In this document: positions 1-64,000 of the stretch, in pieces
How the letters are laid out: each line of letters begins with the position of its first letter
Position numbering within the stretch: position 1 is the first letter of the stretch
DNA from: Anaeromyxobacter sp. Fw109-5
GTDB lineage: Bacteria > Myxococcota > Myxococcia > Myxococcales > Anaeromyxobacteraceae
Assembly (NCBI RefSeq): GCF_000017505.1
Contig: NC_009675.1
Span: 3,419,001 to 3,483,000, forward strand
Direction of reading: 5' to 3'
DNA length: 64,000 nt
Translations under genes and position numbers: made by a program
The notes under the pieces: generated by a model
Told to the model about the DNA's origin: nothing
The model's input: the letters and a program-made list of their open reading frames with translations, nothing else
The model's database searches: none

Positions 1-1
1 G

Positions 2-1495
2 AACATGGCGGCGCTCCCCGCGCTCCTGATGCTCACGGGCGCGCGCCCGGACGCGCTCCCGCTCGTCGCCTGGTTCGCGACGATCGCGGCCCTGGGCGTC
101 TTCGTCGCCATCCCCATCAAGCGCCAGCTCGTGAACCGCGAGCAGCTCCCGTTCCCGACCGGCACCGCGACGGCGGAGACGATCCGGGCCCTCCACGGCG
201 ACGCCTCGAGCGGCAAGGCGCGGCTCCTCGGCGGCGCGGCGCTGCTCGGCGCGGCGCTGGCCTGGCTGAAGGACGCGCCCGCCGCCTGGACGCCTCTGCG
301 ACTCCCCGCGACGCTCGGCCTCCCCTTCTCGATCGCAGGGCTCCCCGCCGCGCGCTGGGGGCTCGCCGCCGAGACCTCGCTCCTGCTCGTCGGCTCGGGC
401 GCGCTCGTCTCCTTCCGCACCGGCTGGTCCATGCTCCTCGGCGCGTTCCTCACCTACGGCGTCCTCGCGCCGGCGATGGTCGCGCGCGGCGCCATCGAGG
501 CGGTCACCTACCGCGCCATCGTCCAGTGGACGCTCTGGGGCGGCGCCGCACTGCTCGTCAGCTCGGGCCTGCTCACCTTCGCCCTGCAGTGGCGGAGCGT
601 CGTCGCGTCGCTCGGCGGCCTCGGGCGCGCGGTGCGCGGCGGCGACCGCGGCGACCCGCTCGCCGCCGTCGAGGCGCCGGCGTCCTGGTTCGTCGGGGGG
701 CTGCTGGTGCTCGGTCCGGCGGTCGTGCTGCTCATGCGCGCGCTGTTCGGGATCCCGCTCTGGGTGGGCGCGCTCACCGTCCCCCTCGCGGTCGTGCTGG
801 GGTTCATGGCGGCGCGCATCACCGGCGAGACGGACACCACGCCGACGAAGGCGTTCGGGCCGCTCACGCAGCTCCTGTACGGCGGGCTCCTCCCCGGCCA
901 GCTCGTGCCGAACCTGATGGGGGCGAACGTGACGGGGGGCATCGGCCTCCACGCGGCGGATCTCCTCACCGACCTCAAGAGCGGCTACCTCCTCGGCGCG
1001 CGCCCCCGCCCCCAGCTCGCGGCGCAGCTCCTCGGCACGATCGTCGGGGCGGCGGCGATCGTGCCGGTGTTCGACCTGCTCGTGCCGGACGCGAGCGTGC
1101 TCGGCTCGGAGAAGTTCCCCGCCCCCGCCTCCCAGGTGTGGGCGGGCGTCTCGCGCGTCCTCGCGGCTGGCGTCGGCGCGCTCCACCCGACGGCGCGGGT
1201 GGCGATCGCCGCCGGCGCGGCGCTCGGAGCGGCGCTGGTCCTGCTCGAGCGCCTCCTGCCGGCCCGGGCGCGCGCGTTCGTGCCGACCGCCTCGGGCCTC
1301 GGCCTCGCCATGGTCATCCCGGGCACGAGCTCGATCGCGATCTTCGTCGGCGCGACGCTCGCCGACGCCCTGCGGAGGACGCGGCCGGCGCTCGCGGACG
1401 CGGCCGTGCTCCCCGTGGCGTCCGGGCTGATCGCCGGCGAGAGCCTCATGGGCATCGTCGTGGCGATCGTGCTCGCGCTGGGGCTCGGCGGGTGA
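2..1495 (+). CDS. OPT-family oligopeptide/metal-chelate transporter, 5' end missing
   Basis: Integral inner-membrane protein of the oligopeptide transporter (OPT/YSL) superfamily, which imports small peptides or metal chelates with protons. The reading frame is open to the left edge, so the first methionine at position 5 is probably internal and the N-terminus lies outside the window. About 496 residues are visible, with many hydrophobic segments. The family motif LPFPTGTATAE lies near residue 48 of the visible part, after an Arg/Lys-rich loop. The stop is followed four bases later by the GTG of the kinase gene, so the two are probably cotranscribed. The substrate cannot be told from sequence. 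Confidence 0.85.
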   Translation, partial: NMAALPALLMLTGARPDALPLVAWFATIAALGVFVAIPIKRQLVNREQLPFPTGTATAETIRALHGDASSGKARLLGGAALLGAALAWLKDAPAAWTPLRLPATLGLPFSIAGLPAARWGLAAETSLLLVGSGALVSFRTGWSMLLGAFLTYGVLAPAMVARGAIEAVTYRAIVQWTLWGGAALLVSSGLLTFALQWRSVVASLGGLGRAVRGGDRGDPLAAVEAPASWFVGGLLVLGPAVVLLMRALFGIPLWVGALTVPLAVVLGFMAARITGETDTTPTKAFGPLTQLLYGGLLPGQLVPNLMGANVTGGIGLHAADLLTDLKSGYLLGARPRPQLAAQLLGTIVGAAAIVPVFDLLVPDASVLGSEKFPAPASQVWAGVSRVLAAGVGALHPTARVAIAAGAALGAALVLLERLLPARARAFVPTASGLGLAMVIPGTSSIAIFVGATLADALRRTRPALADAAVLPVASGLIAGESLMGIVVAIVLALGLGG

Positions 1496-1499
1496 CCCC

Positions 1500-2351
1500 G
1501 TGAGCGCGGCGAGACCGGTCGCGGTCGTGTGCGGGAACGTGACGCTCGATCGCGTCGGGGCCGGGCTCGTGCCGGGCGGCTCGGCGTGGTACGCGGCGCA
1601 CACCCTGCGCGCGCTCGGCGCGGACGCGCGGGTGCTCACCTCGTCCGGCGCCGACTACCCGAGGGAGGCGCTCGCGGGCGTGGAGGCGCGGATCGCCCCC
1701 GCGCCGCGCACCACGCTGTTCGTGAACGTGCACGCACCCGGCGGCGAGCGCACGCAGCGGGTCGAGGCCGCCGCGCCGCCGCTCGATCCCGCCTCGCTGC
1801 CCGCGGAGTGGCGTGGGGCGGACGTGCTCCACCTCGCCCCGGTGCTGGGCGAGCTCTCGCCGCGCGCCTTCGCCGACGTCGCCGGCGCGGGGCGGGTCGG
1901 CCTGGGCGTGCAGGGGCTCGTGCGGGCGGTGGCACCCGACGGCGCGGTGCTGCAGCCGCGCTGGTCCTTCGCGCCCGAGGACCTCGCCGGCGTGACCGCC
2001 GCCTTCGTCGGGGAGGACGATCTGCGCGGCCAGGGCGATCTGCTGGCGCGCCTCTCCGCCGCCGTGCCGATCGTCGTGTTCACGCGAGGCGCCGCCGGCT
2101 GCGAGATCATGGCGGAGGGCCGCACGCTGCGCGTGGGGGTGTTTCCGACGCGAGAGGTCGATCCGACGGGCGCGGGGGACGTGTTCGCGGCCGGGTTCCT
2201 CTTCGCCCTCGCGCGCGGCGCCGACCTGGCCGAGGCGGGCCGCCTCGCCGCCGCGGCGGCGTCGATCGTGGTCGAGGGCGTGGGAGGGGAGACCCTCGGC
2301 CGCGTCGGCGAGGCGTTCCAGAGGGCGAGGATCGTGACTGTCGCGGGGTAG
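1500..2351 (+). CDS. PfkB-family sugar/nucleoside kinase
   Basis: Cytoplasmic ATP-dependent kinase of the ribokinase/PfkB family, 283 aa, the usual size. An N-terminal glycine-rich segment (PGGSAWYAA, about residues 22-30) matches the substrate-binding GG motif. The C-terminal signature DPTGAGDVFAAGF begins at residue 221 and contains the anion hole and the catalytic base Asp227. The GTG start at 1500 sits four bases after the OPT transporter stop, suggesting a shared transcript. The kinase might phosphorylate an imported compound, but that is inference. The substrate is unknown. Confidence 0.85.
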   Translation: MSAARPVAVVCGNVTLDRVGAGLVPGGSAWYAAHTLRALGADARVLTSSGADYPREALAGVEARIAPAPRTTLFVNVHAPGGERTQRVEAAAPPLDPASLPAEWRGADVLHLAPVLGELSPRAFADVAGAGRVGLGVQGLVRAVAPDGAVLQPRWSFAPEDLAGVTAAFVGEDDLRGQGDLLARLSAAVPIVVFTRGAAGCEIMAEGRTLRVGVFPTREVDPTGAGDVFAAGFLFALARGADLAEAGRLAAAAASIVVEGVGGETLGRVGEAFQRARIVTVAG

Positions 2352-2359
2352 TGGCGCCC

Positions 2360-2397
2360 GGTCGAGGTCGAGGTCGAGGTCGAGGTCGGGGTCGTCG
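2360..2397. repeat. Short GGTCGA/GGTCGG hexanucleotide tract
   Basis: About six tandem copies of GGTCGA ending in GGTCGG lie in the gap between the PfkB kinase and the convergent methyltransferase gene. Related tracts occur at 10412-10510, 16747-16765 and 60530-60710, all outside genes. Confidence 0.85.
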
Positions 2398-2399
2398 TT

Positions 2400-3119
2400 C
2401 TACCTCCCCCTCCCCATCGTCCGCAGCGCCGCCGTCCACAGCCGCACCTCGCTCCTCGTCAGCCGCGCGCGGCGGAGCGGCGAGAGGAGGTCGCGGACGG
2501 CGTGGCGCTCCGGGCCGGCCAGGAACCCGGTCTCGCGCAGCGCCGCCCGCAGCATCTCCTCCAGCCCGCGCAGCTCGCCGTCGGTCGCGCCCGCTGCCGC
2601 CGGGGCTGGCTCGCGCGTCGCGAGCGCGGCGCGGCGGAGCTCGTAGGCGTACAGGAGCACGGCCTGCGCGAGGTTCACGGACGGCTGCGCCTCGTCGGTG
2701 GGGATGGCGGAGAGATCGTGGCAGCGGAGCACCTCGTCGTTCGCGAGCCCGCTGCGCTCGTCGCCGAAGACGAGCGCGGTGCGGCCCGCCGGCGCGCGCT
2801 CCATCGCCTCGCGCGCGACCTCCGCCGGGGAGAGCCGCCGCTTGCCGCGCACGCGCCGGGAGCTCGTCCCCACCACCCAGGCGCAGTCGGCCACGGCCTC
2901 GTCGAGCGTCCGGACGAGCCGGGGGCGGTCGAGCAGATCCTCGGCGTGCACGGCGACGCGCCTCGCGGTCGCGAAGTCGTGCGTCCCGAGCTCGGCGATG
3001 GCCCAGTCCGCCAGGCCGAAGTTCTTCATGGCGCGCGCCACCGCTCCGAGGTTCTCGGGGTTTCGCGGCCGGAGCAGGACGATGCGCACCGGCGGCGCCG
3101 CGGGGTTCGCTCGGGACAT
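2400..3119 (-). CDS. TrmJ-like tRNA/rRNA 2'-O-methyltransferase (SPOUT)
   Basis: S-adenosylmethionine-dependent RNA ribose methyltransferase of the SpoU/TrmH family, 239 aa. It most resembles TrmJ (tRNA Cm32/Um32). Visible motifs in order: motif 1 near the N-terminus, RPRNPENLGAVARAMKNFG, with the catalytic Asn and Arg; motif 2, LVFGDERSGLANDE; motif 3, QPSVNLAQAVLLYAYEL. Together these form the trefoil-knot SAM site. The C-terminal extension of about 75 residues is typical of TrmJ. The gene converges with the PfkB kinase and diverges from the CBS-domain gene. The exact target RNA is inferred from family resemblance. Confidence 0.85.
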   Translation of the reverse strand: MSRANPAAPPVRIVLLRPRNPENLGAVARAMKNFGLADWAIAELGTHDFATARRVAVHAEDLLDRPRLVRTLDEAVADCAWVVGTSSRRVRGKRRLSPAEVAREAMERAPAGRTALVFGDERSGLANDEVLRCHDLSAIPTDEAQPSVNLAQAVLLYAYELRRAALATREPAPAAAGATDGELRGLEEMLRAALRETGFLAGPERHAVRDLLSPLRRARLTRSEVRLWTAALRTMGRGR

Positions 3120-3269
3120 GCGCGCATCCTAACCGCACTCGCCCGCCCGCTCGGCCGGCGTCCCCACGCGCCCGCGCGCCCGTCCACCGCCTCGACGGGA
3201 GCGCCCCGACGAGCCCCCTCGCGCCCTGCGTCTGCGCGAGGTTCCATGGGGCGGCCGGGAGGTGAGGTC

Positions 3270-3695
3270 ATGCGGGTTCGAGAGGTGATGACGCGAAACG
3301 CCGTGACGATCGGCGTCGACGAGACGTTGGTCGCCGCCGCGCGGAAGATGAAGGAGCTCGGCGTCGGCGCCCTGCCCGTGCTCGCGGAAGGGACGCTCAC
3401 GGGGATCCTCACCGACCGGGACCTGACGGTGCGGGCGACCGCGGCGGGGGCGGACCCCAGGCGGACGCGCGTGCGGGACGCGATGACGCCGCAGGTGGTG
3501 GCCTGCACCGAGGACGACGAGCTCGCCGAGGCGGCGCACGCGATGGAGGCCTGCGCCGTGCGGCGCCTCATCGTCCTCGATCGGGAGGGACGCCTCTGCG
3601 GGATGCTCTCGGTCGAGGACCTCGCCGGCGCGAGCACCGCGCTCGCGGCGGAGGTGCTGCGCCGGGCGCGGGACCCCATGCTCCCCGCGCCTTGA
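3270..3695 (+). CDS. CBS-domain pair protein
   Basis: Small cytoplasmic protein of 141 aa made almost entirely of two tandem CBS motifs (about residues 1-60 and 70-130). Such a Bateman module usually binds adenine nucleotides and senses energy state. The first repeat has the typical REVMTRNAVTI start and GILTDRDL end; the second begins RDAMTPQVVA and ends CGMLSVEDLA. The ATG at 3270 is preceded by GGGAGGTGAG. An in-frame ATG at 3246 is possible but lacks this site. No partner domain is attached, so its effector target is unknown. A second stand-alone CBS pair lies at 28528-28950. Confidence 0.85.
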   Translation: MRVREVMTRNAVTIGVDETLVAAARKMKELGVGALPVLAEGTLTGILTDRDLTVRATAAGADPRRTRVRDAMTPQVVACTEDDELAEAAHAMEACAVRRLIVLDREGRLCGMLSVEDLAGASTALAAEVLRRARDPMLPAP

Positions 3696-3765
3696 GGGGG
3701 CGCGACGAGCGTGCGGCGCCCCGGACCGGGGCGCCAGGTCGGGTGTCGCGTGCTAGAAAGCGCGC

Positions 3766-4419
3766 GTGCTCGACGGCCCCTTCCAGCTCCCCATCGCCTT
3801 CGACGTCGCCGCCGCGTTCCTGTTCGCCATCACGGGCGCGATGGCCGCGGTGCGCAAGCGCTACGATCTCGTCGGCATCCTCGTCCTCTCCTTCGCGACC
3901 GGGCTCGGCGGCGCGCTGCTGCGCGACGGGCTCTTCCTGCAGCAGGGGCCCGCCGCCGTCCTGACCGACGGCCGCTACCTCCTCGGCGTCCTCGGCGGCG
4001 GCGTCACCGGCGCGTTCTTCGGGCGCCACCTGCACCGCGTCCGGCTGGTCATCGAGGTCATCGACGCCCTCGCGCTCGGCGTCTACGGCGTGGTGGGCGC
4101 CCAGAAGTCGCTCGCCGCGGGGCTCCCGCTCGTGTCGGCCGCGCTCGTCGGCTGCGTGAACGCGGTCGGGGGCGGCGTGCTGCGCGACGTCCTCGTGCGC
4201 GAGGAGCCGCTCATCTTCAAGCCAGGCGAGTTCTACGCGCTCGCGGCCCTGGCGGGGGTGGTGCTGTTCATCGGCCTCGCGGCCGGGGCGCGCCTGCCAG
4301 AGGAGACGGCCGCGCTGGCCGGGATCGGTCTCGCGTTCATGGTACGGCTCCTCTCGATCCGGCTCGGCTGGCGTACGGGTGCGTTCGAGCCCGAGGGGTC
4401 CCCGCCGACCCGTCCATGA
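3766..4419 (+). CDS. UPF0126 / TRIC-like membrane protein (YicG family)
   Basis: Inner-membrane protein of 217 aa with two copies of the UPF0126 (glycine-transporter, PF03458) repeat. Each copy has about three hydrophobic helices and a Gly-rich signature: FATGLGGALLRDGLF in the first half and NAVGGGVLRDVLV in the second. Members are related to trimeric intracellular cation channels, and some have been linked to amino-acid transport. The start is a GTG, and no strong ribosome-binding site is visible. It stands alone between the CBS gene and the cytochrome gene. Substrate and ion specificity are not predictable. Confidence 0.8.
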   Translation: MLDGPFQLPIAFDVAAAFLFAITGAMAAVRKRYDLVGILVLSFATGLGGALLRDGLFLQQGPAAVLTDGRYLLGVLGGGVTGAFFGRHLHRVRLVIEVIDALALGVYGVVGAQKSLAAGLPLVSAALVGCVNAVGGGVLRDVLVREEPLIFKPGEFYALAALAGVVLFIGLAAGARLPEETAALAGIGLAFMVRLLSIRLGWRTGAFEPEGSPPTRP

Positions 4420-4539
4420 TCCTGGCGCCTGCCCGGTTGCTCGCAGTCAAGGCGAGCGACCGACCCGTTTGCGTACAGTCCGCGCGCCTTGGAGAGACCC
4501 ATACAGGTCTTCAACCCGCGGTACGCATCAGGAGCTCGA

Positions 4540-5097
4540 ATGCACTTCGCCCGGATCCTCGTCCTCTCCCTCGCCGCCGCGCTGCCGCTCTCGGCTCTCG
4601 CGGCCGGCGGTCACGACGGCGTCGGCTGCGCCGGCTGCCACGCCATCCACACGGCCAAGGGCGAGATCATCTTCGCGGTGGGGCCGAACAAGGTCGCCCA
4701 GAACCCCCGCACGAAGTCGGCCTACACCGCCTCGACGGCGCTCTGCCTCGGCTGCCACGAGGAGTCCTCGAAGGGCGGCCAGGGCTATGCGCCGGTGGCC
4801 GGTCACATGAGCCACCCCTACGGCCTGGCGTCGGTGAACTCGAAGGTCGCGAACGTCCCCGCCGACCTGCTCCGCAACGGCCGCTTCGAGTGCGTCGGCT
4901 GCCACGACCCGCACCCATCGAACCCGAACCACAAGTACCTGCGCGTCGACACCGCGAAGGGCCAGAACATGGACGCGTTCTGCGGCGTGTGCCACTCGGT
5001 GAAGGCCGACCCGAGCGTCGTCTCGAAGAAGGCCGCGGTCTTCACCTCGATGGATCAGCGCGCCGGCGTCGCCGCCCCGGCTGCCTCGAAGAAGTAG
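4540..5097 (+). CDS. Tetraheme c-type cytochrome, secreted
   Basis: Periplasmic electron-transfer protein of 185 aa with four CXXCH heme c sites: CAGCH (residue 30), CLGCH (69), CVGCH (118) and CGVCH (148). A cleavable signal peptide is evident (MHFARILVLSLAAALPLSALAA). The start is at 4540, behind AGGAGCT; a longer in-frame start at 4489 would put 17 residues before the signal peptide. The spacing resembles doubled-CXXCH proteins of metal- and nitrogen-oxide-respiring bacteria. Histidines between the heme sites could give bis-His ligation. No oxidoreductase partner is encoded beside it, so it is probably a soluble electron carrier. Confidence 0.9.
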   Translation: MHFARILVLSLAAALPLSALAAGGHDGVGCAGCHAIHTAKGEIIFAVGPNKVAQNPRTKSAYTASTALCLGCHEESSKGGQGYAPVAGHMSHPYGLASVNSKVANVPADLLRNGRFECVGCHDPHPSNPNHKYLRVDTAKGQNMDAFCGVCHSVKADPSVVSKKAAVFTSMDQRAGVAAPAASKK

Positions 5098-5119
5098 CCC
5101 TCCGTCGCCGCGTTGTCCC

Positions 5120-5150
5120 GAGGCCCCCGGCGAGCGTCGCCGGGGGCCTC
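5120..5150. terminator. Perfect 14-bp stem-loop between convergent genes
   Basis: GAGGCCCCCGGCGA (5120-5133) pairs perfectly with 5137-5150 across a GCG loop. It lies 23 bases after the cytochrome stop and just before the stop of the minus-strand gene at 5157, so it can serve both strands. There is no clear T tract, as is common in high-GC genomes. Confidence 0.75.
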
Positions 5151-5156
5151 GCCGCA

Positions 5157-7253
5157 TCACCGCGAGAGGGGCCCCGGCAGCTGGGCGTGCCGCGCGCCCG
5201 GCCCCGTCGGTCGCCAGACCTCGAGCATGCCGGTCGGCGAGGAGCGGTAGACGCGCTCGAAGCGCGCGCGGAGATCGCGCTCCATGCGCGCGCCGCACGG
5301 GCTCGCGAGCGCCTCCGGCGTCGCGCCGTACAGGAGCACGTAGTCCACCTTCGCCCGCACGGCCGCGCGCAGGTCGATGCAGGGGGGCTCCCCCTCCATC
5401 CGCCCCAGCGATCCGGCGAGCAGCAGGAACGGGTTGTTCTGGTCCGGGAAGCGGACCGGGCAGTGGTCGGTGAACGCCTGGCTGTTCTTCAGATCCACCC
5501 CGCCGTTCCGGGCGACGATCCAGCCCGTCGCGTGCAGGAGCGGCTTCACGCGGTAGCCCAGGTTCCGCCCGTTCTCGTCGCGCGGCCCGTGCGGCGAGAC
5601 GGCGACCGGCAGGAGCACGCGGTCCGGCCCGAGGGTCTCGGCGGCCGCGACGTACTCCTCCACGTGGGCGGAGAGCTGGAGCTGCTTCTCGAGGCGGATC
5701 CCCGTCACCACCACGGCGATCCCGGCGAGGGCGAGCGCCACGCGCCGGACCGCGATGGCGGGCGCCGCGCCGGTGGCGATCCACGCCGTCACCGACAGGA
5801 AAGCGAACAGCGACAGGCGGTCCGAGACGTGCGCGCCCGCCGCCACGACCTCCGGGATGGCGAAGTAGAGGACGGCGAAGGCGGCCGCGGCGAGGAGCCA
5901 CCCGTCGTACGGGCGGAGCGTGCGCGTGCCGGTGGCGCGCACCAGCGCGAGGTGCACCACCCCGACGAAGAGCACCAGCGACACCGCGCAGGCGAGGAGG
6001 ATCTCCCGCCGGTCGATCGAGACGAGCGCGTAGGCGGTGGCGAGCTTCGCGGCGAGCTCCAGGAACGGGAGGCGCGAGGAGACGCTGTCGGAGTGCGCGA
6101 GGAGCCACGCGACGAGCAGCGCCCCCCCGGGCAGCGCCGCCAGCGCCACGGCGCCCGAGCGGAGGGCGTAGGCTCGGAGCACGAGGCGACGGCGCGCGGG
6201 GCGGCCGCGGGCGCGGTGCAGCGCGAGCGCGAGGCGCCAGGCGAGCAGGGCGCCGATCGCCAGGAACGCCCCGGCGAACGCGACGGAGTGAGCGAAGAAG
6301 AGGAGCAGCGACAGCACCGCGAGCGCGAGCCAGCGCGCCGGCCCGAGCCGCCCACGCCTCCGCGCCCAGAAGCCGACGGCGAGCAGCGCGAGCGCGAGCC
6401 CGTAGCAGAAGTTCCAGAAGCCCATGTGGAACGGGAACGCGTGCACGAACGGGAACGCGGCGAGGGCGGCCCACCATCCGTCCCTCCCTCGCGGGAGCAG
6501 GGCGCGGAAGCCGAGCGGGAAGAGCACCGTGTAGCCGGTCAGCACGAGCTTCTCCGCCGTGACCGGCCCGACCACCTGCAGGAGCCCGGCGAGGATCGCC
6601 TGGGTGAGCCAGTTCGGCTGGGCGCCCCAGTTCGCGACGTACCAGTGCTGCAGCAGTGGGGACTCGCGGTAGTGCAGCAGGGCGAGCACGTTCTCGACGT
6701 GCAGGGGTCCGTCCTGCGTCGGGAAGTAGGGCGCGATCCAGATCGGCAGGACGTGGAGCAGGAGCAGCCCCGCGAAGATGGCCGGGGCGATCCACGCCCC
6801 GGGCCGAGGCTCCGAGAGGGCGGCCCGAGGCGCGCCGGCGTCCCCGGGACCCCACGCGAACCGGAGGCTCCCGAGGTAGTTCACCGCGAAGGCGACGCCG
6901 ATGCCGGCCGACTGGGCCACGTAGCGGAGCGCGCCGAGCTCCGGGCGCCCGAGCAAGCGCCGGAGCGCCACGGCCACGAGCACGAACGTGGCGAGCTGGA
7001 TGACGCCGCCCGCCAGGCACACCGCGTGGTAGCGCAGGAGCCGGCGCACGATCCCGGCGCCCAGATCTCGCCGATCGCTGAACGTGAAGCCGTCGTTGAG
7101 GAGGAAGTTCGTGACGATGCTCGTCTCGATCGCGAGCGCCGAGGCGACGACGTCCTGGAGCTCCAGCACCGCCGCGAACAGGTGCAGGGCCGCGAGGTTC
7201 ACGAGGACGCCCGAGAGCCCGACCAGGGCGAACCTCGCGACACGACCCTTCAT
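5157..7253 (-). CDS. GtrA domain fused to a large polytopic membrane domain
   Basis: Predicted inner-membrane protein of 698 aa. Residues 1 to about 140 form a GtrA-like domain (four helices, with the family segment TSIVTNFLLNDGFTF), associated with moving lipid-linked sugars across the membrane. After a short soluble linker, about 400 residues hold ten or more hydrophobic helices. An early loop there contains FPTQDGPLHVENV, in a position like the acidic loop of GT-C glycosyltransferases. The last ~110 residues are soluble and contain several cysteines. Likely job: cell-surface glycan or lipid glycosylation, which is inference from architecture. It is the last of three minus-strand genes. Confidence 0.65.
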   Translation of the reverse strand: MKGRVARFALVGLSGVLVNLAALHLFAAVLELQDVVASALAIETSIVTNFLLNDGFTFSDRRDLGAGIVRRLLRYHAVCLAGGVIQLATFVLVAVALRRLLGRPELGALRYVAQSAGIGVAFAVNYLGSLRFAWGPGDAGAPRAALSEPRPGAWIAPAIFAGLLLLHVLPIWIAPYFPTQDGPLHVENVLALLHYRESPLLQHWYVANWGAQPNWLTQAILAGLLQVVGPVTAEKLVLTGYTVLFPLGFRALLPRGRDGWWAALAAFPFVHAFPFHMGFWNFCYGLALALLAVGFWARRRGRLGPARWLALAVLSLLLFFAHSVAFAGAFLAIGALLAWRLALALHRARGRPARRRLVLRAYALRSGAVALAALPGGALLVAWLLAHSDSVSSRLPFLELAAKLATAYALVSIDRREILLACAVSLVLFVGVVHLALVRATGTRTLRPYDGWLLAAAAFAVLYFAIPEVVAAGAHVSDRLSLFAFLSVTAWIATGAAPAIAVRRVALALAGIAVVVTGIRLEKQLQLSAHVEEYVAAAETLGPDRVLLPVAVSPHGPRDENGRNLGYRVKPLLHATGWIVARNGGVDLKNSQAFTDHCPVRFPDQNNPFLLLAGSLGRMEGEPPCIDLRAAVRAKVDYVLLYGATPEALASPCGARMERDLRARFERVYRSSPTGMLEVWRPTGPGARHAQLPGPLSR

Positions 7254-7387
7254 CGGGCATTCCCCTCCCGGTGCTCACCCTGTGAGCCCCGCTCCCGAAG
7301 GGCATTCCCGCGACGGGGCGCTACGCCCACGAGGGTGTCGCGGACATGGCTCCGCCGTGCGCCGCGTCACCCTCGCCCGCCGTGCGG

Positions 7388-7750
7388 TCAGGCGCAGCGT
7401 TCGTGCTCGCAGAGCGAGAGCACGATCCCGAGCACGTCCTCGAGGTCGAACGGCGCCTCGCCCCGTTCACGCGCCCGAGCTCCCCCTTCTGCGGTCATGG
7501 TGATCACCGGCACGTCCCCCAGCCGCGGATCGGCGCGGACGGCGCTCACGAACCCCCGCGCCGCGCCGCTCGCCCGCCGCAGATCCACGATCACCACGGC
7601 GGGAGCGACGCCGTCGCCGAGCCGAGCGAGCCCGTCGGTGAGATCGCTCGCGACGACGACGTCGGCGCCACGGCCGGCGAGCGCCTGCACCACCGAGGCG
7701 CGGACGTCCGCGTCGTGCTCGATGAGGAGGACTCGACGGCGCTCGGGCAT
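7388..7750 (-). CDS. Stand-alone receiver-domain protein lacking the conserved lysine
   Basis: Single-domain response regulator of 120 aa with no output domain. The phosphoacceptor Asp56 (VIVDLRR) and an acidic pocket residue Asp13 are present, and a Thr occupies the switch region (ITMTA, residues 83-87). The invariant Lys that normally precedes Pro (KPF) is replaced by Ala99 in GEAPFDLEDVL. Loss of that lysine usually weakens phosphorylation-driven switching. No histidine kinase is adjacent. It is followed at 134 bases by the GtrA fusion gene on the same strand. Confidence 0.75.
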   Translation of the reverse strand: MPERRRVLLIEHDADVRASVVQALAGRGADVVVASDLTDGLARLGDGVAPAVVIVDLRRASGAARGFVSAVRADPRLGDVPVITMTAEGGARARERGEAPFDLEDVLGIVLSLCEHERCA

Positions 7751-7844
7751 CGCACGAGCCTACCGCGGCCGCGCGCGCTCTTCGGTCTCACGACCGCGGG
7801 ACGCGCCCGTGTGGCCAGGGGTGCGCGGCGCCCTGCACCGCCGA

Positions 7845-8177
7845 TCAGTTCACGAACGAGCCGCGCGGCCGCTCGGCGGCGACGCCGAGGAGCTCGAGGC
7901 CCTGTCGTGTCAGGAGATATCTCACCGTCCCGCTCCCGCGCTCGGTGTCGATCCTCGCCTCGAACGCGGGGCCCGTGATGGCGCCGAGCTGGAGCGTCCG
8001 CTTCAGATTGACGACACGTCCGTTCATGAGGTCGCCGGCGACCTGCCCGACGGAATCGTCGCGCCGGTACAGGTCGACGGCCGCCTCGTGCAGCGTCGCG
8101 GCGAGCGACGGCGAGAGCGGGATGGACGAGAAGAGGACGGAGATGAGGGTCCAGGCCTGGGTGGCTTCCGCGGACAT
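7845..8177 (-). CDS. Hypothetical protein, 110 aa
   Basis: No recognised family. The protein is a soluble, mixed alpha/beta-looking product with a central segment rich in Asp, Arg and Val and a C-terminal stretch GTVRYLLTRQGLELLG. The ATG at 8177 leaves room for the divergent rsmE promoter; another in-frame ATG at 8186 would add three residues. The reading frame stays open further upstream, but that part overlaps rsmE and is not credible. It could be cotranscribed with the receiver gene 94 bases downstream. Confidence 0.55.
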   Translation of the reverse strand: MSAEATQAWTLISVLFSSIPLSPSLAATLHEAAVDLYRRDDSVGQVAGDLMNGRVVNLKRTLQLGAITGPAFEARIDTERGSGTVRYLLTRQGLELLGVAAERPRGSFVN

Positions 8178-8256
8178 CGCGCGCATTGTACCCCGCCCGG
8201 CCGACCGGGCGCCGCCGGCGCCCGCGGCCGGGCGCGGTGGGGTGTAGTCTGCGCGC

Positions 8257-9012
8257 GTGAACCTGCTCCTCGTCGAGGCCTCGGAGCTCGCGCCCGATGG
8301 CACCGCCCGGCTCGCCGGGCGACGCGCGATGCACGTCCACGGGGTGCTGCGCGCCTCGGCGGGGGACCGGATCCAGGCGGGCGTGATCGGCGGCCGGATG
8401 GGCGAGGCCGAGGTGCTCTCCGCGAGCGAGGGCGAGGTCGTGATCGCGCCGCGGCTCGAGCACCCTCCTCCGCCGCCCTCGCCCGTCGCGCTGCTCGCCG
8501 CGCTGCCCCGGCCGAAGATCCTCCGGCGCGTGCTGCAGGCGGTCGCGTCCATGGGCGTGAAGCGGCTGGTGCTGCTCGGCAGCTACCGCGTGGAGAAGAG
8601 CTATTTCGGCACGCCGTTCCTGGATCCCGCCGCGATCCGGGCGGAGCTCGTCCTCGGGCTCGAGCAGGGTCGTGACACCGTGCTGCCGGAGGTCTCGGTG
8701 CGCCGCTTCTTCAAGCCGTTCGTGGAGGACGAGCTGGACGAGACCTTCCCGACGCGCGCGCGGCTCCTCGCCCACCCGTCCGGGAGCGATCCGCTCGAGG
8801 CGCTCGCGCCCGGCGCGGAGCGGGCGTGCCTCGCCATCGGTCCGGAGGGCGGGTGGACGCCCTACGAGGCGGCCGCGCTGTGCGCGCGCGGCTTCACGCC
8901 GTTCTCGCTCGGGCCGCGGGTGCTCCGCGTGGACGCGGCGGTGCCGTACGCGGTGGGCCAGGTGGAGCTCTGGCTGCGCCGCGCGGGCGCCGCTCCGCCG
9001 CCCCTCCGCTGA
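8257..9012 (+). CDS. rsmE: 16S rRNA m3U1498 methyltransferase RsmE
   Basis: Cytoplasmic SPOUT-class methyltransferase that methylates N3 of U1498 in 16S rRNA. At 251 aa it matches the family length. An N-terminal PUA-like domain (about 1-70) is followed by the knotted catalytic domain, with PRPKILRRVLQAVASMGV, the SAM loop AIGPEGGWTPYE and the C-terminal SLGPRVLRVDAAV. The last motif is usually LRTETA; here it reads LRVDAA, a mild divergence. The start is a GTG at 8257. It is the only member of this family in the window. Confidence 0.88.
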   Translation: MNLLLVEASELAPDGTARLAGRRAMHVHGVLRASAGDRIQAGVIGGRMGEAEVLSASEGEVVIAPRLEHPPPPPSPVALLAALPRPKILRRVLQAVASMGVKRLVLLGSYRVEKSYFGTPFLDPAAIRAELVLGLEQGRDTVLPEVSVRRFFKPFVEDELDETFPTRARLLAHPSGSDPLEALAPGAERACLAIGPEGGWTPYEAAALCARGFTPFSLGPRVLRVDAAVPYAVGQVELWLRRAGAAPPPLR

Positions 9013-9164
9013 GCGGCCCGGGCGCGTCGACCCGGGCGGGAACGCACCTTCCGCGGTGGCGACCTGCGGCGTGCACCCCATCACGGTTGGGCCTCTCCCG
9101 ACCCGTGGTGTATCTGTACTCGACACTCTCGCCCCGCCGCACCGCCGGCTCACGAGGTCTCGAC

Positions 9165-10343
9165 ATGAACGTTCCGGAGCTCTCCCCTCCCGCCCGCCTC
9201 CTCCTCGGCCCCGGCCCGAGCCCCGTCCACCCGCGCGTGCTCCGCGCGATGTCGACGCCGCTCCTCGGGCACCTCGACCCGAAGTTCCTCGAGATCATGA
9301 ACGAGGTGCAGGCGCAGCTCCGCGGCGTCTTCCGCACCGAGAACCCGTTCACGATCGCCGTGTCGGGCACCGGGTCCGCCGGGATGGAGGCCGCGCTCGT
9401 CAACGTCGTGGAGCCGGGCGACACCGTCGTGGTCGTCGCGGCGGGCGTCTTCGGCAACCGCATGGCCGACATCGTCGGCCGCTGCGGCGCGAAGCTCGTG
9501 AAGATCGAGATCCCCTGGGGCGAGACCTGCGATCTCGGCCGCATCGAGGAGGCGCTGAAGGCGGAGCGCGTGAAGGCCGTGGGCCTCGTGCACGCCGAGA
9601 CCTCCACCGGCGCGCACCAGCCGCTCGAGGGGCTCGGCAAGCTCTGCCACGCTCACGGCGCGCTCCTCGTGGCGGACACGGTCACGTCGCTGGGCGGCGT
9701 CCCCGTCGAGGTCGACGCGTGGGGGATCGACGCCTGCTACTCGGGCACGCAGAAGTGCCTGTCCTGCCCGCCGGGCCTCGCGCCGCTCACCCTCTCCGCG
9801 CGCGCGCTCGACGTGGTCCGCGCGCGCAAGACGAAGGTGCAGAGCTGGTACCTCGACGCCTCGATGATCGCGGACTACTGGGCGGAGGGGAAGCGCGCGT
9901 ACCACCACACCGCGCCCATCAGCATGGTGTACGCGCTGCGCGAGGCGCTCCGCCTCGTGCACGAGGAGGGGCTGGAGGCCCGCTTCGCGCGCCACCGCCG
10001 CCACTCGGCCGCGCTCATGGCTGGCCTCGCCGCCCTGGGCTGTGCCCCGCAGGCGCAGGAGGGGCGGCGGCTGCCGACCCTCAACTGCGTGAAGGTGCCG
10101 GCGGGCATCGAGGAAGCGCCGGTCCGCAAGGCGCTCCTGCTGGAGCATGGCATCGAGATCGGCGGCGGCCTGGGACCGCTCGCGGGCAAGGTCTGGCGCA
10201 TCGGCCTCATGGGCGAGGGAGCGCGGCAGGAGAGCGTGCTCGTGGTGCTCGCCGCGCTCGAGCAGGCGCTCGCGAAGCAGGGCAAGGCGCCGAAGCCGGG
10301 CACCGCCACGTCTGCGGCCCTCGAGGTGTACGCGCGCGGGTAG
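9165..10343 (+). CDS. Class V aminotransferase (alanine-glyoxylate / serine-pyruvate type)
   Basis: Pyridoxal-phosphate enzyme of 392 aa, the normal length for alanine-glyoxylate/serine-pyruvate transaminases. The N-terminal LLGPGPSPVHPRVL is the family entry motif. GTGSAGMEAALVN binds phosphate, VADTVTSLGG carries the cofactor Asp, and Lys197 in GTQKCLSCPPG is the expected Schiff-base lysine. The start is the ATG at 9165; the frame is open further upstream, but that part overlaps rsmE. With a glyoxylate-cycle enzyme encoded about 8 kb away, glyoxylate is a plausible amino acceptor, though the exact substrate pair is not fixed by sequence. Confidence 0.88.
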   Translation: MNVPELSPPARLLLGPGPSPVHPRVLRAMSTPLLGHLDPKFLEIMNEVQAQLRGVFRTENPFTIAVSGTGSAGMEAALVNVVEPGDTVVVVAAGVFGNRMADIVGRCGAKLVKIEIPWGETCDLGRIEEALKAERVKAVGLVHAETSTGAHQPLEGLGKLCHAHGALLVADTVTSLGGVPVEVDAWGIDACYSGTQKCLSCPPGLAPLTLSARALDVVRARKTKVQSWYLDASMIADYWAEGKRAYHHTAPISMVYALREALRLVHEEGLEARFARHRRHSAALMAGLAALGCAPQAQEGRRLPTLNCVKVPAGIEEAPVRKALLLEHGIEIGGGLGPLAGKVWRIGLMGEGARQESVLVVLAALEQALAKQGKAPKPGTATSAALEVYARG

Positions 10344-10925
10344 CGCCGCCACGGGTCGCCCGACGCCGTGGTCGTCGTTCCGCTCGTCGCGTCGACGGCG
10401 CAGGCGCACCCGGGTCGGGCGGTCGGGGTCGCGGTCGCGGCCGGGGTGGTCGCGGTCGCGGTCGCGGTCCGTCGCGGACGGGGTCGCGGTCGGGGTCGGG
10501 GTCGCGTCGACGTTGCGCGCGGGATGAGCGGCTTCGATCCCGCCCCGCGCATCGTCCCCCCTCGCGCGTAACCCCAACGACCGCTCCCCCGCTCGCTCCC
10601 CTTCCGGCCCACCGTGCTTCCGCCCTCGGTGCGCCTCGTGGGGCATCCGGGCGGGCAGCCGCCCAGGGGTGGTCCCACCGGGCGGGCGCCCCCGCGCGCG
10701 ACCGCACAGGCGCATCGCCGCGTTCTCTCGCAGCGTTTTCCTCGGCGCGGCCCGGAACGTCGGGGGCGAGCTCGGGACCGAGCGCTCGCTCTCCGTGTGC
10801 CCCAGTCTCGCCGCCCGTACGCCTCTCCCCCGAGCCCCTCCAGGCTCGCCCCGCCGGGTTCGCTTCCGGGGCTCGCTTGCCCTCCATAGGTTCGCCGACG
10901 AGTGGGAAACGGAGGCATCTCGAAC
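10344..10925. other. Gene-free interval with hexanucleotide tract
   Basis: No credible gene in 582 bases. The first part holds a GGTCGG/GGTCGC tract (10412-10510). The remainder is ordinary high-GC spacer leading to the membrane protein start at 10926, with GGAGG at 10911-10915. Open frames here are Arg/Pro-rich and show no family resemblance. Confidence 0.7.
10412..10510. repeat. Degenerate GGTCGG/GGTCGC hexanucleotide tract
   Basis: About 15 imperfect copies of a six-base unit with the constant core GGTCG followed by G or C. This is the same core as the tracts at 2360, 16747 and 60530, but here the variable base is G or C instead of A. Confidence 0.8.
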
Positions 10926-12359
10926 ATGCACGTCGGTGACGACACCGTTGGCCTCGTGGCCGAGTTCAAGCGTCGGAAGGGGCCGGCGTGGCGGCGCGCG
11001 CTGGACCTCCTCACCGAGGCCTCGCAGCGCCGCTCCGCGGAGCGCGAGGCGACGAGGCGTCCCCGGCCGCTGCCGGAGGTCAGGGTGGCCCGCTCGCGGC
11101 TCGACGCCGCGATCGAGGCGCGCGTCGCGGTGCGCGCCGGCGTCCGGCTCGAGGACTTCCTGCGCAACCGGCTCGCCAAGTACGCGGCCCGGCTCCCCGT
11201 CACGCTCGAGGACCTGCCGGTGGTGATCGACATCGACGGAGGCGAGCCGGTGGTCCGCGCCCGCCCCTCGGCGACGCCGGTCCCCGCCACCTACGCCGCC
11301 TCGTACGCGACGTACGCGGCGCCGGCCCGGATGGACGAGCAGGCGCGCTGGATGAAGTCGCTGGTGGAGCGCGAGGGGCCCTTCGCCGCGCAGGAGATCC
11401 GCGAGGCCGAGGCCGAGGTCGCGGCGCTCGACGGCCGCGTGGCCGCCGCCCGCGAGCGGGCCGAGCAGCTCGCGCGCTCCCTCGCCGACGATCTCGCCGC
11501 CGGCAAGGTGCCGGGCCCGGTCGCCGTGGACGCGACGCCCGAGCAGCTCGGGCGCCCGCCGGTCGCCTCTCCCGTGCCGGAGGTGGCCCTGCGCGGCTTC
11601 GTCCTCGCGCTGGTCGTCGCGGAGGCCTTCTTCTTCTCCGGCCCGATCCTCGCCGCCCAGGGGGTGGACCCGACCTACATCGTCGAGGCCTTGAGGGGCT
11701 CGCCGGTGCCGGTCGGCATGGCGGTCGTCTTCGCGCTCGGCGCCGCCGCCGCGGTGTTCGCGTTCGCGTCGGTCGCGCTCGAGCGCGCGGCCCAGCTCGA
11801 CGCCGCGGCCGACGGCGGGCGCCGCCGGGGCCTGGGCGGCAGCGCCGCGCTCTTCGCCGCGCTCCTCGCCGGCGGCGTCGTCGCCGCCGCGACCGCGCCG
11901 AATCGGCTCGCCCACGTCGCCCTGCTCGCCCTCGTCCCCTTCGCCGGCGCGCTCCTGCTGCGCGCCGCCGCGCGGCTCCAGACCAAGCGCGACGCCGCGC
12001 TCGAGGCGGCCCTCGCGTGGGATCGCGTGCTCGCCCGCGACGTGTCCGAGCGTGCCCGCCGCGGCGAGATCGTCGACCAGGCCCGCGCGGAAGTGGAGCG
12101 CCTCGAGACCGAGCGCGCGGAGGCGCGCCGCCGCGTGCGGCTCCTAGAGCAGCGTGCCGTGTCCGCGGAGCGCGCCTCGGCCGAGCGCGGCAAGCTCGAG
12201 TCCCGGCGCCTCGACCGCCTCGCCGAGTCGCTCGCCGGTGCGCTCGAGCTCGACCGCTACGCCTTCCTCCGCCTCACCACGGAGGCGACCCACGACGCCC
12301 TCGTCCGGCCCGTCCGGCGCCTCGAGCGGTCCTCCGAGCGGCTGGGCGTCGCGGGATGA
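10926..12359 (+). CDS. Coiled-coil membrane protein of unknown function
   Basis: Unrecognised protein of 477 aa. Residues 1 to about 110 are soluble and charged. About 140-190 form an Ala/Glu/Arg-rich coiled coil. Roughly 205-345 contain four hydrophobic helices in two pairs (the first around EVALRGFVLALVVAEAFFF). A second long Arg/Glu-rich coiled coil fills 350-430. The start ATG at 10926 follows GGAGG with ten bases spacing. A soluble-helix, membrane, soluble-helix plan suggests a scaffold or envelope organiser, but no function can be claimed. It converges with the ABC exporter operon only six bases further on. Confidence 0.7.
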   Translation: MHVGDDTVGLVAEFKRRKGPAWRRALDLLTEASQRRSAEREATRRPRPLPEVRVARSRLDAAIEARVAVRAGVRLEDFLRNRLAKYAARLPVTLEDLPVVIDIDGGEPVVRARPSATPVPATYAASYATYAAPARMDEQARWMKSLVEREGPFAAQEIREAEAEVAALDGRVAAARERAEQLARSLADDLAAGKVPGPVAVDATPEQLGRPPVASPVPEVALRGFVLALVVAEAFFFSGPILAAQGVDPTYIVEALRGSPVPVGMAVVFALGAAAAVFAFASVALERAAQLDAAADGGRRRGLGGSAALFAALLAGGVVAAATAPNRLAHVALLALVPFAGALLLRAAARLQTKRDAALEAALAWDRVLARDVSERARRGEIVDQARAEVERLETERAEARRRVRLLEQRAVSAERASAERGKLESRRLDRLAESLAGALELDRYAFLRLTTEATHDALVRPVRRLERSSERLGVAG

Positions 12360-12365
12360 CGGTGG

Positions 12366-13547
12366 TCACCGCGCCCTGACGCGCGTGCCGCCGGCGAGCG
12401 CGTCGGTCGGGTGCAGCACGACGCGGTCGCCCTCCGCGAGGCCCGACGCGATCGCCGCGTGGGATTCGCCCTGCTCCGCGATCGTCACCTCGCGGAGCCG
12501 GGCGCGCCCGCCCTCGACGGCGAAGGTGGCCCACCGGTCGCCCTTGCGGAAGAGCGCCGACGCCGGCACGAGGAGGGCGTCGTCGCGGGCGGCGACCACC
12601 ACGCGCGCCTCGAGCGAGAACCCGTCCCCGAGCCGCTTCCAGCCCTCCCCCACCGGATCCACGATCGCGAGGACGCGCTGCTCCTCCACGCCGAGCGCCG
12701 AGACCTTCGTGAAGGCAGCCGGCTCCACGCGGCGCACGCGCCCGGCGAGCGTGCCAGGACCACCCCAGCGAACGATCTCCACCGGCGCGCCCGGCGAGAC
12801 GCGCACCGCCTGCGTCGTGAGGAGCTCCACCTCCACCTCCAGCGCGCAGCAGTCGCCGATCTCCAGGATGGGCGTTCCCGCGGCGATGGGCCCCTCGCTC
12901 TCGCGGAGCACCGCGAGCACCCGTCCCGAGGCGGGGGCGCGGAGCGGGACGCGCTCTCCCCCTCGCGCCGACGCGCCCGCCAGGGCGGCCCGCGCCGCCT
13001 CCACCTCGGCTGCCGCCCGGCGGACGGCGTGCTCCGCCCTGCCGGCCTCCTGCGCCCCGGCCTGCGCGGCCGACTCGGCGGTCTCCACGCTGGACGCGGA
13101 CGCCGAGCCGCCCGAGGCGAGCGCCCGGACGCGCGCGAGGTCCCGGCCGGCCTGCGCGGCCTCGACCCCGGCCCGGTCCGCCGCGGCGCGCACCTCCTCC
13201 TGCGCCGCGCGCGCGACTCGCAGCCGCGCCTGCAGCTCCGCGCGGGTGCGCGCGTCGAGCGGCGCCGACGCGGCGGGGGTCACGACCGCCACCACCGCCC
13301 CCGCCTCGGCCTCATCCCCGGGCCGGAGCGCGACCCGCTCGAGGTGCCCCGAGACCGGCGCCGAGACGACGAAGCGCTCGCGCACGCGCGTCTTGCCGGT
13401 GCCGTCGACGGTCTCGCGGATGGGGCCGCGCGCGACGGTGCCCACCTCCACGGGCACGCGCCCGGGCCGGAGCGCGAGCGCGACCGCGCCCGCGAGCGCG
13501 GCGGCGGCCAGGGTGAGGAGCGCGGCGCGGGTCGGGCGGACGGCCAT
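12366..13547 (-). CDS. HlyD-type periplasmic adaptor of an ABC exporter
   Basis: Membrane-fusion protein of 393 aa. It has one N-terminal membrane anchor (about residues 8-27). A split lipoyl/barrel region starts at RFVVSAPVSGHLERV. A long Ala/Glu/Arg helical hairpin covers about 95-190. The second lipoyl half contains VPLRAPASGRVLAVL, followed by beta-barrel segments. It would bridge the inner-membrane ABC transporter to an outer-membrane channel. It is the last gene of a three-gene minus-strand operon: its ATG lies two bases after the permease stop. No TolC-like gene is adjacent. The substrate is unknown. Confidence 0.85.
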   Translation of the reverse strand: MAVRPTRAALLTLAAAALAGAVALALRPGRVPVEVGTVARGPIRETVDGTGKTRVRERFVVSAPVSGHLERVALRPGDEAEAGAVVAVVTPAASAPLDARTRAELQARLRVARAAQEEVRAAADRAGVEAAQAGRDLARVRALASGGSASASSVETAESAAQAGAQEAGRAEHAVRRAAAEVEAARAALAGASARGGERVPLRAPASGRVLAVLRESEGPIAAGTPILEIGDCCALEVEVELLTTQAVRVSPGAPVEIVRWGGPGTLAGRVRRVEPAAFTKVSALGVEEQRVLAIVDPVGEGWKRLGDGFSLEARVVVAARDDALLVPASALFRKGDRWATFAVEGGRARLREVTIAEQGESHAAIASGLAEGDRVVLHPTDALAGGTRVRAR

Positions 13548-13549
13548 GC

Positions 13550-15906
13550 TCACTCCCTCGACTTCAGCACCTCGACCAGGTCGAGGCGGCGGATCCAGCG
13601 GAGCGCGACGAGCGTGACGAGGGCGGAGGCGCTCGCGACGACCAGCGCCGCCGTCGCGAAGGTGGGGCGCGCGATCGTCGTCGGCAGCCGGTAGAGGTCG
13701 GTGCTCGTCGCGCTGGCCGTGTACGCTACGAAGGCGTACGCCACGAGGAAGCCGGCCGGCACCGCCGCGGTCACGTGCAGCGCGATCTCGCCGGCCAGGA
13801 GCCGCCAGGCCTCGCCGCGCGTGAAGCCGATGACCCGGAGCGTGGCGAGCTCCCGCTCGCGCTCCGAGTACGTCACGCGCGTGGAGCTGTAGACCACGCC
13901 CGCCGCGATGGTCAGGGCGAGCACGGCGATGACGGCGAGGTAGAGGCCGAGGAGCTCGGCGATGAGCGCGCGGAACGCCGCCACCGCCGCCGCCCGCAGG
14001 GTGACGCCGGCGACGTTGGGCCGCGCGCGCAGCTCCGCCTGGACCTCCGGCAGATGGCGCGGGTCGATCGCGAGGTGCGCGCCGGAGACGAGCGCGCCCT
14101 CCCCGAGCAGCGCGCCGAGGTGGGCGCGATCGACGGTGGCCTGCACGCCCAGGTAGTCCTCGACCGTCGCCACGACCGGGAGACGGAGGCTGGGCCGGCG
14201 CCCCTCGAGCACCTCGGCCTCGAGGGCGTCGCCCGGGACGACGCCCAGGATCTCGGCGAGCTTCTTCGAGAGGACGATCCCCGCCGGCGGGACCGGCACC
14301 ACCGCCCCGTCCCCGTCCACGAGCCGCGTCAGGGCCGCGTCGCGGTCCACGCCCAGGAGCGGGGTCCGGTGGGTCCGGTGGCCGCTGCGGAGGACCGCCG
14401 CCACCGCGCGGAACGGCTCGACGCGGCGGACGCCGGGGAGCGCGCGCAGCTCCGCCTCGACGTCCCCGGCGAGCGCGTGGGTGAACGTGACGGTGCCGTC
14501 CTGCCGCTGCCCCTCGACCATGACGCGCAGGAACATGACGTCGAACGCGTCCCCCGCGAAGAAGGCGACGACGAGGATGCCGATGGCGAACGCCAGCCCC
14601 AGGGCCGAGAGGGCGGCCCGCGCCGGGCGGCGCGCGACGTCCCGCAGCACCATGCGCGCGCCGGGCGAGGCGAGCCGCGCCCCAGCGAGCCGCTCGAGGG
14701 CGCTGCGCCGGTAGGTGGGCGGCGTGGCCGGGCGCATCGCCTCGGCGGGCGGGAGCCGCACCGCGCGCCCGACCGCGCCGAGCGCGCCCGCGAGCGCCCC
14801 ACCCACCGCGAGCGCGGCCGCGAGCGCCACGACGCCCACGTCTCCCTCGAACACCAGCACCGGCAGCCGGTAGAAGTCGGCGTAGGTCCGCGCGAGGCCG
14901 TGCCCGAGGGCCGCGCCGCCGGCGGCGCCGAGCGCGGCCCCGGCGCCCGCCACGAGCGCCACGAGCTTGGCGTAGTGCAGCCCGATCTCGCCGGAGCCGT
15001 ACCCGACGGCCTTGAGCATCCCGATCTGCTGCCGCTGGGTCGCCACGAGGCGCGACATCACGAGCGAGACCAGGTAGGCAGCGACGCCCAGGAAGATGAC
15101 CGGGAGCGCCGCCGCCACCGCCTTCAGCTGCGAGATCTCGTCGGTCAGGAACCGGTGAGAGACGTGCTCGCCCCGCCCGTAGGCGCCGAGCCCGCCGTAC
15201 GGCGCGAGCACGCGGTCGACCGCGGCGACGACCGCCTCCTCCCGCGCCCCCGGCGCGAGCTGGAGCGACACCTCGTCGAAGGCGCCCTCGAGGTCGAGCG
15301 CGGCCTCCAGCGCCTCGCGCGGCAACCAGAGGATCCCGTAGTGGCGGTCGTCGGGGAACACGTCCCCCGGGCGGATGGCGTAGACCACCTCGGGCGAGAT
15401 CGCGATCCCCACGACGCGCACTCGCTGCGCCCGCCCGTTCACCACGAGGTCGAGCACCGCGCCCGGGGCCAGCGCGTTCGCCTTCGCGAAGCCCTCCGAC
15501 GCGAGCGCCTCGTCGAGGGCGCCGGGCGCGAGCGCGCGCCCCGCGCGCAGGTAGGGCACGTTGAGCTGCGGCTCGCCGGGCGGGAGGGACAGGACGCGCG
15601 CGGTGGCGGGCTCGCCGGAGCCCGGCACCGTCACCGTGGCACCGCCCACGACGCGGGTCTCGAGCGTCGCCACCCCCGGCAGCTCCGCGAGGCGCTCGCG
15701 CACCGGCTCCGGGACGCGCCGCGCCTCGGCGAACACCTGCGCGAAGCGGTGCGTGTCGTAGTAGCGGGCCCGGCTGCGCTCGAGCGCGCGGTACGTCGCG
15801 ACCGAGCCGACGAGCAGCGCCACGGCGCACGCGACCAGGGCGGCGATGGCGACCGCCTGCAGCGCGAGGCGCCGCAGGTCGCGGAGCAGCTTGCGATCGA
15901 GGGCCC

Positions 15907-15910
<4 letters not shown>
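13550..15910 (-). CDS. ABC transporter permease with two FtsX domains
   Basis: Inner-membrane permease of 786 aa. A helix near residues 20-40 precedes a large periplasmic domain (about 45-270). Three to four helices with the FtsX loop ([19 protein letters not shown]) follow. A second periplasmic domain starts after a helix near 440. A final FtsX set follows, with [20 protein letters not shown], ending EVLKSRE. The size and duplicated plan resemble YbbP/LolC-E-type mechanotransducing permeases that work on lipids or exported molecules and do not import solutes. The GTG start overlaps the ATPase stop as GTGA, so translation is probably coupled. Confidence 0.87.
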
Positions 15911-16623
<713 letters not shown>

Positions 16624-16746
16624 GGCCCCTCGCCACCTCGATGCTCCGCCCCGCCCGCGCACGCGTCAATGCGCGCAGCAGCGCGGACCTGGGTGGGGCA
16701 CGGAGGAGAGGGAGCGGGCGGGCGCGGCCGCGATCGCGCCCAGCGC

Positions 16747-16765
16747 GGTCGAGGTCGAGGTCGGG
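16747..16765. repeat. Very short GGTCGA tract
   Basis: Three copies of the GGTCG-core hexamer in the gap between the ABC ATPase gene and the regulator stop. It is the smallest member of the tract family seen at 2360, 10412 and 60530. Confidence 0.6.
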
Positions 16766-16789
16766 ACTTCGCCGTCGAGGGTGCAGCCC

Positions 16790-18220
16790 CTACGGCCCCC
16801 GCACCGGCGCGTAGAACGACACGCCGCGGACGTTGGCGTTCACGTTCAGCGGATGCTGCAGGGGCGGGAAGGCGCGCTGCTCGCAGTCCATCCGCTCGCA
16901 GAGGCGGCACGTGACGCCCACGGGCACCACCGCCTCGCGGCTCTCGAGGTCGACCCCGTCGGCGTAGACGAGCTCCTTCGCCCGCGACGCCTCGCACCCG
17001 ATGGCGAGCGCCAGCACCGAGCGGGGGGCGTGGTACCCCGCGCCCTCGCGGTTCACCGTGCGCGCGACCCAGAAGAACGTCGCCCCGTCGGGCATCCGCG
17101 AGAGCTGGGTGCGGAAGAGGCCCGGGGTGGTGAAGGCCTCGAACACGTTCCAGCGCGGGCAGGCGCCGGAGAAGCGCGCGAAGCGCAGGCCGGAGGCGCT
17201 GAAGCGCTTCGAGATGTTGCCGGCGATGTCGACGCGCACGAGGTGCAGCGGCACGCCCTCCGCGCCCGGGCGGCGCAGGGTGGTGAGGCGGTGGCAGGTC
17301 TGCTCGAAGCTCGTCCGGAAGCGGTGGCCGAGCAGGTCGATGTCGTAGCGCTCCGAGCGCGCCGCCTCGAGGAACGGGCCGTAGGGCATGAGCACGGCGG
17401 CGGCGAAGTAGTTGGCGAGCGCGACCCGGGCGAGGGCGCGCGACGACTCGCTCGTGAGGTGCCGGTCCGCGGCGATGCGGTCGAGCACGCCCGCCATGGT
17501 GAGCAGGCCGATCTGGTAGGCGAGCTGGAAGTTCCGGCTGCCGCGGCGGAGCACCTCCGACAGGGAGAGCACCTTCGACTCCTCGTCGTAGCGGCGCACC
17601 GCCCCCTGCAGCTCCGCGGCGCGCACGACGCGGACCTGCACGCCCAGCTCCGCCAGGTAGCGCACCAGCCCCGCGTAGAGATCGTCGCGATCGATGCGCG
17701 CCTCCCGCCAGATCGCCTCCGCCCCCTCCTCCAGCTCGGCGAAGTGGTTCATGTGGCGCTGGACGAGCTCCGAGACCTCCTCGGTGGGCAGGTGGGAGGA
17801 GTCGAACCCGGACAGATCGCCGTCCGAGAGGGTCGCCGCGAGGGTGTCCGCCGCCTCGCGCGCGGCGCGGTAGGCCTGGTACAGCGTGAGGACGGCGCGC
17901 CCGGCGTTCGGCGTCGCGGCGCAGAGGTCGTGCACCTCCGCGTTGGTCACGTCGTGCGCGTCGAAGATGGGATCGCCGAAGACCTCCATGAGATCGGCCA
18001 CGCTCCGGGCGTGGTTCTCCGCGGAGAGCGCCTTGAGGTCGAGGTCGAGGATGTCGGCGAGCTTGATGAGGAGCGGGGCGGACAGGCTGCGCCGGTTGTG
18101 CTCGATGAGGTTCAGGTAGCTCGCCGAGATGCCGAGCCGCTCCGCGAGGTGCGCCTGGGTCAGGCCGCGCTGTCGTCGAAGCGAGCGAACCTTGGCTCCG
18201 AGGTGGGCCGCATCCCGCAT
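16790..18220 (-). CDS. RamB/ScfR-type XRE regulator of acyl/acetate metabolism
   Basis: Transcription factor of 476 aa. Residues 8-62 are an XRE helix-turn-helix (GLTQAHLAERLGISASYLNLIE). The middle (about 150-300) resembles the IrrE/ImmA-like domain. The C-terminal third is the DUF2083 type, ending with a cysteine cluster (CRLCERMDC, near residue 440). Family members include RamB, which controls glyoxylate-cycle genes, and MccR/PrpC-type regulators of propionate metabolism; they sense short-chain acyl-CoA levels. Here the gene diverges from the malate synthase-isocitrate lyase fusion, making that gene its likely target. AAGGAGG precedes the ATG. Confidence 0.87.
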   Translation of the reverse strand: MRDAAHLGAKVRSLRRQRGLTQAHLAERLGISASYLNLIEHNRRSLSAPLLIKLADILDLDLKALSAENHARSVADLMEVFGDPIFDAHDVTNAEVHDLCAATPNAGRAVLTLYQAYRAAREAADTLAATLSDGDLSGFDSSHLPTEEVSELVQRHMNHFAELEEGAEAIWREARIDRDDLYAGLVRYLAELGVQVRVVRAAELQGAVRRYDEESKVLSLSEVLRRGSRNFQLAYQIGLLTMAGVLDRIAADRHLTSESSRALARVALANYFAAAVLMPYGPFLEAARSERYDIDLLGHRFRTSFEQTCHRLTTLRRPGAEGVPLHLVRVDIAGNISKRFSASGLRFARFSGACPRWNVFEAFTTPGLFRTQLSRMPDGATFFWVARTVNREGAGYHAPRSVLALAIGCEASRAKELVYADGVDLESREAVVPVGVTCRLCERMDCEQRAFPPLQHPLNVNANVRGVSFYAPVRGP

Positions 18221-18317
18221 GGAGCGCCTCCTTCAGGTCGGGACAGGCCGGGCTCCCAATCGCCAACCTGTTGACGCACCCCGACATTTTCAACATCCAC
18301 CGTGTGACAGGTGCGCT

Positions 18318-18349
18318 TTACACGCGTTGGGCAGCTTAACGGCGTGTAA
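18318..18349. promoter_or_regulatory. Long inverted repeat, candidate regulator operator
   Basis: TTACACGC (18318-18325) is matched by GCGTGTAA (18342-18349). The arms extend inward as CGTT and AACG with one extra base, giving nearly 11-bp arms around a nine-base centre. A related half-site (GTGTGA) lies at 18302. It is placed between the divergent regulator and glyoxylate-cycle genes, as expected for an operator of the RamB/ScfR-type protein. That assignment is inference. Confidence 0.55.
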
Positions 18350-18367
18350 TCCCTGGAGGTATTGACC

Positions 18368-18381
18368 TTGATCCAAATCAC
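18368..18381 (+). promoter_or_regulatory. FNR-like box upstream of the glyoxylate-cycle fusion
   Basis: TTGATCCAAATCAC matches the FNR/Dnr consensus TTGAT-N4-ATCAA at nine of ten defined bases. It is 35 bases before the start codon. Its position near or within the promoter could allow either repression or activation by an oxygen- or redox-responsive Crp/FNR protein. No such regulator gene is in the window. Confidence 0.45.
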
Positions 18382-18416
18382 GACAACCTTTCTGGCGAAC
18401 TGGAGGACACCGCACG

Positions 18417-21400
18417 ATGCCCGACACCGAGTCGAAGCCGCTCACCCTTCCGCCCGGGATGGAGCTCCTAGGCGCCCTGCCCCCCCGCGCCGAGGAGGTG
18501 CTCACGCCCGACGCGCTCCAGTTCGTCGCAGACCTGGTGCGCCGCTTCCGGCCCCGGGTCGAGCAGCTCCTGGAGCGCCGGCGCGAGATGCAGCGCCGCT
18601 TCGACGCGGGCGAGCGGCCGAACTTCCTCTCCGCGACCGAGGAGATCCGCGCCGGCGCCTGGACCGTGGCGCCGCTGCCGGACGACCTGCAGGACCGCCG
18701 GGTCGAGATCACCGGCCCGGTGGACCGTAAGATGATCATCAACGCGCTCAACTCCGGCGCGAACGTCTTCATGGCGGACTTCGAGGACTCGAACTCCCCC
18801 ACCTGGCGGAACGTCGTCGAGGGCCAGGTGAACCTCAGGGACGCCGTCGATGGCACCATCGAGTACACCGCGCCGGACTCCCGCAAGCACTACCGCCTGA
18901 AGGACCGGACCGCGGTCCTCATGGTGCGGCCGCGCGGGTGGCACCTCCTGGAGCGGCACGCGCTCGTGGACGGCAAGCCCGCCACCGCCGCGCTCTGGGA
19001 CTTCGGCCTCTACCTCTGGAACAACGCGCGGCGCCTCCGGGAGAAGGGCTCGGGGCCCTACTTCTACTGTCCAAAGCTCGAGAGCCACCTCGAGGCGCGC
19101 GTCTGGAACGAGCTCTTCACCCTCGGCGAGGACCGCCTCGACCTCCCGCGCGGCGCGATCAAGGCGACGTGCCTCATCGAGACCATCCCCGCCGCGTTCG
19201 AGATGGACGAGATCTTGTGGGAGCTGCGCGAGCACTCGGCCGGCCTGAACTGCGGGCGCTGGGACTACATCTTCTCGACCATCAAGCGGTTCCGCGCCGA
19301 TCCGAAGCACGTCATGCCGGACCGCGGGCACATCACCATGGACAAGGGGTTCCTGCGCGCCTACGTGCAGCTCCTCATCCAGACCTGCCACCGCCGCAAC
19401 GTCCACGCCATGGGCGGCATGGCCGCGCAGATCCCGATCAAGGACGACCCCGCGGCCAACGAGGCCGCCCTCGCGAAGGTCCGGGCCGACAAGCTGCGCG
19501 AGGTCACCGACGGCCACGACGGCACGTGGGTGGCGCACCCGGGCCTGGTCCCCATCGCGAAGGCGATCTTCGACCAGCACATGAAGACCCCCAACCAGCT
19601 CCACCGCAAGCGCGAGGACGTGCACGTGAGCGCGCGCGACCTCCTCAAGGTCGCCGAGGGCCCGCGCACCGAGGCGGGCCTGCGCCACAACGTCCGCGTC
19701 TCCGTCCAGTACCTCGAGGCCTGGCTCCGCGGGACCGGCTGCGTCCCCATCTACGACCTCATGGAGGACGCGGCGACCGTGGAGATCTCGCGCTCGCTCG
19801 CGTGGCAGTGGATCCACCACGGCGTCACGCTGGACGACGGCTCCCCGCTCACCGTCGAGCGCTTCCGCACCGTCCTCGCCGACGAGATGGACCGCGTCCG
19901 CCTCGAGGTCGGCGACGCGGCGTTCCACGGCGGCCGCTTCGAGGACGCCCGCGCGCTGTTCGAGCGCATGAGCACGCAGGCCGACTTCGTCGAGTTCATC
20001 ACCCTGCCCGCCTACGAGCTGCTCGAGGCCGAGGGCGAGCAGCGGGAGCGGCTCCTCGCGGGGGGCGCCGAGGCCGGCGCCGACTCGCCCGCGCCGCCGC
20101 ACCCGGATCCGCGGCGCTGGGAGGGGATCGTCCGGCGCTACGGCCGCGCCGAGGTGGAGCGCCTCCGCGGCTCGGTGCGCGTCGAGCACACCCTGGCCCA
20201 GCTGGGCGCGAACCGCCTGTGGGACCTGCTCCACTCGGAGCCCTACGTCCACGCCCTCGGCGCCCTCACCGGGAACCAGGCCGTGCAGATGGTGAAGGCG
20301 GGCCTCAAGGCCATCTACCTCTCGGGCTGGCAGGTGGCCGCCGACGCGAACACCGCGGGGCAGACCTATCCGGACCAGAGCCTCTACCCGGCGAACTCCG
20401 TCCCCGAGGTGGTCCGCCGCATCAACCGCGCGCTGCAGCGCGCCGACCAGATCGAGCACGCGGAGGGCAAGGCCGGCACCTGGTGGTTCGCGCCCATCGT
20501 CGCCGACGCCGAGGCGGGCTTCGGCGGTCCGCTCAACGCCTTCGAGCTCATGAAGGCGATGATCGAGGCGGGCGCCGCCGCGGTGCACTTCGAGGATCAG
20601 GTGGCCTCCGAGAAGAAGTGCGGCCACCTCGGCGGCAAGGTCCTCGTGCCCACCTCGACGTTCGTCCGCACCCTGAACGCGGCGCGCCTCGCCGCCGACG
20701 TGATGGGCGTCGCGACGATCCTCGTCGCGCGCACGGACGCGGAGGGCGCGAAGCTCGTGATGAGCGACGTCGATCCGTACGACGCGCCCTTCATCGAGAG
20801 GGGCGAGCGCACCCCCGAGGGCTTCTACCGGATGAAGCCGGGCCTCGAGACGGCCATCGCGCGCGGGCTCGCCTACGCGCCGTACGCCGACGTGATCTGG
20901 TGCGAGACGCAGACCCCGGACCTGCACGAGGCGCGGCGGTTCGCGGAGGGCCTCCACGCGAAGTTCCCCGGCAAGCTCCTCGCGTACAACTGCTCCCCCT
21001 CCTTCAACTGGAAGCGGAACCTCGACGACGCCACGATCGCGCGCTTCCAGCGCGAGCTGGGCGCGATGGGCTACCGGTTCCAGTTCGTGACGCTCGCCGG
21101 GTTCCACGCGCTGAACCACTCCATGTTCCAGCTGGCGCGCGGCTACCGCGACCGCGGCATGGCCGCCTACACCGAGCTGCAGCAGGCGGAGTTCGCGGCG
21201 GAGCGGCAGGGCTACACCGCCACGCGCCACCAGCGCGAGGTGGGCACGGGGTACTTCGACCTCGTGGCCACGGCCGTCTCGGGCGGCACCGCGTCCACCC
21301 TCGCGCTGGAGGGCTCGACCGAGGCGGCGCAGTTCACCGCGGCGGGGAAGACCGGGCGGACGCACGCCGCGGAGCAGGTGCAGGCGGCGCTGCACGAGGA

Positions 21401-21749
21401 CCACGCGCGGATCGAGGCGCTCGTGGATCGGCTCGCCGAGGCGAAGGACCTGTCCGCCGTCACCGCGGCGCTCGAGTCGCTCACGCAGCTCCTCACCGAG
21501 CACTTCGCGCACGAGGAGCACCAGAAGGGCTTCTACGGCCTCCTGAGCGCCACCTCGCCCGAGTACCGCGCGCTGGTGGCGGGGATGATCGAGGAGCACC
21601 GCGAGCTCCTCGGGACGCTGCAGCAGCTCCGCGAGCGGACGAAGGGCCAGGCGACGTCCTCCGACCTCGCGCCGCTCGCCGGCGCGCTCGGCGCTCGCGT
21701 CCGCGACCACGAGGCGCGCGAGATGGTGCTCGCGCGGGCGCTCCACTGA
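18417..21749 (+). CDS. Malate synthase A - isocitrate lyase - hemerythrin-like fusion
   Basis: Single 1110-aa protein predicted to carry out both glyoxylate-bypass reactions. Residues ~10-540 are malate synthase [16 protein letters not shown] with the catalytic Arg, [18 protein letters not shown] near 250, and the catalytic Asp in YDLMEDAAT. Residues ~560-980 are isocitrate lyase, with the catalytic KKCGH near 732, FEDQ and YNCSPSFNW. Residues ~990-1110 are a hemerythrin-like HHE domain with ligand-type histidines in HEDH, HFAHEEH, EEHRELL and a final DHEAR. Both enzyme parts are complete. AGGTATTGACC and an FNR-like box lie upstream, and the regulator is divergent. The C-terminal domain could sense oxygen or iron (inference). 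Confidence 0.92.
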
Positions 21750-21759
21750 TCATGAGGCT

Positions 21760-21793
21760 GGGCGGGCGGGGGGCCTCCCCCCACCGCCCGCCC
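21760..21793 (+). terminator. GC-rich hairpin after the fusion gene
   Basis: GGGCGGGCGG (21760-21769) pairs with CCGCCCGCCC (21784-21793), with additional G/C pairing inside. It starts ten bases after the fusion gene stop. No T tract follows. Confidence 0.55.
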
Positions 21794-21875
21794 CGCGAGG
21801 GCCACCCGCGGGCGTGCGAGCGCCGGGCGGGAAGCCCGAACTTTCCGCGGGGAGAAACCGCCGTCAGGGGTTACG

Positions 21876-23108
21876 TTGTCTCTCGTGCTGGAGCCGTCGT
21901 CCCGACCCAACGAGCCCACGGGGCCCGACGTGGTCGTGGGCGTGCCCGCGGAGCCGGACGTGACGGCGGCGAGCGAGGCCGCGCTCGCGCTCGAGTCCGG
22001 GCTGCAGCAGGCCTTTCCCGGGCGCCCCGCCCTCGCCGTGGTGCTCACCGGCAACCCGAGCGGCGCCACGACGGCGGACGCCGCGCTCGCCTCCGCGGAG
22101 CGTGGCCACCCGCCGGCCGTCTACACCGGCGGTCATACCGGGCCCGAGGCGGCCCTCCCCACGCTGCTCGAGATCGCGATCGCCCGGGAGGCGCCCGCGT
22201 GCGCGCTCCTCGAGCCCTTGCCCCGGCCGGCGGACGCGGCGTGGCTGCGGGCGCTGCTCGACCCGATCCTCTCCGGCGGGTTCGATCTCGTCGTCCCCTC
22301 CTACGCCCGCGGCCGGCTCGAGGGCGTGCTCGTCACGGGCGTCGTCTATCCCCTCACGCGCGCCCTGTTCGGGCAGCGCCTGCGCCAGCCGCTCGGGCGC
22401 GAGCTGGTCCTGTCGCGGCGGCTCGCGCAGCACCTGCTCTCCGACACCGAGTGGCGGACGGATCCCGCGCACGCGGGCGAGGACCTGTGGTGCGTGTCGA
22501 AGGCGCTCGCGCGGGAGGTGCGGATCGCGCAGGTGTTCATCGGGCCGCGGCCGCGCCCGGCGGCCCAGCCCCAGGACGTGTCGGAGGCGCTCGCGCGCGT
22601 GCTCGACCTCATCTTCCACGAGATGGAGGTGCACGCGCACCACTGGCAGCGCGTGCGGGAGTCCGCGGCGGTCGCGACCTTCGGGGACGAGCACCTCGCC
22701 GAGGAGCCGGTCGCCGCGCCCGCGGTGGCGCCGCTGGTGGACGCCTTCGCGCTCGGCTGGCGCGACCTGCGTCCGATCTGGAGCGTCGTGCTGCCGCCGC
22801 AGACGCTGCTCGCGCTCCAGCGGATCCCCCGCTCGCCGCCCGAGAGCTTCCGCATGCCGGACGCGATCTGGGCGCGCGTCATCTACGACTTCGCGGTGGG
22901 CTGGCGCTTCAAGGCGATGGATCGCCGCCAGCTCCTCCGCTCGCTCACCCCCATCTACCTGGGCTGGGTCGCGAGCTTCGTGAACGAGGTCGCGCCGCTC
23001 GGCCCGGACGCGGCGGACGAGCGCGTCGAGCGGCTGTGCGCCGTGTTCGAGGACGAGAAGCGCTACCTCATCTCGCGCTGGCGCTGGCCGGATCGCTTCA
23101 ACCCGTGA
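21876..23108 (+). CDS. Glycosyltransferase-like protein (GT-A fold suspected)
   Basis: Cytoplasmic protein of about 410 aa resembling glycosyltransferases that make compatible-solute or surface glycosides. An N-terminal nucleotide-sugar-type region (VVVGVPAEPD, VVLTGNPSG) is followed by FDLVVPSYARGRLEGVLVT and RLRQPLGRELVLSRRL near residues 140-190, then a helical C-terminal half with several Trp and Arg. The start is uncertain: TTG at 21876 sits five bases after AGGGG, while an in-frame GTG at 21885 is an alternative. It is followed by a membrane protein and MalQ on the same strand with ten- and nine-base gaps. Acceptor and donor are unknown. Confidence 0.6.
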   Translation: MSLVLEPSSRPNEPTGPDVVVGVPAEPDVTAASEAALALESGLQQAFPGRPALAVVLTGNPSGATTADAALASAERGHPPAVYTGGHTGPEAALPTLLEIAIAREAPACALLEPLPRPADAAWLRALLDPILSGGFDLVVPSYARGRLEGVLVTGVVYPLTRALFGQRLRQPLGRELVLSRRLAQHLLSDTEWRTDPAHAGEDLWCVSKALAREVRIAQVFIGPRPRPAAQPQDVSEALARVLDLIFHEMEVHAHHWQRVRESAAVATFGDEHLAEEPVAAPAVAPLVDAFALGWRDLRPIWSVVLPPQTLLALQRIPRSPPESFRMPDAIWARVIYDFAVGWRFKAMDRRQLLRSLTPIYLGWVASFVNEVAPLGPDAADERVERLCAVFEDEKRYLISRWRWPDRFNP

Positions 23109-23118
23109 GGGAGAGGCC

Positions 23119-23838
23119 ATGTGGGAACGCGTACGAGAAGTGCTGGACGAGGCCTTCGAGCGCCTGCGCATGGTGCTCGCCGCGGACCTGCCGGGGATCG
23201 TCGCGATGCTCATCGTGGTGGTCTCGGCGGTCGTCGCGGCCTTCGTCATCCGGGCGATCCTGCGCGCCGCCCTCGCCCGGATCGGCTTCGACCGGCGGGC
23301 GCGCGAGTGGGGCATGACCTCCGGCCGCGACCTCTCGCCCGGCCACGAGCCCTCGGTCATGGTGGCGCGGGGCGCCTACTGGGTGGTCATCGCGACCGGG
23401 CTCGCCCTCGCGCTGGAGGTGCTGGGCGCGAGCACGGTGAGCGCGTTCGGCCTGTCGCTCCTCGTGTTCCTGCCGAAGCTGGTGCTGGGCGCGATCATCC
23501 TCCTCGTCGGCATCGGGATCGCCCGCTTCCTCGAGCGGAGCGCGCTCATCAACGCCGTGAACCAGCAGATCCGGCAGGCGCGCCTCATCGCGCTCGCCGT
23601 GAAGTGGCTGGTCCTCGTGCTCGCGGCCGCGATGGCGCTCGAGCACGTGGGGGTCGGCGGGCTGCTCCCCACCATCGCCTTCACCATCGTGGTCGGCGGC
23701 ATCGTGCTGGCCGTGGCCCTGGCGGTGGGGCTCGGGGCGCGCGACGCCGTGTCGCGCGCGCTCGATCGCGAGGCCCGCGCGGAGCCGCGCCCCGGCGAGC
23801 CCCGCGCCCCCGAGGAGTCGAAGGTCCAGCACCTCTAG
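23119..23838 (+). CDS. Membrane protein with conserved TM-helix repeats (MscS-associated type)
   Basis: Inner-membrane protein of 239 aa with about five hydrophobic helices: one near 25-47, one near 88-107, one near 115-133, and two more at ~155-205. The spacing and the sequence around LVFLPKLVLGAIILLVGIGIARFLE match the conserved TM-helix family often found ahead of, or beside, mechanosensitive channels. The beta domain of MscS itself is absent. The C-terminal 30 residues are charged and probably cytoplasmic. A strong GGGAGAGG precedes the ATG. It lies between the glycosyltransferase-like gene and malQ, so an osmotic role is plausible but unproven. Confidence 0.7.
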   Translation: MWERVREVLDEAFERLRMVLAADLPGIVAMLIVVVSAVVAAFVIRAILRAALARIGFDRRAREWGMTSGRDLSPGHEPSVMVARGAYWVVIATGLALALEVLGASTVSAFGLSLLVFLPKLVLGAIILLVGIGIARFLERSALINAVNQQIRQARLIALAVKWLVLVLAAAMALEHVGVGGLLPTIAFTIVVGGIVLAVALAVGLGARDAVSRALDREARAEPRPGEPRAPEESKVQHL

Positions 23839-23847
23839 CCCGCCCCC

Positions 23848-25374
23848 ATGGCCCCGCGCGACCGCCGCAGCGGCATCCTGCTCCACCCCACCTCGCTGCC
23901 CGGCCCGCACGGCCTGGGCGACCTCGGCGCCGGAGCGCACCGGTTCGCCGCGTGGCTCGCGGAGGCGCGCCAGCGGCTGTGGCAGGTGCTGCCGCTCGGC
24001 CCGACCGGCTTCGGAGACTCTCCCTACCAGGCGCTCTCGTCGCGCGCCGGGAACCCCCTGCTCGTCTCGCTCGAGACGCTCCGCAACGAGGGGTGGCTGG
24101 AGGACGGCGAGCTCGCCGGGGCGCCCGCCGGGCCCCCGGACCGGGCGGCGTACGAGGCGGCGGGCCCGTGGAAGCGCGAGCGGCTCGGCCGGGCGGCGGC
24201 GGCCTTCTCCGCGCGCGCGGGCGCCGAGGCGCGCGCCGAGCTGGAGGCGTTCCGGGCGCGCGAGGCGGACTGGCTCGAGGACTGGGCGCTGTTCGCCGTC
24301 CTGAAGGACGCGCACGAGGGCCGGCCCTGGACCCGCTGGGCGGAGCCGCTCGCGCGCCGCGAGCCGCGCGCCCTCGACGCCGCGCGCGCGCGCTACGCGA
24401 CCGCGATCTTCGCCGAGGTGTTCTCGCAGTGGTGCTTCGCGCGGCAGTGGGAGGCGCTGCGCGCGCGCTGCCGCGCCCTGGGGATCGCGCTGCTCGGCGA
24501 CTTGCCCATCTACGTCGCGCACGACTCGGTCGAGGTCTGGTCGCGCCCGGAGCTGTTCCGGCTCGACGCGCGGGGCGAGCCCACCGTCGTCGCCGGGGTG
24601 CCCCCCGACTACTTCAGCGCCACCGGCCAGCTCTGGGGGAATCCGCTCCCCGACTGGGAGGCGGTGGCCCGCGACGGCTTCCGGAGCTGGATGGAGCACA
24701 TCCGCGGGACGCTCGCGCGCGTGGACCGGATCCGGCTCGATCACTTCCGCGGCTTCGAGGCGTACTGGGAGATCCCTGCCGGCGCCGCCACCGCCGAGGA
24801 GGGCCGCTGGGTCCCCGGGCCTGGCGCGCGGCTGTTCGAGGCGCTCGAGCGCGCGCTCGGCCCGCTCCCGTTCGTGGCGGAGAACCTCGGCGTCATCACC
24901 CCGGAGGTGGAGGCGCTCCGGCACCGCTTCCGCCTGCCCGGCATGGCGGTGCTGCAGTTCGCCTTCGGCAACGATCCGCAGGCGCCGACGTTCCTGCCGC
25001 ACAACTACGAGCGCGACACCGTCGCGTACACCGGCACGCACGACAACGACACGGTGATGGGCTGGTGGGAGGGCGGCGCCGGCGACAGCGTCCGCACCGC
25101 CGAGGACGTGGCGCGGGAGAAGGCGCGGGCGCGCGCCTACCTCGGGACGGACGGGCGGGACATGAGCTGGGTGATGATCCGCGCCGTCCTCTCCTCGGTG
25201 GCGGACACCGCGATCGTGCCGATGCAGGACGTGCTCGGGCTGGGCTCCGCGGCGCGGATGAACACGCCCGCGACGCTCGACGGCAACTGGCGGTGGAGGG
25301 TCCGGGAGGAGGCGCTCACGGCGCAGGTCGCGGCGCGGCTCGCCGAGGCGGCGGAGCTCTACGGGCGCGCGTGA
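23848..25374 (+). CDS. malQ: 4-alpha-glucanotransferase (amylomaltase)
   Basis: Cytoplasmic GH77 enzyme of 508 aa that transfers alpha-1,4-glucan segments between maltooligosaccharides. The N-terminal GILLHPTSLPGPHGLGDLG is the family entry. RIRLDHFRGFEAYW carries the nucleophile Asp near residue 295, VAENLGVITPEV the acid/base Glu, and TGTHDNDTVMGWW the third carboxylate. Length matches bacterial amylomaltases. The ATG follows nine bases after the membrane-protein stop, implying one operon with the glycosyltransferase-like and membrane genes. Together with TreS (25952-27613) it suggests glycogen/maltose-to-trehalose traffic. Confidence 0.93.
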   Translation: MAPRDRRSGILLHPTSLPGPHGLGDLGAGAHRFAAWLAEARQRLWQVLPLGPTGFGDSPYQALSSRAGNPLLVSLETLRNEGWLEDGELAGAPAGPPDRAAYEAAGPWKRERLGRAAAAFSARAGAEARAELEAFRAREADWLEDWALFAVLKDAHEGRPWTRWAEPLARREPRALDAARARYATAIFAEVFSQWCFARQWEALRARCRALGIALLGDLPIYVAHDSVEVWSRPELFRLDARGEPTVVAGVPPDYFSATGQLWGNPLPDWEAVARDGFRSWMEHIRGTLARVDRIRLDHFRGFEAYWEIPAGAATAEEGRWVPGPGARLFEALERALGPLPFVAENLGVITPEVEALRHRFRLPGMAVLQFAFGNDPQAPTFLPHNYERDTVAYTGTHDNDTVMGWWEGGAGDSVRTAEDVAREKARARAYLGTDGRDMSWVMIRAVLSSVADTAIVPMQDVLGLGSAARMNTPATLDGNWRWRVREEALTAQVAARLAEAAELYGRA

Positions 25375-25394
25375 CGGCGGCTCGCGAGGCGCGC

Positions 25395-25733
25395 TCAGCC
25401 CGCGCGGAACGTGCGGACGCCCAGCACCGCCGAGACGAGCCACGAGAGCACCGTGAGCGCGATCGCGACGAGGAGCGCCCGCCAGAAGCCGATCCCGTAC
25501 GCCCCCATGATCACGGCCAGCCAGATGGCGGCGTAGAGCAACCAGGGCAGGACGAGGAACCAGAGGAACTTGGCGAGCGTCACGTAGTACGCGAGCGACA
25601 GCACGATCGAGACGGTCACCGCGCGCCCGAACGTGTTCGCCGGGTTCGCCGGCGACACCCAGGCGACCGCGAGCCACAGCACGCCCGCGGAGAGCACGAG
25701 GCGCAGCAGGAAGGCGACGACTTGGGCGGCCAT
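25395..25733 (-). CDS. Small four-helix membrane protein, unknown
   Basis: Hypothetical inner-membrane protein of 112 aa with about four hydrophobic helices and short polar loops (SPANPANTFGRA, GVRTFRAG). No family recognised. It converges with malQ (20-base gap) and lies downstream of treS on the same strand, 218 bases away. Composition matches its neighbours. Confidence 0.65.
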   Translation of the reverse strand: MAAQVVAFLLRLVLSAGVLWLAVAWVSPANPANTFGRAVTVSIVLSLAYYVTLAKFLWFLVLPWLLYAAIWLAVIMGAYGIGFWRALLVAIALTVLSWLVSAVLGVRTFRAG

Positions 25734-25857
25734 GGACGGAGAGTCTAGCGGGTCGCACGGCGCTCGAACAGCGCACCCGCGCCAGCGGCGGGACGGGCGA
25801 AGCCGCGGCGAAGCCCCTCCCGGCGGGGAAACCTACGCGCAGCCGCGCAGCGGGCCC

Positions 25858-25904
25858 CCTCGACTTCGCGCCCGCTCCGCGTGCGCTACGCTCGGGGTGA
25901 GCGG
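25858..25904. repeat. Dispersed intergenic repeat, copy 1
   Basis: A segment starting CCTCGACTTCGCGCC and ending with a GCTACGC.CGGG.TGA core resembles 60714-60765 over roughly 50 bases with a few indels. Both copies are outside genes. Confidence 0.45.
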
Positions 25905-25951
25905 GGCTTCAAAGGTCCAGCCGGGCAGGGGGGACGCAGTCCCCCGTTCGC

Positions 25952-27613
<1,662 letters not shown>

Positions 27614-27874
27614 CCGCCGTCCCGACCTCCTGCCTCGTTCTAAGCTCGCACCCCGCCCCCGCAAGCGGAGGATTCCGCGCGGGTCGGGGCGTGCGGCCGG
27701 CGCCACCCGGCGGGCGGACGCCCGGCGGGCCGCCGCGCGGGTTGCCCCAGCGTGAATCCCGCCCGCGTCGAGGCTCCCCGACCGGCGCGGGCGCCGGCCA
27801 CGATGGGCCGGGGCGTTCGCGCGGCCGGCGGCGCGTCTCTAGCTTTCGACGTGGCGGCGCGGTGTGGGGGCGGC

Positions 27875-28384
27875 GTGCGGATCTGGTTCGCGGCGATCGC
27901 GGCGGCGTGCCTCGCCTGCGAGCCGTGGCGCTGCGACTTCCACGTCCGCGACGCCTGCGTCGAGTTCGAGACGGACCCGCCCGACCTCGCCGAGGCCGAG
28001 CGGCGCGTGTCGGCGCTGCTCGATCGGGAGCTGCCGTTCTGGGGCCTCTCGAACCTCGATGGCTGGCGCATCCAGTTCCGCAACGACGCCGAGTATGCCT
28101 GCTACCTCGCGGCGCACAACGACGGCTGCACCGACTACCTCGAGAAGACCCTCTCGGTGCGGGTCCCGCCGGACGCGGACGGCTGCTTCGAGGCGTCGGA
28201 GCTCCTCCACGAGCTGGGTCACTACAAGCTCGGCGATCCCATGCACTCGAACTCCCGCTGGAAGGACGTGGACGCGCAGTTCGCGCCCATGGTGTGGGAC
28301 CGCCCGGACGCGGCCCCCTCGTGCGTGGAGCGCTACCACGGGATCGAGCACGGCATGTGGCCCGTGCGGATCGACCACTTCTGA
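27875..28384 (+). CDS. Putative secreted zinc-protease-like lipoprotein
   Basis: Unrecognised protein of about 169 aa. From the GTG at 27875 the N-terminus (VRIWFAAIAAACLAC) looks like a short lipoprotein signal with a lipobox cysteine. An in-frame upstream start at 27752 would add 41 residues ahead of it. A zinc-protease-type motif HELGHYKLGD lies near residue 111, followed by HSNSRW. Cysteines are frequent (EPWRCDF, DACVEF, EYACYL, DGCTDY, DGCFEA, PSCVER), suggesting disulfides in the envelope. A peptidase role is inferred only from the HExxH-like motif. Confidence 0.55.
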   Translation: MRIWFAAIAAACLACEPWRCDFHVRDACVEFETDPPDLAEAERRVSALLDRELPFWGLSNLDGWRIQFRNDAEYACYLAAHNDGCTDYLEKTLSVRVPPDADGCFEASELLHELGHYKLGDPMHSNSRWKDVDAQFAPMVWDRPDAAPSCVERYHGIEHGMWPVRIDHF

Positions 28385-28527
28385 TCATGAGGCGCGGCGC
28401 CGGGCTCGTTCCCGGCGGGTCGTGGTTTCGCCCCTCGCGGGCGGGGCCCCGTCTTTTCCAGCGGGCCAGCGGTGCTTGGCCGCACCCGCGGTTACTCACC
28501 TCCCAGTCCCTGCAACAGGAGCGACGC

Positions 28528-28950
28528 ATGGCCTCTATCCGGAAGCACGTGACGCGCGACATCGTGGCGCTCGACGCCGGGGTCCCGCTCCGCCAGGCGG
28601 CCCAGCTCATGGCGGAGCGGCGGATCGGCTCGGTGGCCGTGAAGGGCCCCGAGGGCATCCTCGGCCTCGTCACCGAGCGCGACCTCGTCACGACCGTGCT
28701 GGCGCGCGGCGGCGACGGCAGCCTCCCCATCCGCGAGGCGATGCGGACCGGCGTGCCGCGCGTCCAGGCGAGCGCGAGCGAGGCGGACTGCGCGACGCTC
28801 ATGCGCGACCACTACACGCGCCACCTGCTCGTCGAGGAGGACGGGCGCGTGACGGGCGTGGTGTCGATGCGCGACATCATCCAGCTCATGCTCGACGAGA
28901 AGCAGTACCTGATCGAGCAGCTCCAGGGCTACATCACCGGGCGCGGGTGA
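28528..28950 (+). CDS. CBS-domain pair protein
   Basis: Small cytoplasmic protein of 140 aa consisting of two CBS motifs (about 1-60 and 70-125), with ILGLVTERDLVT closing the first and VTGVVSMRDIIQLM closing the second. Such proteins bind AMP/ATP-type ligands and modulate partners. The first methionine is at 28528, behind CAGGAG; the short N-terminus (MASIRKHVTRDIVAL) starts directly in the domain. A second, diverged CBS pair is at 3270. The neighbours are unrelated, so the partner is unknown. Confidence 0.85.
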   Translation: MASIRKHVTRDIVALDAGVPLRQAAQLMAERRIGSVAVKGPEGILGLVTERDLVTTVLARGGDGSLPIREAMRTGVPRVQASASEADCATLMRDHYTRHLLVEEDGRVTGVVSMRDIIQLMLDEKQYLIEQLQGYITGRG

Positions 28951-28973
28951 GGCCCGGCCCCGGAAGCCGCCCC

Positions 28974-29168
28974 TCACTGCCCCGGCGCGTTGGGATCGAG
29001 CGGCGCCTCCGGGCGCGACGGGGGCTTGGCGGGCATCTCCGGCTGCGGGCGGGGAATCCCCGGCACCTCGCGCCCGGGCCTCGCTCCTCGTCCCGGCATC
29101 TCCGGCTGCGCCGGCGGCACCCGCGGGACCTCGGGCGCATCCTGCCCTGGCCTGCGTTCCTCGCTCAC
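28974..29168 (-). CDS. Small proline-rich protein, 64 aa
   Basis: Possible short protein with a GTG start preceded by an excellent GGAGGAGGGG on the minus strand. Its sequence is rich in Pro, Arg and Glu and contains two imperfect repeats of the form EVPxxPxxQPEMP. No family and no membrane segment. It converges with the CBS gene. The strong ribosome-binding site argues for translation; low complexity argues for caution. Confidence 0.45.
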   Translation of the reverse strand: MSEERRPGQDAPEVPRVPPAQPEMPGRGARPGREVPGIPRPQPEMPAKPPSRPEAPLDPNAPGQ

Positions 29169-29315
29169 GTCCCCTCCTCCGGTCGCGCGCGCGACCCTTC
29201 GCCTCGATCGATGAGCCTTGCGCCGGGCCGCTGCTCGGTTAGAGGCTCCCCCGGCGGGCGTGCGACCTGCGGCGCCCCGGCGGGGAAGGGCTCATCGACG
29301 GCGCTCGAGGAGATC

Positions 29316-30413
29316 ATGCGCATCGCAGTCCCGAAGGAGACGACGCCGGGGGAGCGCCGCGTGGCGCTCGTCCCGGAGAACGTGACGCGGCTCGTGAAGC
29401 AGCAGCACGAGGTCCGGATCGAGCGAGGCGCCGGGGCCGCGGCGGGCTTCGTCGACGCCGCGTACGAGGCCGCGGGCGCGTCCCTCGCGGAGGGCCCCGC
29501 CCTGCTCGCCGGCGCGGAGGCGATCGTGCGCGTCCAGCGCCCGTCCGAGGCGGAGGCGGACCTCCTCCCGGAGGGCGCCCTCCTCGTCGGCCTCCTCGCG
29601 CCGCACCTGAGCGGCCCGCTGCTCCAGCGGCTCGCCGCGCGGCGCGTCTCGGCCCTCGCGATGGAGAAGGTGCCGCGCACCACGCGCGCGCAGTCGATGG
29701 ACGCCCTCAGCTCGCAGGCGACGCTCGCGGGCTACAAGGCGGTGCTCCTCGGCGCGAGCGCGCTGCCGCGCATCCTGCCGATGATGACGACCGCCGCCGG
29801 CACGCTCGCGCCGGCGAAGACGTTCGTCGTCGGCGCGGGGGTGGCCGGGCTGCAGGCCCTCGCGACCGCGCGGCGGCTCGGCGCGATCGTCTCCGCCTTC
29901 GACGTGCGCCCGGTGGTGAAGGAGCAGGTCCAGTCGCTCGGGGCCTCCTTCGTCGAGGTGCCGCAGGTCGCGGCCGAGGCGGCCGGCGGATACGCGAAGG
30001 AGCTCGCCGCGTCCGAGCAGGAGCGCGTCCTCGGCGCGATCGGCGCGCACGTGAAGGACATGGACCTCGTCGTCACCACCGCCCAGATCCCCGGGCGGCC
30101 GGCGCCGCGGCTCCTCACCGCCGCGATGATCCGCTCGATGCGACCGGGCTCGGTGGTGGTGGACCTCGCGGCGGAGGCGGGCGGGAACTGCGAGCTCACC
30201 CGCCCCGGCGAGACGGTCGTCGAGGCCGGCGTGACGATCCTCGGCCCCCTGAACCTCCCGTCCACGGTCCCCTTTCACGCGAGCCAGATGTACGGCCGCA
30301 ACGTCACCACCCTCCTCCAGCACCTCTCCAGGGACGGCCGGCTCGCGCTCGATCCGGGGGACGAGATCGCCGGCGCGATGCTCGTCGTCCACGACGGACA
30401 GGTCCGCGTCTAG
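29316..30413 (+). CDS. pntAA: NAD(P) transhydrogenase subunit alpha part 1
   Basis: NAD(H)-binding (dI) subunit of the proton-translocating transhydrogenase, 365 aa, peripheral on the cytoplasmic face. It begins MRIAVPKETTPGERRVAL like alanine dehydrogenase/PntA. VVGAGVAGLQALATARRLGA is the dinucleotide fold, and QIPGRPAPRLL with VVDLAAEAGGNCE are conserved transhydrogenase segments. The ATG at 29316 follows CGAGGAG. As in alphaproteobacteria and actinobacteria, the alpha subunit is split: the membrane part is the next gene, 11 bases away. The complex drives NADPH formation with the proton gradient. Confidence 0.93.
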   Translation: MRIAVPKETTPGERRVALVPENVTRLVKQQHEVRIERGAGAAAGFVDAAYEAAGASLAEGPALLAGAEAIVRVQRPSEAEADLLPEGALLVGLLAPHLSGPLLQRLAARRVSALAMEKVPRTTRAQSMDALSSQATLAGYKAVLLGASALPRILPMMTTAAGTLAPAKTFVVGAGVAGLQALATARRLGAIVSAFDVRPVVKEQVQSLGASFVEVPQVAAEAAGGYAKELAASEQERVLGAIGAHVKDMDLVVTTAQIPGRPAPRLLTAAMIRSMRPGSVVVDLAAEAGGNCELTRPGETVVEAGVTILGPLNLPSTVPFHASQMYGRNVTTLLQHLSRDGRLALDPGDEIAGAMLVVHDGQVRV

Positions 30414-30424
30414 GAGGACGTTCC

Positions 30425-30727
30425 ATGCCAGGCCTGGAGCTCATCGAGATCTACGTCTTCGTGCTCGCGGGGTTCGTCGGGTTCTTCACCATCACCCGCG
30501 TGCCCGCCCTCCTCCACACGCCGCTCATGTCGGCGACGAACGCCATCAGCGCGATCTCCCTCGTCGGCTCGCTGGTCATGGCGGGCGCGGATCGCGGCGC
30601 CCTGCCGACCATCCTCGGGTTCGTCGCGGTGACGAGCGCGACCATCAACGTGGTCGGCGGCTTCATCATCACGGATCGCATGCTGAAGATGTTCAAGCGC
30701 ACCGACCGCGGGGGGAAACGCAAGTGA
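30425..30727 (+). CDS. pntAB: NAD(P) transhydrogenase subunit alpha part 2
   Basis: Membrane part of the split alpha subunit, 100 aa. Three hydrophobic helices, the first starting at IYVFVLAGFVGFFTIT, are followed by TRVPALLHTPLMSATNAISAI, a conserved loop and helix of the proton channel. The C-terminus is basic (FKRTDRGGKRK). GGAGG precedes the ATG. Its stop overlaps the GTG of pntB as GTGA, which points to coupled translation and a one-to-one ratio with the beta subunit. Confidence 0.93.
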   Translation: MPGLELIEIYVFVLAGFVGFFTITRVPALLHTPLMSATNAISAISLVGSLVMAGADRGALPTILGFVAVTSATINVVGGFIITDRMLKMFKRTDRGGKRK

Positions 30728-32112
30728 GCCCCCGTACCGTCTTCATCGAGGCCGCCTACCTCCTCGCCTCGATCCTCTTCATCCTCGGCCTGCGCAGCCT
30801 CACCCTCCCCGACCGCGCCCGGCGCGGGATGCAGCTCGCCGCGCTCGGCATGCTCGTCGCGATCGTGGGCACGCTCGTGAACCACGAGATCGTGCGCTAC
30901 GAGTGGATCATCGCCGGCCTCGTCCTCGGCTCGCTCATCGGCTACCCGCTCGGCGTGTACGTGCCGATGACCGCGATGCCCCAGCGGATCGCGATCTCGC
31001 ACATGTTCGGCGCGGTCGCCGCGACGCTCGTCGGCGTCGCCGAGTACTGGCACCTCGGCAACGGCGCGGAGGTCTCGCGCCCGGTGATGGCCGCGCTCGG
31101 GTTCGAGGTGCTGTTCGGCGCGCTCACCATCACCGGCAGCTTCATGGCGTTCGGCAAGCTCCAGGAGCTGCTCCCCTCCCGGCCCGTGACGTTCAAGGGC
31201 CAGAACATCGTCTCGCTCGGCATCTTCGGGGTGGCGATCGCGCTGTTCGCGTGGCTCGTCGCGGATCCGGCGCACCCGGTCGCGTTCTACGCCATGGTCG
31301 CGCTCGCGCTGGTGTTCGGGGTGTCGCTCGTCCTGCCCATCGGAGGGGCCGACATGCCGGTCGTGATCTCGCTCCTCAACTCCTACGCCGGCCTCGCCTC
31401 CGCGGCGACCGGCTTCGCGATCGGCAACAACGTCCTCATCATCGCGGGCGCGCTCGACGGCGCCTCCGGCTTCATCCTCTCCATCATCATGAGCCGGGCG
31501 ATGAACCGCTCGTTCGCGAACGTGCTCTTCGGCGCGTTCGGCGCGGCGCCCGAGGCGTCGCAGAAGTCGGCGCAGGAGCTCACGGTCCACGCGATCACTC
31601 CGGAGGACGCGGCCATCCAGCTCGCGTACGCGCGGCTCGTCATCGTGGTGCCGGGCTACGGCATGGCCGTCGCGCAGGCGCAGCACCAGGTCCGCGAGCT
31701 CGCGGCGCTCATCGAGAAGAACGGCGGGACGGTGCTCTACGCCATCCACCCCGTCGCCGGCCGCATGCCCGGGCACATGAACGTGCTGCTCGCCGAGGCG
31801 GACATCCCCTACGAGAAGCTGAAGGAGATGGACGACATCAACGACGAGTTCAAGGGCGCCGACGTGGCGCTCGTCATCGGCGCGAACGACGTGGTGAACC
31901 CGGCCGCCCGCACGGACAGGGGCTCTCCCATCTACGGCATGCCCATCCTCAACGTGGACGAGGCGAAGCACGTCATCGTGATGAAGCGCTCCATGAACCC
32001 GGGCTTCGCCGGCATCGAGAACGAGCTCTTCTACCGGGACAACACCTCGATGCTCTTCGGCGACGCCAAGGCGTCGCTCGCGAAGCTGGTGCACGAGATC
32101 AAGCAGGCCTAG
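30724..32112 (+). CDS. pntB: NAD(P) transhydrogenase subunit beta
   Basis: Beta subunit of 462 aa. Residues 1 to about 260 are the dII membrane domain with eight or nine helices. The C-terminal ~180 residues are the NADP(H)-binding dIII domain, with VVPGYGMAVAQAQ (nucleotide fold), HPVAGRMPGHMNVLLAEA, IGANDVVNPAAR and MKRSMNPGFAGIENELF, all diagnostic of PntB. The GTG start overlaps the pntAB stop. With pntAA and pntAB it completes a functional proton-pumping transhydrogenase. It is followed by about 170 bases of spacer before the alcohol dehydrogenase gene. Confidence 0.95.
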   Translation: MSPRTVFIEAAYLLASILFILGLRSLTLPDRARRGMQLAALGMLVAIVGTLVNHEIVRYEWIIAGLVLGSLIGYPLGVYVPMTAMPQRIAISHMFGAVAATLVGVAEYWHLGNGAEVSRPVMAALGFEVLFGALTITGSFMAFGKLQELLPSRPVTFKGQNIVSLGIFGVAIALFAWLVADPAHPVAFYAMVALALVFGVSLVLPIGGADMPVVISLLNSYAGLASAATGFAIGNNVLIIAGALDGASGFILSIIMSRAMNRSFANVLFGAFGAAPEASQKSAQELTVHAITPEDAAIQLAYARLVIVVPGYGMAVAQAQHQVRELAALIEKNGGTVLYAIHPVAGRMPGHMNVLLAEADIPYEKLKEMDDINDEFKGADVALVIGANDVVNPAARTDRGSPIYGMPILNVDEAKHVIVMKRSMNPGFAGIENELFYRDNTSMLFGDAKASLAKLVHEIKQA

Positions 32113-32285
32113 CAGGCGGCGGGGCCCGCGATGGCCCTCTCCCTCCCCCGTCGCGCCGGGGGCGACGGCGGACGTGAAGAGAACCCGAACGGCGCGTGCA
32201 CGATTTGGCGGTTTCCCCGCACCGCGAACGGGCGCACATTGCCGTCCCGCGAACGCGCTCGAACGAACCTCCGAAAGGTACGAAG

Positions 32286-33338
32286 ATGCCGAAGATCCCC
32301 GCCTACGCCGCCGCCTCCGCCGGCGCCCCCCTCGCTCCCTTCACCGTCGAGCGGCGCGAGCCCGGACCTCGCGACGTGCTCATCGACGTCCTCTACTGCG
32401 GCGTGTGCCACTCCGACGTCCACCAGGCCCGCGACGAGTGGGGGGGAGGGCTCTTCCCCATGGTGCCCGGCCACGAGATCGTCGGTCGCGTGCGGCAGGT
32501 CGGGAAGGGCGTCACGAAGCTCGCCCAGGGCGACCTCGCCGGCGTGGGGTGCTTGGTCGACTCGTGCCGCGAGTGCGGCCCGTGCCGGCACGACACCGAG
32601 CAGTTCTGCGAGAAGGGCGCCGCGTTCACCTACAACGGCACCGAGATGGACCGGCGCACGCCGACGTTCGGCGGCTACTCGAGCCGGATCGTCGTCGACG
32701 AGCGGTTCGTGCTGAAGGTCCCGGCCGGCCTCGACCCCGCCGGCGCGGCGCCGCTCCTGTGCGCGGGCATCACCACCTGGTCCCCGCTGCGCGAGTGGAG
32801 CTGCAAGCCCGGCGACCGCGTCGCGGTCGTGGGCCTCGGCGGGCTGGGACACATGGCGGTCAAGCTCGCCGCGTCGATGGGCGCCGAGGTCACCATGCTC
32901 AGCACGTCGGCCTCGAAGGAGGCGGACGCGCGCCGGCTGGGAGCGCACGCGTTCGCGTCCACGAAGGAGGCCTCGACCTTCTCCCGGCTCGCCGGGCGCT
33001 TCGACCTGATCGTGGACACCATCTCGGCGCCGCACGACTACGACGCCCATCTCGGGCTGCTGCGTCCGAAGGGCGCCATGGTGCTGCTCGGCGTCCCGCC
33101 GGCCCCGACCCCCGTCGCGGCCTTCTCGCTCATCTCCGGCAACAAGCGGCTCGCCGGATCCCTCATCGGCGGCATCGCCGAGACCCAGGAGATGCTCGAC
33201 TACTGCGCGCAGCACGGGATCGTGTCGGACGTCGAGGTGATCCCCATCCAGAAGATCAACGAGGCGTACGACCGGATGGTGCGGGGCGACGTGCGCTACC
33301 GGTTCGTCATCGACATGGCGAGCCTCGACCGGGCGTGA
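32286..33338 (+). CDS. Zinc-dependent alcohol dehydrogenase (cinnamyl/YahK type)
   Basis: Medium-chain dehydrogenase of 350 aa that reduces aldehydes or oxidises primary alcohols, usually with NADP(H). Catalytic zinc ligands are in CGVCHSDVH (Cys), PGHEIVG (His-Glu) and LLCAGITTWSPL (Cys). Structural zinc Cys residues are in CRECGPCRHDTEQFC. GLGGLGHMAVKLA is the cofactor fold, and the following STSASK suggests NADP preference. The ATG at 32286 was chosen because the protein starts in alignment with the family; the frame is open 90 bases further upstream. Substrate not defined. Confidence 0.9.
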   Translation: MPKIPAYAAASAGAPLAPFTVERREPGPRDVLIDVLYCGVCHSDVHQARDEWGGGLFPMVPGHEIVGRVRQVGKGVTKLAQGDLAGVGCLVDSCRECGPCRHDTEQFCEKGAAFTYNGTEMDRRTPTFGGYSSRIVVDERFVLKVPAGLDPAGAAPLLCAGITTWSPLREWSCKPGDRVAVVGLGGLGHMAVKLAASMGAEVTMLSTSASKEADARRLGAHAFASTKEASTFSRLAGRFDLIVDTISAPHDYDAHLGLLRPKGAMVLLGVPPAPTPVAAFSLISGNKRLAGSLIGGIAETQEMLDYCAQHGIVSDVEVIPIQKINEAYDRMVRGDVRYRFVIDMASLDRA

Positions 33339-33340
33339 CC

Positions 33341-33356
33341 CGCCCGAGCGCGGGCG
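33341..33356. terminator. Small GC hairpin between convergent genes
   Basis: CGCCCG (33341-33346) pairs with CGGGCG (33351-33356) across AGCG, directly after the alcohol dehydrogenase stop. Short stem with no T tract, so support is modest. Confidence 0.35.
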
Positions 33357-33433
33357 AGCGCGCGCGGGCGTGGGCCGAGGCGGCGGCCGCCGCCGGCTTC
33401 ACGCCCGCCGTGGCCGGCGCGGTCTCGAAGCCC

Positions 33434-33892
33434 TCACGCGTGCGGCCGCGTCTCCGGAGGGCGCGCCCCCGCGCCCGGCTGCGCCGTGGGCGCGACGCCG
33501 AGCTGGCGGAGCAAGCCGAGCCCGTCCCACTGCGTCCACTCCTCGACGATCTTGCCGCCCTTGAACTTCGCGAGGGAGATCCCCTCGACGGTGCAGCGCG
33601 TCCCGGTGGGCTCGATGCCCATGAGGGCGCCCCGGTGCGTGCCGGTCATGCGCCAGTGCGTGACGACGGTGTCGCCGTCGGCGTAGGAGCCGAGGAACGT
33701 GGGCTTCACGTCGGGAAACGCGGAGCGGTACATGCGGCACGTCTCGCGGGTCTGCTCGAGATCCGTGTCACCCGTCATCGGGTCGTGGCCTCGGTACCCG
33801 CGATCGCAGATCTCGTCGAAGACGCCGAAGTTCCCCTTCGTCCACGCCTCCTCGAACAGCCGGCGGTGAGACTGCTTGATGTCCACGGCCAT
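33434..33892 (-). CDS. SnoaL-like ester cyclase family protein
   Basis: Soluble protein of 152 aa with the SnoaL-like/NTF2 fold (polyketide-cyclase-like family). Visible features include the N-terminal helix RRLFEEAWTKGNFGVFDEI, GYRGHDPMTG, FPDVKPTFLGSYADGDTVVTHWRMTGTH and a C-terminal IVEEWTQWDGLGLLRQLG. Proteins like this are common and mostly uncharacterised in bacteria. The last ~18 residues are Pro/Ala-rich and probably disordered. It converges with the alcohol dehydrogenase. No pathway can be assigned from context. Confidence 0.75.
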   Translation of the reverse strand: MAVDIKQSHRRLFEEAWTKGNFGVFDEICDRGYRGHDPMTGDTDLEQTRETCRMYRSAFPDVKPTFLGSYADGDTVVTHWRMTGTHRGALMGIEPTGTRCTVEGISLAKFKGGKIVEEWTQWDGLGLLRQLGVAPTAQPGAGARPPETRPHA

Positions 33893-34172
33893 GGCTCGCT
33901 CCCTTCTCCTCCCCGAGAGCCCTGCGATGGGGAGGCGAGGTTGACGTAGGCGGAGGAGGTCCCCGCCGCGCGGTCAGCGATCGCTGACTCCCCGAGATCG
34001 ACGGGGCGGTCGGACCCGGCCGTCGCAAGGACGGTCGTTCGCCACCCGCCTCGCCCGGTCACGAACCCTCGCCCTCACCCTCCTTCACCAGGGATCCCCT
34101 CGAACGGCGGCGGTCGCCCTGTCGATCCTGCGCCCTCCCGTTCGACGTCGCTTCGAGAGGAGAAGGAGGCTC

Positions 34173-34874
34173 ATGACGACGAGGCTCGAGACGGTGCCGG
34201 CCGGGGAGGCGCTCACGCGCGCCCGAGACCTCGAGCAGCTCGGGGCGAAGGTGGCGCACGAGCTCAAGAACCCGCTCACCGCCGTGAAGGCGCTCCTCCA
34301 GCTCGGGCTGCGCAACCCCGCGGAGGCCGCTTCCCACGAGCGGCTGGCGCTCGTCGAGCGCGAGGTCGCGCGGATGCTGGAGATCCTGCAGCGCTACCTC
34401 GCGTGCTACCGGCCGCTGGAGGAGCTCGAGCCGACGCCCGTCGCCCTCGGCCCGCTCGCCGCCGACACGCTGCTCGCGCTGTCGGCGCGGGCGGCGGACG
34501 CCGGGGTCCGCCTCTCGACGCGCGGGGACGCCACGGCCGAGGCCGATCCGCGCCGCCTGCGGGAGGCGCTCCAGAACCTGGTCTCGAACGGCATCGAGGC
34601 CACGCCGCGGGGTGGAGAGGTCGTCGTCGAGGTGCTCGCGCGCGCTGACGGCGCGGAGATCGTGGTCCGCGACACCGGCCGGGGGATGGCGCCCGACACG
34701 CTGCGGCGCCTCGGCACGCCGTTCTTCTCGACGCGCGAGGACGGCACCGGCCTCGGGGTGGTGCTGGCGCGCGCGGCGATCGCGCGTCACGGCGGAACGT
34801 TGCGCTACGAGAGCGCGCCGGGGAAGGGCACGACCGCGAGGGCCACGCTGCCGACGCGGGCGCGCGCGGCGTGA
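34173..34874 (+). CDS. Soluble orphan histidine kinase without sensor domain
   Basis: Histidine kinase core of 233 aa with no transmembrane or sensory part. The dimerisation helix has the phosphoacceptor in KVAHELKNPLTAVKALL (about residues 27-44). The ATPase domain has N box LQNLVSNGIEATP, G1 VRDTGRGMAPD, F box TPFFSTREDG and G2 TGLGVVLARAAIARHGG. GAAGGAGG precedes the ATG. No response regulator is adjacent; the nearest receiver protein (7388-7750) is far away and degenerate. It may act through an upstream partner or as a phosphotransfer module. Complete and probably active. Confidence 0.85.
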   Translation: MTTRLETVPAGEALTRARDLEQLGAKVAHELKNPLTAVKALLQLGLRNPAEAASHERLALVEREVARMLEILQRYLACYRPLEELEPTPVALGPLAADTLLALSARAADAGVRLSTRGDATAEADPRRLREALQNLVSNGIEATPRGGEVVVEVLARADGAEIVVRDTGRGMAPDTLRRLGTPFFSTREDGTGLGVVLARAAIARHGGTLRYESAPGKGTTARATLPTRARAA

Positions 34875-35001
34875 GGCTTCTCTGCAAGTGAGACCCTGGG
34901 CGGCGCCCTCCCGCTCGCGCCCGGCGCCGCGGGCTCCTTGCCGTCCCACACCCTCCGTGCGAGCATGGCCTCCGACCCGGCTCCAGCCGAGGGGGACCTC
35001 C

Positions 35002-36525
35002 ATGCGCACCATCGTGCGGGGCGCGCCGCGCCTCCGTCGCGGGCTCCGCCAGCTCACCTTCGCGCTCGTGGCCGCGGCCGCCGCGTGCGGCTCCTCGGAC
35101 GACGCGTCGTTCGGCCCCTCCGCGCAGTACGAGGCGCGCTGCGCCGCTCCGCGGGCGGGGATCGACCCCTCCACGGGCGAGCCGTACCGCGATCGGCGGG
35201 GCACGCTCGCCGACGAGAAGGCGTGGGTCCGCTCCTGGATCCACGAGCTCTACCTCTGGTACCGAGAGGTGCCGAACGCGAACCCCGCCGGCTACTCGAC
35301 GCCCGCGCGCTACTTCGACGTGCTGAAGACGCCCGCGTCGACCGCCTCGGGGCGGCCCAAGGATCGGTTCCACTTCACCTATCCGACCGACGCGTGGGTG
35401 GCGCTCTCGCAGTCGGGCGTGGAGGTGGGGTACGGCGTGCAGTGGGTGATCCTGTCGCAGGACCCGCCGCGCCAGGCCGTCGCCGCGTACGTGGAGCCGG
35501 ACTCGCCGGGGGAGATCGCCGGCATCGCGCGCGGCACGGCGCTCGTCGCCGTGGACGGCGTGGACCTCGCGAACGGCACCGACGTGGACACGCTGAACGC
35601 CGGCATCGCCCCGTCGACCGCGGACGAGGTGCACACGTTGACGATCCGCGACGGCCTCGGGACCCGCACGGTGCAGGTCACCTCGACCGCCGTCGAGGGC
35701 ACCCCCGTCCCGGTCGTCCAGACGATCTCGACCGCGAGCGGGACCGTCGGGTACGTGCTCTTCAACGACCACGTGGCGACCTCCGAGGCGCAGCTCGTCG
35801 CGGCGATCGAGCAGCTCCGGACCGCGGCGGTGCGAGACCTCGTGCTCGACCTCCGGTACAACGGCGGCGGCTACCTCGCCATCGCGAGCCAGCTCGCCTA
35901 CATGATCGCGGGCCCGGCCTCGACGACGGGGAAGGCCTTCGAGCGGCTCGTCTTCAACGACAAGGTGGACATCCGCGACCCCGACACCGGGGAGCCGCTC
36001 CCCCCGATGCCCTTCTTCGAGACGACCCTGGACTTCTCGCTCCCGCCGGGCGCCGCCCTGCCCACGCTCGGGCTCGGGCGCGTGTTCGTGCTCACCGGCG
36101 CGGGCACCTGCTCGGCGAGCGAGTCGGTCATGAACGGCCTGCGCGGCATCGGCGTCCAGGTGATCCAGATCGGCGCCGCGACGTGCGGCAAGCCCTACGG
36201 CTTCTCGCCCCGCGACAACTGCGGCACGACCTACTTCGCGATCCAGTTCCAGGGCGTGAACGAGCAGGGCTTCGGCGAGTACGGAGACGGCTTCGTGCCC
36301 GGCGGGAGCGGCGTCGCCGGCGTGCCCGGGTGCGCGGTGCCGGACGACTACGGCCACGAGCTGGGGGATCCCGCCGAGGCGCGCCTCTCGGCCGCCCTCG
36401 CGTACCGCGCGACCGGCCGGTGCCCGGCGGGGGGGACGTCGGCGCTCACCGCGGAGACGGCGCTCGCGGGCGAGGGTGAGGTGGTGAAGTCGCCCTGGCG
36501 CCAGAACCGGATCGTGGAAAGATGA
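35002..36525 (+). CDS. S41-family peptidase lipoprotein with PDZ domain
   Basis: Envelope protease of 507 aa. The signal ends in a lipobox (VAAAAACGSS, Cys near residue 29). An N-terminal region (about 60-130) with YLWYREVPNANP is followed by a PDZ-like segment (YVEPDSPGEIAGIARGTALVAVDG). The catalytic S41 domain contains DLRYNGGGYL and GAGTCSASESVMNGL, where the Ser near residue 373 is the likely nucleophile. The basic tail is short. GAGGGGG precedes the ATG at 35002. Its stop overlaps the start of a small lipoprotein gene (ATGA), suggesting coupled expression. The substrate is unknown. Confidence 0.85.
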   Translation: MRTIVRGAPRLRRGLRQLTFALVAAAAACGSSDDASFGPSAQYEARCAAPRAGIDPSTGEPYRDRRGTLADEKAWVRSWIHELYLWYREVPNANPAGYSTPARYFDVLKTPASTASGRPKDRFHFTYPTDAWVALSQSGVEVGYGVQWVILSQDPPRQAVAAYVEPDSPGEIAGIARGTALVAVDGVDLANGTDVDTLNAGIAPSTADEVHTLTIRDGLGTRTVQVTSTAVEGTPVPVVQTISTASGTVGYVLFNDHVATSEAQLVAAIEQLRTAAVRDLVLDLRYNGGGYLAIASQLAYMIAGPASTTGKAFERLVFNDKVDIRDPDTGEPLPPMPFFETTLDFSLPPGAALPTLGLGRVFVLTGAGTCSASESVMNGLRGIGVQVIQIGAATCGKPYGFSPRDNCGTTYFAIQFQGVNEQGFGEYGDGFVPGGSGVAGVPGCAVPDDYGHELGDPAEARLSAALAYRATGRCPAGGTSALTAETALAGEGEVVKSPWRQNRIVER

Positions 36526-36944
36526 GCGCGATGCGCCCGACCGGTTCCGCCCTCGTCCTCGCGTCCGCGCTCCTCGCCGCCGGTTGCCGGACGAGTGCGC
36601 CCGCATCCATGGAGCCGTCGGAGCCTTCCGGGCCGCGCGACGTGCCCGCGGTGATCGTGGAGCCGACCGACGCCAGCCGCGCCGCGCTCGCCGCCGCCGT
36701 GAGCGCGGCGCTCCACGGCATGCAGGTCATGCTCGCGGACGACGCCCTCACCCGGTCGAGCACGCTCGTCGTCGAGCGGGCGCGGCTGCGGGACGCGTCG
36801 GGGCTCCCCGTCGCGGGCCGCGAGCTCACCCCTCCCGAGCGCTTCCACCTCGTGAAGCGCGGCGGCGCCTGCGTGCTCCTGCACGAGCCCACGGGGCGTG
36901 CCGCAGTCCTCGAATCGACGCGCTGCGCGGCGAGCGCCCGTTGA
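36522..36944 (+). CDS. Small lipoprotein, unknown
   Basis: Hypothetical protein of 140 aa with a lipoprotein signal (ALVLASALLAAGC, lipid-attachment Cys near residue 22). The mature part is Ala/Pro-rich at first, then has VEPTDASRAALAAAVSAALHGMQVML and a C-terminal half with two cysteines (GGACVLLHEP and STRCAAS) that could form a disulfide. The ATG overlaps the S41 peptidase stop. It might be a partner or inhibitor of that peptidase, which is only contextual inference. Confidence 0.65.
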   Translation: MSAMRPTGSALVLASALLAAGCRTSAPASMEPSEPSGPRDVPAVIVEPTDASRAALAAAVSAALHGMQVMLADDALTRSSTLVVERARLRDASGLPVAGRELTPPERFHLVKRGGACVLLHEPTGRAAVLESTRCAASAR

Positions 36945-37025
36945 GCCCGGCGGGCCTCGCCGCCGGGGAGCGCGGCCGTGAGCCGGCGGGACAGGGGAGA
37001 TCACGCCCCGCTGCCGCGCCGTCGT

Positions 37026-37415
37026 TCAGCGCGACGACGCGAGCGCCCTCGCCCGCCGTCCGAGGTGCGGGCGCCGGCCGGCGGTGACCACGAGGCCGAA
37101 GGCCAGCAGCGACAGGATCGCGGCGTGATAGGCGAGGTCCGGCGCGGTGCGGGGTCCGATGCCGACCGCGATGGTGAACAGCCCGACCAGCGTCCCGGCG
37201 AGCGCGAACGCCTGGGCGGCGACGCCCGCCGCGCGCGTCCACGACGGACGGACGAGGGTGAGCGCGAGCGCCGCGAGGAGTACGCCCCCTATCACGGTCT
37301 CCGCGGTGCCGGCCTTCTGGTGCTCGTAGCCGCCGGCGAGCACGCCGAAGTGGACCAGGGCAGCGGCGACGAAGCTCGTGCCTTCGACGAGCAGGAGAAG
37401 TCGAGTCCGGTTCAT
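37026..37415 (-). CDS. Small four-helix membrane protein
   Basis: Hypothetical inner-membrane protein of 129 aa with about four hydrophobic helices: residues ~6-26, 40-58, 64-86 and 96-114. The C-terminal tail is Arg-rich and probably cytoplasmic. GGAGG lies upstream of the ATG at 37415. It is divergent from the TetR regulator at 37579 with 163 bases between, so it may be that regulator's target. No family recognised. Confidence 0.65.
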   Translation of the reverse strand: MNRTRLLLLVEGTSFVAAALVHFGVLAGGYEHQKAGTAETVIGGVLLAALALTLVRPSWTRAAGVAAQAFALAGTLVGLFTIAVGIGPRTAPDLAYHAAILSLLAFGLVVTAGRRPHLGRRARALASSR

Positions 37416-37541
37416 GGCGGTGCCTCCGCGAAGAGGTTGGGGGCGCTTCGCGTCCGGCACTTTGCGCGTCCGTGAACGTTCGTGTCGACGGAGGCCTCGC
37501 CCCACGCAGGCAAGGGAGCGCTCGCGACCTCGCGACGGTGC

Positions 37542-37570
37542 TTGACACCGCGGCCCTTCTGCGCCAAATA
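37542..37570 (+). promoter_or_regulatory. Candidate promoter of the TetR gene
   Basis: TTGACA (37542-37547) is followed after 16-17 bases by CCAAAT/CAAATA (37564-37570). A start point about seven bases on would fall only a few bases before the ATG at 37579, giving a leaderless or nearly leaderless message. No ribosome-binding site is seen. Confidence 0.45.
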
Positions 37571-37578
37571 CGCGTTCG

Positions 37579-38190
37579 ATGGCGGCGAATACGAAATCGG
37601 CGCGGCGCGCTCGGGAGATCGAGCACACCCGGCGCGACATCATCGCGGCGGCAGAGCAGGTGTTCGCCGAGGCGGGCTTCCACGAGGCGACGATGCAGGC
37701 GATCGCCCGGGAGGCCGGGTTCACGGCCGCCTCCCTCTACACGTACTTCGCCAGCAAGGACGAGATCTTCCAGGCGATCGTGGAAGATCTCGCGGGGGCG
37801 CTGAGCGCCACCTTCGACGCACATTTTCCCGCCGGCCTGACGCTCGAGCAGCGGCTCGAGCTGCTCCTCGAGCGTCAGCTCGAGGTGGTCCTCGCGCGCC
37901 GGCAGGCGCTGCGGATCCTGTTCGACCTCGGACCGCAGCGCCGCTGCGAGCCCGACGAAGGGCGGCTCCCCTTCCTGCGCAGGATGGCCGAGTTCCTGGA
38001 GCGCTCGGGCGCGGCGGAACGGCTGCGCTGTCCGCCCGAGGAGGCCGCCCGGGTCCTGCTCGGGATCCTCCAGGCGACCACCCTGCCCTGGCTCCTCGGT
38101 GGCGCGACGGCCATGCCGGACCCCGCCCGCCACTCGGCGCGCGCCGTGGATCTGTTCCTGCGCGGAGTCGCCCGTCCGGCTGGCGGCTAG
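37579..38190 (+). CDS. TetR-family transcriptional regulator
   Basis: DNA-binding repressor of 203 aa. The N-terminal helix-turn-helix covers about residues 15-62 (IIAAAEQVFAEAGFHEATMQAIAREAG, then FTAASLYTYFASKDEIF). The rest is a helical ligand/dimer domain with no recognisable ligand class. It lies 91 bases upstream of the RND efflux pair on the same strand, and such regulators commonly repress adjacent efflux genes, so it probably controls 38282-42506 and perhaps the divergent membrane protein. The start is the first ATG, with TTGACA about 35 bases upstream. Confidence 0.85.
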   Translation: MAANTKSARRAREIEHTRRDIIAAAEQVFAEAGFHEATMQAIAREAGFTAASLYTYFASKDEIFQAIVEDLAGALSATFDAHFPAGLTLEQRLELLLERQLEVVLARRQALRILFDLGPQRRCEPDEGRLPFLRRMAEFLERSGAAERLRCPPEEAARVLLGILQATTLPWLLGGATAMPDPARHSARAVDLFLRGVARPAGG

Positions 38191-38281
38191 CGGTGCCGCC
38201 GTTCCCCTACTGCGGCGCCTTGTCGGCGCCCACGGCGCGTGCTAAGCGCCGCTTCAATTTTGCCGAATGGAGATTCGGAAG

Positions 38282-39391
38282 ATGACGCGAACCCTCCCCC
38301 GCCTCGCCCTGCTCGCCGCCCTCACCCTCGCCTGCGGCCGCGGCGGGGGTGCAGCCCTCCCCGCCGCCGCCGCGTCCCCCGCCCCTGCTCCTGCCGGCGG
38401 CGCCGCCGAGGCCATCGGCGTCCGGACGGTGAAGCCGCACGCCGGGTCGGCCCGGGTGACCCGCGCCACGGGCGAGCTCCGCGCGCGCCACGAGGCGACG
38501 CTGTCCTCCGAGACCTCCGGCCGCATCCAGCGCTTCCTCGTGGACGTCGGCTCGCAGGTGAAGAAGGGGCAGGTGCTCGTCGAGCTCGACGCCTCCACCG
38601 CCCGCATCCAGGTCCAGCAGGCCCAGGCCGCGCGCGCCGCCGCCGAGGCGGCCCACCGGGGCGCCGAGTCCGAGCTGCGCCGCGCGCGCGAGCTCGCCCG
38701 CGGCGACGCCGCCTCCCCCGCGATGGTGGAGCGCGCCGAGACCGCCGAGCTGCAGACGGCCGCGGCGCTGCAGCAGGCGAGCGCCGCCGTCGCGGCGGCG
38801 CAGGATCAGCTCGCGAAGCACTCGCTCAAGGCCCCCTTCGACGGCGTCATCACCGCGCGGACGAAGAGCGCCGGCGAGTTCGTGGCGATGGTGCCGCCCA
38901 CCGCCGTGCTCGCGATGGTGGACGTCGGGTCCCTGGAGGTGCGCGCCGGCGTGCCCGAGGCGGTGGCCGACCTCCTCGCGCCCGGCGCCGAGCTGGCCGC
39001 GACCGTGAGCCCATCCGGCAGGCCGTTCAAGGCGCGCATCCGTTCGGTGGGCGCGGTGGTCGAGCCGGGCACGCGCACGGTGGACGTGCGCGCCGACCCG
39101 CTGGGCGGGCCGCTCAAGGAGCTCCGCCCCGGCGCCATCGTCGAGATCGCGCTCGGCGGCGCCGCCGCGACCGAGGGGCTCTTCCTGCCCGCGGCCGCGG
39201 TGCAGGAGGCCGAGGGCGCCCAGTTCGTGTGGACCGTCGAGGCGGACCGGCTGAAGCGCCAGGCGGTGAAGGTCGAGAAGCTCGGGCCAGGCACGGTCCG
39301 GGTCCTGTCGGGCGTCGGGCCCGAGGCGCTCGTGGTCGCGGAGAGCGGCGCGGGCTTCAAGGACGGCGCGCCGGTGCGCGTCCTGCAGTGA
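38282..39391 (+). CDS. RND efflux periplasmic adaptor (lipoprotein)
   Basis: AcrA-type membrane-fusion protein of 369 aa, anchored as a lipoprotein (lipobox TLACG near residue 18). The lipoyl half TLSSETSGRIQRFLVDVGSQVKKGQVLVELD (about 70-105) is followed by an Ala-rich helical hairpin. The second lipoyl half HSLKAPFDGVITARTKSAGEF and beta-barrel segments come next. ATG 38282 was preferred because GGAG lies ten bases before it; ATG 38267 is in frame. The pump gene follows 28 bases later. No outer-membrane channel gene is adjacent. Likely under TetR control. Confidence 0.88.
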   Translation: MTRTLPRLALLAALTLACGRGGGAALPAAAASPAPAPAGGAAEAIGVRTVKPHAGSARVTRATGELRARHEATLSSETSGRIQRFLVDVGSQVKKGQVLVELDASTARIQVQQAQAARAAAEAAHRGAESELRRARELARGDAASPAMVERAETAELQTAAALQQASAAVAAAQDQLAKHSLKAPFDGVITARTKSAGEFVAMVPPTAVLAMVDVGSLEVRAGVPEAVADLLAPGAELAATVSPSGRPFKARIRSVGAVVEPGTRTVDVRADPLGGPLKELRPGAIVEIALGGAAATEGLFLPAAAVQEAEGAQFVWTVEADRLKRQAVKVEKLGPGTVRVLSGVGPEALVVAESGAGFKDGAPVRVLQ

Positions 39392-39419
39392 CGATCAAAG
39401 AGAGAGCCGAGGCCCGCAC

Positions 39420-42400
39420 TTGAGCCCGATCCGCACGTTCATCCGCCGTCCCATCTTCACGAGCATGCTGCTGCTCGCGGTGGTGGTGTTCGGCCTCGTC
39501 GCCTACCCGCGCATCGGCGTCGACCAGATGCCCGAGGTCGACTTCCCGATCGTCACCGTCACCACCATCCTCCCGGGCGCCGACCCCGAGACCGTCGAGG
39601 AGAACCTCTCGAAGCCGCTCGAGGAGGCGCTGAACACGCTCTCCGGCCTCGACACCCTGCGCTCGCAGAACTTCGAGAGCATCTCGATGGTCGTGCTGCG
39701 CTTCGACCTGTCGGTGCCGGTGGACGTGGCCGCCCAGGACGTGCGCGACAAGGTCCAGGCGACGCTCTCCCAGCTGCCGAAGGAGATCGAGACGCCGGTG
39801 GTGCAGAAGCTCGACCTGGGCGCCATGCCCATCGTGCAGCTCGCCCTCTCCGGCCCGGTGCCCATCCAGGAGCTCACGCGCATCGCCGAGGACGAGCTGA
39901 AGCCCGGGCTCCAGCGGCTCCAGGGCGTCGGCTCGATCGACGTGGTGGGCGGGCGCGAGCGCGAGATCAACGTGGTGGTGGACCCGGTGCGGCTCCGCTC
40001 CTACGGCCTCGCCGCCACCGACGTCTCCCAGGCCATCAGCGCGCAGAGCATCGACGTCCCGGGCGGGCGCATGCTCGAGCCGGGGCTGGAGCGCGTGGTG
40101 AAGCTCGAGACCGAGGCCCGCTCGGTGGAGGAGCTCCGCGACCTCGTGGTGGCGAGCCCGGGCGGCAAGCAGATCCGCGTGCGCGACGTCGCCGACGTGG
40201 TGGACGGGCCGGGCGAGGCGCGCTCGTCGGCCACGCTCGACGGCCGCTCCGCCGTGGCGCTCGTCGTGCGCAAGCAGTCGGGCGCGAACACCGTCGAGGT
40301 CGCCGAGCGCGTGAAGGCGGACCTCGCGGCGCTGGCGCAGCGGCTCCCCGAGGGCTCGAAGCTCGAGGTCGTCACCGACAACTCGAAGTTCATCCGCGGC
40401 TCCATCTCCGCGGTGCAGCACGATCTCCTCATCGGCGCCATCCTCGCCGTGCTCGTCGTGCTCGTGTTCCTGCGCGACTGGCGCGCGACCATCGTCTCCG
40501 CGTTCGCGCTGCCGACCTCGGTCGTCGGCACCTTCGCCGTGATGCACGCGCTCGGCTTCACCTTCAACACCGTGACCATGCTCGCGCTCACCCTCTCGAT
40601 CGGCCTCCTCATCGACGACGCCATCGTGGTGATCGAGAACATCGTGCGTCACCTCGAGAAGGGCGAGCGGCCGCGAGAGGCGGCGCTGAACGGGACCGGC
40701 CAGATCGCGCTCGCGGTCCTCGCGGTGACGCTGTCCGTCATCGCGGTGTTCATCCCGGTCGCGTTCATGAAGGGGATGGTCGGCCGCTTCTTCTTCCAGT
40801 TCGGCGTCACCGTCGCGGTGGCGGTCGCCATCTCCTACTTCGTCTCGATGACGCTCACGCCGATGATGTCGGCGCGCCTCCTCGCGAAGCACGGGCACGG
40901 CACGACGCGGGTCGGCGCGGCGCTGGAGCGGTTCTTCACGGGCATCGAGCGCGCCTACCGCCGGGCCCTCGAGTGGGCGCTCGCCCACCGGGGCCTCACG
41001 GTCGCCAGCGCCGTCGGCGTCCTCGTCGCCACGGTGTTCCTGGGCAAGTTCCTCCAGTTCACCTTCATCCCCTCCCAGGATCAGAGCGGCGTCACGGTGA
41101 GCGTGGAGCTGCCTGTGGGCACGCCGCTCCTGGAGACCGAGGCCCAGGCGGAGCGGATCGCCGCGCAGATCCGGGGCGTGCCGGGCGTGGTGAACGTCTT
41201 CGCCCTGGTGGGCGGCGGCGTGGACGAGGCGGTGAACAAGGCCGATCTCACCGTGAACCTCGTGCATCTGAAGAGCCGGCGATACAGCCAGGAGGAGTTC
41301 AAGCAGCACCTGCGCGAGTCGCTCGTGGTCCCCCCGGGCGCGATCCTCTCGGTGGCCGACCAGCAGATGATGGCGGGCGGCGGCTCGCGCCCGCAGCCGG
41401 TGCAGTTCAACATCCGCTCGGACGACTGGGACGCGCTCCTCGCCGCGGTCGAGAAGACCAAGGCGGCGATGGAGAAGAACCCTGGCCTCACCGACGTGGA
41501 CTCGACCTACCGCGCCGGCCGGCCGCTCCTCTCCGTGCAGGTGGACCGCGACCGCGCCGCCGCGGTGGGCCTCCCGGCCGCGGCGCTCGGGCAGACCCTG
41601 CGCGCCTACCTCGGCCAGGACGCGTTCGCGACGTACCGCGAGAAGGGCGAGCAGTACGACGTGAAGCTCCGGCTCCCCGAGGCGACCCGGGCCGATCCCG
41701 ACGCCATCGGCGCGCTGACCCTGCGCACCCCCAGGAACGAGCTCATCGAGCTGCGCAGCGTGGCGCGGCTCGAGAGCGGCGAGGGGCCCTCCCAGATCGA
41801 GCGGCAGGCGCTGAAGCGGCAGGTGACGATGGTCGCGAACCTGAAGGGCTACTCGCTCGGCGAGGCGATCTCGTTCCTGAACGGCGTCGCGAAGGACTTC
41901 CCGCCGCAGGTGCAGACGGACTTCGAGGGCCAGGGCAAGGAGCTCGCGAACACCGGGCGCGAGTTCCTCATCGCGCTCTTCCTGGGGATCGTCCTCATCT
42001 ACATGATCCTCGCCGCGCAGTTCGAGAGCCTGCTCGACCCGGTGACGATCATGCTCTCGCTGCCGCTCGCGGTGATCGGCGCGATCGCCGCGCTGCTCCT
42101 CGCGAACGAGTTCATGTCGATGCTCGCCATGATCGGCATGATCATGCTGGCGGGGCTCGTGACGAAGAACGGCATCCTCATCGTCGAGTTCACGAACCAG
42201 CTCCGCGCCGAGGGCCGCTCGACGCTGGAGGCGCTGCTCGAGGCGGGTCCCCTGCGGCTCCGCCCGATCCTCATGACCTCGATCGCCATGATCGCCGGCA
42301 TGGTCCCGGTCGCCTTCGCGCGCGGCGACGGCGCGGAGATGCGCACGGGCATGGCGTGGGCCATCATCGGCGGCCTCGCGGCCTCGACGGTCCTCACGCT

Positions 42401-42506
42401 CGTGGTGGTGCCCGTGGTGTACGCGCTGCTCGACGGGCTGCGCCGCCGGCTGGTGCGCGCCGTCCCCTCCGTTCGCGGCGACGACGAGGGAGAGCGGGCC
42501 GCCTAG
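39420..42506 (+). CDS. RND multidrug efflux pump (HAE1/AcrB family)
   Basis: Inner-membrane drug/proton antiporter of 1028 aa with the 12-helix plan of AcrB. It starts at a TTG (MSPIRTFIRRPIFTSML, matching the family), behind GAGAGAGCCGAGG. The proton-relay Asp pair is in GLLIDDAIVVIENIVRH in helix 4. FIPVAFMKGMVGRFFFQFGVTVA and the second-half GLVTKNGILIVEF and MTSIAMIAGMVPVA are diagnostic. The fourth-helix pattern places it in the hydrophobe/amphiphile exporter group, not the heavy-metal group. It pairs with the adaptor immediately upstream; substrate range unknown. Confidence 0.93.
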   Translation: MSPIRTFIRRPIFTSMLLLAVVVFGLVAYPRIGVDQMPEVDFPIVTVTTILPGADPETVEENLSKPLEEALNTLSGLDTLRSQNFESISMVVLRFDLSVPVDVAAQDVRDKVQATLSQLPKEIETPVVQKLDLGAMPIVQLALSGPVPIQELTRIAEDELKPGLQRLQGVGSIDVVGGREREINVVVDPVRLRSYGLAATDVSQAISAQSIDVPGGRMLEPGLERVVKLETEARSVEELRDLVVASPGGKQIRVRDVADVVDGPGEARSSATLDGRSAVALVVRKQSGANTVEVAERVKADLAALAQRLPEGSKLEVVTDNSKFIRGSISAVQHDLLIGAILAVLVVLVFLRDWRATIVSAFALPTSVVGTFAVMHALGFTFNTVTMLALTLSIGLLIDDAIVVIENIVRHLEKGERPREAALNGTGQIALAVLAVTLSVIAVFIPVAFMKGMVGRFFFQFGVTVAVAVAISYFVSMTLTPMMSARLLAKHGHGTTRVGAALERFFTGIERAYRRALEWALAHRGLTVASAVGVLVATVFLGKFLQFTFIPSQDQSGVTVSVELPVGTPLLETEAQAERIAAQIRGVPGVVNVFALVGGGVDEAVNKADLTVNLVHLKSRRYSQEEFKQHLRESLVVPPGAILSVADQQMMAGGGSRPQPVQFNIRSDDWDALLAAVEKTKAAMEKNPGLTDVDSTYRAGRPLLSVQVDRDRAAAVGLPAAALGQTLRAYLGQDAFATYREKGEQYDVKLRLPEATRADPDAIGALTLRTPRNELIELRSVARLESGEGPSQIERQALKRQVTMVANLKGYSLGEAISFLNGVAKDFPPQVQTDFEGQGKELANTGREFLIALFLGIVLIYMILAAQFESLLDPVTIMLSLPLAVIGAIAALLLANEFMSMLAMIGMIMLAGLVTKNGILIVEFTNQLRAEGRSTLEALLEAGPLRLRPILMTSIAMIAGMVPVAFARGDGAEMRTGMAWAIIGGLAASTVLTLVVVPVVYALLDGLRRRLVRAVPSVRGDDEGERAA

Positions 42507-42535
42507 CCCGCCGCCCGCGCCGCCCGGAAGAAGCC

Positions 42536-42567
42536 GACGGGCTCCCCGCGACACCGGGGAGCCCGTC
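42536..42567 (+). terminator. Strong terminator hairpin after the efflux pump
   Basis: GACGGGCTCCCCG (42536-42548) pairs perfectly over 13 bp with 42555-42567 across CGACAC, followed by TCGTTTCG. It lies 30 bases after the pump stop and between convergent genes, so it may serve both. Confidence 0.75.
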
Positions 42568-42594
42568 TCGTTTCGCGGAGCCCGGGGGCGCCCG

Positions 42595-43179
42595 CTACTT
42601 GTCCATCTTCTCGGCCTTGATCTCCACGGCCATGGGCTTGTCGTTCTGGAGGTTGAACGACGCCTTCACCTCCTGGCCCTGCTTCAGCTGGGACGCGGAG
42701 ACCCGCTCGCCGTCCAGCTCGATCTTGGTGTTGGGATCGACGCTCAGCTTCGCGGCCGGCAGCTCCTCGCGACGGACGGTGATCGAGCTCGCCGACACCG
42801 ACTCTATCCTGCCCTCGAGCTTGAAGTTGTCCTTGTCCCCGAAGGTGGGGTGCTTCTTCTCGTCGCGCATCGCGGCCGCGCCCGAGCCGGTGCCCATGCG
42901 CTCACCCGCGCTGGTGCCCTGCGCGCGCCTCGCGGCGTCCCTCTCCGTCTCGCGCAGCTCCTCCTTCGCCTCCGCCTTCTCCTCGCGCGCCTCCTTGCGG
43001 GCCTCGGCGGTCTTCTCCTGTGCCTCGGCCTTGGCCTCCCGGGTCTCCTTGCCCGCCTCCGCCTCGGCCTTCTGCACCTTCTCCTGCGTCTCGGCCTGCT
43101 TCTTCTCCACGTCGTCTGCCCGGACGCCCTGCGCCCAGGCGAGCGCGGCGGCCGCGCCCACGATTGCCAGTCTCTTCAT
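42595..43179 (-). CDS. Secreted coiled-coil protein with a beta-barrel-like C-terminus
   Basis: Periplasmic protein of 194 aa. A signal peptide (MKRLAIVGAAAALAWAQGVRA) is followed by about 80 residues of Glu/Lys/Ala heptads forming a highly charged coiled coil. The C-terminal ~75 residues (FKLEGRIESVSASSITVRREE, then QLKQGQEVKASFN) look like a small OB-type or DUF5666-like beta domain. The ATG at 43179 was preferred over an upstream in-frame start at 43236 because the signal peptide begins there. No family assigned with confidence. It could bind envelope polymers or metals. Confidence 0.6.
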   Translation of the reverse strand: MKRLAIVGAAAALAWAQGVRADDVEKKQAETQEKVQKAEAEAGKETREAKAEAQEKTAEARKEAREEKAEAKEELRETERDAARRAQGTSAGERMGTGSGAAAMRDEKKHPTFGDKDNFKLEGRIESVSASSITVRREELPAAKLSVDPNTKIELDGERVSASQLKQGQEVKASFNLQNDKPMAVEIKAEKMDK

Positions 43180-43401
43180 CCTGTGAACCCCCCTCACGTT
43201 GGCGGGCCTCACGCCCGCAACCGAGAAGGTGCGCACTCTCCCTGCGTGCCGGGAACCTGGCGGTCGGACCGGAGTGACGCACGCTGGAGGCGCGCGCGGG
43301 AGAGCGCCCGGCGACCGTGCGGGCGGGCTGTGCCCGGCGGCATGTGGCGGGTGACGAGCGAGGACGCCCGCCGCAGGCCCGGCATCGTGCGCCGCAGCCA
43401 G

Positions 43402-45042
43402 CTAAGCGGTCTGGATGCTCGCGGCGCGCTGGAGCCCCAGCTCGCGGATGGCGAGCTCGCGCATGCGGAACTTCTGCACCTTGCCCGTCACCGTCATGGG
43501 GAACGCGTCGACGAACTTGTAGTAGCGCGGGATCTTGTAGGTGGCGATCTTGCCGCGGCAGAGCCGGCGGATCGCCTCGCCGTCGAGGGTCACGCCCGGG
43601 CGGAGCTTCACCCAGGCCATGAGCTCCTCGCCGTACTTCGCGTCGGGCACCCCGATGACCTGCACGTCGGAGATGCCGGGGATCGTGTAGAGGAACTCCT
43701 CCACCTCGCGCGGAAAGACGTTCTCACCCCCGCGCAGCACCATGTCCTTGATGCGCCCGACGATCTTCACGTACCCCTCCGCGTCGAGGGTGGCGAGATC
43801 GCCCGTGTGCATCCAGCGCCCCGCGTCGATCGCGGCGCGCGTGGCCGCGGCGTCGTCCCAGTATCCGAGCATCACCGAGTAGCCGCGGGTGCAGAGCTCG
43901 CCTGGCGCGCCGCGCGGGACGACGCGGCCGGTGGTGGGGTCGACGATCTTGATCTCGACGTGCGGGTGTACCTGGCCCACGGTCGAGACGCGCTTGTCGA
44001 GCGGGTCGTTCACGCGCGACTGCGTCGACACCGGCGAGGTCTCGGTCATGCCGTAGCAGATGGTGACCTCCGGCATGTGCATGTCCCTCTGGACCCGCTT
44101 CATCACCTCGATCGGGCACGGCGAGCCGGCCATGATCCCGGTGCGCAGCGAGGAGAAGTCGAAGGAGGCGAACTCGGGGTGCTCGAGCTCGGCGATGAAC
44201 ATCGTCGGCACGCCGTAGAGCGAGGTGCAGCGCTCCTCCTGGACCGTCCGCATGACCGCGCGCGGCTCGAAGCTCTCCGCCGGGATCACCATGGTCGCGC
44301 CCGCGGAGGTGCAGGCCAGGTTGCCCATCACCATGCCGAAGCAGTGGTAGAAGGGCACCGGGATGCAGACGCGGTCGTGCTCCGTGTAGCGGAGGTGCTG
44401 CCCGACGAAGTAGCCGTTGTTCAGGATGTTGTGGTGCGAGAGCGTCGCGCCCTTCGGGAAGCCGGTGGTGCCGCTCGTGTACTGGATGTTGATCGGCTCG
44501 TCGAACTGCAGGCTGCGCTCGACGTTCGAGAGCTCCTCCTCCGACAGCCGCCGCGCGTCCTGCCGCAGGTCCGTCCACTCGTCGTCGATGACGATCGTCT
44601 GGCGCAGCTCCGGACAGCGCAGCCGGACCTCTCGCACCATCGACACGTAGTCCGCCTGGCGGAAGGCGCGGGCGAGCACGAGCGTGGAGACGCCCGCGTG
44701 CCGGAGCGCGTGCTCGAGCTCGTGGACGCGGTAGGCCGGGTTGACGTTCACGAGGATCGCGCCCACGCGGGCGCACGCGTACTGGAGCACCACCCACTCG
44801 TACCGGTTCGGCGACCAGACGCCGACGCGGTCGCCCTTGCGGACCCCCCGCACGAGCAGCGCCCGCGCGAGCTCCGAGGTCTGCTCCCAGAGCTCGCGGT
44901 AGGTGGCGCGGTAGCCTTGCTGCACCGACACGAGCGCCTCGCGCTCCGGGAAGCGCGCGGTGGTGCGGCGCAGGTTCTCCCCGACGGTCTCGCCGAGGAG
45001 CGGCACGGAGGACGTGCCGCTGACGTACGAAGGTTTGTTCAC
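43402..45042 (-). CDS. Acyl-CoA synthetase (AMP-binding, medium/long-chain type)
   Basis: Adenylate-forming enzyme of 546 aa that activates fatty or related acids to acyl-CoA with ATP. Motifs: P-loop [16 protein letters not shown] (near residue 190), [11 protein letters not shown], the YxxGD-type [35 protein letters not shown] and the C-terminal catalytic Lys region [11 protein letters not shown]. The sequence matches FadD/AcsA-like synthetases often annotated as fatty-acyl-CoA ligases. The start is a GTG behind GGGAGGG. It lies upstream of nothing on its strand and divergent from nothing close; an independent unit. Confidence 0.9.
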
Positions 45043-45144
45043 CGATGCCCTCCCGCGCCGCGGGGCGCGCGCAGAGGGCGAGCATCCTAGTGCGAGCGAG
45101 CGGGCGACCGCTAGACGCCTCGCGTCAGGCGCGGCTCTCCCCGG

Positions 45145-46116
45145 CTACGGGAGGAGCACCACCGAGCCGGTGGTCCGGCGCGCCTCCAGCGCGCGGTGCG
45201 CCTCGGCGGCCTCGGCGAGCGGCCAGGTCTGGCCGATCTCCACCTCGACCTTTCCGCTCCGCAGCATCTCGAACAGCTCGGCCGCGCCCCGCTCCAGGTC
45301 CTCGCGGCGGGCGATGTAGGTGAAGACGGTGGGGCGGGTGAGGAAGAGCGATCCCTTGCGCGCGAGCAGCCCGATGTCGAAGGGCGGGACGGCGCCGGAG
45401 GCGTTCCCGAAGCTGACCATGAGCCCGAGCGGCGCGAGGCAATCGAGGGACCCCTCGAACGTGGCCTTCCCGACGGAGTCGTAGACCACCGGCACGCCGG
45501 CGCCGCCGGTCAGCTCGCGGACCCGCCGCGGGAAGTCCTCGCGGGAGTAGACGATCACGTGATCGCAGCCGTGCGCGCGCGCGAGCGACGCCTTCGCGTC
45601 CGACCCCACCGTGCCGATCACCGTCGCCCCGAGCGCCTTCAGCCACTGCGTCGCGATGAGCCCGACGCCGCCCGCCGCGGCGTGCACGAGCACGGTCTCG
45701 CCGGCGCGCACCCGGTACGTGCGGCGCACCAGCGCCTGGACCGTGAGCCCCTTCGTCAGGACCGCGGCGGCGGTCCGCTCGTCGACGCCGTCGGGGAGCT
45801 TCACCAGCCGCTCGGCGGAGACCAGCCGGACGTCGGCGTAGGAGCCGATCGGCCCCGTGTACGCGACGCGATCGCCGGGGCCGACGTGGCTCACGCCGGG
45901 CCCGACCTCCTCCACGACGCCGGCGCCCTCGACCCCGATCCCCGACGGCAGCGGCAGGGGGTAGAGGCCAGAGCGGTGGTACGTGTCGACGAAGTTGACG
46001 CCGATGGCCCTGTGCCGGACGCGCGCCTCGCCCGCGCCGGGCGCGCCGACCTCGACGTCCTCGAGCCGGAGCACCTCCGGCCCGCCGGTCTGGTGGAAGC
46101 GGATTGCCTTGGGCAT
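45145..46116 (-). CDS. Quinone oxidoreductase (zeta-crystallin type)
   Basis: NADPH-dependent quinone reductase of 323 aa from the medium-chain reductase family lacking zinc. Features: HQTGGPEVLRLEDVEVGAPG at the N-terminus, GVNFVDTYHRSGLYPLPLPSGIGVEGAGVV, the cofactor fold VLVHAAAGGVGLIATQWLKALGA, and FLTRPTVFTYIARREDL typical of QorA. No zinc-binding cysteines are present. The frame begins at an ATG in family register. It stands alone after the acyl-CoA synthetase gene on the same strand, 102 bases away. Confidence 0.9.
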   Translation of the reverse strand: MPKAIRFHQTGGPEVLRLEDVEVGAPGAGEARVRHRAIGVNFVDTYHRSGLYPLPLPSGIGVEGAGVVEEVGPGVSHVGPGDRVAYTGPIGSYADVRLVSAERLVKLPDGVDERTAAAVLTKGLTVQALVRRTYRVRAGETVLVHAAAGGVGLIATQWLKALGATVIGTVGSDAKASLARAHGCDHVIVYSREDFPRRVRELTGGAGVPVVYDSVGKATFEGSLDCLAPLGLMVSFGNASGAVPPFDIGLLARKGSLFLTRPTVFTYIARREDLERGAAELFEMLRSGKVEVEIGQTWPLAEAAEAHRALEARRTTGSVVLLP

Positions 46117-46235
46117 GGCCGGCTCCTAACCGGTCGCGCCGAGGAACGCCAGCGGCCAATTCGACCCGGTCGAGGCCCAAAAATCAGGGGAGCAGGCAGG
46201 CGCGAACCGACCGACGTGCCGACACTGTCCCCGCC

Positions 46236-47507
46236 ATGCCCCTCGCCGACCACCTCCTCGCGCCTCGAGCGGTCTTCCTCGTCCCCGTCGCCCTGTCCGC
46301 CTTGCTGGCGTGTGGTGGAGGGCCCGTCTCCGGGGCGGCTGGGGAGGCGCCGCTGGGCGGGCCCGCTCCCGTGCAGTCCACCACCGTGCAGCCCACCGTC
46401 CCGGCGCAGGTGGCGGCCGGGGCCGTGACCGTGGAGCGGCTCGACGACGCCGCCGAGTGCGACGCCCTCGTGCCCGACGCCGTCCCGGAGCCGGTCACCG
46501 CGCGGCTCTCCCCTCCGGCCGGCGGCACCTGCGTCGGCGGCATCGCCGACGGAACCGGCGCGGTGGCGCTCGGCTTCCGCGACGCGGCGGGGAGTCTGTC
46601 CTGGCAGGCGACCACCGCGGACGGCCGCGCGCAGGCGACGTTCGCCGCGGAGGCGCTGGTCGCCGCGCCCGACGGCTGGCAGGGGCTCGCCGGCGGCGGC
46701 GACCTCGTGGACCACCTCGCCGTCGCGCCCGACGGGCGGGTGCGGCGCGCGTCCGCCGTCTCGCCGGACCCGGCGGAGCGCACCGGCTTCCGCTGGCGGC
46801 TCGCGCAGGATCCGTCGGGAGGCAGCGTGGTCCTGTTCCGCTCGGTGACGGTGGCGGGCAACCACTGGAACGCGCTCGACGCCTACCGCTTCGACGCGAG
46901 CGGCGCCCCGCGCTGGCCCGAGGCGGTTGCGGTCTCGTCCGATCCGGACGCGTCGGAGCCCTGGTTCATGGCGGCCGGCGTCTCCACCACGGGCGCGGCG
47001 CTCTCGCTGTTCCAGGACTCGGCCTTCGTGCGCGCGCGCTGGATCGAGCCCTCCGGCGCGGCGCGCGAAGGGACCGCCGAGCCGGAGCCGTCGACCGGCG
47101 TCGTCGGCGAGGGGCTCGCCCACGAGGTGGAGCTCGCGCCGCTGCTCGACGGCTCGCTCGCGGTCCGCTCCGACGGCGCCTGGCGCCGCCGCTACCCGCC
47201 GCTCGCGGAGCGCTCCGAGCCGCTGCCCGCCTGGCTGGCCGAGCGCTCGACCTGGAGCTTCAGGTTCACGCGCGGTAACTCGGGCTACGCGGCGCTCGAG
47301 CCCGCCGGCCGGGCGTCACCCGACTGCGCCCAGCGGATCGAGCTCCTGGCGCCCTCGGGGCGGCTCTGCGGCCGCGTGACCGTTCGTGAAGACGGTACCG
47401 GCTGCACCACCGGCGCGCTCGACCAGGGCTGGGACGGGACCGTGGTGCAGCAATCTGCCGCGGACGCCTGCACGTTCCGCTGGTGGCCGCGGCTGCTCGC
47501 CCGCTGA
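46236..47507 (+). CDS. Lipoprotein of a tandem six-cysteine pair, copy 1
   Basis: Envelope lipoprotein of 423 aa, unknown family. The signal peptide ends in ALLACGG (lipidated Cys near residue 24), followed by a Pro/Gly-rich linker and a ~370-residue domain. Six cysteines are shared with the next gene: AAECDAL, GTCVGG, SPDCAQR, GRLCGR, GTGCTTG and ADACTFR, suggesting three disulfides. GNHWNALDAYRFDASG and DSAFVRARWI are other shared blocks. The frame is open 132 bases further upstream, but the signal peptide fixes the start at the ATG 46236. Confidence 0.7.
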   Translation: MPLADHLLAPRAVFLVPVALSALLACGGGPVSGAAGEAPLGGPAPVQSTTVQPTVPAQVAAGAVTVERLDDAAECDALVPDAVPEPVTARLSPPAGGTCVGGIADGTGAVALGFRDAAGSLSWQATTADGRAQATFAAEALVAAPDGWQGLAGGGDLVDHLAVAPDGRVRRASAVSPDPAERTGFRWRLAQDPSGGSVVLFRSVTVAGNHWNALDAYRFDASGAPRWPEAVAVSSDPDASEPWFMAAGVSTTGAALSLFQDSAFVRARWIEPSGAAREGTAEPEPSTGVVGEGLAHEVELAPLLDGSLAVRSDGAWRRRYPPLAERSEPLPAWLAERSTWSFRFTRGNSGYAALEPAGRASPDCAQRIELLAPSGRLCGRVTVREDGTGCTTGALDQGWDGTVVQQSAADACTFRWWPRLLAR

Positions 47508-47577
47508 GCCGGACGAGAGACGGGACGGACCCGCGTGCGGGCTTCGCCCGCGGGGCCGAGGTGCCGATCTTCCCGGC

Positions 47578-48942
47578 GTGCGGGTCTCCGTCGCCCTCCT
47601 CCTGACCGTGCTGGCCTTGGCCTTGGGCGCGTGCAACGGCGACGGGGGCTCGCCCGCGCCGCCGACGGACGGCGGGTCGGACGGTGGAGGCGGCGGGACT
47701 GGGGGCGGTGGCGGGTCCGGCGACGGAGGGGGTACCGGCGGGTCGGGCGGGGACGGGAGCGGTGGCGTGGTCCCGCCGGGCGGCGGCGGGGGCGGCGGCG
47801 GTGGGGTGGATGGCGCGTATCCGCAGAGCGCGACGGTGGCGGTGGAGCGCCTCGACGCGAGCGGCGAGTGCGACGCCCTCCTCCCCACCGCCGCGCCCTC
47901 CCCCGTGACGGTCCGCGTGGCCCCGCCGGCCGGCGCGGCCTGCGCGTTCGCGATCGCGGACGGCACCGGCGCGGTGGCCGTCGCGTTCCGCGGTGGCGGC
48001 GGCGTGACCGGCTGGCGCGCGTACGGGCCCGACGGGGCACTCCGCGAGGCGTTCGCGGCGTCCGAGCTCGTCCCGGAGCCGCGCGGCTTCCAGGGCCTGC
48101 GCGTGAGCCCCGGCCCGACCGAGTCGCAGCCGCTCGTCGAGCACGTGGCGATCGATCCGCAGGGCGCGGTCGCGAGCGCGGCGACCGTCTCGGAGGATCC
48201 CGCCTCGACGACGGGCTTCCGCTGGAGCTTCGCGCAGGACCCGCTCGGCGGCTCCGTGGTCGTCTTCCGGGGGGTGAACGTCTACGGCAACCACTGGCAC
48301 GGGCTGCGCGCCCACCGCTTCGACCCGGCCGGCGCCGCGCGCTGGCCGGAGCCGAAGACGGTGGAGTACGGGAGCGACGCCGCGGAGCCGCTCTTCCACG
48401 TGGTGGGCGTCTCGACCCGCGGCGAGGCGCTGCTCCTGTACCAGGACTCCGCCTTCCTGGTGGTGAAGTGGATCGACGCGAGCGGATCGACCTCGCTCGA
48501 AAGCGACTGGACGGAGCGGTACGACGGCGTGCTCGGCTCGCCGGCGCTGCGCTTCGACCTCGCGCTGAAGCCCCTCCTCGACGGCGGCCTCGCGCTCCGG
48601 GTGGACGGCCGCTGGCGGCGCGCGTACGAGCACCGCGCGGCGAAGAGCGGCGCGCTTCCCGCCTGGCTCGCCGCGCGCACCGCATGGACCTATCAGTTCA
48701 CGCGCGGCAACGCGGGCTACGCGGCGTTCCAGCCGCCCGGCGAGTCGTCACCGGACTGCACCCAGCGGATCGACCTCGTCTCGCCCTCGGGCCGCCTCTG
48801 TGGCCGGGTCACCCTGCGCGAGGGCGCCACCGGCTGCACCACCGGCGCGCTGGACCAGGGGTGGGACGGCACCGTCGTGCAGCAGTCCGGGCAGGACGCT
48901 TGCGCGTACCGGTGGTGGCCGCGGCTGCTCGCGGGCGGGTGA
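47578..48942 (+). CDS. Lipoprotein of a tandem six-cysteine pair, copy 2
   Basis: Envelope lipoprotein of 454 aa, paralogous to the gene ending at 47507. The GTG start at 47578 gives a lipoprotein signal (LTVLALALGAC). It is followed by a long Gly/Ser/Asp linker of about 65 residues that the first copy lacks, then a domain aligned throughout with copy 1. The same six cysteines are kept, with near-identical C-termini (TGCTTGALDQGWDGTVVQQS). The two genes are 70 bases apart, so they probably arose by local duplication and share a transcript. Confidence 0.7.
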   Translation: MRVSVALLLTVLALALGACNGDGGSPAPPTDGGSDGGGGGTGGGGGSGDGGGTGGSGGDGSGGVVPPGGGGGGGGGVDGAYPQSATVAVERLDASGECDALLPTAAPSPVTVRVAPPAGAACAFAIADGTGAVAVAFRGGGGVTGWRAYGPDGALREAFAASELVPEPRGFQGLRVSPGPTESQPLVEHVAIDPQGAVASAATVSEDPASTTGFRWSFAQDPLGGSVVVFRGVNVYGNHWHGLRAHRFDPAGAARWPEPKTVEYGSDAAEPLFHVVGVSTRGEALLLYQDSAFLVVKWIDASGSTSLESDWTERYDGVLGSPALRFDLALKPLLDGGLALRVDGRWRRAYEHRAAKSGALPAWLAARTAWTYQFTRGNAGYAAFQPPGESSPDCTQRIDLVSPSGRLCGRVTLREGATGCTTGALDQGWDGTVVQQSGQDACAYRWWPRLLAGG

Positions 48943-49090
48943 GGATCGCCGCGTGCTCTGATGCACATGGCGGCTTGGCTCGACACGCGCCCAATCAACG
49001 TGACGCACGTACGGGATAGAACACGAGTCGTTCGGCCCCCGCCCGGACCGCGGAACCTGTCAACGTGAATGAGACAGGGTGCTGCTGAGA

Positions 49091-50094
49091 TTACTGACGC
49101 GCCTCCTCTGTGGGTGAAGCCGGCTGCGGCTTGTTGATCCAGACCTCGCACGGCACCGCGCCCGCCGACGGCGCGCCGGCGGGAAACCGCTCAGGCCGGG
49201 CGGCGAAGGCGGCCGCGAGGACCACGTCGCGCGCCTGGAGCCGGGCGGCCGCGAGGCCGTGGTGGACGTCGTGCGGCGTCACCAGCCCGAGCCCGCCGTG
49301 GCGGTGCTCGGTGTTGTACCAACCGAAGAAGTCGGCGCAGTGCGCGCGCCCGTCCTCGATGGCGCCGAAGCGTTCCGGGAAGTCGGGCCGGTACTTCATC
49401 GTCTTGAACTGCGACTCGGAGAACGGGTTGTCGTTCGAGACGTGCGGCCGCGAGTGGCTCTTCGTGACGCCCAGGTCGGCGAGCATCAGCGCCACCGGCT
49501 TCGAGGTCATCGAGGTTCCGCGGTCGGCGTGGACGGTGAGCTGGTCGCGCTGGATGCCTTGGCGTTCGCAGGTTTCGCGGATGAGCCGCTCGGCGAGCAC
49601 CGCCGTCTCCCGGTGCGCGAGCATCCAGCCGACCACGTACCGGCTGTAAACGTCGAGGATCACATACAGATAGAAGTAGGTCCACTTCTGCGGGCCGAGC
49701 AGCTCGTGATGTCCCAGCTCCAGAGCTGGTTCGGCGCGGTGGCGAGTAGCTCGGGCGCCTTGTACTTCGGGTGCCGCAGCTGGTTCCGCCGCTCGCGGAC
49801 CTCCGCGTTCTCAGCGAGGACGCGGTACATCGTGCGCTCCGAGCAGAGGTACCGGCCCTCGTCGAGCAGCGTGGCGTAGACCTGGGCAGGCGCGAGCTCC
49901 GCAAAGCGAGGCTCGTGAAGCACGTCGAGCACGGCACGGTGCTCGTCGGCGCCAAGCGCGCGGTGGTAGGTCCGCGTCCGCCGCGGCGGGCGCGGCTTGA
50001 GCGCGCGGTAGTAGGTGGCCTTCGGCAGCCCCAGCGCGGCGCACGACGCCGCGATGCCAAGCCGGGCGCCGAGATCGGTGACCGCCTGCATCAC
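49091..50094 (-). pseudogene. IS3-family transposase OrfB, broken by a one-base deletion
   Basis: Catalytic subunit of the IS. The first part (to about 49704) ends at the first DDE Asp in LWSWDITS. The second part (49091 to ~49703) holds VYSRYVVGWM, the second Asp in VHADRGTSMTS and the Glu in NPFSESQFKTMKYRPDF. Between them the frame jumps: restoring one base in ATCACG-AGCTGCTC (plus-strand near 49704) reconnects WDIT to LLGPQKWTYFYLY, the sequence expected in intact relatives. So the gene is a frameshift pseudogene, or the read has an error there. Its GTG overlaps the orfA stop. Confidence 0.85.
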
Positions 50095-50456
50095 TTCTCC
50101 TCGTCGGGCTTCGGCAGTTGGATCCCCAGCAGCTCCGAGACTTTTTTTTGGAGTTCGACGAGACCCTCCGCGCGCTCTGCGCGCCGCGTGGCCCGCGCGA
50201 CCTCGCGCTCGAGCTCGGCGACCTTCCGCTCCAGCGGGTGCGGGACCTTCGCGGCCGGTCCGCGCTTCCTGGGCGCGAGCCCGGCCAGCGCACCGCTGTC
50301 ACGGGCCCGCCGCCACTCCACGAGGTGCGACGAGTACAGGCCCTCGCGACGGAGCAGGGCGCCGATCTCGCCCGTCTTCGTGCATGCCTCGGCCTCGGCG
50401 AGGACCTTGCGCTTGTACTCGGCGGTAAACTGCCGCCTGCGCGCCTTCGCGGTCAC
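50091..50456 (-). CDS. IS3-family transposase OrfA
   Basis: DNA-binding subunit of the IS, 121 aa from the GTG at 50456, behind CAGGAG; the frame is open to 50531. It has a helix-turn-helix (RRQFTAEYKRKVLAEAEACTKTGEIGALLRREGL) and a C-terminal Arg/Glu leucine-zipper-like helix (ERKVAELEREVARATRRAERAEGL). An A8 run at 50142-50149 (minus strand) lies before the stop, where a -1 slip would pass into the OrfB frame. It appears intact, but its OrfB partner is broken. Confidence 0.85.
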   Translation of the reverse strand: MTAKARRRQFTAEYKRKVLAEAEACTKTGEIGALLRREGLYSSHLVEWRRARDSGALAGLAPRKRGPAAKVPHPLERKVAELEREVARATRRAERAEGLVELQKKVSELLGIQLPKPDEEK

Positions 50457-50497
50457 CTCGGTCTCCTGCCCAACCAACCCGATCACTGCGCTGCTGC

Positions 50498-52252
50498 TCA
50501 CCGTGAAGTCCAAGCTCGCCCTTCTACACAAAACTCCGTGGGGGTCGCTGTCTCACTCACGTTGGCAGAGAGGGCCGGGGGTCCCCTCCAGACCCTCCCA
50601 CCCAGCCGCCAGGTGAGCCCGTCCGGCGCCCGTCCGAATACGCGAAGGAACCCACCGTGGATGCACCTCAGGTGATGGAAGGCGCACAGGCCGACCTGGT
50701 TCTCAGGGTCGTCGCTGCCGCCGTGTGAGCGGAAGTCGATGTGGTGCGAGTGGGCGGCGCGGTGGCTGCACCCAGGCACCTGGCACCAGCCCTGATCCCG
50801 CTCGCGGACCTTCTTCGAACGGCTCTTCGAGCGTCTTTCCGCGCCTCTCCACGACGCGAGGAAATGGAACGCGAGGACCGCGAGGCACGTTCCGGTCGAG
50901 AGCACGCGCCCGAATCGTCCCCGGACGGCCTCGATGGCGGCCGCGAGGAGCACCGCCACGCGGCGAGGCAGCGGGACGAGGAGCTTCTGGCGCGCACGCA
51001 TCTGCCGCTCGCGCTCCCCTTCAACCTCGCGCTTCAGCGTGATGCAGGTCGCCCCGAGCGCCCGAGGGAGCCACGACGCCATGTCGGTCTCCGGCAGCCG
51101 CGCCAGGACCCGCAGCTTCTCGTACGAGACGCCCTGCCGCCGCGCCTCCTGGAGCGGGGGCGACTCCCATAGCCGCTTCTCGAGCGCGACGCGCTGCTCC
51201 ACCGCGCGCGCGGGGAGCCCCAGCCGCTCCTCGACGTACTGGCGAAAGCCGCCGTACCCCAGGAGCACGTGCATCCCGCTCCGCTTCACCGCGAGCCCGC
51301 AGAATCCGATGAGCCGATCCCACCCCACTCGCAGGCGGGCCAGCGCGCGGAGCCGCTCGTCGATCTCCTGCGCCGTCGACGCCTCGTCGAACGACACCTG
51401 CGGCGCGGCGAGCTCCGGAACCGGGGGGAGCTCCGCCCATCGATCGGTGGCGGCCCCGACCGCGGCGCGCCGCGCAGGGGGGCCGAGGCCGCACGCGCGA
51501 AACCCGGGCCCGAGGGGGCGCGTCCCGTCGGAGTCGCCGTCGGTCGAGAACTCGCCGAGGTACTCCTGCGCGAGCGCCTCCAGCTGCTCGGTCCGGGTCG
51601 AGCCGGGCAGCTGCTCGCGGGCGGCCGCGAGCGCCTCGTCGACGACGAGCCGCTCGTCCGGCGGCAGATGCGTGCGCAGCTGGACCCACTCGTCCTCGTC
51701 GTCGCCTGCCGGAGCCCGCGCGGCCCGGACCGCACCCTCCAGCTCCCGGACGGTCTGCACGCTGGCGCGCTCGACCCATAGCGCCTCGGCCTCGCCCACC
51801 GCGACCGGCAGCACCGTCTCCGCCGCACGGATCCGGACGCGCCCGGACCGCAGCGCGTCGCGGAGGAGGGGACGGGCGCGCAGCCCGGCCCCGAGCCGGG
51901 CGAGGCTCTCGGCGGAGCGCTTCCCGAGGTCGAGGACCTCGCGGGCGTAGTCGTCGAGGTGATAGCCCAGCTCCGCGAGCCGGTCCCCGTGTCTGAGCGC
52001 GTCGAGGCCCTCGCCGATCGCGAGATCCAGGGCGCCACGGGCCCGCGCAGCCCAGGCGAGGAGCTGCTCGCACGCGTCCGCCTCCGGCTCTCCGCCGCGG
52101 AACCACGTCTCGAGCTCGGCCATGGTGAGCGGCGGGAGGTCGAGCCGCGGCGCCGCGTAGCCGGCCAGCGAGGCGTCGGGCGTCACCGCATCCGTCTCGA
52201 GCGTGGGGAGCGCGGCCTCCATCGCGTGCAGGATGGCATGGCGCTCTGACAC
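50498..52252 (-). CDS. DUF222-type HNH endonuclease, C-terminus altered by IS
   Basis: Protein of 584 aa of the family with a long helical N-terminal region (DUF222-like, here ~50-400) and a C-terminal HNH nuclease domain. The metal site is in CQVPGCSHRAAHSHHIDFRSHGGSDDPENQVGLCAFHHLRCIHGG, with Cys-Cys, HH, Asn and HxxxxxH. The last ~24 residues (from LSANVSETATPTE) are encoded by the end of the IS3 element, so the native C-terminus has been replaced. The start is a GTG at 52252 with no clear ribosome-binding site; an in-frame ATG at 52222 is an alternative. Role unknown, possibly DNA modification or mobility. Confidence 0.8.
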   Translation of the reverse strand: MSERHAILHAMEAALPTLETDAVTPDASLAGYAAPRLDLPPLTMAELETWFRGGEPEADACEQLLAWAARARGALDLAIGEGLDALRHGDRLAELGYHLDDYAREVLDLGKRSAESLARLGAGLRARPLLRDALRSGRVRIRAAETVLPVAVGEAEALWVERASVQTVRELEGAVRAARAPAGDDEDEWVQLRTHLPPDERLVVDEALAAAREQLPGSTRTEQLEALAQEYLGEFSTDGDSDGTRPLGPGFRACGLGPPARRAAVGAATDRWAELPPVPELAAPQVSFDEASTAQEIDERLRALARLRVGWDRLIGFCGLAVKRSGMHVLLGYGGFRQYVEERLGLPARAVEQRVALEKRLWESPPLQEARRQGVSYEKLRVLARLPETDMASWLPRALGATCITLKREVEGERERQMRARQKLLVPLPRRVAVLLAAAIEAVRGRFGRVLSTGTCLAVLAFHFLASWRGAERRSKSRSKKVRERDQGWCQVPGCSHRAAHSHHIDFRSHGGSDDPENQVGLCAFHHLRCIHGGFLRVFGRAPDGLTWRLGGRVWRGPPALSANVSETATPTEFCVEGRAWTSR

Positions 52253-52355
52253 TGACCGTCAACGCAGGTGGCCTCGAGCCCACCGATCGCAAGCGCGCCG
52301 ATCCCGATCGGCCAGGTGGGAATCGGCGCGTCCAGACGCGCACTTCGCACGCTGA

Positions 52356-52386
52356 TCCGATCACGGCGGGCTCCGGCGTGATCGGA
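52356..52386 (-). terminator. 10-bp stem-loop downstream of the broken small gene
   Basis: TCCGATCACG (52356-52365) pairs perfectly with CGTGATCGGA (52377-52386). It lies five bases past the stop of the minus-strand pseudogene at 52391-52635. Confidence 0.5.
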
Positions 52387-52390
52387 CGTC

Positions 52391-52635
52391 CTACGTATCC
52401 GCAACCTCGAGGACCTTCACCTGCAACGCCTTGATCTTGACGATCAGCCGACGCCCACGCGCATCGGTGACCCGCACCGAGCGGTCGCCATCCTCGGAAT
52501 CGAACCACTCCAGCTGCGCACCAGCTCGTCTTCCGTGCACGCGAGCTCATCCGGTTCGCCTTCGACTGCGATACGAATGGGATACTGCGCGAGGCACCGC
52601 TTGCGAAGCGGATTGGAGCGGAGCGAAAAGCTCAT
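52391..52635 (-). pseudogene. Frameshifted small gene, about 82 codons
   Basis: The minus strand from the ATG at 52635 reads MSFSLRSNPLRKRC...CTEDELV. It then goes out of frame near 52519. From there another frame continues seamlessly: AQLEWFDSEDGDRSVRVTDARG, then RRLIVKIKALQVKVLEVADT, to a TAG at 52391. The join requires one inserted base (GAGCTGGT-GCGCAG). Both halves have ordinary codon bias and a terminator-like hairpin follows. It is either a recent pseudogene or a sequencing error. The encoded product is unrecognised. Confidence 0.6.
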
Positions 52636-52785
52636 CGACTACCACACGACGCGCTCTTCGAGGCGAGGAGCGCGCTCAGGGGCCCGGCGACACGACGTCG
52701 CGCCCCGCCGCCCCGGGAACCCTTCCCCCCGCCCGCGGCTCTCACGCGGCTGCGCACGTCGTCGTTCCGCAGCCGGAGGTAACCC

Positions 52786-53214
52786 GTGGGTCATTCTCGT
52801 CTCGTCGCGGCCGCGGTGGTCGCCGCCGCCCTCCTCCCCGGTGCCGCCCTCGCCGAGGTCCGCACCGTCGGGGCGGAGGAGGTCCAGGCGCTCTCGCTCG
52901 CCTCGAGCCGCCACAAGGTGTTGATCGTGGACAGCCGCTCTGCCGAGGAGTTCGCGCAGGCGCACCTGCCCGGCGCCATCAGCATCCCCGCGGGGTGGAT
53001 GATGGCGCACCAGGGGTCGCTGCCGAAGGACCGGGCCGCGCCCATCGTCTTCTACTGCCGCGGCGCGGGTTGAACGCTGAGCCACGAGGCCGCCCGTGCG
53101 GCGGCCGAGATGGGCTACACGAATCTGCTCGTCTACCAGGGCGGGCTGCCGGACTGGCTGAGCCGCGGGCTGCCCGTGGAGCGCGGCGGCGCGCCGGCGG
53201 CGAAGCGGGGCTGA
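52786..53214 (+). CDS. Secreted rhodanese with in-frame TGA (candidate selenoprotein)
   Basis: Predicted periplasmic rhodanese-like protein of 142 codons. The GTG at 52786 follows CGGAGGTAAC. The signal peptide is LVAAAVVAAALLPGAALA. VLIVDSRSAEEFAQAHLPGAISIP and GWMMAHQG are rhodanese features. The active-site loop reads FYCRGAG-TGA-TLSHEAA: the TGA at 53071-53073 (codon 96) stands where relatives have a second Cys, five residues after catalytic-type Cys91. The frame continues as a normal domain end (GYTNLLVYQGGLPDWLSRGLPV) to a TGA at 53212. A SECIS-like hairpin follows the internal TGA. Read-through as Sec or a nonsense mutation both fit. Confidence 0.6.
53088..53106 (+). promoter_or_regulatory. 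SECIS-like hairpin after the in-frame TGA
   Basis: GGCCGCC (53088-53094) pairs perfectly with GGCGGCC (53100-53106) across the loop CGTGC. The loop starts 22 bases after the TGA and has G as its second base, which fits the general form of bacterial SECIS elements. The GC-rich background makes chance hairpins common. Confidence 0.4.
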
Positions 53215-53228
53215 GCGCGTCCCGGCCG

Positions 53229-53261
53229 CCGCTCGTGCTTCAACGGGCTCAGCACGAGCGG
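53229..53261. repeat. REP-like palindrome, copy A (possible terminator)
   Basis: CCGCTCGTGC (53229-53238) pairs with GCACGAGCGG (53252-53261) around a centre resembling GGGCTCAGCA. Related palindromes are at 56395-56427 and 60793-60825. It lies 14 bases after the rhodanese stop, between convergent genes. Confidence 0.6.
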
Positions 53262-53334
53262 TGACCCCTCGAGCGCTCCTGGCGACACCTCAGCGCGCAC
53301 CGCGCGCTCGCGATCTCGGGGCGTCGTTCGCTAG

Positions 53335-54387
53335 CTAGCGCAGGTCTTCCATCAGCGCGTCGAGCACGCTCCGGGGCGGCCGCACGCGCGCCTCGGGCAG
53401 GGTCGTGAGCGGGGCCTCCACGAGGTTCAGGAGGTCCACGAAGCTCGGCGCCCGCGCGTCGAGGAAGAGCACGCCGGTGAGGACGTCGCCGCCGGCCTGC
53501 GCCTCCATGAGGCGGGCCATCGCCCTGGCGCGATCGCGCGGGTCGTAGCCCTCCTCGAGCTTGCGCAGCCGCAGGCTCGACCCGTCGTGCATCGTCACGT
53601 CGAGGGTCGTGCCCGGGTCGTACTCGACGGCGATCTCCTCGAACGCCGGCACGAAGCTCAGCTCGTGCAGCGGCACGTCGTGCTCCTTCATGTAGGCGTA
53701 GGACTTGGTCGAGCCCTCGTGGTCGTTGAAGGTGACGCAGGGGGACACGACGTCCAGCATCGCGGTGCCGCGGTGCGCGAGCGCGGCCTTGAGCATCGTG
53801 GAGAGCTGGCGCTTGTCGCCGGAGAACGAGCGCCCGACGAAGGTCGCGCCGAGCTGGATGGCGAGGGTGCAGAGGTCGATGGCGGGGAGATCGTTCTGCA
53901 CCCCCGTCTTGAGCTTCGCCCCGAGGTCCGCCGTCGCCGAGAACTGCCCCTTGGTGAGCCCGTACACGCCGTTGTTCTCGACCACGTAGAGGATCGGCAG
54001 GTTGCGGCGCATGAGGTGCACGAACTGGCCGATGCCGATCGAGGCGGTGTCGCCGTCGCCGGAGACCCCCAGGGCGAGGAGCTCCCGGTTCGCCAGCGCC
54101 GCGCCCGTGGCGACCGACGGCATCCTTCCGTGCAGCGCGTTGAACGCGTGCGAGCGGCTCATGAAGTAGGCGGGGCTCTTGGACGAGCAGCCGATCCCGG
54201 AGAGCTTCACGACGCGCTCGGGCAGGACGCCCATCTCGAACATCGCCTCGAGGAGGCGCTCGGAGATCGCGTTGTGGCCGCAGCCGGCGCAGAGCGTGCT
54301 CTTGCCGCCCTTGTACTCGACGACGGTCAGGCCGAGCCGGTTCGTGCGCGGGGCGGCGGGGCTGGTGGGGGTGGCGGGGGTGGCCAT
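53335..54387 (-). CDS. 2-oxoacid:ferredoxin oxidoreductase beta subunit
   Basis: Thiamine-pyrophosphate subunit of 350 aa of a pyruvate/2-oxoglutarate:ferredoxin oxidoreductase (KorB/PorB type). It carries an N-terminal CAGCGHN and SGIGCSSKSP. The TPP/Mg motif is GDGDTASIGIGQFVHLMRRN, followed by VVENNGVYGLTKGQFSAT. The C-terminus has a disordered Ala/Pro start and a helical end. Its ATG lies one base after the stop of the alpha subunit, so translation is coupled. Together they oxidise a 2-oxoacid with ferredoxin as acceptor. The 2-oxoglutarate versus pyruvate choice is not fixed by sequence. Confidence 0.9.
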   Translation of the reverse strand: MATPATPTSPAAPRTNRLGLTVVEYKGGKSTLCAGCGHNAISERLLEAMFEMGVLPERVVKLSGIGCSSKSPAYFMSRSHAFNALHGRMPSVATGAALANRELLALGVSGDGDTASIGIGQFVHLMRRNLPILYVVENNGVYGLTKGQFSATADLGAKLKTGVQNDLPAIDLCTLAIQLGATFVGRSFSGDKRQLSTMLKAALAHRGTAMLDVVSPCVTFNDHEGSTKSYAYMKEHDVPLHELSFVPAFEEIAVEYDPGTTLDVTMHDGSSLRLRKLEEGYDPRDRARAMARLMEAQAGGDVLTGVLFLDARAPSFVDLLNLVEAPLTTLPEARVRPPRSVLDALMEDLR

Positions 54388-54388
54388 G

Positions 54389-56227
54389 TCAGCGCCCCTC
54401 CTCGGCGCGGATCGCGCCGGACACGGCGCGCGCGGTGAGCGGCAGCCCGTCGATCCGGGCGATGGGGCGGAGCCGCGGCACGAGCGCCGGGGGCAGGTCG
54501 AGCTTGAGGAGCGCCGCGAGCTGCCCGTCGCGGTTCTGCTCGACGACGTACACGCGCTCGTGCGCCTCGACGAACGCGCGCACCTCCCGCGCGAACGGGT
54601 AGGCCCGCACGCGCAGGGCGTCGGTCTCCAGCCCCGCCTCGCGGGAGAGCTGGTCGCGCGCCTCGGCGACGGCCGGGTCGGACGAGCCGTAGCAGAGCAC
54701 GCCCACGCGCGCGTCGCCCCTCCCCTCCGCCACCGGGGCCGGCCCGAGCGCGCGCGCGGCGTCGAGCTTCTTCTCGAGCCGGGCGAGGTTCCGCTCGAAG
54801 GTGCGCGGATCCTCGCTGTAGGCAGCGGCCTCGTCGTGCCCGGTGCCGCGCGTGAAGTAGGCGGCCTTCGGGTGCGGCGTCCCCGGCAACGTCCGCCAGC
54901 CGATCCCGTCGCCGTCCACGTCGGCGTAGCGGGCGAAGCCTCCCAGCCGGTCGAGATCCTCCTTCGAGAGCACCTTGCCGCGATCGAGCGGCTTCGACGG
55001 GTACGGGAACGGGTCGGACATCCAGACGTTCATGCCGAGATCGAGATCGGTCAGCACGAACACCGGCGTCTGCAGCCGCTCGGCGAGGTCGAACGCCTCC
55101 ACCGCCAGCGTGAAGCACTCCTCCACCGACCCGGGGAAGAGCAGCACGTGGCGCGTGTCGCCGTGCGAGAGGAACGCCGTGGAGAGGACGTCGCCCTGCG
55201 CCGTGCGGGTGGGGAGCCCGGTGGACGGGCCGACCCGCTGCACGTCGAAGATCACCGCGGGGATCTCGGCATAGTAGGCGAGCCCGGCGAACTCGCTCAT
55301 GAGCGAGACGCCGGGGCCCGCCGTCGCGGTCATGGCGCGCGCACCGGCCCAGCCCGCGCCGATCGCCATGCCCACCGCCGAGAGCTCGTCCTCCGCCTGC
55401 ACCACCGCGAAGGTGGCCTTGCCGTCTGGGTCGATGCGGTATCGGCGCAGGTAGCCGATCAGCGTCTCGACCAGCGATGACGACGGGGTGATGGGGTACC
55501 AGCTCACGACCGTGACGCCCGCGAACAGGGCGCCCATCGCGGCCGCCGAGTTGCCGTCCACGAGGACCTTCCCCGCGGTCTCGTCCATGCGGCGGACGAC
55601 GAACGGATCGCGCTTCTCGAGGGTCGCGGCGTGCTCGAAGCCGGCCCTCGCCGCGGCGACGTTGAGGTCGCGCGCCTTGGGCTTGCCGGGGAACTGCTTC
55701 TCGATGGCGTGCTCCACCTCGCGCGGGTCGATGGAGAGCAGGCGGGCGAGCACCCCGACGTACGCCATGTTGCGGAGCAGCTTGCGGAGCTTCGGCTCCT
55801 TGGTGAGCGGCTCGACCAGCCCGTCGAACGCGACGGGGTAGAACACGAGGTCGCCGCGCAGCTGGTCCAGCGCGAGCGGGGCGTCGTACACCACCACCGC
55901 GCCGGGGCGGAGCCCGAGCACGTCCTGATGCGCCGTCTCGGGGTTCATCGCGACGAGGAGGTCGAGCTCCTCCTTGCGCGCGATCCAGCCGTCCCTGGAG
56001 GCGCGGATCGTGTACCAGGTCGGCAGCCCGGCGATGTTGGACGGGAACAGGTTCTTGCCGGAGACCGGCACGCCCATCTGGAAGAGGGCGCGCAGGAGCA
56101 CGGTGTTCGAGCTCTGCGAGCCCGAGCCGTTCGCCGTCGCGACCTGGATCGAGAAGTCGTTCACCACCGCGCCGCCGTCCGGACGCACGGCCGGTGGCGG
56201 CGCGACGACGCTGTCGGGGGACGCCAT
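54389..56227 (-). CDS. 2-oxoacid:ferredoxin oxidoreductase alpha subunit (gamma-alpha fusion)
   Basis: Subunit of 612 aa joining the gamma domain (about 10-190: IQVATANGSGSQSSNTVLLRAL, then VSGKNLFPSNI) to the pyrimidine-binding alpha domain (about 220-610: GNSAAAMGALFAGVTVVSWYPITPSSSLVE, AEDELSAVGMAIGAGWAG and FVLTDLDLGMNVWMSDP). This KorA layout is common in proteobacteria. The ATG at 56227 was chosen because AAAGGA and GGAG lie just upstream; the frame is open to 56344. Pyruvate carboxylase is the preceding gene on the strand, 224 bases away with a REP-like palindrome between. Confidence 0.9.
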   Translation of the reverse strand: MASPDSVVAPPPAVRPDGGAVVNDFSIQVATANGSGSQSSNTVLLRALFQMGVPVSGKNLFPSNIAGLPTWYTIRASRDGWIARKEELDLLVAMNPETAHQDVLGLRPGAVVVYDAPLALDQLRGDLVFYPVAFDGLVEPLTKEPKLRKLLRNMAYVGVLARLLSIDPREVEHAIEKQFPGKPKARDLNVAAARAGFEHAATLEKRDPFVVRRMDETAGKVLVDGNSAAAMGALFAGVTVVSWYPITPSSSLVETLIGYLRRYRIDPDGKATFAVVQAEDELSAVGMAIGAGWAGARAMTATAGPGVSLMSEFAGLAYYAEIPAVIFDVQRVGPSTGLPTRTAQGDVLSTAFLSHGDTRHVLLFPGSVEECFTLAVEAFDLAERLQTPVFVLTDLDLGMNVWMSDPFPYPSKPLDRGKVLSKEDLDRLGGFARYADVDGDGIGWRTLPGTPHPKAAYFTRGTGHDEAAAYSEDPRTFERNLARLEKKLDAARALGPAPVAEGRGDARVGVLCYGSSDPAVAEARDQLSREAGLETDALRVRAYPFAREVRAFVEAHERVYVVEQNRDGQLAALLKLDLPPALVPRLRPIARIDGLPLTARAVSGAIRAEEGR

Positions 56228-56394
56228 TCCTTTGCGCTCCTTGCCCCGCGGTACCACTCCAGTGGCAGACATAACGCCACGGGAGGCGCGTGCCAGACGC
56301 GCTTCGGGCAAGGAGGCCGCCTGGCCGCGGCGGCCGCCCTCCATCCGTGCTGGTACCGCGCGGGCGCATCCCCTGCGGGGCCGTCGCTCCCCGG

Positions 56395-56427
56395 CCGCTC
56401 GCCCTGAGCCTGTCGAAGGGCGAGCGG
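56395..56427. repeat. REP-like palindrome, copy B
   Basis: CCGCTCGCCCT (56395-56405) pairs with AGGGCGAGCGG (56417-56427), with the centre GAGCCTGTCGA. The core matches a widely distributed bacterial extragenic palindrome motif. It lies between the pyruvate carboxylase and 2-oxoacid:ferredoxin oxidoreductase genes. Confidence 0.75.
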
Positions 56428-56451
56428 ATGCCGAGGCAGGAGCGCCGACGT

Positions 56452-59400
56452 CTACGCGAGGACGACGAGCAGGTCGTCCTTCTCCACCTTGTCCCCTTCC
56501 TTGAAGCGGACCTCGGCGACGGCGCAGTCCGCCTTCGCCTTCACGTTCGTCTCCATCTTCATCGCCTCGGTCACGAGGAGCACCGCGCCGGCCTTCACCT
56601 GCTCGCCCGGCTTCACGTTCACCTTCACGACCTTGCCGGGCATCGGCGCCCCGACGTGGGCGGGGTTGCCCTTCTCCGCCTTCGGGCGCGCGGCGCCGCC
56701 CTGGGCCGCCGCCTGATCACGGACCGTGATGGTGCGCACCTCGCCGTTCAGCTCGAAGAAGAGGTCGCGCGTGCCGTCCTTCTCGAGCTTGCCGATCGTG
56801 ACGAGCCGCACGATGAGGGTCTTGCCGGGCTCGATCTCGATCGACGTCTCCTGCCCGGGCTCGAGGCCGTAGAGGAAGACCGGCGTCGGGATCACCGAGG
56901 TGTCCGAGTACTCGTCGCGGTGCCGCACGAGGTCCGGCCACACGTTCGGGTAGAGCAGCCACGACACGAGCGCCTTGTCGTCCACCGCGACGCCGGCCCG
57001 CTCCGCCGCGCGCGCCCGCTCGCGCTCGAGGTCGGCGGGCTCGAGCAGCTCGCCCGGCCGGTGCGTGATCGGCTCCTGGCCCTTCAGGATCACCCGGCGG
57101 AGCTCCTCCGGGAACCCGCCGTACGGCTGGCCGAGCATGCCCTTCGCGAGGCCCACCACCGACTCCGGGAACGCCAGGTCCCTGCCCTTCTCGGTGAAGA
57201 GGTCCTCCGGCTCGAGCCCGTTCTTCACGAGGAACATGGCCATGTCGCCCACGACCTTGGACGAGGGGGTGACCTTGACGATGTCGCCGAAGAGCAGGTT
57301 CACCTTACGGTACATGTCCTTGCACTCCTCCCACCGGTCGAGGAGGCCGAGCCCGGCCACCTGCGGCTTGTAGTTGGAGTACTGGCCGCCGGGGATCTCG
57401 TGGCGGTACACCTCCGCCGTCCCGCTGCGCAGGCCCGACTCGAACGGCGCGTAGTACTCGCGCACCGTCTCCCAGTAGGCGGCGAGCTGCTGCAGGCCCT
57501 CCTCGTCCAGGGCCGCGTCCCACTCGCTGCCGCGCAGCACCGCCGCGAGCGAGTTCAGGTTCGGCTGCGCCGTGAGGCCGGAGAGCGGCGAGAGCGCCGC
57601 GTCCACCACGTCCACGCCGGCGCGCGCGGCCTCGAGCAGCGTCGCGGACGCGACCCCCGAGGTGTCGTGCGTGTGGAGGTGGACCGGGATCCCCACCGCC
57701 TCCTTGAGCGCCTTCACCAGCTTCGCCGCGGCGAGCGGCTTCAGCAGGCCCGCCATGTCCTTCACGGCGAGGAAGTGCGCGCCCATGCGCTCGAGCTCCC
57801 GCGCGAGCTTCACGTAGTAGTCGAGCGGGTACTTGTCGCGGCGCGGATCGGTGATGTCGCCCGTGTAGCAGAGCGCCGCCTCGAGCACGGCGTTCTTCTG
57901 CTTGCGCACCGCCTCGCAGGCGACGGTCATCCCCTTGGTCCAGTTGAGCGAGTCGAAGACGCGGAACACGTCCACGCCGCTCTTCGCCGCCTCCTCGACG
58001 AAGCGCTCGACCACGTTGTCCGGGTAGTTCGTGTAGCCGACCGCGTTTGAGCCGCGGAGGAGCATCTGGAAGAGGACGTTGGGGATGGCGGCGCGCAGCT
58101 TGTGGAGCCGCTCCCACGGGTCCTCCTTGAGGAACCGCATCGAGACGTCGAACGTGGCGCCGCCCCACAGCTCGAGCGAGAACAGCCCGGCGCCGAGCCG
58201 GGCGGTCGCCGGGGCGATGCGGACGAGGTCGTCGGTGCGGACGCGCGTGGCGAGGAGCGACTGGTGCGCGTCCCGCATCGTGGTGTCGGTGAAGAGGAGC
58301 CGCTTCTGCTCGAGCGCCCACCTCGCGAGCCCCTCCGGGCCGCGCTCGAGGAGGACGTCGCGCGTCCCCTTCGGCGGGGCGCGCGTCACGTCCACCTTCG
58401 GCAGGCGCGCCTCGGCGAGCTCCGCCGAGCGCAGCGGCTTCGCCACCCCGGGCGTGCCGTTCACGACCACCTCGGCGAGGTACCGCAAGAGCTTCGTGCC
58501 GCGGTCCTTCTTCACCTTCGCCTGCAGCAGCTCGGGGTGCCCCTCGATGAAGGACGTGTCGCACCCGCCCGCGAGGAACACGGGGTGGCGCACGACGTTC
58601 TCGAGGAAGGCGATGTTCGTCTTCACGCCGCGTACGCGGAACTCCTGGAGCGAGCGATCCATCACGCGCGCCGCCCCGCCGAGCGTCAGGCCCCACGTCG
58701 TGATCTTCACGAGCAGCGAGTCGTAGTGCGGCGTGATCACCGCGCCGTTGAAGGCGCTCCCGGCGTCGAGCCGCACGCCGAAGCCGCCCGGCGAGCGGTA
58801 CGCCTTCAGGACCCCGTAGTCCGGGGCGAAGCCGTTCTGCGGATCCTCCGTCGTGATGCGGCACTGCACCGCGAAGCCGCGGCGCTGCACGTCCTCCTGG
58901 CGCGCGATGCCGATCTCCGGATCGGACAGCCGCTTGCCCTGGGCGACGAGGAGCTGCGCCTGGACCAGGTTCCGGCCGGTGATGCTCTCCGTGACCGTGT
59001 GCTCCACCTGGATGCGGGGGTTCACCTCGATGAAGTAGTGGCGGCCCTCGCGATCCACGAGGAACTCCACCGTGCCGGCGTTCCGGTACGACACGCTGCG
59101 CGCGATCTTGAGTGCGTCCTCGCAGATGGCGGCCCGCTGCGCCTCCGAGAGCGCCAGCGACGGCGCGAACTCGACCACCTTCTGGTGGCGGCGCTGGATG
59201 GAGCAGTCGCGCTCGAAGAGGTGGACGAGGTTGCCGTGGTGGTCGCCGAGGACCTGCACCTCGATGTGCTTCGGCCGCTCGATGTAGCGCTCGAGGAAGA
59301 CGGCGGGGTTCCCGAACGCCGCGCCCGCCTCGCTCCGCGCCGAGACGAGCCCCTCGACGAGCTCGCGCTGGTTGCGCGCGACGCGCATGCCGCGCCCGCC

Positions 59401-59901
59401 GCCGCCCGCGCTCGCCTTGATGATGATGGGGTAGCCGTGCTCGCGGGCGAAGAGGAGCGCCTCCTCGTCGTGCTTGATCGGCTCGGCCGTGCCCGGCACC
59501 ACCGGCACGCCCGCCCCCTGCGCCGCCTTGCGCCCCGCGACCTTGTCGCCGAGCCGCCGCTGCATCTCCGGCGTGGGCCCCACGAACACGATGCCGGCGC
59601 GATCGCACGCCTCGGCGAACTCGGGGTTCTCGGAGAGGAAGCCGTAGCCGGGGTGGATGGCGTCCACCTCGAGCCGCTTCGCGAGCGCGACGATCTCCTC
59701 GATGCCGAGGTACGCGTCGATGGGCTTCTTGCCCTTGCCGACCAGGTACGCCTCGTCGGCCTTGTAGCGATGCAGCGAGAGCCGGTCCTCCTCGGAGTAG
59801 ATCGCGATGGTCTGGATCCCGAGCTCGGTGCAGGCGCGGAAGATGCGGATGGCGATCTCGCCGCGGTTCGCGGCCATGACTCTCTTGAACGGCACGGGCA
59901 T
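56452..59901 (-). CDS. pyc: Pyruvate carboxylase
   Basis: Biotin-dependent enzyme of 1149 aa making oxaloacetate from pyruvate, bicarbonate and ATP (anaplerosis). Biotin carboxylase covers about 1-455 (ANRGEIAIRIFRAC, KASAGGGGRGMR, FIEVNPRIQVEHTVTE). Carboxyltransferase covers about 530-1000 (LFTDTTMRDAHQSLLATR, metal ligands in LHTHDTSG). The biotinyl domain has Lys1115 in EAMKMET. Full-length single-chain type. The ATG at 59901 follows GAGGAG. The same strand continues to the 2-oxoacid:ferredoxin oxidoreductase genes, suggesting a related carbon-assimilation block. Confidence 0.95.
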   Translation of the reverse strand: MPVPFKRVMAANRGEIAIRIFRACTELGIQTIAIYSEEDRLSLHRYKADEAYLVGKGKKPIDAYLGIEEIVALAKRLEVDAIHPGYGFLSENPEFAEACDRAGIVFVGPTPEMQRRLGDKVAGRKAAQGAGVPVVPGTAEPIKHDEEALLFAREHGYPIIIKASAGGGGRGMRVARNQRELVEGLVSARSEAGAAFGNPAVFLERYIERPKHIEVQVLGDHHGNLVHLFERDCSIQRRHQKVVEFAPSLALSEAQRAAICEDALKIARSVSYRNAGTVEFLVDREGRHYFIEVNPRIQVEHTVTESITGRNLVQAQLLVAQGKRLSDPEIGIARQEDVQRRGFAVQCRITTEDPQNGFAPDYGVLKAYRSPGGFGVRLDAGSAFNGAVITPHYDSLLVKITTWGLTLGGAARVMDRSLQEFRVRGVKTNIAFLENVVRHPVFLAGGCDTSFIEGHPELLQAKVKKDRGTKLLRYLAEVVVNGTPGVAKPLRSAELAEARLPKVDVTRAPPKGTRDVLLERGPEGLARWALEQKRLLFTDTTMRDAHQSLLATRVRTDDLVRIAPATARLGAGLFSLELWGGATFDVSMRFLKEDPWERLHKLRAAIPNVLFQMLLRGSNAVGYTNYPDNVVERFVEEAAKSGVDVFRVFDSLNWTKGMTVACEAVRKQKNAVLEAALCYTGDITDPRRDKYPLDYYVKLARELERMGAHFLAVKDMAGLLKPLAAAKLVKALKEAVGIPVHLHTHDTSGVASATLLEAARAGVDVVDAALSPLSGLTAQPNLNSLAAVLRGSEWDAALDEEGLQQLAAYWETVREYYAPFESGLRSGTAEVYRHEIPGGQYSNYKPQVAGLGLLDRWEECKDMYRKVNLLFGDIVKVTPSSKVVGDMAMFLVKNGLEPEDLFTEKGRDLAFPESVVGLAKGMLGQPYGGFPEELRRVILKGQEPITHRPGELLEPADLERERARAAERAGVAVDDKALVSWLLYPNVWPDLVRHRDEYSDTSVIPTPVFLYGLEPGQETSIEIEPGKTLIVRLVTIGKLEKDGTRDLFFELNGEVRTITVRDQAAAQGGAARPKAEKGNPAHVGAPMPGKVVKVNVKPGEQVKAGAVLLVTEAMKMETNVKAKADCAVAEVRFKEGDKVEKDDLLVVLA

Positions 59902-60529
59902 GTGAGGCTCCTCGGAGCGAACGTTGGACGCCCGCCCGGCGCACGGCGCGGGCGTCGGATCTCGGGTGTCGTTCGCTGCTGGCCGCCCGGGCCCGCGGGA
60001 GCAGGCGCGGATGCGAGGAGGATCGGGTCGGGCTTGGGTCAGCCTCGGCTCGGTCCAGCGCGATGAGGCGTGCTGCGTCGTGCACTGGAGCACATCCCGA
60101 CGCGGTGTGTCGAGGGGTGCCGCGGGCGACGAGACGTGATTCTGGAGTCGGCCGGTTCAGCCGATCCGGCGGCGCGATCGCCGTTGGAGACGCCGGCCGA
60201 GCGAGCGGTTCCAAGGGGTTGCGGAGTCGTGCGGTCGATGGGGGAGGATGCGCGATTCGGCGGAATGAAGGGGTAGCCACCGGGGGGCTTGGAAGGCGCT
60301 GGTCCCGTCCTCGAAGGACGTCGGAGCCGCTTGGATTCATCGGGTCGGACCGCCGCGCGGGAGAACGGCGAGCTACTGCCTACCCCGCGTTCACTGTTCG
60401 TGACTTGAATGGGCGGACGTTGGCGCCCTCGCCTCGCGCGATGGATCACCGCGACGGCGGGGCGAGAAATCGGCTTCGCCGTCCGGACGACCTGAACTCC
60501 ACCGTCGACGCAAGTGACTATCTGTGAAC

Positions 60530-60710
<181 letters not shown>

Positions 60711-60713
60711 GTC

Positions 60714-60765
60714 CCTCGACTTCGCGCCTCCGCTGACGCGTGGTCGCTACGCCCGGGATGACCGG
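60714..60765. repeat. Dispersed intergenic repeat, copy 2
   Basis: A segment starting CCTCGACTTCGCGCC and ending with GCTACGC.CGGGATGACCGG resembles 25858-25904. It directly follows the hexanucleotide tract. Confidence 0.45.
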
Positions 60766-60792
60766 ATCACAGGTCGCGGTCGAGGAAGCGCA

Positions 60793-60825
60793 CCGCCCGC
60801 CCTTCGACAGGCTCAGGGCGAGCGG
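60793..60825. repeat. REP-like palindrome, copy C
   Basis: Reverse orientation of copy B with one mismatch in 33 bases: centre TCGACAGGCTC flanked by GCCCT and AGGGC arms. It lies between the hexanucleotide tract and the lipoprotein gene. Confidence 0.75.
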
Positions 60826-60927
60826 AGCCTCGCGAGGTCACCGCACGGGCGCGGTCGCCGGGTGGTGCGCGGTCCACCCGGTGGCGAAGGCCGCGAGGCG
60901 GGCATGCCTGCGCCGCTTCCCTCCCCC

Positions 60928-61866
60928 TCACTCCCCGTTCGCCGCTCCCGTCGCTGGCGCGGGGACCATGGCCGGCTTCTCGTCGGCCGCGTTCACCACC
61001 GGCCCAGGGGCCGGGGCGACGGCGGCGCTCCCCGCCTCCACGATGGGCGTCGCGGGCGCGGCGATGGACGGCGCGGCACCGGGCTGCGTGACCGCGGGCG
61101 GCTCGCACTCCGGCGCCTTCGCGGCGACCACCGGCTTCTTTGCGGCGCGCGCGCGCTTCGTCGCGGCCGGCGCGGCCGGAGCGGGCTGCGCGGGGGCGCA
61201 CGCGGCGGCCGGCTGCGTCCACGGGGCGGCGTTCACGAACGCCACGGGCGCCGTCTCCCGCGGCGCACCCTCGGTGCGCTTCGTCTTCTCCTCGGTGTCC
61301 AGCCGCGCCCGGCCGTCGCTCGAGGCCGTGGCCGTGGCCGTGGCGGGCGCGGCGGGCTTCTTGGCGGCCTCGCCGAGCGCCTCGGCGAGCTTCTCGTGGC
61401 TCGCGTACATGCGGTCTCGCTCGGCGTCGGCGCGCTTGCGCAGCGCGTCGCGATCGCTCGCGACGTCGGCGAGCCGCTCCTTCGCGAAGGAGATCCGTTC
61501 GTTCGCCGCGTCGAGCTGGTTCTTCAGCGCGTCGTTCTCGGCGAACCCCGCGCGCGCCGCCTCGCTCGTGCAGGTCGCGAGCACGTTGGCGTTCCGCTCC
61601 GCCGGCAGCGGTTCGCCGCGGTTCCACGCCGCGAGGGCGCGCATCTGCCAGCGGTAGTCCTCGCGCGCGACGCACTCCTGCACGAGGCGCGTGAGCCTGT
61701 CGTCCGACCACGGCGACGCCGTACGGGCGCACGGCCCGACGTCCTCCCGCACCTGCCCGAAGGGCTTCTCCGTGCGGCGGATCCAGCAGCCGTCCCGCTG
61801 CATCACCTTCACGGACGTGCACCCGCCCAGCGCGGCGACGAGCAGGATCGCGGTGAAAGCCCTCAT
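60928..61866 (-). CDS. Cysteine-containing lipoprotein with Pro/Ala-rich tail
   Basis: Envelope lipoprotein of 312 aa, family unknown. The signal ends in LLVAALGGCTS (lipid-attachment Cys near residue 16). The next ~90 residues include DGCWIRR, GPCARTASPW, VQECVARED and LATCTSEAA, likely disulfides. A charged helix (residues ~110-170, ISFAKERLADVASDRDALRKRADAERDRM) resembles a coiled coil. The last ~140 residues are Ala/Pro/Thr-rich and probably disordered. GGGGGG precedes the ATG at 61866. Upstream in-frame sequence overlaps unrelated genes. Confidence 0.65.
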   Translation of the reverse strand: MRAFTAILLVAALGGCTSVKVMQRDGCWIRRTEKPFGQVREDVGPCARTASPWSDDRLTRLVQECVAREDYRWQMRALAAWNRGEPLPAERNANVLATCTSEAARAGFAENDALKNQLDAANERISFAKERLADVASDRDALRKRADAERDRMYASHEKLAEALGEAAKKPAAPATATATASSDGRARLDTEEKTKRTEGAPRETAPVAFVNAAPWTQPAAACAPAQPAPAAPAATKRARAAKKPVVAAKAPECEPPAVTQPGAAPSIAAPATPIVEAGSAAVAPAPGPVVNAADEKPAMVPAPATGAANGE

Positions 61867-62087
61867 GTGAGCCCCCCTTCGGCCCATCCGGCGGCAGGCC
61901 GCGTTCATCTTAGGGAGCCGGTCCGGCCGCGGGCAGCGCTCGCACTCCGGGCGAGACGCCTCGAGCCCCGCCGTGGACACCTCTCCGAACCCGAGCGGGC
62001 GTTGCGAAGGGGCGCCGCCGGCGGCTGCGCTGGTCCCGTCCCGGATCGCCTCCCTCGCCTGGCAGGCGGCGCGAGGGCCCTGGGCGG

Positions 62088-62495
62088 CTACGCGCTCCGC
62101 TTCGCGAGGTACCGCCCGAGCTCGGCGTCGGTGCCGCCGATGTGCTTCTTCAACCACTGGGCGAGCCACTGCCCGAGCTGGAACGGGGCGAGGCCGAGGC
62201 TGCGCCCGTTCGCGTCGAGGTCGCGCGCGATGAGCGCGAGATCGGAGACGAAGCGATCGTGCTCCGCCTTGTGGCGCAGGAAGCCGGGGAAGCCGATCTC
62301 CCGCATCCACGCCTCCTCGAGCCCGAAGTGCGTGGTCGCGTAGCCGTGCAGGTACTCGATGAGCTCGGCGACGTCGGCGCGCTTGCCGGCCTCGAGCGCG
62401 TCGAGCAGGCGCGAGGCGCGGCGGAACAGCTCCTGGTGCTGGGCGTCGAGGTCGCCGACGCCGAGGGAGAGCGCGTTCGTCCACTGGATGTGCAT
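62088..62495 (-). CDS. Bacteriohemerythrin
   Basis: Non-heme di-iron oxygen-binding protein of 135 aa, the usual size. Ligand-type residues are in LDAQHQELF (His), HFGLEEAWM (His and Glu), RHKAEHDRF (two His) and KKHIGGTDAELG (His and Asp). Such proteins store, carry or sense oxygen in the cytoplasm. The ATG at 62495 starts the conserved domain; an upstream in-frame extension to 62657 would overlap the divergent oxidoreductase start. It is divergent from that gene. Confidence 0.9.
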   Translation of the reverse strand: MHIQWTNALSLGVGDLDAQHQELFRRASRLLDALEAGKRADVAELIEYLHGYATTHFGLEEAWMREIGFPGFLRHKAEHDRFVSDLALIARDLDANGRSLGLAPFQLGQWLAQWLKKHIGGTDAELGRYLAKRSA

Positions 62496-62643
62496 CGAGA
62501 GGGTCTCCACGTTCACGGGGTCGCGACGCCACTTCGAAGGCTGCGGCGAGCATCCCCCGAACGCGGGGCGACGCGCCAGCCCGCGCGCGTGGGACGGGGC
62601 GACGCGCGGCGGGAAACCTGCTACAGTTGCGCGCTTTCCCGCC

Positions 62644-64000
62644 ATGCAGCACCCCAACCTCGAATCCGCGCTCGCCCCGACTCCCTCCGTTCGGGAGATC
62701 CCCTACAACTACACCTCCGCCGACGACCGGCAGGCGCTCAGCCTGCTGCTCGGCCCCGACCTGTGGGGAAAGCTGGAGGAGCTTCGCACCCGCCGGGTGA
62801 CCGGGCGCAGCGCGCGCCTGCTCATGCGGTTCTTCGGCGAGATCCTCATCCACCGCCGGAACCCGTTCCTGTTCCAGGAGCTCGTGGACTCCGCGCCCCG
62901 GCGGCGCCGCTTCTTCCGCAACATCGAGAAGGACCTCGGCATCGTCTCCCGCAACTCGAACGGCGAGGAGCGCGTGGGGGAGGTGCTCGCCGCCTCGCGG
63001 AAGCTGCTCGCCGCGTTCCGCGCCGAGGTCGAGGGCGCCCCCGAGCTGCGCCGCCGCATGGTGCGCGAGCTCGGGGCGGTGGTCGGCAAGGACAGCGTCC
63101 TCTTCGATCCGTTCACGCTCGTGTCTCACGCCACGGACGCGACCGACTGGCGCCTCCACCTGCCGATCGCGGTGGTCATGCCGGACGACGAGCGGCAGGT
63201 CGCGCCCCTCCTCGCCGGCATCGCGCGCCTCGGGCTCAAGGCGATCCCGCGCGGCGCCGGCACCGGCCTGACCGGCGGCGCCGTGCCGCTCCGCCCCGGC
63301 TGCGTGGTGGTGAACACCGAGAAGCTGAACCGGATCCGCGGCGTGTCGGAGCGGACCTTCCGGCTCGCCGACGGACGCGAGGCGGCGGCGAAGGTGGTCG
63401 AGCTCGAGGCGGGCGTCGTCACCGAGCGCGCCATGGAGCACGCGGCGGAGCGCGGGCTGGTGTTCGCCACCGATCCCACGAGCGCCTGGGCGTGCACCAT
63501 CGGCGGCAACGTCGCCGAGAACGCGGGCGGCAAGGACTGCGTGCTGTGGGGCACCTGCATCGACAACCTGGTGTCCTGGCGGATGGCGATGCCCTCGGGG
63601 CGGCACTGGACGGTGCGCCGCGTGGATCACCGGCTGCGGAAGATCCTCCCCGAGGACCCGGTCACCTTCGACGTCGTGGACGAGGACGGCGCGCTCGTGA
63701 AGCGCATCGCGCTCACCGGGGCGGACATCCGCAAGAAGGGGCTCTGGAAGGACATCACCAACAAGGCGCTGGGCGGCGTGCCCGGGCTGCAGAAGGAGGG
63801 CACCGACGGCGTCATCACCTCCGCGGAGTTCGTCCTCTACCCCGAGTACGAGGCGAAGCGGACGCTCTGCCTGGAGTTCTTCGGGCCCGACTTCGACGAG
63901 GCCTCGCGCGTCATCCTCCAGCTCGCGCGCGCCTTCCCCTTCCCGGACGGCGGCAAGGAGGCGCTCTCCGCGCTCGAGCACTTCGACGACGAGTACGTGC
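62644..64000 (+). CDS. DUF3683 FAD-linked oxidoreductase, 3' end missing
   Basis: Large FAD-binding oxidoreductase of the D-lactate/glycolate dehydrogenase-like type. The N-terminal ~110 residues match the DUF3683 family (REIPYNYTSADDRQALSLLLG, TGRSARLLMRFFGEI, IHRRNPF). FAD-binding motifs follow: IPRGAGTGLTGGAVPLRPG and CTIGGNVAENAGGKDC. The frame runs off the right edge, so a C-terminal iron-sulfur region, present in relatives, cannot be checked. It is divergent from bacteriohemerythrin with 148 bases between. The electron donor is probably an alpha-hydroxy acid. Confidence 0.85.
   Translation, partial: MQHPNLESALAPTPSVREIPYNYTSADDRQALSLLLGPDLWGKLEELRTRRVTGRSARLLMRFFGEILIHRRNPFLFQELVDSAPRRRRFFRNIEKDLGIVSRNSNGEERVGEVLAASRKLLAAFRAEVEGAPELRRRMVRELGAVVGKDSVLFDPFTLVSHATDATDWRLHLPIAVVMPDDERQVAPLLAGIARLGLKAIPRGAGTGLTGGAVPLRPGCVVVNTEKLNRIRGVSERTFRLADGREAAAKVVELEAGVVTERAMEHAAERGLVFATDPTSAWACTIGGNVAENAGGKDCVLWGTCIDNLVSWRMAMPSGRHWTVRRVDHRLRKILPEDPVTFDVVDEDGALVKRIALTGADIRKKGLWKDITNKALGGVPGLQKEGTDGVITSAEFVLYPEYEAKRTLCLEFFGPDFDEASRVILQLARAFPFPDGGKEALSALEHFDDEYV

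Follow-up and report, generated by a model that had tools for sequence, protein, structure and literature searches.

A predicted selenocysteine codon in the gene for an exported rhodanese-like protein of Anaeromyxobacter sp. Fw109-5

Introduction

Rhodanese-like selenoproteins are already known as a kind, and five forms of them have been listed (PMC13188914). Form 1 is defined by a PF00581 domain with the motif UxxS and has WP_010941598.1 as its reference, and TsoB is a rhodanese/DsbD fusion-like selenoprotein with the motif UxxxxU (PMC13188914). For the hairpins that direct selenocysteine (Sec) insertion in bacteria, the bSECIS model prescribes a loop of 3-9 nt with a G among its first two bases, a stem of 4-16 bp and a distance of 16-37 nt from the UGA (PMC13188914). 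In the genus considered here, a selenoproteome table of 2006 credited A. dehalogenans with 11 selenoproteins, and a rhodanese was absent from it (PMC1794560).

A preliminary description of a 64,000-nucleotide stretch of the Anaeromyxobacter sp. Fw109-5 genome (NC_009675.1, positions 3,419,001 to 3,483,000; the window) proposed that a secreted rhodanese interrupted by a single TGA is a selenoprotein. Based on the follow-up analysis presented here, we put the probability that UGA codon 96 of this exported rhodanese is decoded as selenocysteine at about 95%. The computed support comes from the intact reading frame, the complete Sec machinery, the conserved TGA and its exchange for Cys, selection on the SECIS hairpin and the rhodanese fold. 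The gene adds a member to the known group of rhodanese-like selenoproteins.

Results

A rhodanese frame that continues across a TGA

The features of the gene are collected in Table 1. Translation starts at a GTG codon at 52786, and the frame is open throughout except for the TGA at codon 96, after which 46 codons lead to a second TGA, the stop. The PF00581 match covers residues 38-126 and spans the codon-96 TGA (63 bits against a gathering threshold of 22.2, E 3.9e-17). This match and our own reading of the sequence bear out the frame, coordinates and signal-peptide-like N-terminus of the preliminary description, and its spacing of Cys91-x4-TGA is likewise right. A palindrome (CGCTCGTGCT...AGCACGAGCG) lies within 50 bases past the real UGA stop (window 53212-53260), and the hairpin score of this region is lower than that at the Sec UGA. 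A simple scan for promoters and terminators around the gene found none and is uninformative in such a GC-rich genome; PADLOC returned no match.

Table 1. Features of the predicted rhodanese-like selenoprotein gene, in window positions
Feature	Position	Strand	Basis or remark
Predicted secreted rhodanese-like selenoprotein gene	52786..53214	+	142 residues including Sec96; stop included
Shine-Dalgarno-like GGAGGT	52775..52780	+	5 nt upstream of the GTG start; sequence
Signal-peptide-like segment, residues 1-23 (...ALA/E boundary)	52786..52854	+	read from sequence
Cys91, opens the rhodanese active-site loop	53056..53058	+	invariant in alignments
In-frame TGA, codon 96, predicted Sec	53071..53073	+	sequence, homologue conservation
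SECIS hairpin GGCCGCC-CGUGC-GGCGGCC	53088..53106	+	bSECIS model and cross-gene comparison
Terminal TGA	53212..53214	+	best model hairpin beyond it scores 14.5, against 21 at the Sec UGA

Fold and active-site loop

An AlphaFold2 model built with 47 relatives has a mean pLDDT of 89.6, with the domain core at about 97, and in structural comparison every one of its top matches is a rhodanese domain (Z up to 17.2). These neighbours include the rhodanese domains of NADH-dependent persulfide reductases and of a persulfide dioxygenase-rhodanese. In the model Cys91 sits between strand 87-90 and helix 98-108, and Sec96 takes the Cys+5 position of the active-site loop. Due to this placement of Sec96 and the retention of Cys91, the two residues form a candidate redox pair. 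The preliminary description had the TGA replace the second Cys of the loop at a catalytic-type position; homologues with Cys there agree with the first part, whereas the catalytic Cys itself, Cys91, is kept. A Cdc25/Acr2-type phosphatase or arsenate reductase was considered and rejected because these have a C-x5-R loop, and Cys+6 is here Thr97, not Arg.

Among described proteins, BH2092 of Bacillus halodurans (PDB 3nhv/3o3w) shares the rhodanese fold (Z 16.7), and its C-x4-C loop, YCWGPAC, is the Cys counterpart of the C-x4-U loop; it differs in having only about 25% identity and no Sec. Escherichia coli PspE is likewise a single-domain periplasmic rhodanese, but the match of the window protein to its family is weak (25.8 bits against 102). 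Compared with the printed motifs, the window protein resembles form 1, being a rhodanese with one Sec and UTLS at 96-99, and on the strength of this motif it probably belongs to that form (UxxS). Two homologues from Geobacter MAGs (L117 and L128) show C-x4-U-x-x-S, again like form 1. The top NCBIfam match is TsoB (NF045694), with E 5.6e-18 over the rhodanese part and a Sec five residues past the first residue of the loop; however, the score is 64.3 bits against a cut-off of 805, the DsbD part is missing, and residue 91 is Cys and not Sec (C-x4-U as opposed to UxxxxU). NF041203 (rhodanese_LYCAU, CxU, "form 3") describes a small rhodanese of similar length with Sec after the loop Cys, but it too stays below its cut-off (44.1 bits against 115), and its spacing is C-x-U rather than C-x4-U. 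The same two models also lead in a scan of the 47-member family. No dedicated NCBIfam model for C-x4-U rhodaneses was found, the nearest ones being far under cut-off for the window protein, and such genes may therefore be annotated as truncated.

Conservation of the TGA and Cys/Sec exchange

The TGA is retained in the two closest orthologues (G008 and G005, 76-77% identity) and also in homologues of about 50% identity (G003 and G004). One further homologue (G015) has TGC at the equivalent codon, Cys takes the place of Sec96 in three loci (L022, L040 and L041) and, as TGY, in 36 Myxococcota genomes, and the remaining homologues have Cys in this alignment column. The alignment that the preliminary description had suggested thus reveals the Cys/TGA exchange, and the TGA, far from being the lone change of one strain, is conserved at the same column in independent genomes. 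Because identical TGAs occur in separately sequenced genomes, a sequencing error is very unlikely to lie behind it. A scan of GTDB representative genomes with the pattern VFYC-x4-TGA returned at least 115 stretches, and after removal of 9 spurious ones at least 106 credible rhodanese-like loci remained, from several phyla and with both flanks conserved.

Downstream of the TGA, the close pair shows pN of 0.05-0.06 versus pS of 0.28-0.33, a pattern which argues that the codons past the TGA are under purifying selection and that the tail is translated. From U+1 to U+14, the window and its two closest orthologues differ by no synonymous and one non-synonymous change; in the same comparison pS over the rest of the tail and over the mature part upstream is 0.36-0.47.

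A second C-x4-TGA rhodanese is present in the same genome (L043, G000:C1:2306855-2307124). Because its N-terminus is lipobox-like (LALG/C), it is probably a lipoprotein selenoprotein.

Selenocysteine machinery

The preliminary description had proposed a search for selA, selB, selC and selD, and the complete set was found in the window's complete genome of 5,277,990 bases. The selA, selB and selD matches score 545, 325 and 397 bits, respectively, and tRNA-Sec lies above its cut-off, with an ARAGORN call of anticodon TCA. The selD gene (G000:C1:4028582-4029508) carries an in-frame TGA of its own near the N-terminus (GAGUACK); the selenophosphate synthetase of the strain is hence a predicted selenoprotein too, which is an independent sign that the organism decodes UGA as Sec. 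Across 195 Myxococcota genomes, 29 have the TGA pattern and 36 the Cys pattern. selA accompanies 28 of the 29 TGA-type genomes as against 13 of 27 Cys-only genomes (Fisher p 4e-5, with kinship ignored, so that relatedness inflates the significance), and the sole TGA-type genome without selA (G043) is 61% complete.

A SECIS hairpin under selection

The window hairpin, 21 nt past the UGA, has a 7-bp stem and a 5-nt loop (53095-53099) whose second base is G, and agrees with the bSECIS model in loop, stem, G and UGA distance; the usual N1-N2 loop pair of the model is unformed (C and C). Taken alone it has a z of about -1.4 and is equalled in score by 2.6% of all TGAs in the window, and an Rfam search of the whole window gave nothing above gathering thresholds. 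A lone hairpin of this sort is unexceptional for GC-rich DNA; what makes the case for a SECIS is the comparison of many genes.

Measured against shuffles of synonymous codons, the folding energy of about 105 Sec-type genes dips in segments that begin at the UGA or immediately downstream of it (t -8.6 and -9.4) and nowhere else, and in comparison with 30 Cys-type genes of the same pattern the dip is confined to the Sec type (p 1.2e-6); these tests, like the co-occurrence test above, count related genes as independent. All 120 Sec-type genes tested fit the bSECIS model, with a mean stem score of 18.35 versus 11.56 in shuffles (maximum 13.19), whereas the Cys-type genes (n=30) show no excess (9.10 versus 9.61); two Ala codons of the stem are in part fixed by the search pattern, equally so in the Cys controls. 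One pairing register is common to 87 of the 120 genes. Within it, pairs 17-35, 20-32, 23-29 and 24-28 pair above the expectation from column composition, and the changes at 20-32 and 24-28 include C-G to T-A, G-C or A-T. The loops across Sec-type genes are mostly GGC, GGTC, GTC or CGTGN.

Gene neighbourhood

In A. soli and in the genome of one closest orthologue (G008), the rhodanese gene lies directly 3' of a gene for a protein of about 425 aa. The window counterpart of the latter, at 46236-47504, has a diverged second copy in tandem behind it (47821-48939); beyond that copy lie, both on the minus strand, a pair of IS3-like transposase genes (49091-50531) and a gene that matches HNH nucleases weakly (50498-52252). 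Inserted and duplicated DNA of about 5 kb separates the rhodanese gene from its usual neighbour, and the gene may for this reason be poorly expressed in this strain.

Discussion

Machinery, TGA conservation, Cys/Sec exchange and SECIS selection all support the selenocysteine reading of the preliminary description. SelA, SelB, SelD and tRNA-Sec of the cell would insert Sec at UGA 96, directed by the SECIS hairpin 21 nt 3' of the codon. Homologues with Cys at the same column might instead suggest an ordinary Cys rhodanese in which a nonsense mutation or a sequencing error has produced a pseudogene. We regard this as scarcely credible, since genomes sequenced independently keep the TGA, at identities of 50-77% and outside this range, which in effect refutes it, and both the purifying selection past the TGA and the selection on the SECIS speak against it as well. 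It is also highly improbable that the TGA is a true stop or a read-through site yielding a product of 95 residues, whether or not Trp or Arg is inserted, rather than a Sec protein. Sec UGA codons commonly cause some termination, and the real stop of this gene is likewise a UGA, both of which are compatible with such a product. However, the genome holds the full Sec machinery, Cys and Sec exchange at position 96, the SECIS signal is restricted to TGA-type genes, and a protein cut short after codon 95 would be missing the conserved end of the rhodanese domain. Read-through was rejected on the grounds of conservation and SECIS.

As to function, we infer that the protein is most likely a redox rhodanese, reducing persulfides, polysulfides or peroxides in the periplasm by way of its Cys and Sec residues. 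In the mechanism that we moderately favour, Cys91 would accept sulfane sulfur or become oxidised in the periplasm, the Sec96 selenolate would attack the Cys91-bound group with departure of sulfide (or water), and the resulting Cys91-Sec96 selenenylsulfide would be reduced by a thiol system. The outcome would be a persulfide/polysulfide or peroxide reductase and not a plain thiosulfate:cyanide sulfurtransferase. C-x4-U rhodaneses fused to a glutathione peroxidase (GSHPx) domain occur in three loci (L075, from Planctomycetota, L133 and L147), and the same rhodanese domain is fused to AhpC/TSA in two others (L083, over cut-off, and L114, under cut-off). Together with Cys or Sec at Cys+5, the relative TsoB and the structural neighbours from persulfide reductases and a persulfide dioxygenase, these fusions favour a redox role. 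The main functional rival is a classical sulfurtransferase, a PspE-like thiosulfate:thiol enzyme in which Sec merely tunes the loop; the rhodanese fold, a periplasmic location as for PspE (PMC2593051) and the weak PspE family matches are in line with it. We nevertheless consider it rather unlikely, as the second chalcogen at Cys+5 is always Cys or Sec in the examined set, a regularity that the search pattern itself demanded, and peroxidase-domain fusions fit redox chemistry better.

For the family as a whole, we advance only tentatively the proposal that C-x4-U rhodaneses constitute a large, mainly exported and uncharacterised redox family of Myxococcota, Desulfobacterota, Nitrospirota, Planctomycetota, Rokuibacteriota and other phyla, which would reduce persulfides or peroxides through a Cys-Sec bond and either supply peroxidase domains or act jointly with them, a partnership suggested by the GPx and AhpC fusions.

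In summary, Anaeromyxobacter gains a well-supported predicted selenoprotein, and C-x4-U rhodaneses prove to be common among sediment and soil bacteria. The Cys-Sec pair and the peroxidase fusions provide a testable hypothesis on what selenium may do in a sulfurtransferase fold.

Follow-up and report, generated by a model that had tools for sequence, protein, structure and literature searches.

A rhodanese gene with an in-frame UGA and a very probable bacterial SECIS element in Anaeromyxobacter sp. Fw109-5

Introduction

In the genome of Anaeromyxobacter sp. Fw109-5, an open reading frame (ORF) for a rhodanese, 52786-53073, is stopped by a TGA at 53071-53073, and the same frame is open for 46 codons more, to a second TGA at 53212-53214. 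Is the first of these TGAs a stop, or is it read as selenocysteine (Sec) with the help of a hairpin that follows it at 53088-53106? The question matters for the protein. Under the standard code the product ends at 95 residues, four past the first active-site cysteine, and the second half of the rhodanese domain is lost unless UGA means Sec. All positions are those of the window, the whole stretch of 64,000 nucleotides that was analyzed, which is part of a single 5.28-Mb contig.

Rhodanese or sulfurtransferase selenoproteins are among those listed in PMC9312934, PMC1088965, PMC2398784 and PMC5029168, and a rhodanese-like domain is named among known Sec proteins in PMC8318568. A 2026 review (PMC13188914) divides the rhodanese-like selenoproteins into five forms (UxxS, UxxG, CxU, UxxG, and UxxxxU) and cites Haft and Tolstoy 2025 for TsoB. 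Rhodanese selenoproteins and bacterial SECIS elements are thus already known, and the gene described here is very probably a further member, with the motif C-x4-U in its active-site loop.

Results and Discussion

The Reading Frame Continues across the TGA

The features of the gene, all on the forward strand, are as follows.

52775-52779, +, GGAGG, a likely ribosome-binding site 6 nt upstream of the GTG start (judged by eye)
52786-53214, +, predicted rhodanese selenoprotein ORF with the TGA read through; GTG start, 142 residues including Sec96, terminal TGA at 53212-53214
52786-52854, +, probable signal peptide, residues 1-23, ending ALA (translation judged by eye)
53056-53058, +, codon of Cys91, the first residue of the rhodanese active-site loop (VFYC); invariant in a 17-row protein alignment (A1)
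53071-53073, +, in-frame UGA, predicted to encode Sec as residue 96 in the motif C-x4-U; the 69 retained homologues divide into 37 with TGA and 32 with TGC/TGT here

When the TGA is read through, the Pfam Rhodanese domain (PF00581) extends over residues 38-126, on both sides of Sec96 (E=3.9e-17), and its score of 63 bits against a gathering cut-off of 22.2 places the product in the rhodanese domain family. AlphaFold2 modeled the read-through product as a rhodanese fold with a mean pLDDT of 84, rising to about 94-96 near the active site, and Foldseek grouped the model with solved rhodanese structures (probability 1.00). In the model, residues 91-97 lie between a strand (87-90) and a helix (98-108), and Cys91 and Sec96 are therefore in the same active-site loop. 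The frame after the TGA is kept in the orthologues of two other genomes of the genus. Differences fell at third codon positions more often than at the others (8/14, 9/13, and 7/15 in the three pairwise orthologue comparisons), and the 19 bases of the hairpin were identical in all three genus orthologues compared.

UGA Alternates with Cysteine Codons among Homologues

Homologues were sought in 60 relatives first, and then in 195 genomes of the phylum. A script that scanned the fetched loci for YC-x4-[UC] returned 78 matches, sequence duplicates having been removed already. Nine Cys loci, one match each, that we judged to be spurious or to belong to other rhodanese subfamilies were dropped (L024, L025, L031, L036, L043, L045, L046, L121, and L125). 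Of the 69 rows left, 37 have TGA at this codon and 32 have TGC/TGT. The latter were selected and are no census, being mostly matches above ~93 bits plus matches flagged for TGA; two of the flagged loci, L109 and L110, have no TGA at the codon equivalent to Sec96. The 37 TGA homologues came from 35 Myxococcota genomes, with two each in the window's own genome (L018 and L078) and in G007 (L021 and L079). VFYC and the Cys/Sec96 position were invariant in alignment A1. An in-frame UGA aligned with Cys in this manner is a mark of selenoproteins.

The second C-x4-U rhodanese of the window's genome (L078, G000:C1:2306855-2307208, minus strand) has the same hairpin. A covariance model of the element, when searched on that genome, returned the two rhodaneses with E-values of 2e-13 and 7e-13 and a next match at 0.02; as only these two were found with confidence, the model is no general SECIS finder. 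Nine further named loci were also scanned, and only L118, from Anaeromyxobacter soli (best segment of the contig match 78% identical), was a close relative; the other eight yielded no Sec row. Searches of plasmids and phages returned no close relative.

These counts bear on a first alternative, in which the TGA would be a genuine stop, or the mark of a pseudogene or sequencing error, and the hairpin would have arisen by chance from GC-rich Ala and Arg codons. The recurrence of the TGA in 37 homologues (35 genomes), together with the conserved frame downstream, argues against a stop or a damaged gene. The chance origin of the hairpin is taken up below.

The Host Encodes the Selenocysteine Machinery

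The window's genome encodes a tRNA-Sec (75.4 bits, anticodon TCA) along with SelB (325 bits), SelA (545 bits), and SelD (397 bits). With all four encoded, as expected of the host of a selenoprotein, the organism is equipped to decode UGA as Sec. Its SelD gene (L127, G000:C1:4028582-4029508, minus strand) has an in-frame TGA of its own in the motif SHGAG-U-ACKI, and two adjacent hairpins were observed downstream of that TGA.

SelA and rhodanese forms were tabulated by hand. SelA scored above the cut-off in 34 of the 35 genomes with a TGA rhodanese, the exception being G059, which is 61% complete. Among the 23 Cys-only genomes in the fetched rows, SelA was present in 11 and absent from 12. Four genomes had both TGA and Cys forms. 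In family f7, the form is Cys in G029 and G043, from which SelA is absent, and Sec in their SelA-bearing relatives.

A second alternative would have the UGA read by some general mechanism, as Trp or by near-cognate readthrough, with the hairpin merely slowing the ribosome. A hairpin 3' of a stop codon can indeed increase readthrough, and this much speaks for it. Against it, the same ORF ends in TGA (53212-53214), which means that this codon does not code for an amino acid as a rule. In addition, the residue that alternates with UGA is Cys and not Trp, both in the motif scan, which permitted Sec or Cys only, and in the 17-row alignment, and we rejected a reading of UGA as Trp on these two grounds. 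Readthrough of a general kind is also at odds with the presence of SelA in nearly all TGA-form genomes and with the retention of a G/GU in the hairpin loop by rare codons (see below). We regard this explanation as very improbable.

A Single Hairpin Is Only Mildly Unusual

The hairpin consists of three parts, each assigned from the sequence and its homologues, with covariation for the arms and loop codons for the loop.

53088-53094, +, putative SECIS 5' arm, GGCCGCC
53095-53099, +, putative SECIS apical loop, CGTGC (G at position 2, GU)
53100-53106, +, putative SECIS 3' arm, GGCGGCC

A preliminary description of this DNA had proposed a perfect 7-bp stem with a five-base loop, CGTGC, with G at its second position, and base-by-base inspection confirmed it. 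The stem does start 15 bases past the TGA, and the distance from TGA to loop is 21 nt. That description had also held that the geometry is that of a bacterial SECIS lying within coding sequence. The comparison with published rules bears this out. The model in the Fig. 2 legend of PMC13188914 calls for a loop of 3-9 nt with a G among its first two bases, a stem of 4-16 bp, a spacing of 16-37 nt, and an energy below -7.5. The window hairpin lies directly downstream of an in-frame UGA and has a loop of 5 nt, an upper stem of 7 bp, a spacing of 21 nt, and, for the 19-nt hairpin alone, a minimum free energy of -14.5 kcal/mol (limit -7.5 kcal/mol). At least one G falls in the first two loop positions, and the corresponding column of alignment A2 (G26) is at least 90% conserved. 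Compared with the bacterial SECIS consensus as that review presents it, the hairpin has no structural difference, its sequence being lineage-specific. A search of Rfam returned no family matching the hairpin.

Folding 53071-53115 to minimum energy gives a structure with the seven pairs (-20.4 kcal/mol). Its energy is ordinary (z = -1.45), and since 20 of 200 dinucleotide shuffles folded equally well, the hairpin is unconvincing by itself. The preliminary description had warned that high GC makes chance hairpins frequent, and it was right to do so, an Ala-rich helix adding to the effect. In 1000 synonymous recodings of this sequence, all seven pairs were retained in 8.4% and some SECIS-like hairpin with 6 bp or more appeared in 35%. 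As a single sequence, then, the hairpin is weak evidence and only mildly unusual, and this much speaks for a chance origin.

The Hairpin Accompanies UGA across Homologues

It is the comparative evidence, and not the single hairpin, that decides for a SECIS. At the fixed position, all seven pairs formed in 29 of the 37 TGA rows and six of seven in 5; the remaining three (L021, L022, and L107) have a stem of 6-7 bp shifted by about one base, with the loop GGTC. Among the 32 Cys rows, seven pairs formed in one (L023), six in one, and two to five in 30. When stems were counted instead by the published loop and spacing rules (G among the first two loop bases, spacing 16-37 nt), the contrast held at each stem length.

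Stem of at least 5 bp: 37/37 TGA rows, 11/32 Cys rows
Stem of at least 6 bp: 37/37 TGA rows, 5/32 Cys rows
Stem of at least 7 bp: 30/37 TGA rows, 3/32 Cys rows

Absence of the hairpin from TGA-containing homologues had been named beforehand as something that would count against a SECIS; every one of them has it.

Synonymous recoding, for which codon usage was taken from four window ORFs and applied to all genomes as an approximation, set these counts against chance. Over 35 distinct TGA rows, all seven fixed pairs were observed in 27 against 3.4 expected, and every one of the 35 has a SECIS-like stem of 6 bp or more, against 15.7 expected. The 32 Cys rows stayed near expectation (all seven pairs, 1 against 0.6; stem of at least 6 bp, 5 against 4.7). 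Over homologues, the occurrence of the hairpin in these sequence comparisons is far beyond chance.

The loop codon points the same way. In the 35 distinct TGA rows it was CGT in 17, GGT in 10, CGG in 5, and GTC in 3, so that the loop GU was carried by CGT or GGT in 27. These codons are rare in the four window ORFs (CGT, 10/250 Arg codons; GGT, 4/246 Gly codons), and their dominance at the loop fits with selection to keep GU there.

The complete stem in L023 (G021), a Cys homologue of the window's subgroup, has a different sequence at the same place. It is possibly a relic SECIS left after a switch from Sec to Cys, or it may be due to chance, given the 0.6 such stems expected among 32.

Compensating Changes Preserve the Stem

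The preliminary description had proposed a check of the stem for compensating changes in TGA homologues, and such changes were found among them, as expected of a SECIS: three stem pairs had two-sided changes (GC to CG, CG to GC, and CG to UA). In the TGA alignment, 94.3% of cells were paired against 87.4% in shuffled alignments, 10 cells had two-sided changes against 2.2, and the covariation score was 0.206, where shuffles averaged 0.116; for each of these measures, none of 500 shuffles was as high. Two coarser measures did not exceed the shuffles, namely the number of pairs with a two-sided change (3; 51/500 as high) and the number of further pair types (4; 426/500 as high). The Cys alignment was 60.7% paired and had no excess of covariation. 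RNAalifold on the rhodaneses returned the same stem with six pairs.

On a tree of 69 rows and 105 columns, in which many forks are weak, the outer pair changed between GC and CG 3 times, the third pair changed 3 times, and the fourth (CG/UA) 2 times, or about 8 events in total. The switch of the third pair in L059, L065, and L071 exchanged Ala for Gly in one arm and Val for Leu in the other, relative to the nearest relatives. The stem has been retained through paired amino-acid changes, and it is absent from most Cys members. That many Sec and Cys members share the same helix makes this a clean comparison of constraint on RNA with constraint on protein.

The tree requires 7 switches between Sec and Cys, at least 5 of them on well-supported branches. 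A phylogenetic sign test of hairpin against Sec was not significant with only the 5 independent Sec/Cys pairs on well-supported branches; hairpin and Sec co-occur in clusters on the tree, and with 5 independent pairs the test cannot reach significance. At the 6-bp stem threshold, no pair went in the opposite direction.

Taken with the conservation of the TGA across genomes, the covariation and the recoding test led us to reject a pseudogene with a chance hairpin, and we hold that explanation to be most unlikely. A third alternative accepts the recoding but ascribes the conservation of the hairpin to something else, such as a regulatory role of the structure or codon constraint on the helix, and places the true SECIS elsewhere. 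In its favor, bacterial SECIS models allow several hairpins, and in this genome's SelD either of the two that follow the TGA might be the one that acts. The rhodanese stem, however, is the sole helix of the consensus fold and agrees with all four published SECIS rules, and it is lacking from most Cys homologues with the same helix. This possibility, too, we consider very slight.

We therefore return to the SECIS. Support from sequence comparison comes from the frame across the TGA, the exchange of U and C, the compensated hairpin, and the Sec machinery. On that basis, the hairpin at 53088-53106 is, with high probability, a bacterial SECIS, with Sec inserted at the UGA at 53071-53073.

A Predicted Rhodanese with a Cys/Sec Pair

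In the mechanism that we envisage, SelB carrying Sec-tRNA(Sec) would bind the hairpin 21 nt after the UGA, selenocysteine would be delivered at 53071-53073, and translation would run on to the TGA at 53212. The product would be small, 142 residues that make up a single-domain rhodanese, and its active-site loop would hold both Cys91 and Sec96 (C-x4-U). Its probable signal peptide, judged by eye, suggests export to the periplasm. Persulfide transfer or thiol/selenol redox would be the most likely chemistry, for which we see about an even chance; Cys91 and Sec96 may form a selenenylsulfide or pass on sulfane sulfur.

Three known rhodanese selenoproteins invite comparison. Form 1 of the review (PF00581, UxxS, WP_010941598.1, PMC13188914) resembles the window protein as a rhodanese with one Sec and a Ser three positions on (U-T-L-S in the window); the comparison is by motif description, and UxxS agrees. 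TsoB (NF045694, rhodanese/DsbD fusion-like) was the best NCBIfam match (E=5.7e-18). Its U-x4-U has the same spacing as C-x4-U, and the two motifs may be equivalent on the strength of that spacing. The window protein falls outside TsoB, for which the cut-off is 805 bits and its score 64.3. TsoB has two Sec in a fusion of 572 positions, whereas the window protein stands alone with 142 residues and Cys at the first position. The third, rhodanese_LYCAU (NF041203, form 3), is likewise a small rhodanese with a Cys/Sec pair, but its motif is CxU and the window protein scores 44.1 bits against a cut-off of 115.

Among the papers listed by our literature search (Anaeromyxobacter rhodanese selenoproteins; Myxococcota selenocysteine; CxxxxU/CX4U), we found no description of a C-x4-U family. 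Tentatively, and at somewhat less than an even chance, we propose that these proteins form a distinct, uncatalogued, exported Myxococcota subfamily in which Sec is the partner five residues past the first loop residue, that is, a Cys/Sec pair enzyme and not a classical one-cysteine sulfurtransferase. If so, the pair would serve persulfide handling or selenenylsulfide redox, and with at least 5 Sec/Cys switches the subfamily would be a good system for the rise and decay of SECIS elements. The list of 11 selenoproteins of Anaeromyxobacter dehalogenans in a 2006 paper (PMC1794560) has no rhodanese among them. A TGA rhodanese (L026) is carried by the 5.0-Mb genome G002 of the genus, and such genes in other genomes of the genus suggest that selenoproteomes of the lineage may be under-counted.

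Genome Neighborhood

The orthologues in G003 and G006 have the same location and the same downstream genes as the window. The flanks of distant members, when compared with the window by blastn, had only the rhodanese stretch in common, and a Pfam search of nine neighbors found no common theme among them. Gene neighborhood was abandoned as a clue to function on both grounds.

Upstream, one and the same gene of G003 and G006 is matched by two stretches of the window, 46000-47504 and 47842-48953, and a gene duplication in the window is suggested by this. That gene is followed directly by the rhodanese gene in both relatives, and in the window about 4 kb (about 48950-52770) lies between. This intervening stretch includes ORFs that, from their translations, we take to be transposase-like and one that we take to be HNH-endonuclease-like, and it is probably an insertion.

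Just past the terminal TGA, at 53229-53261, we noted by eye an inverted repeat whose 11-bp arms enclose an 11-base loop that contains part of TTCAACGGGCTCAGCACGAGCGG. This repeat is likely a terminator or a REP-like repeat. Two weaker copies of it, with 3 mismatches, were observed at 56395-56417 and 60803-60825.
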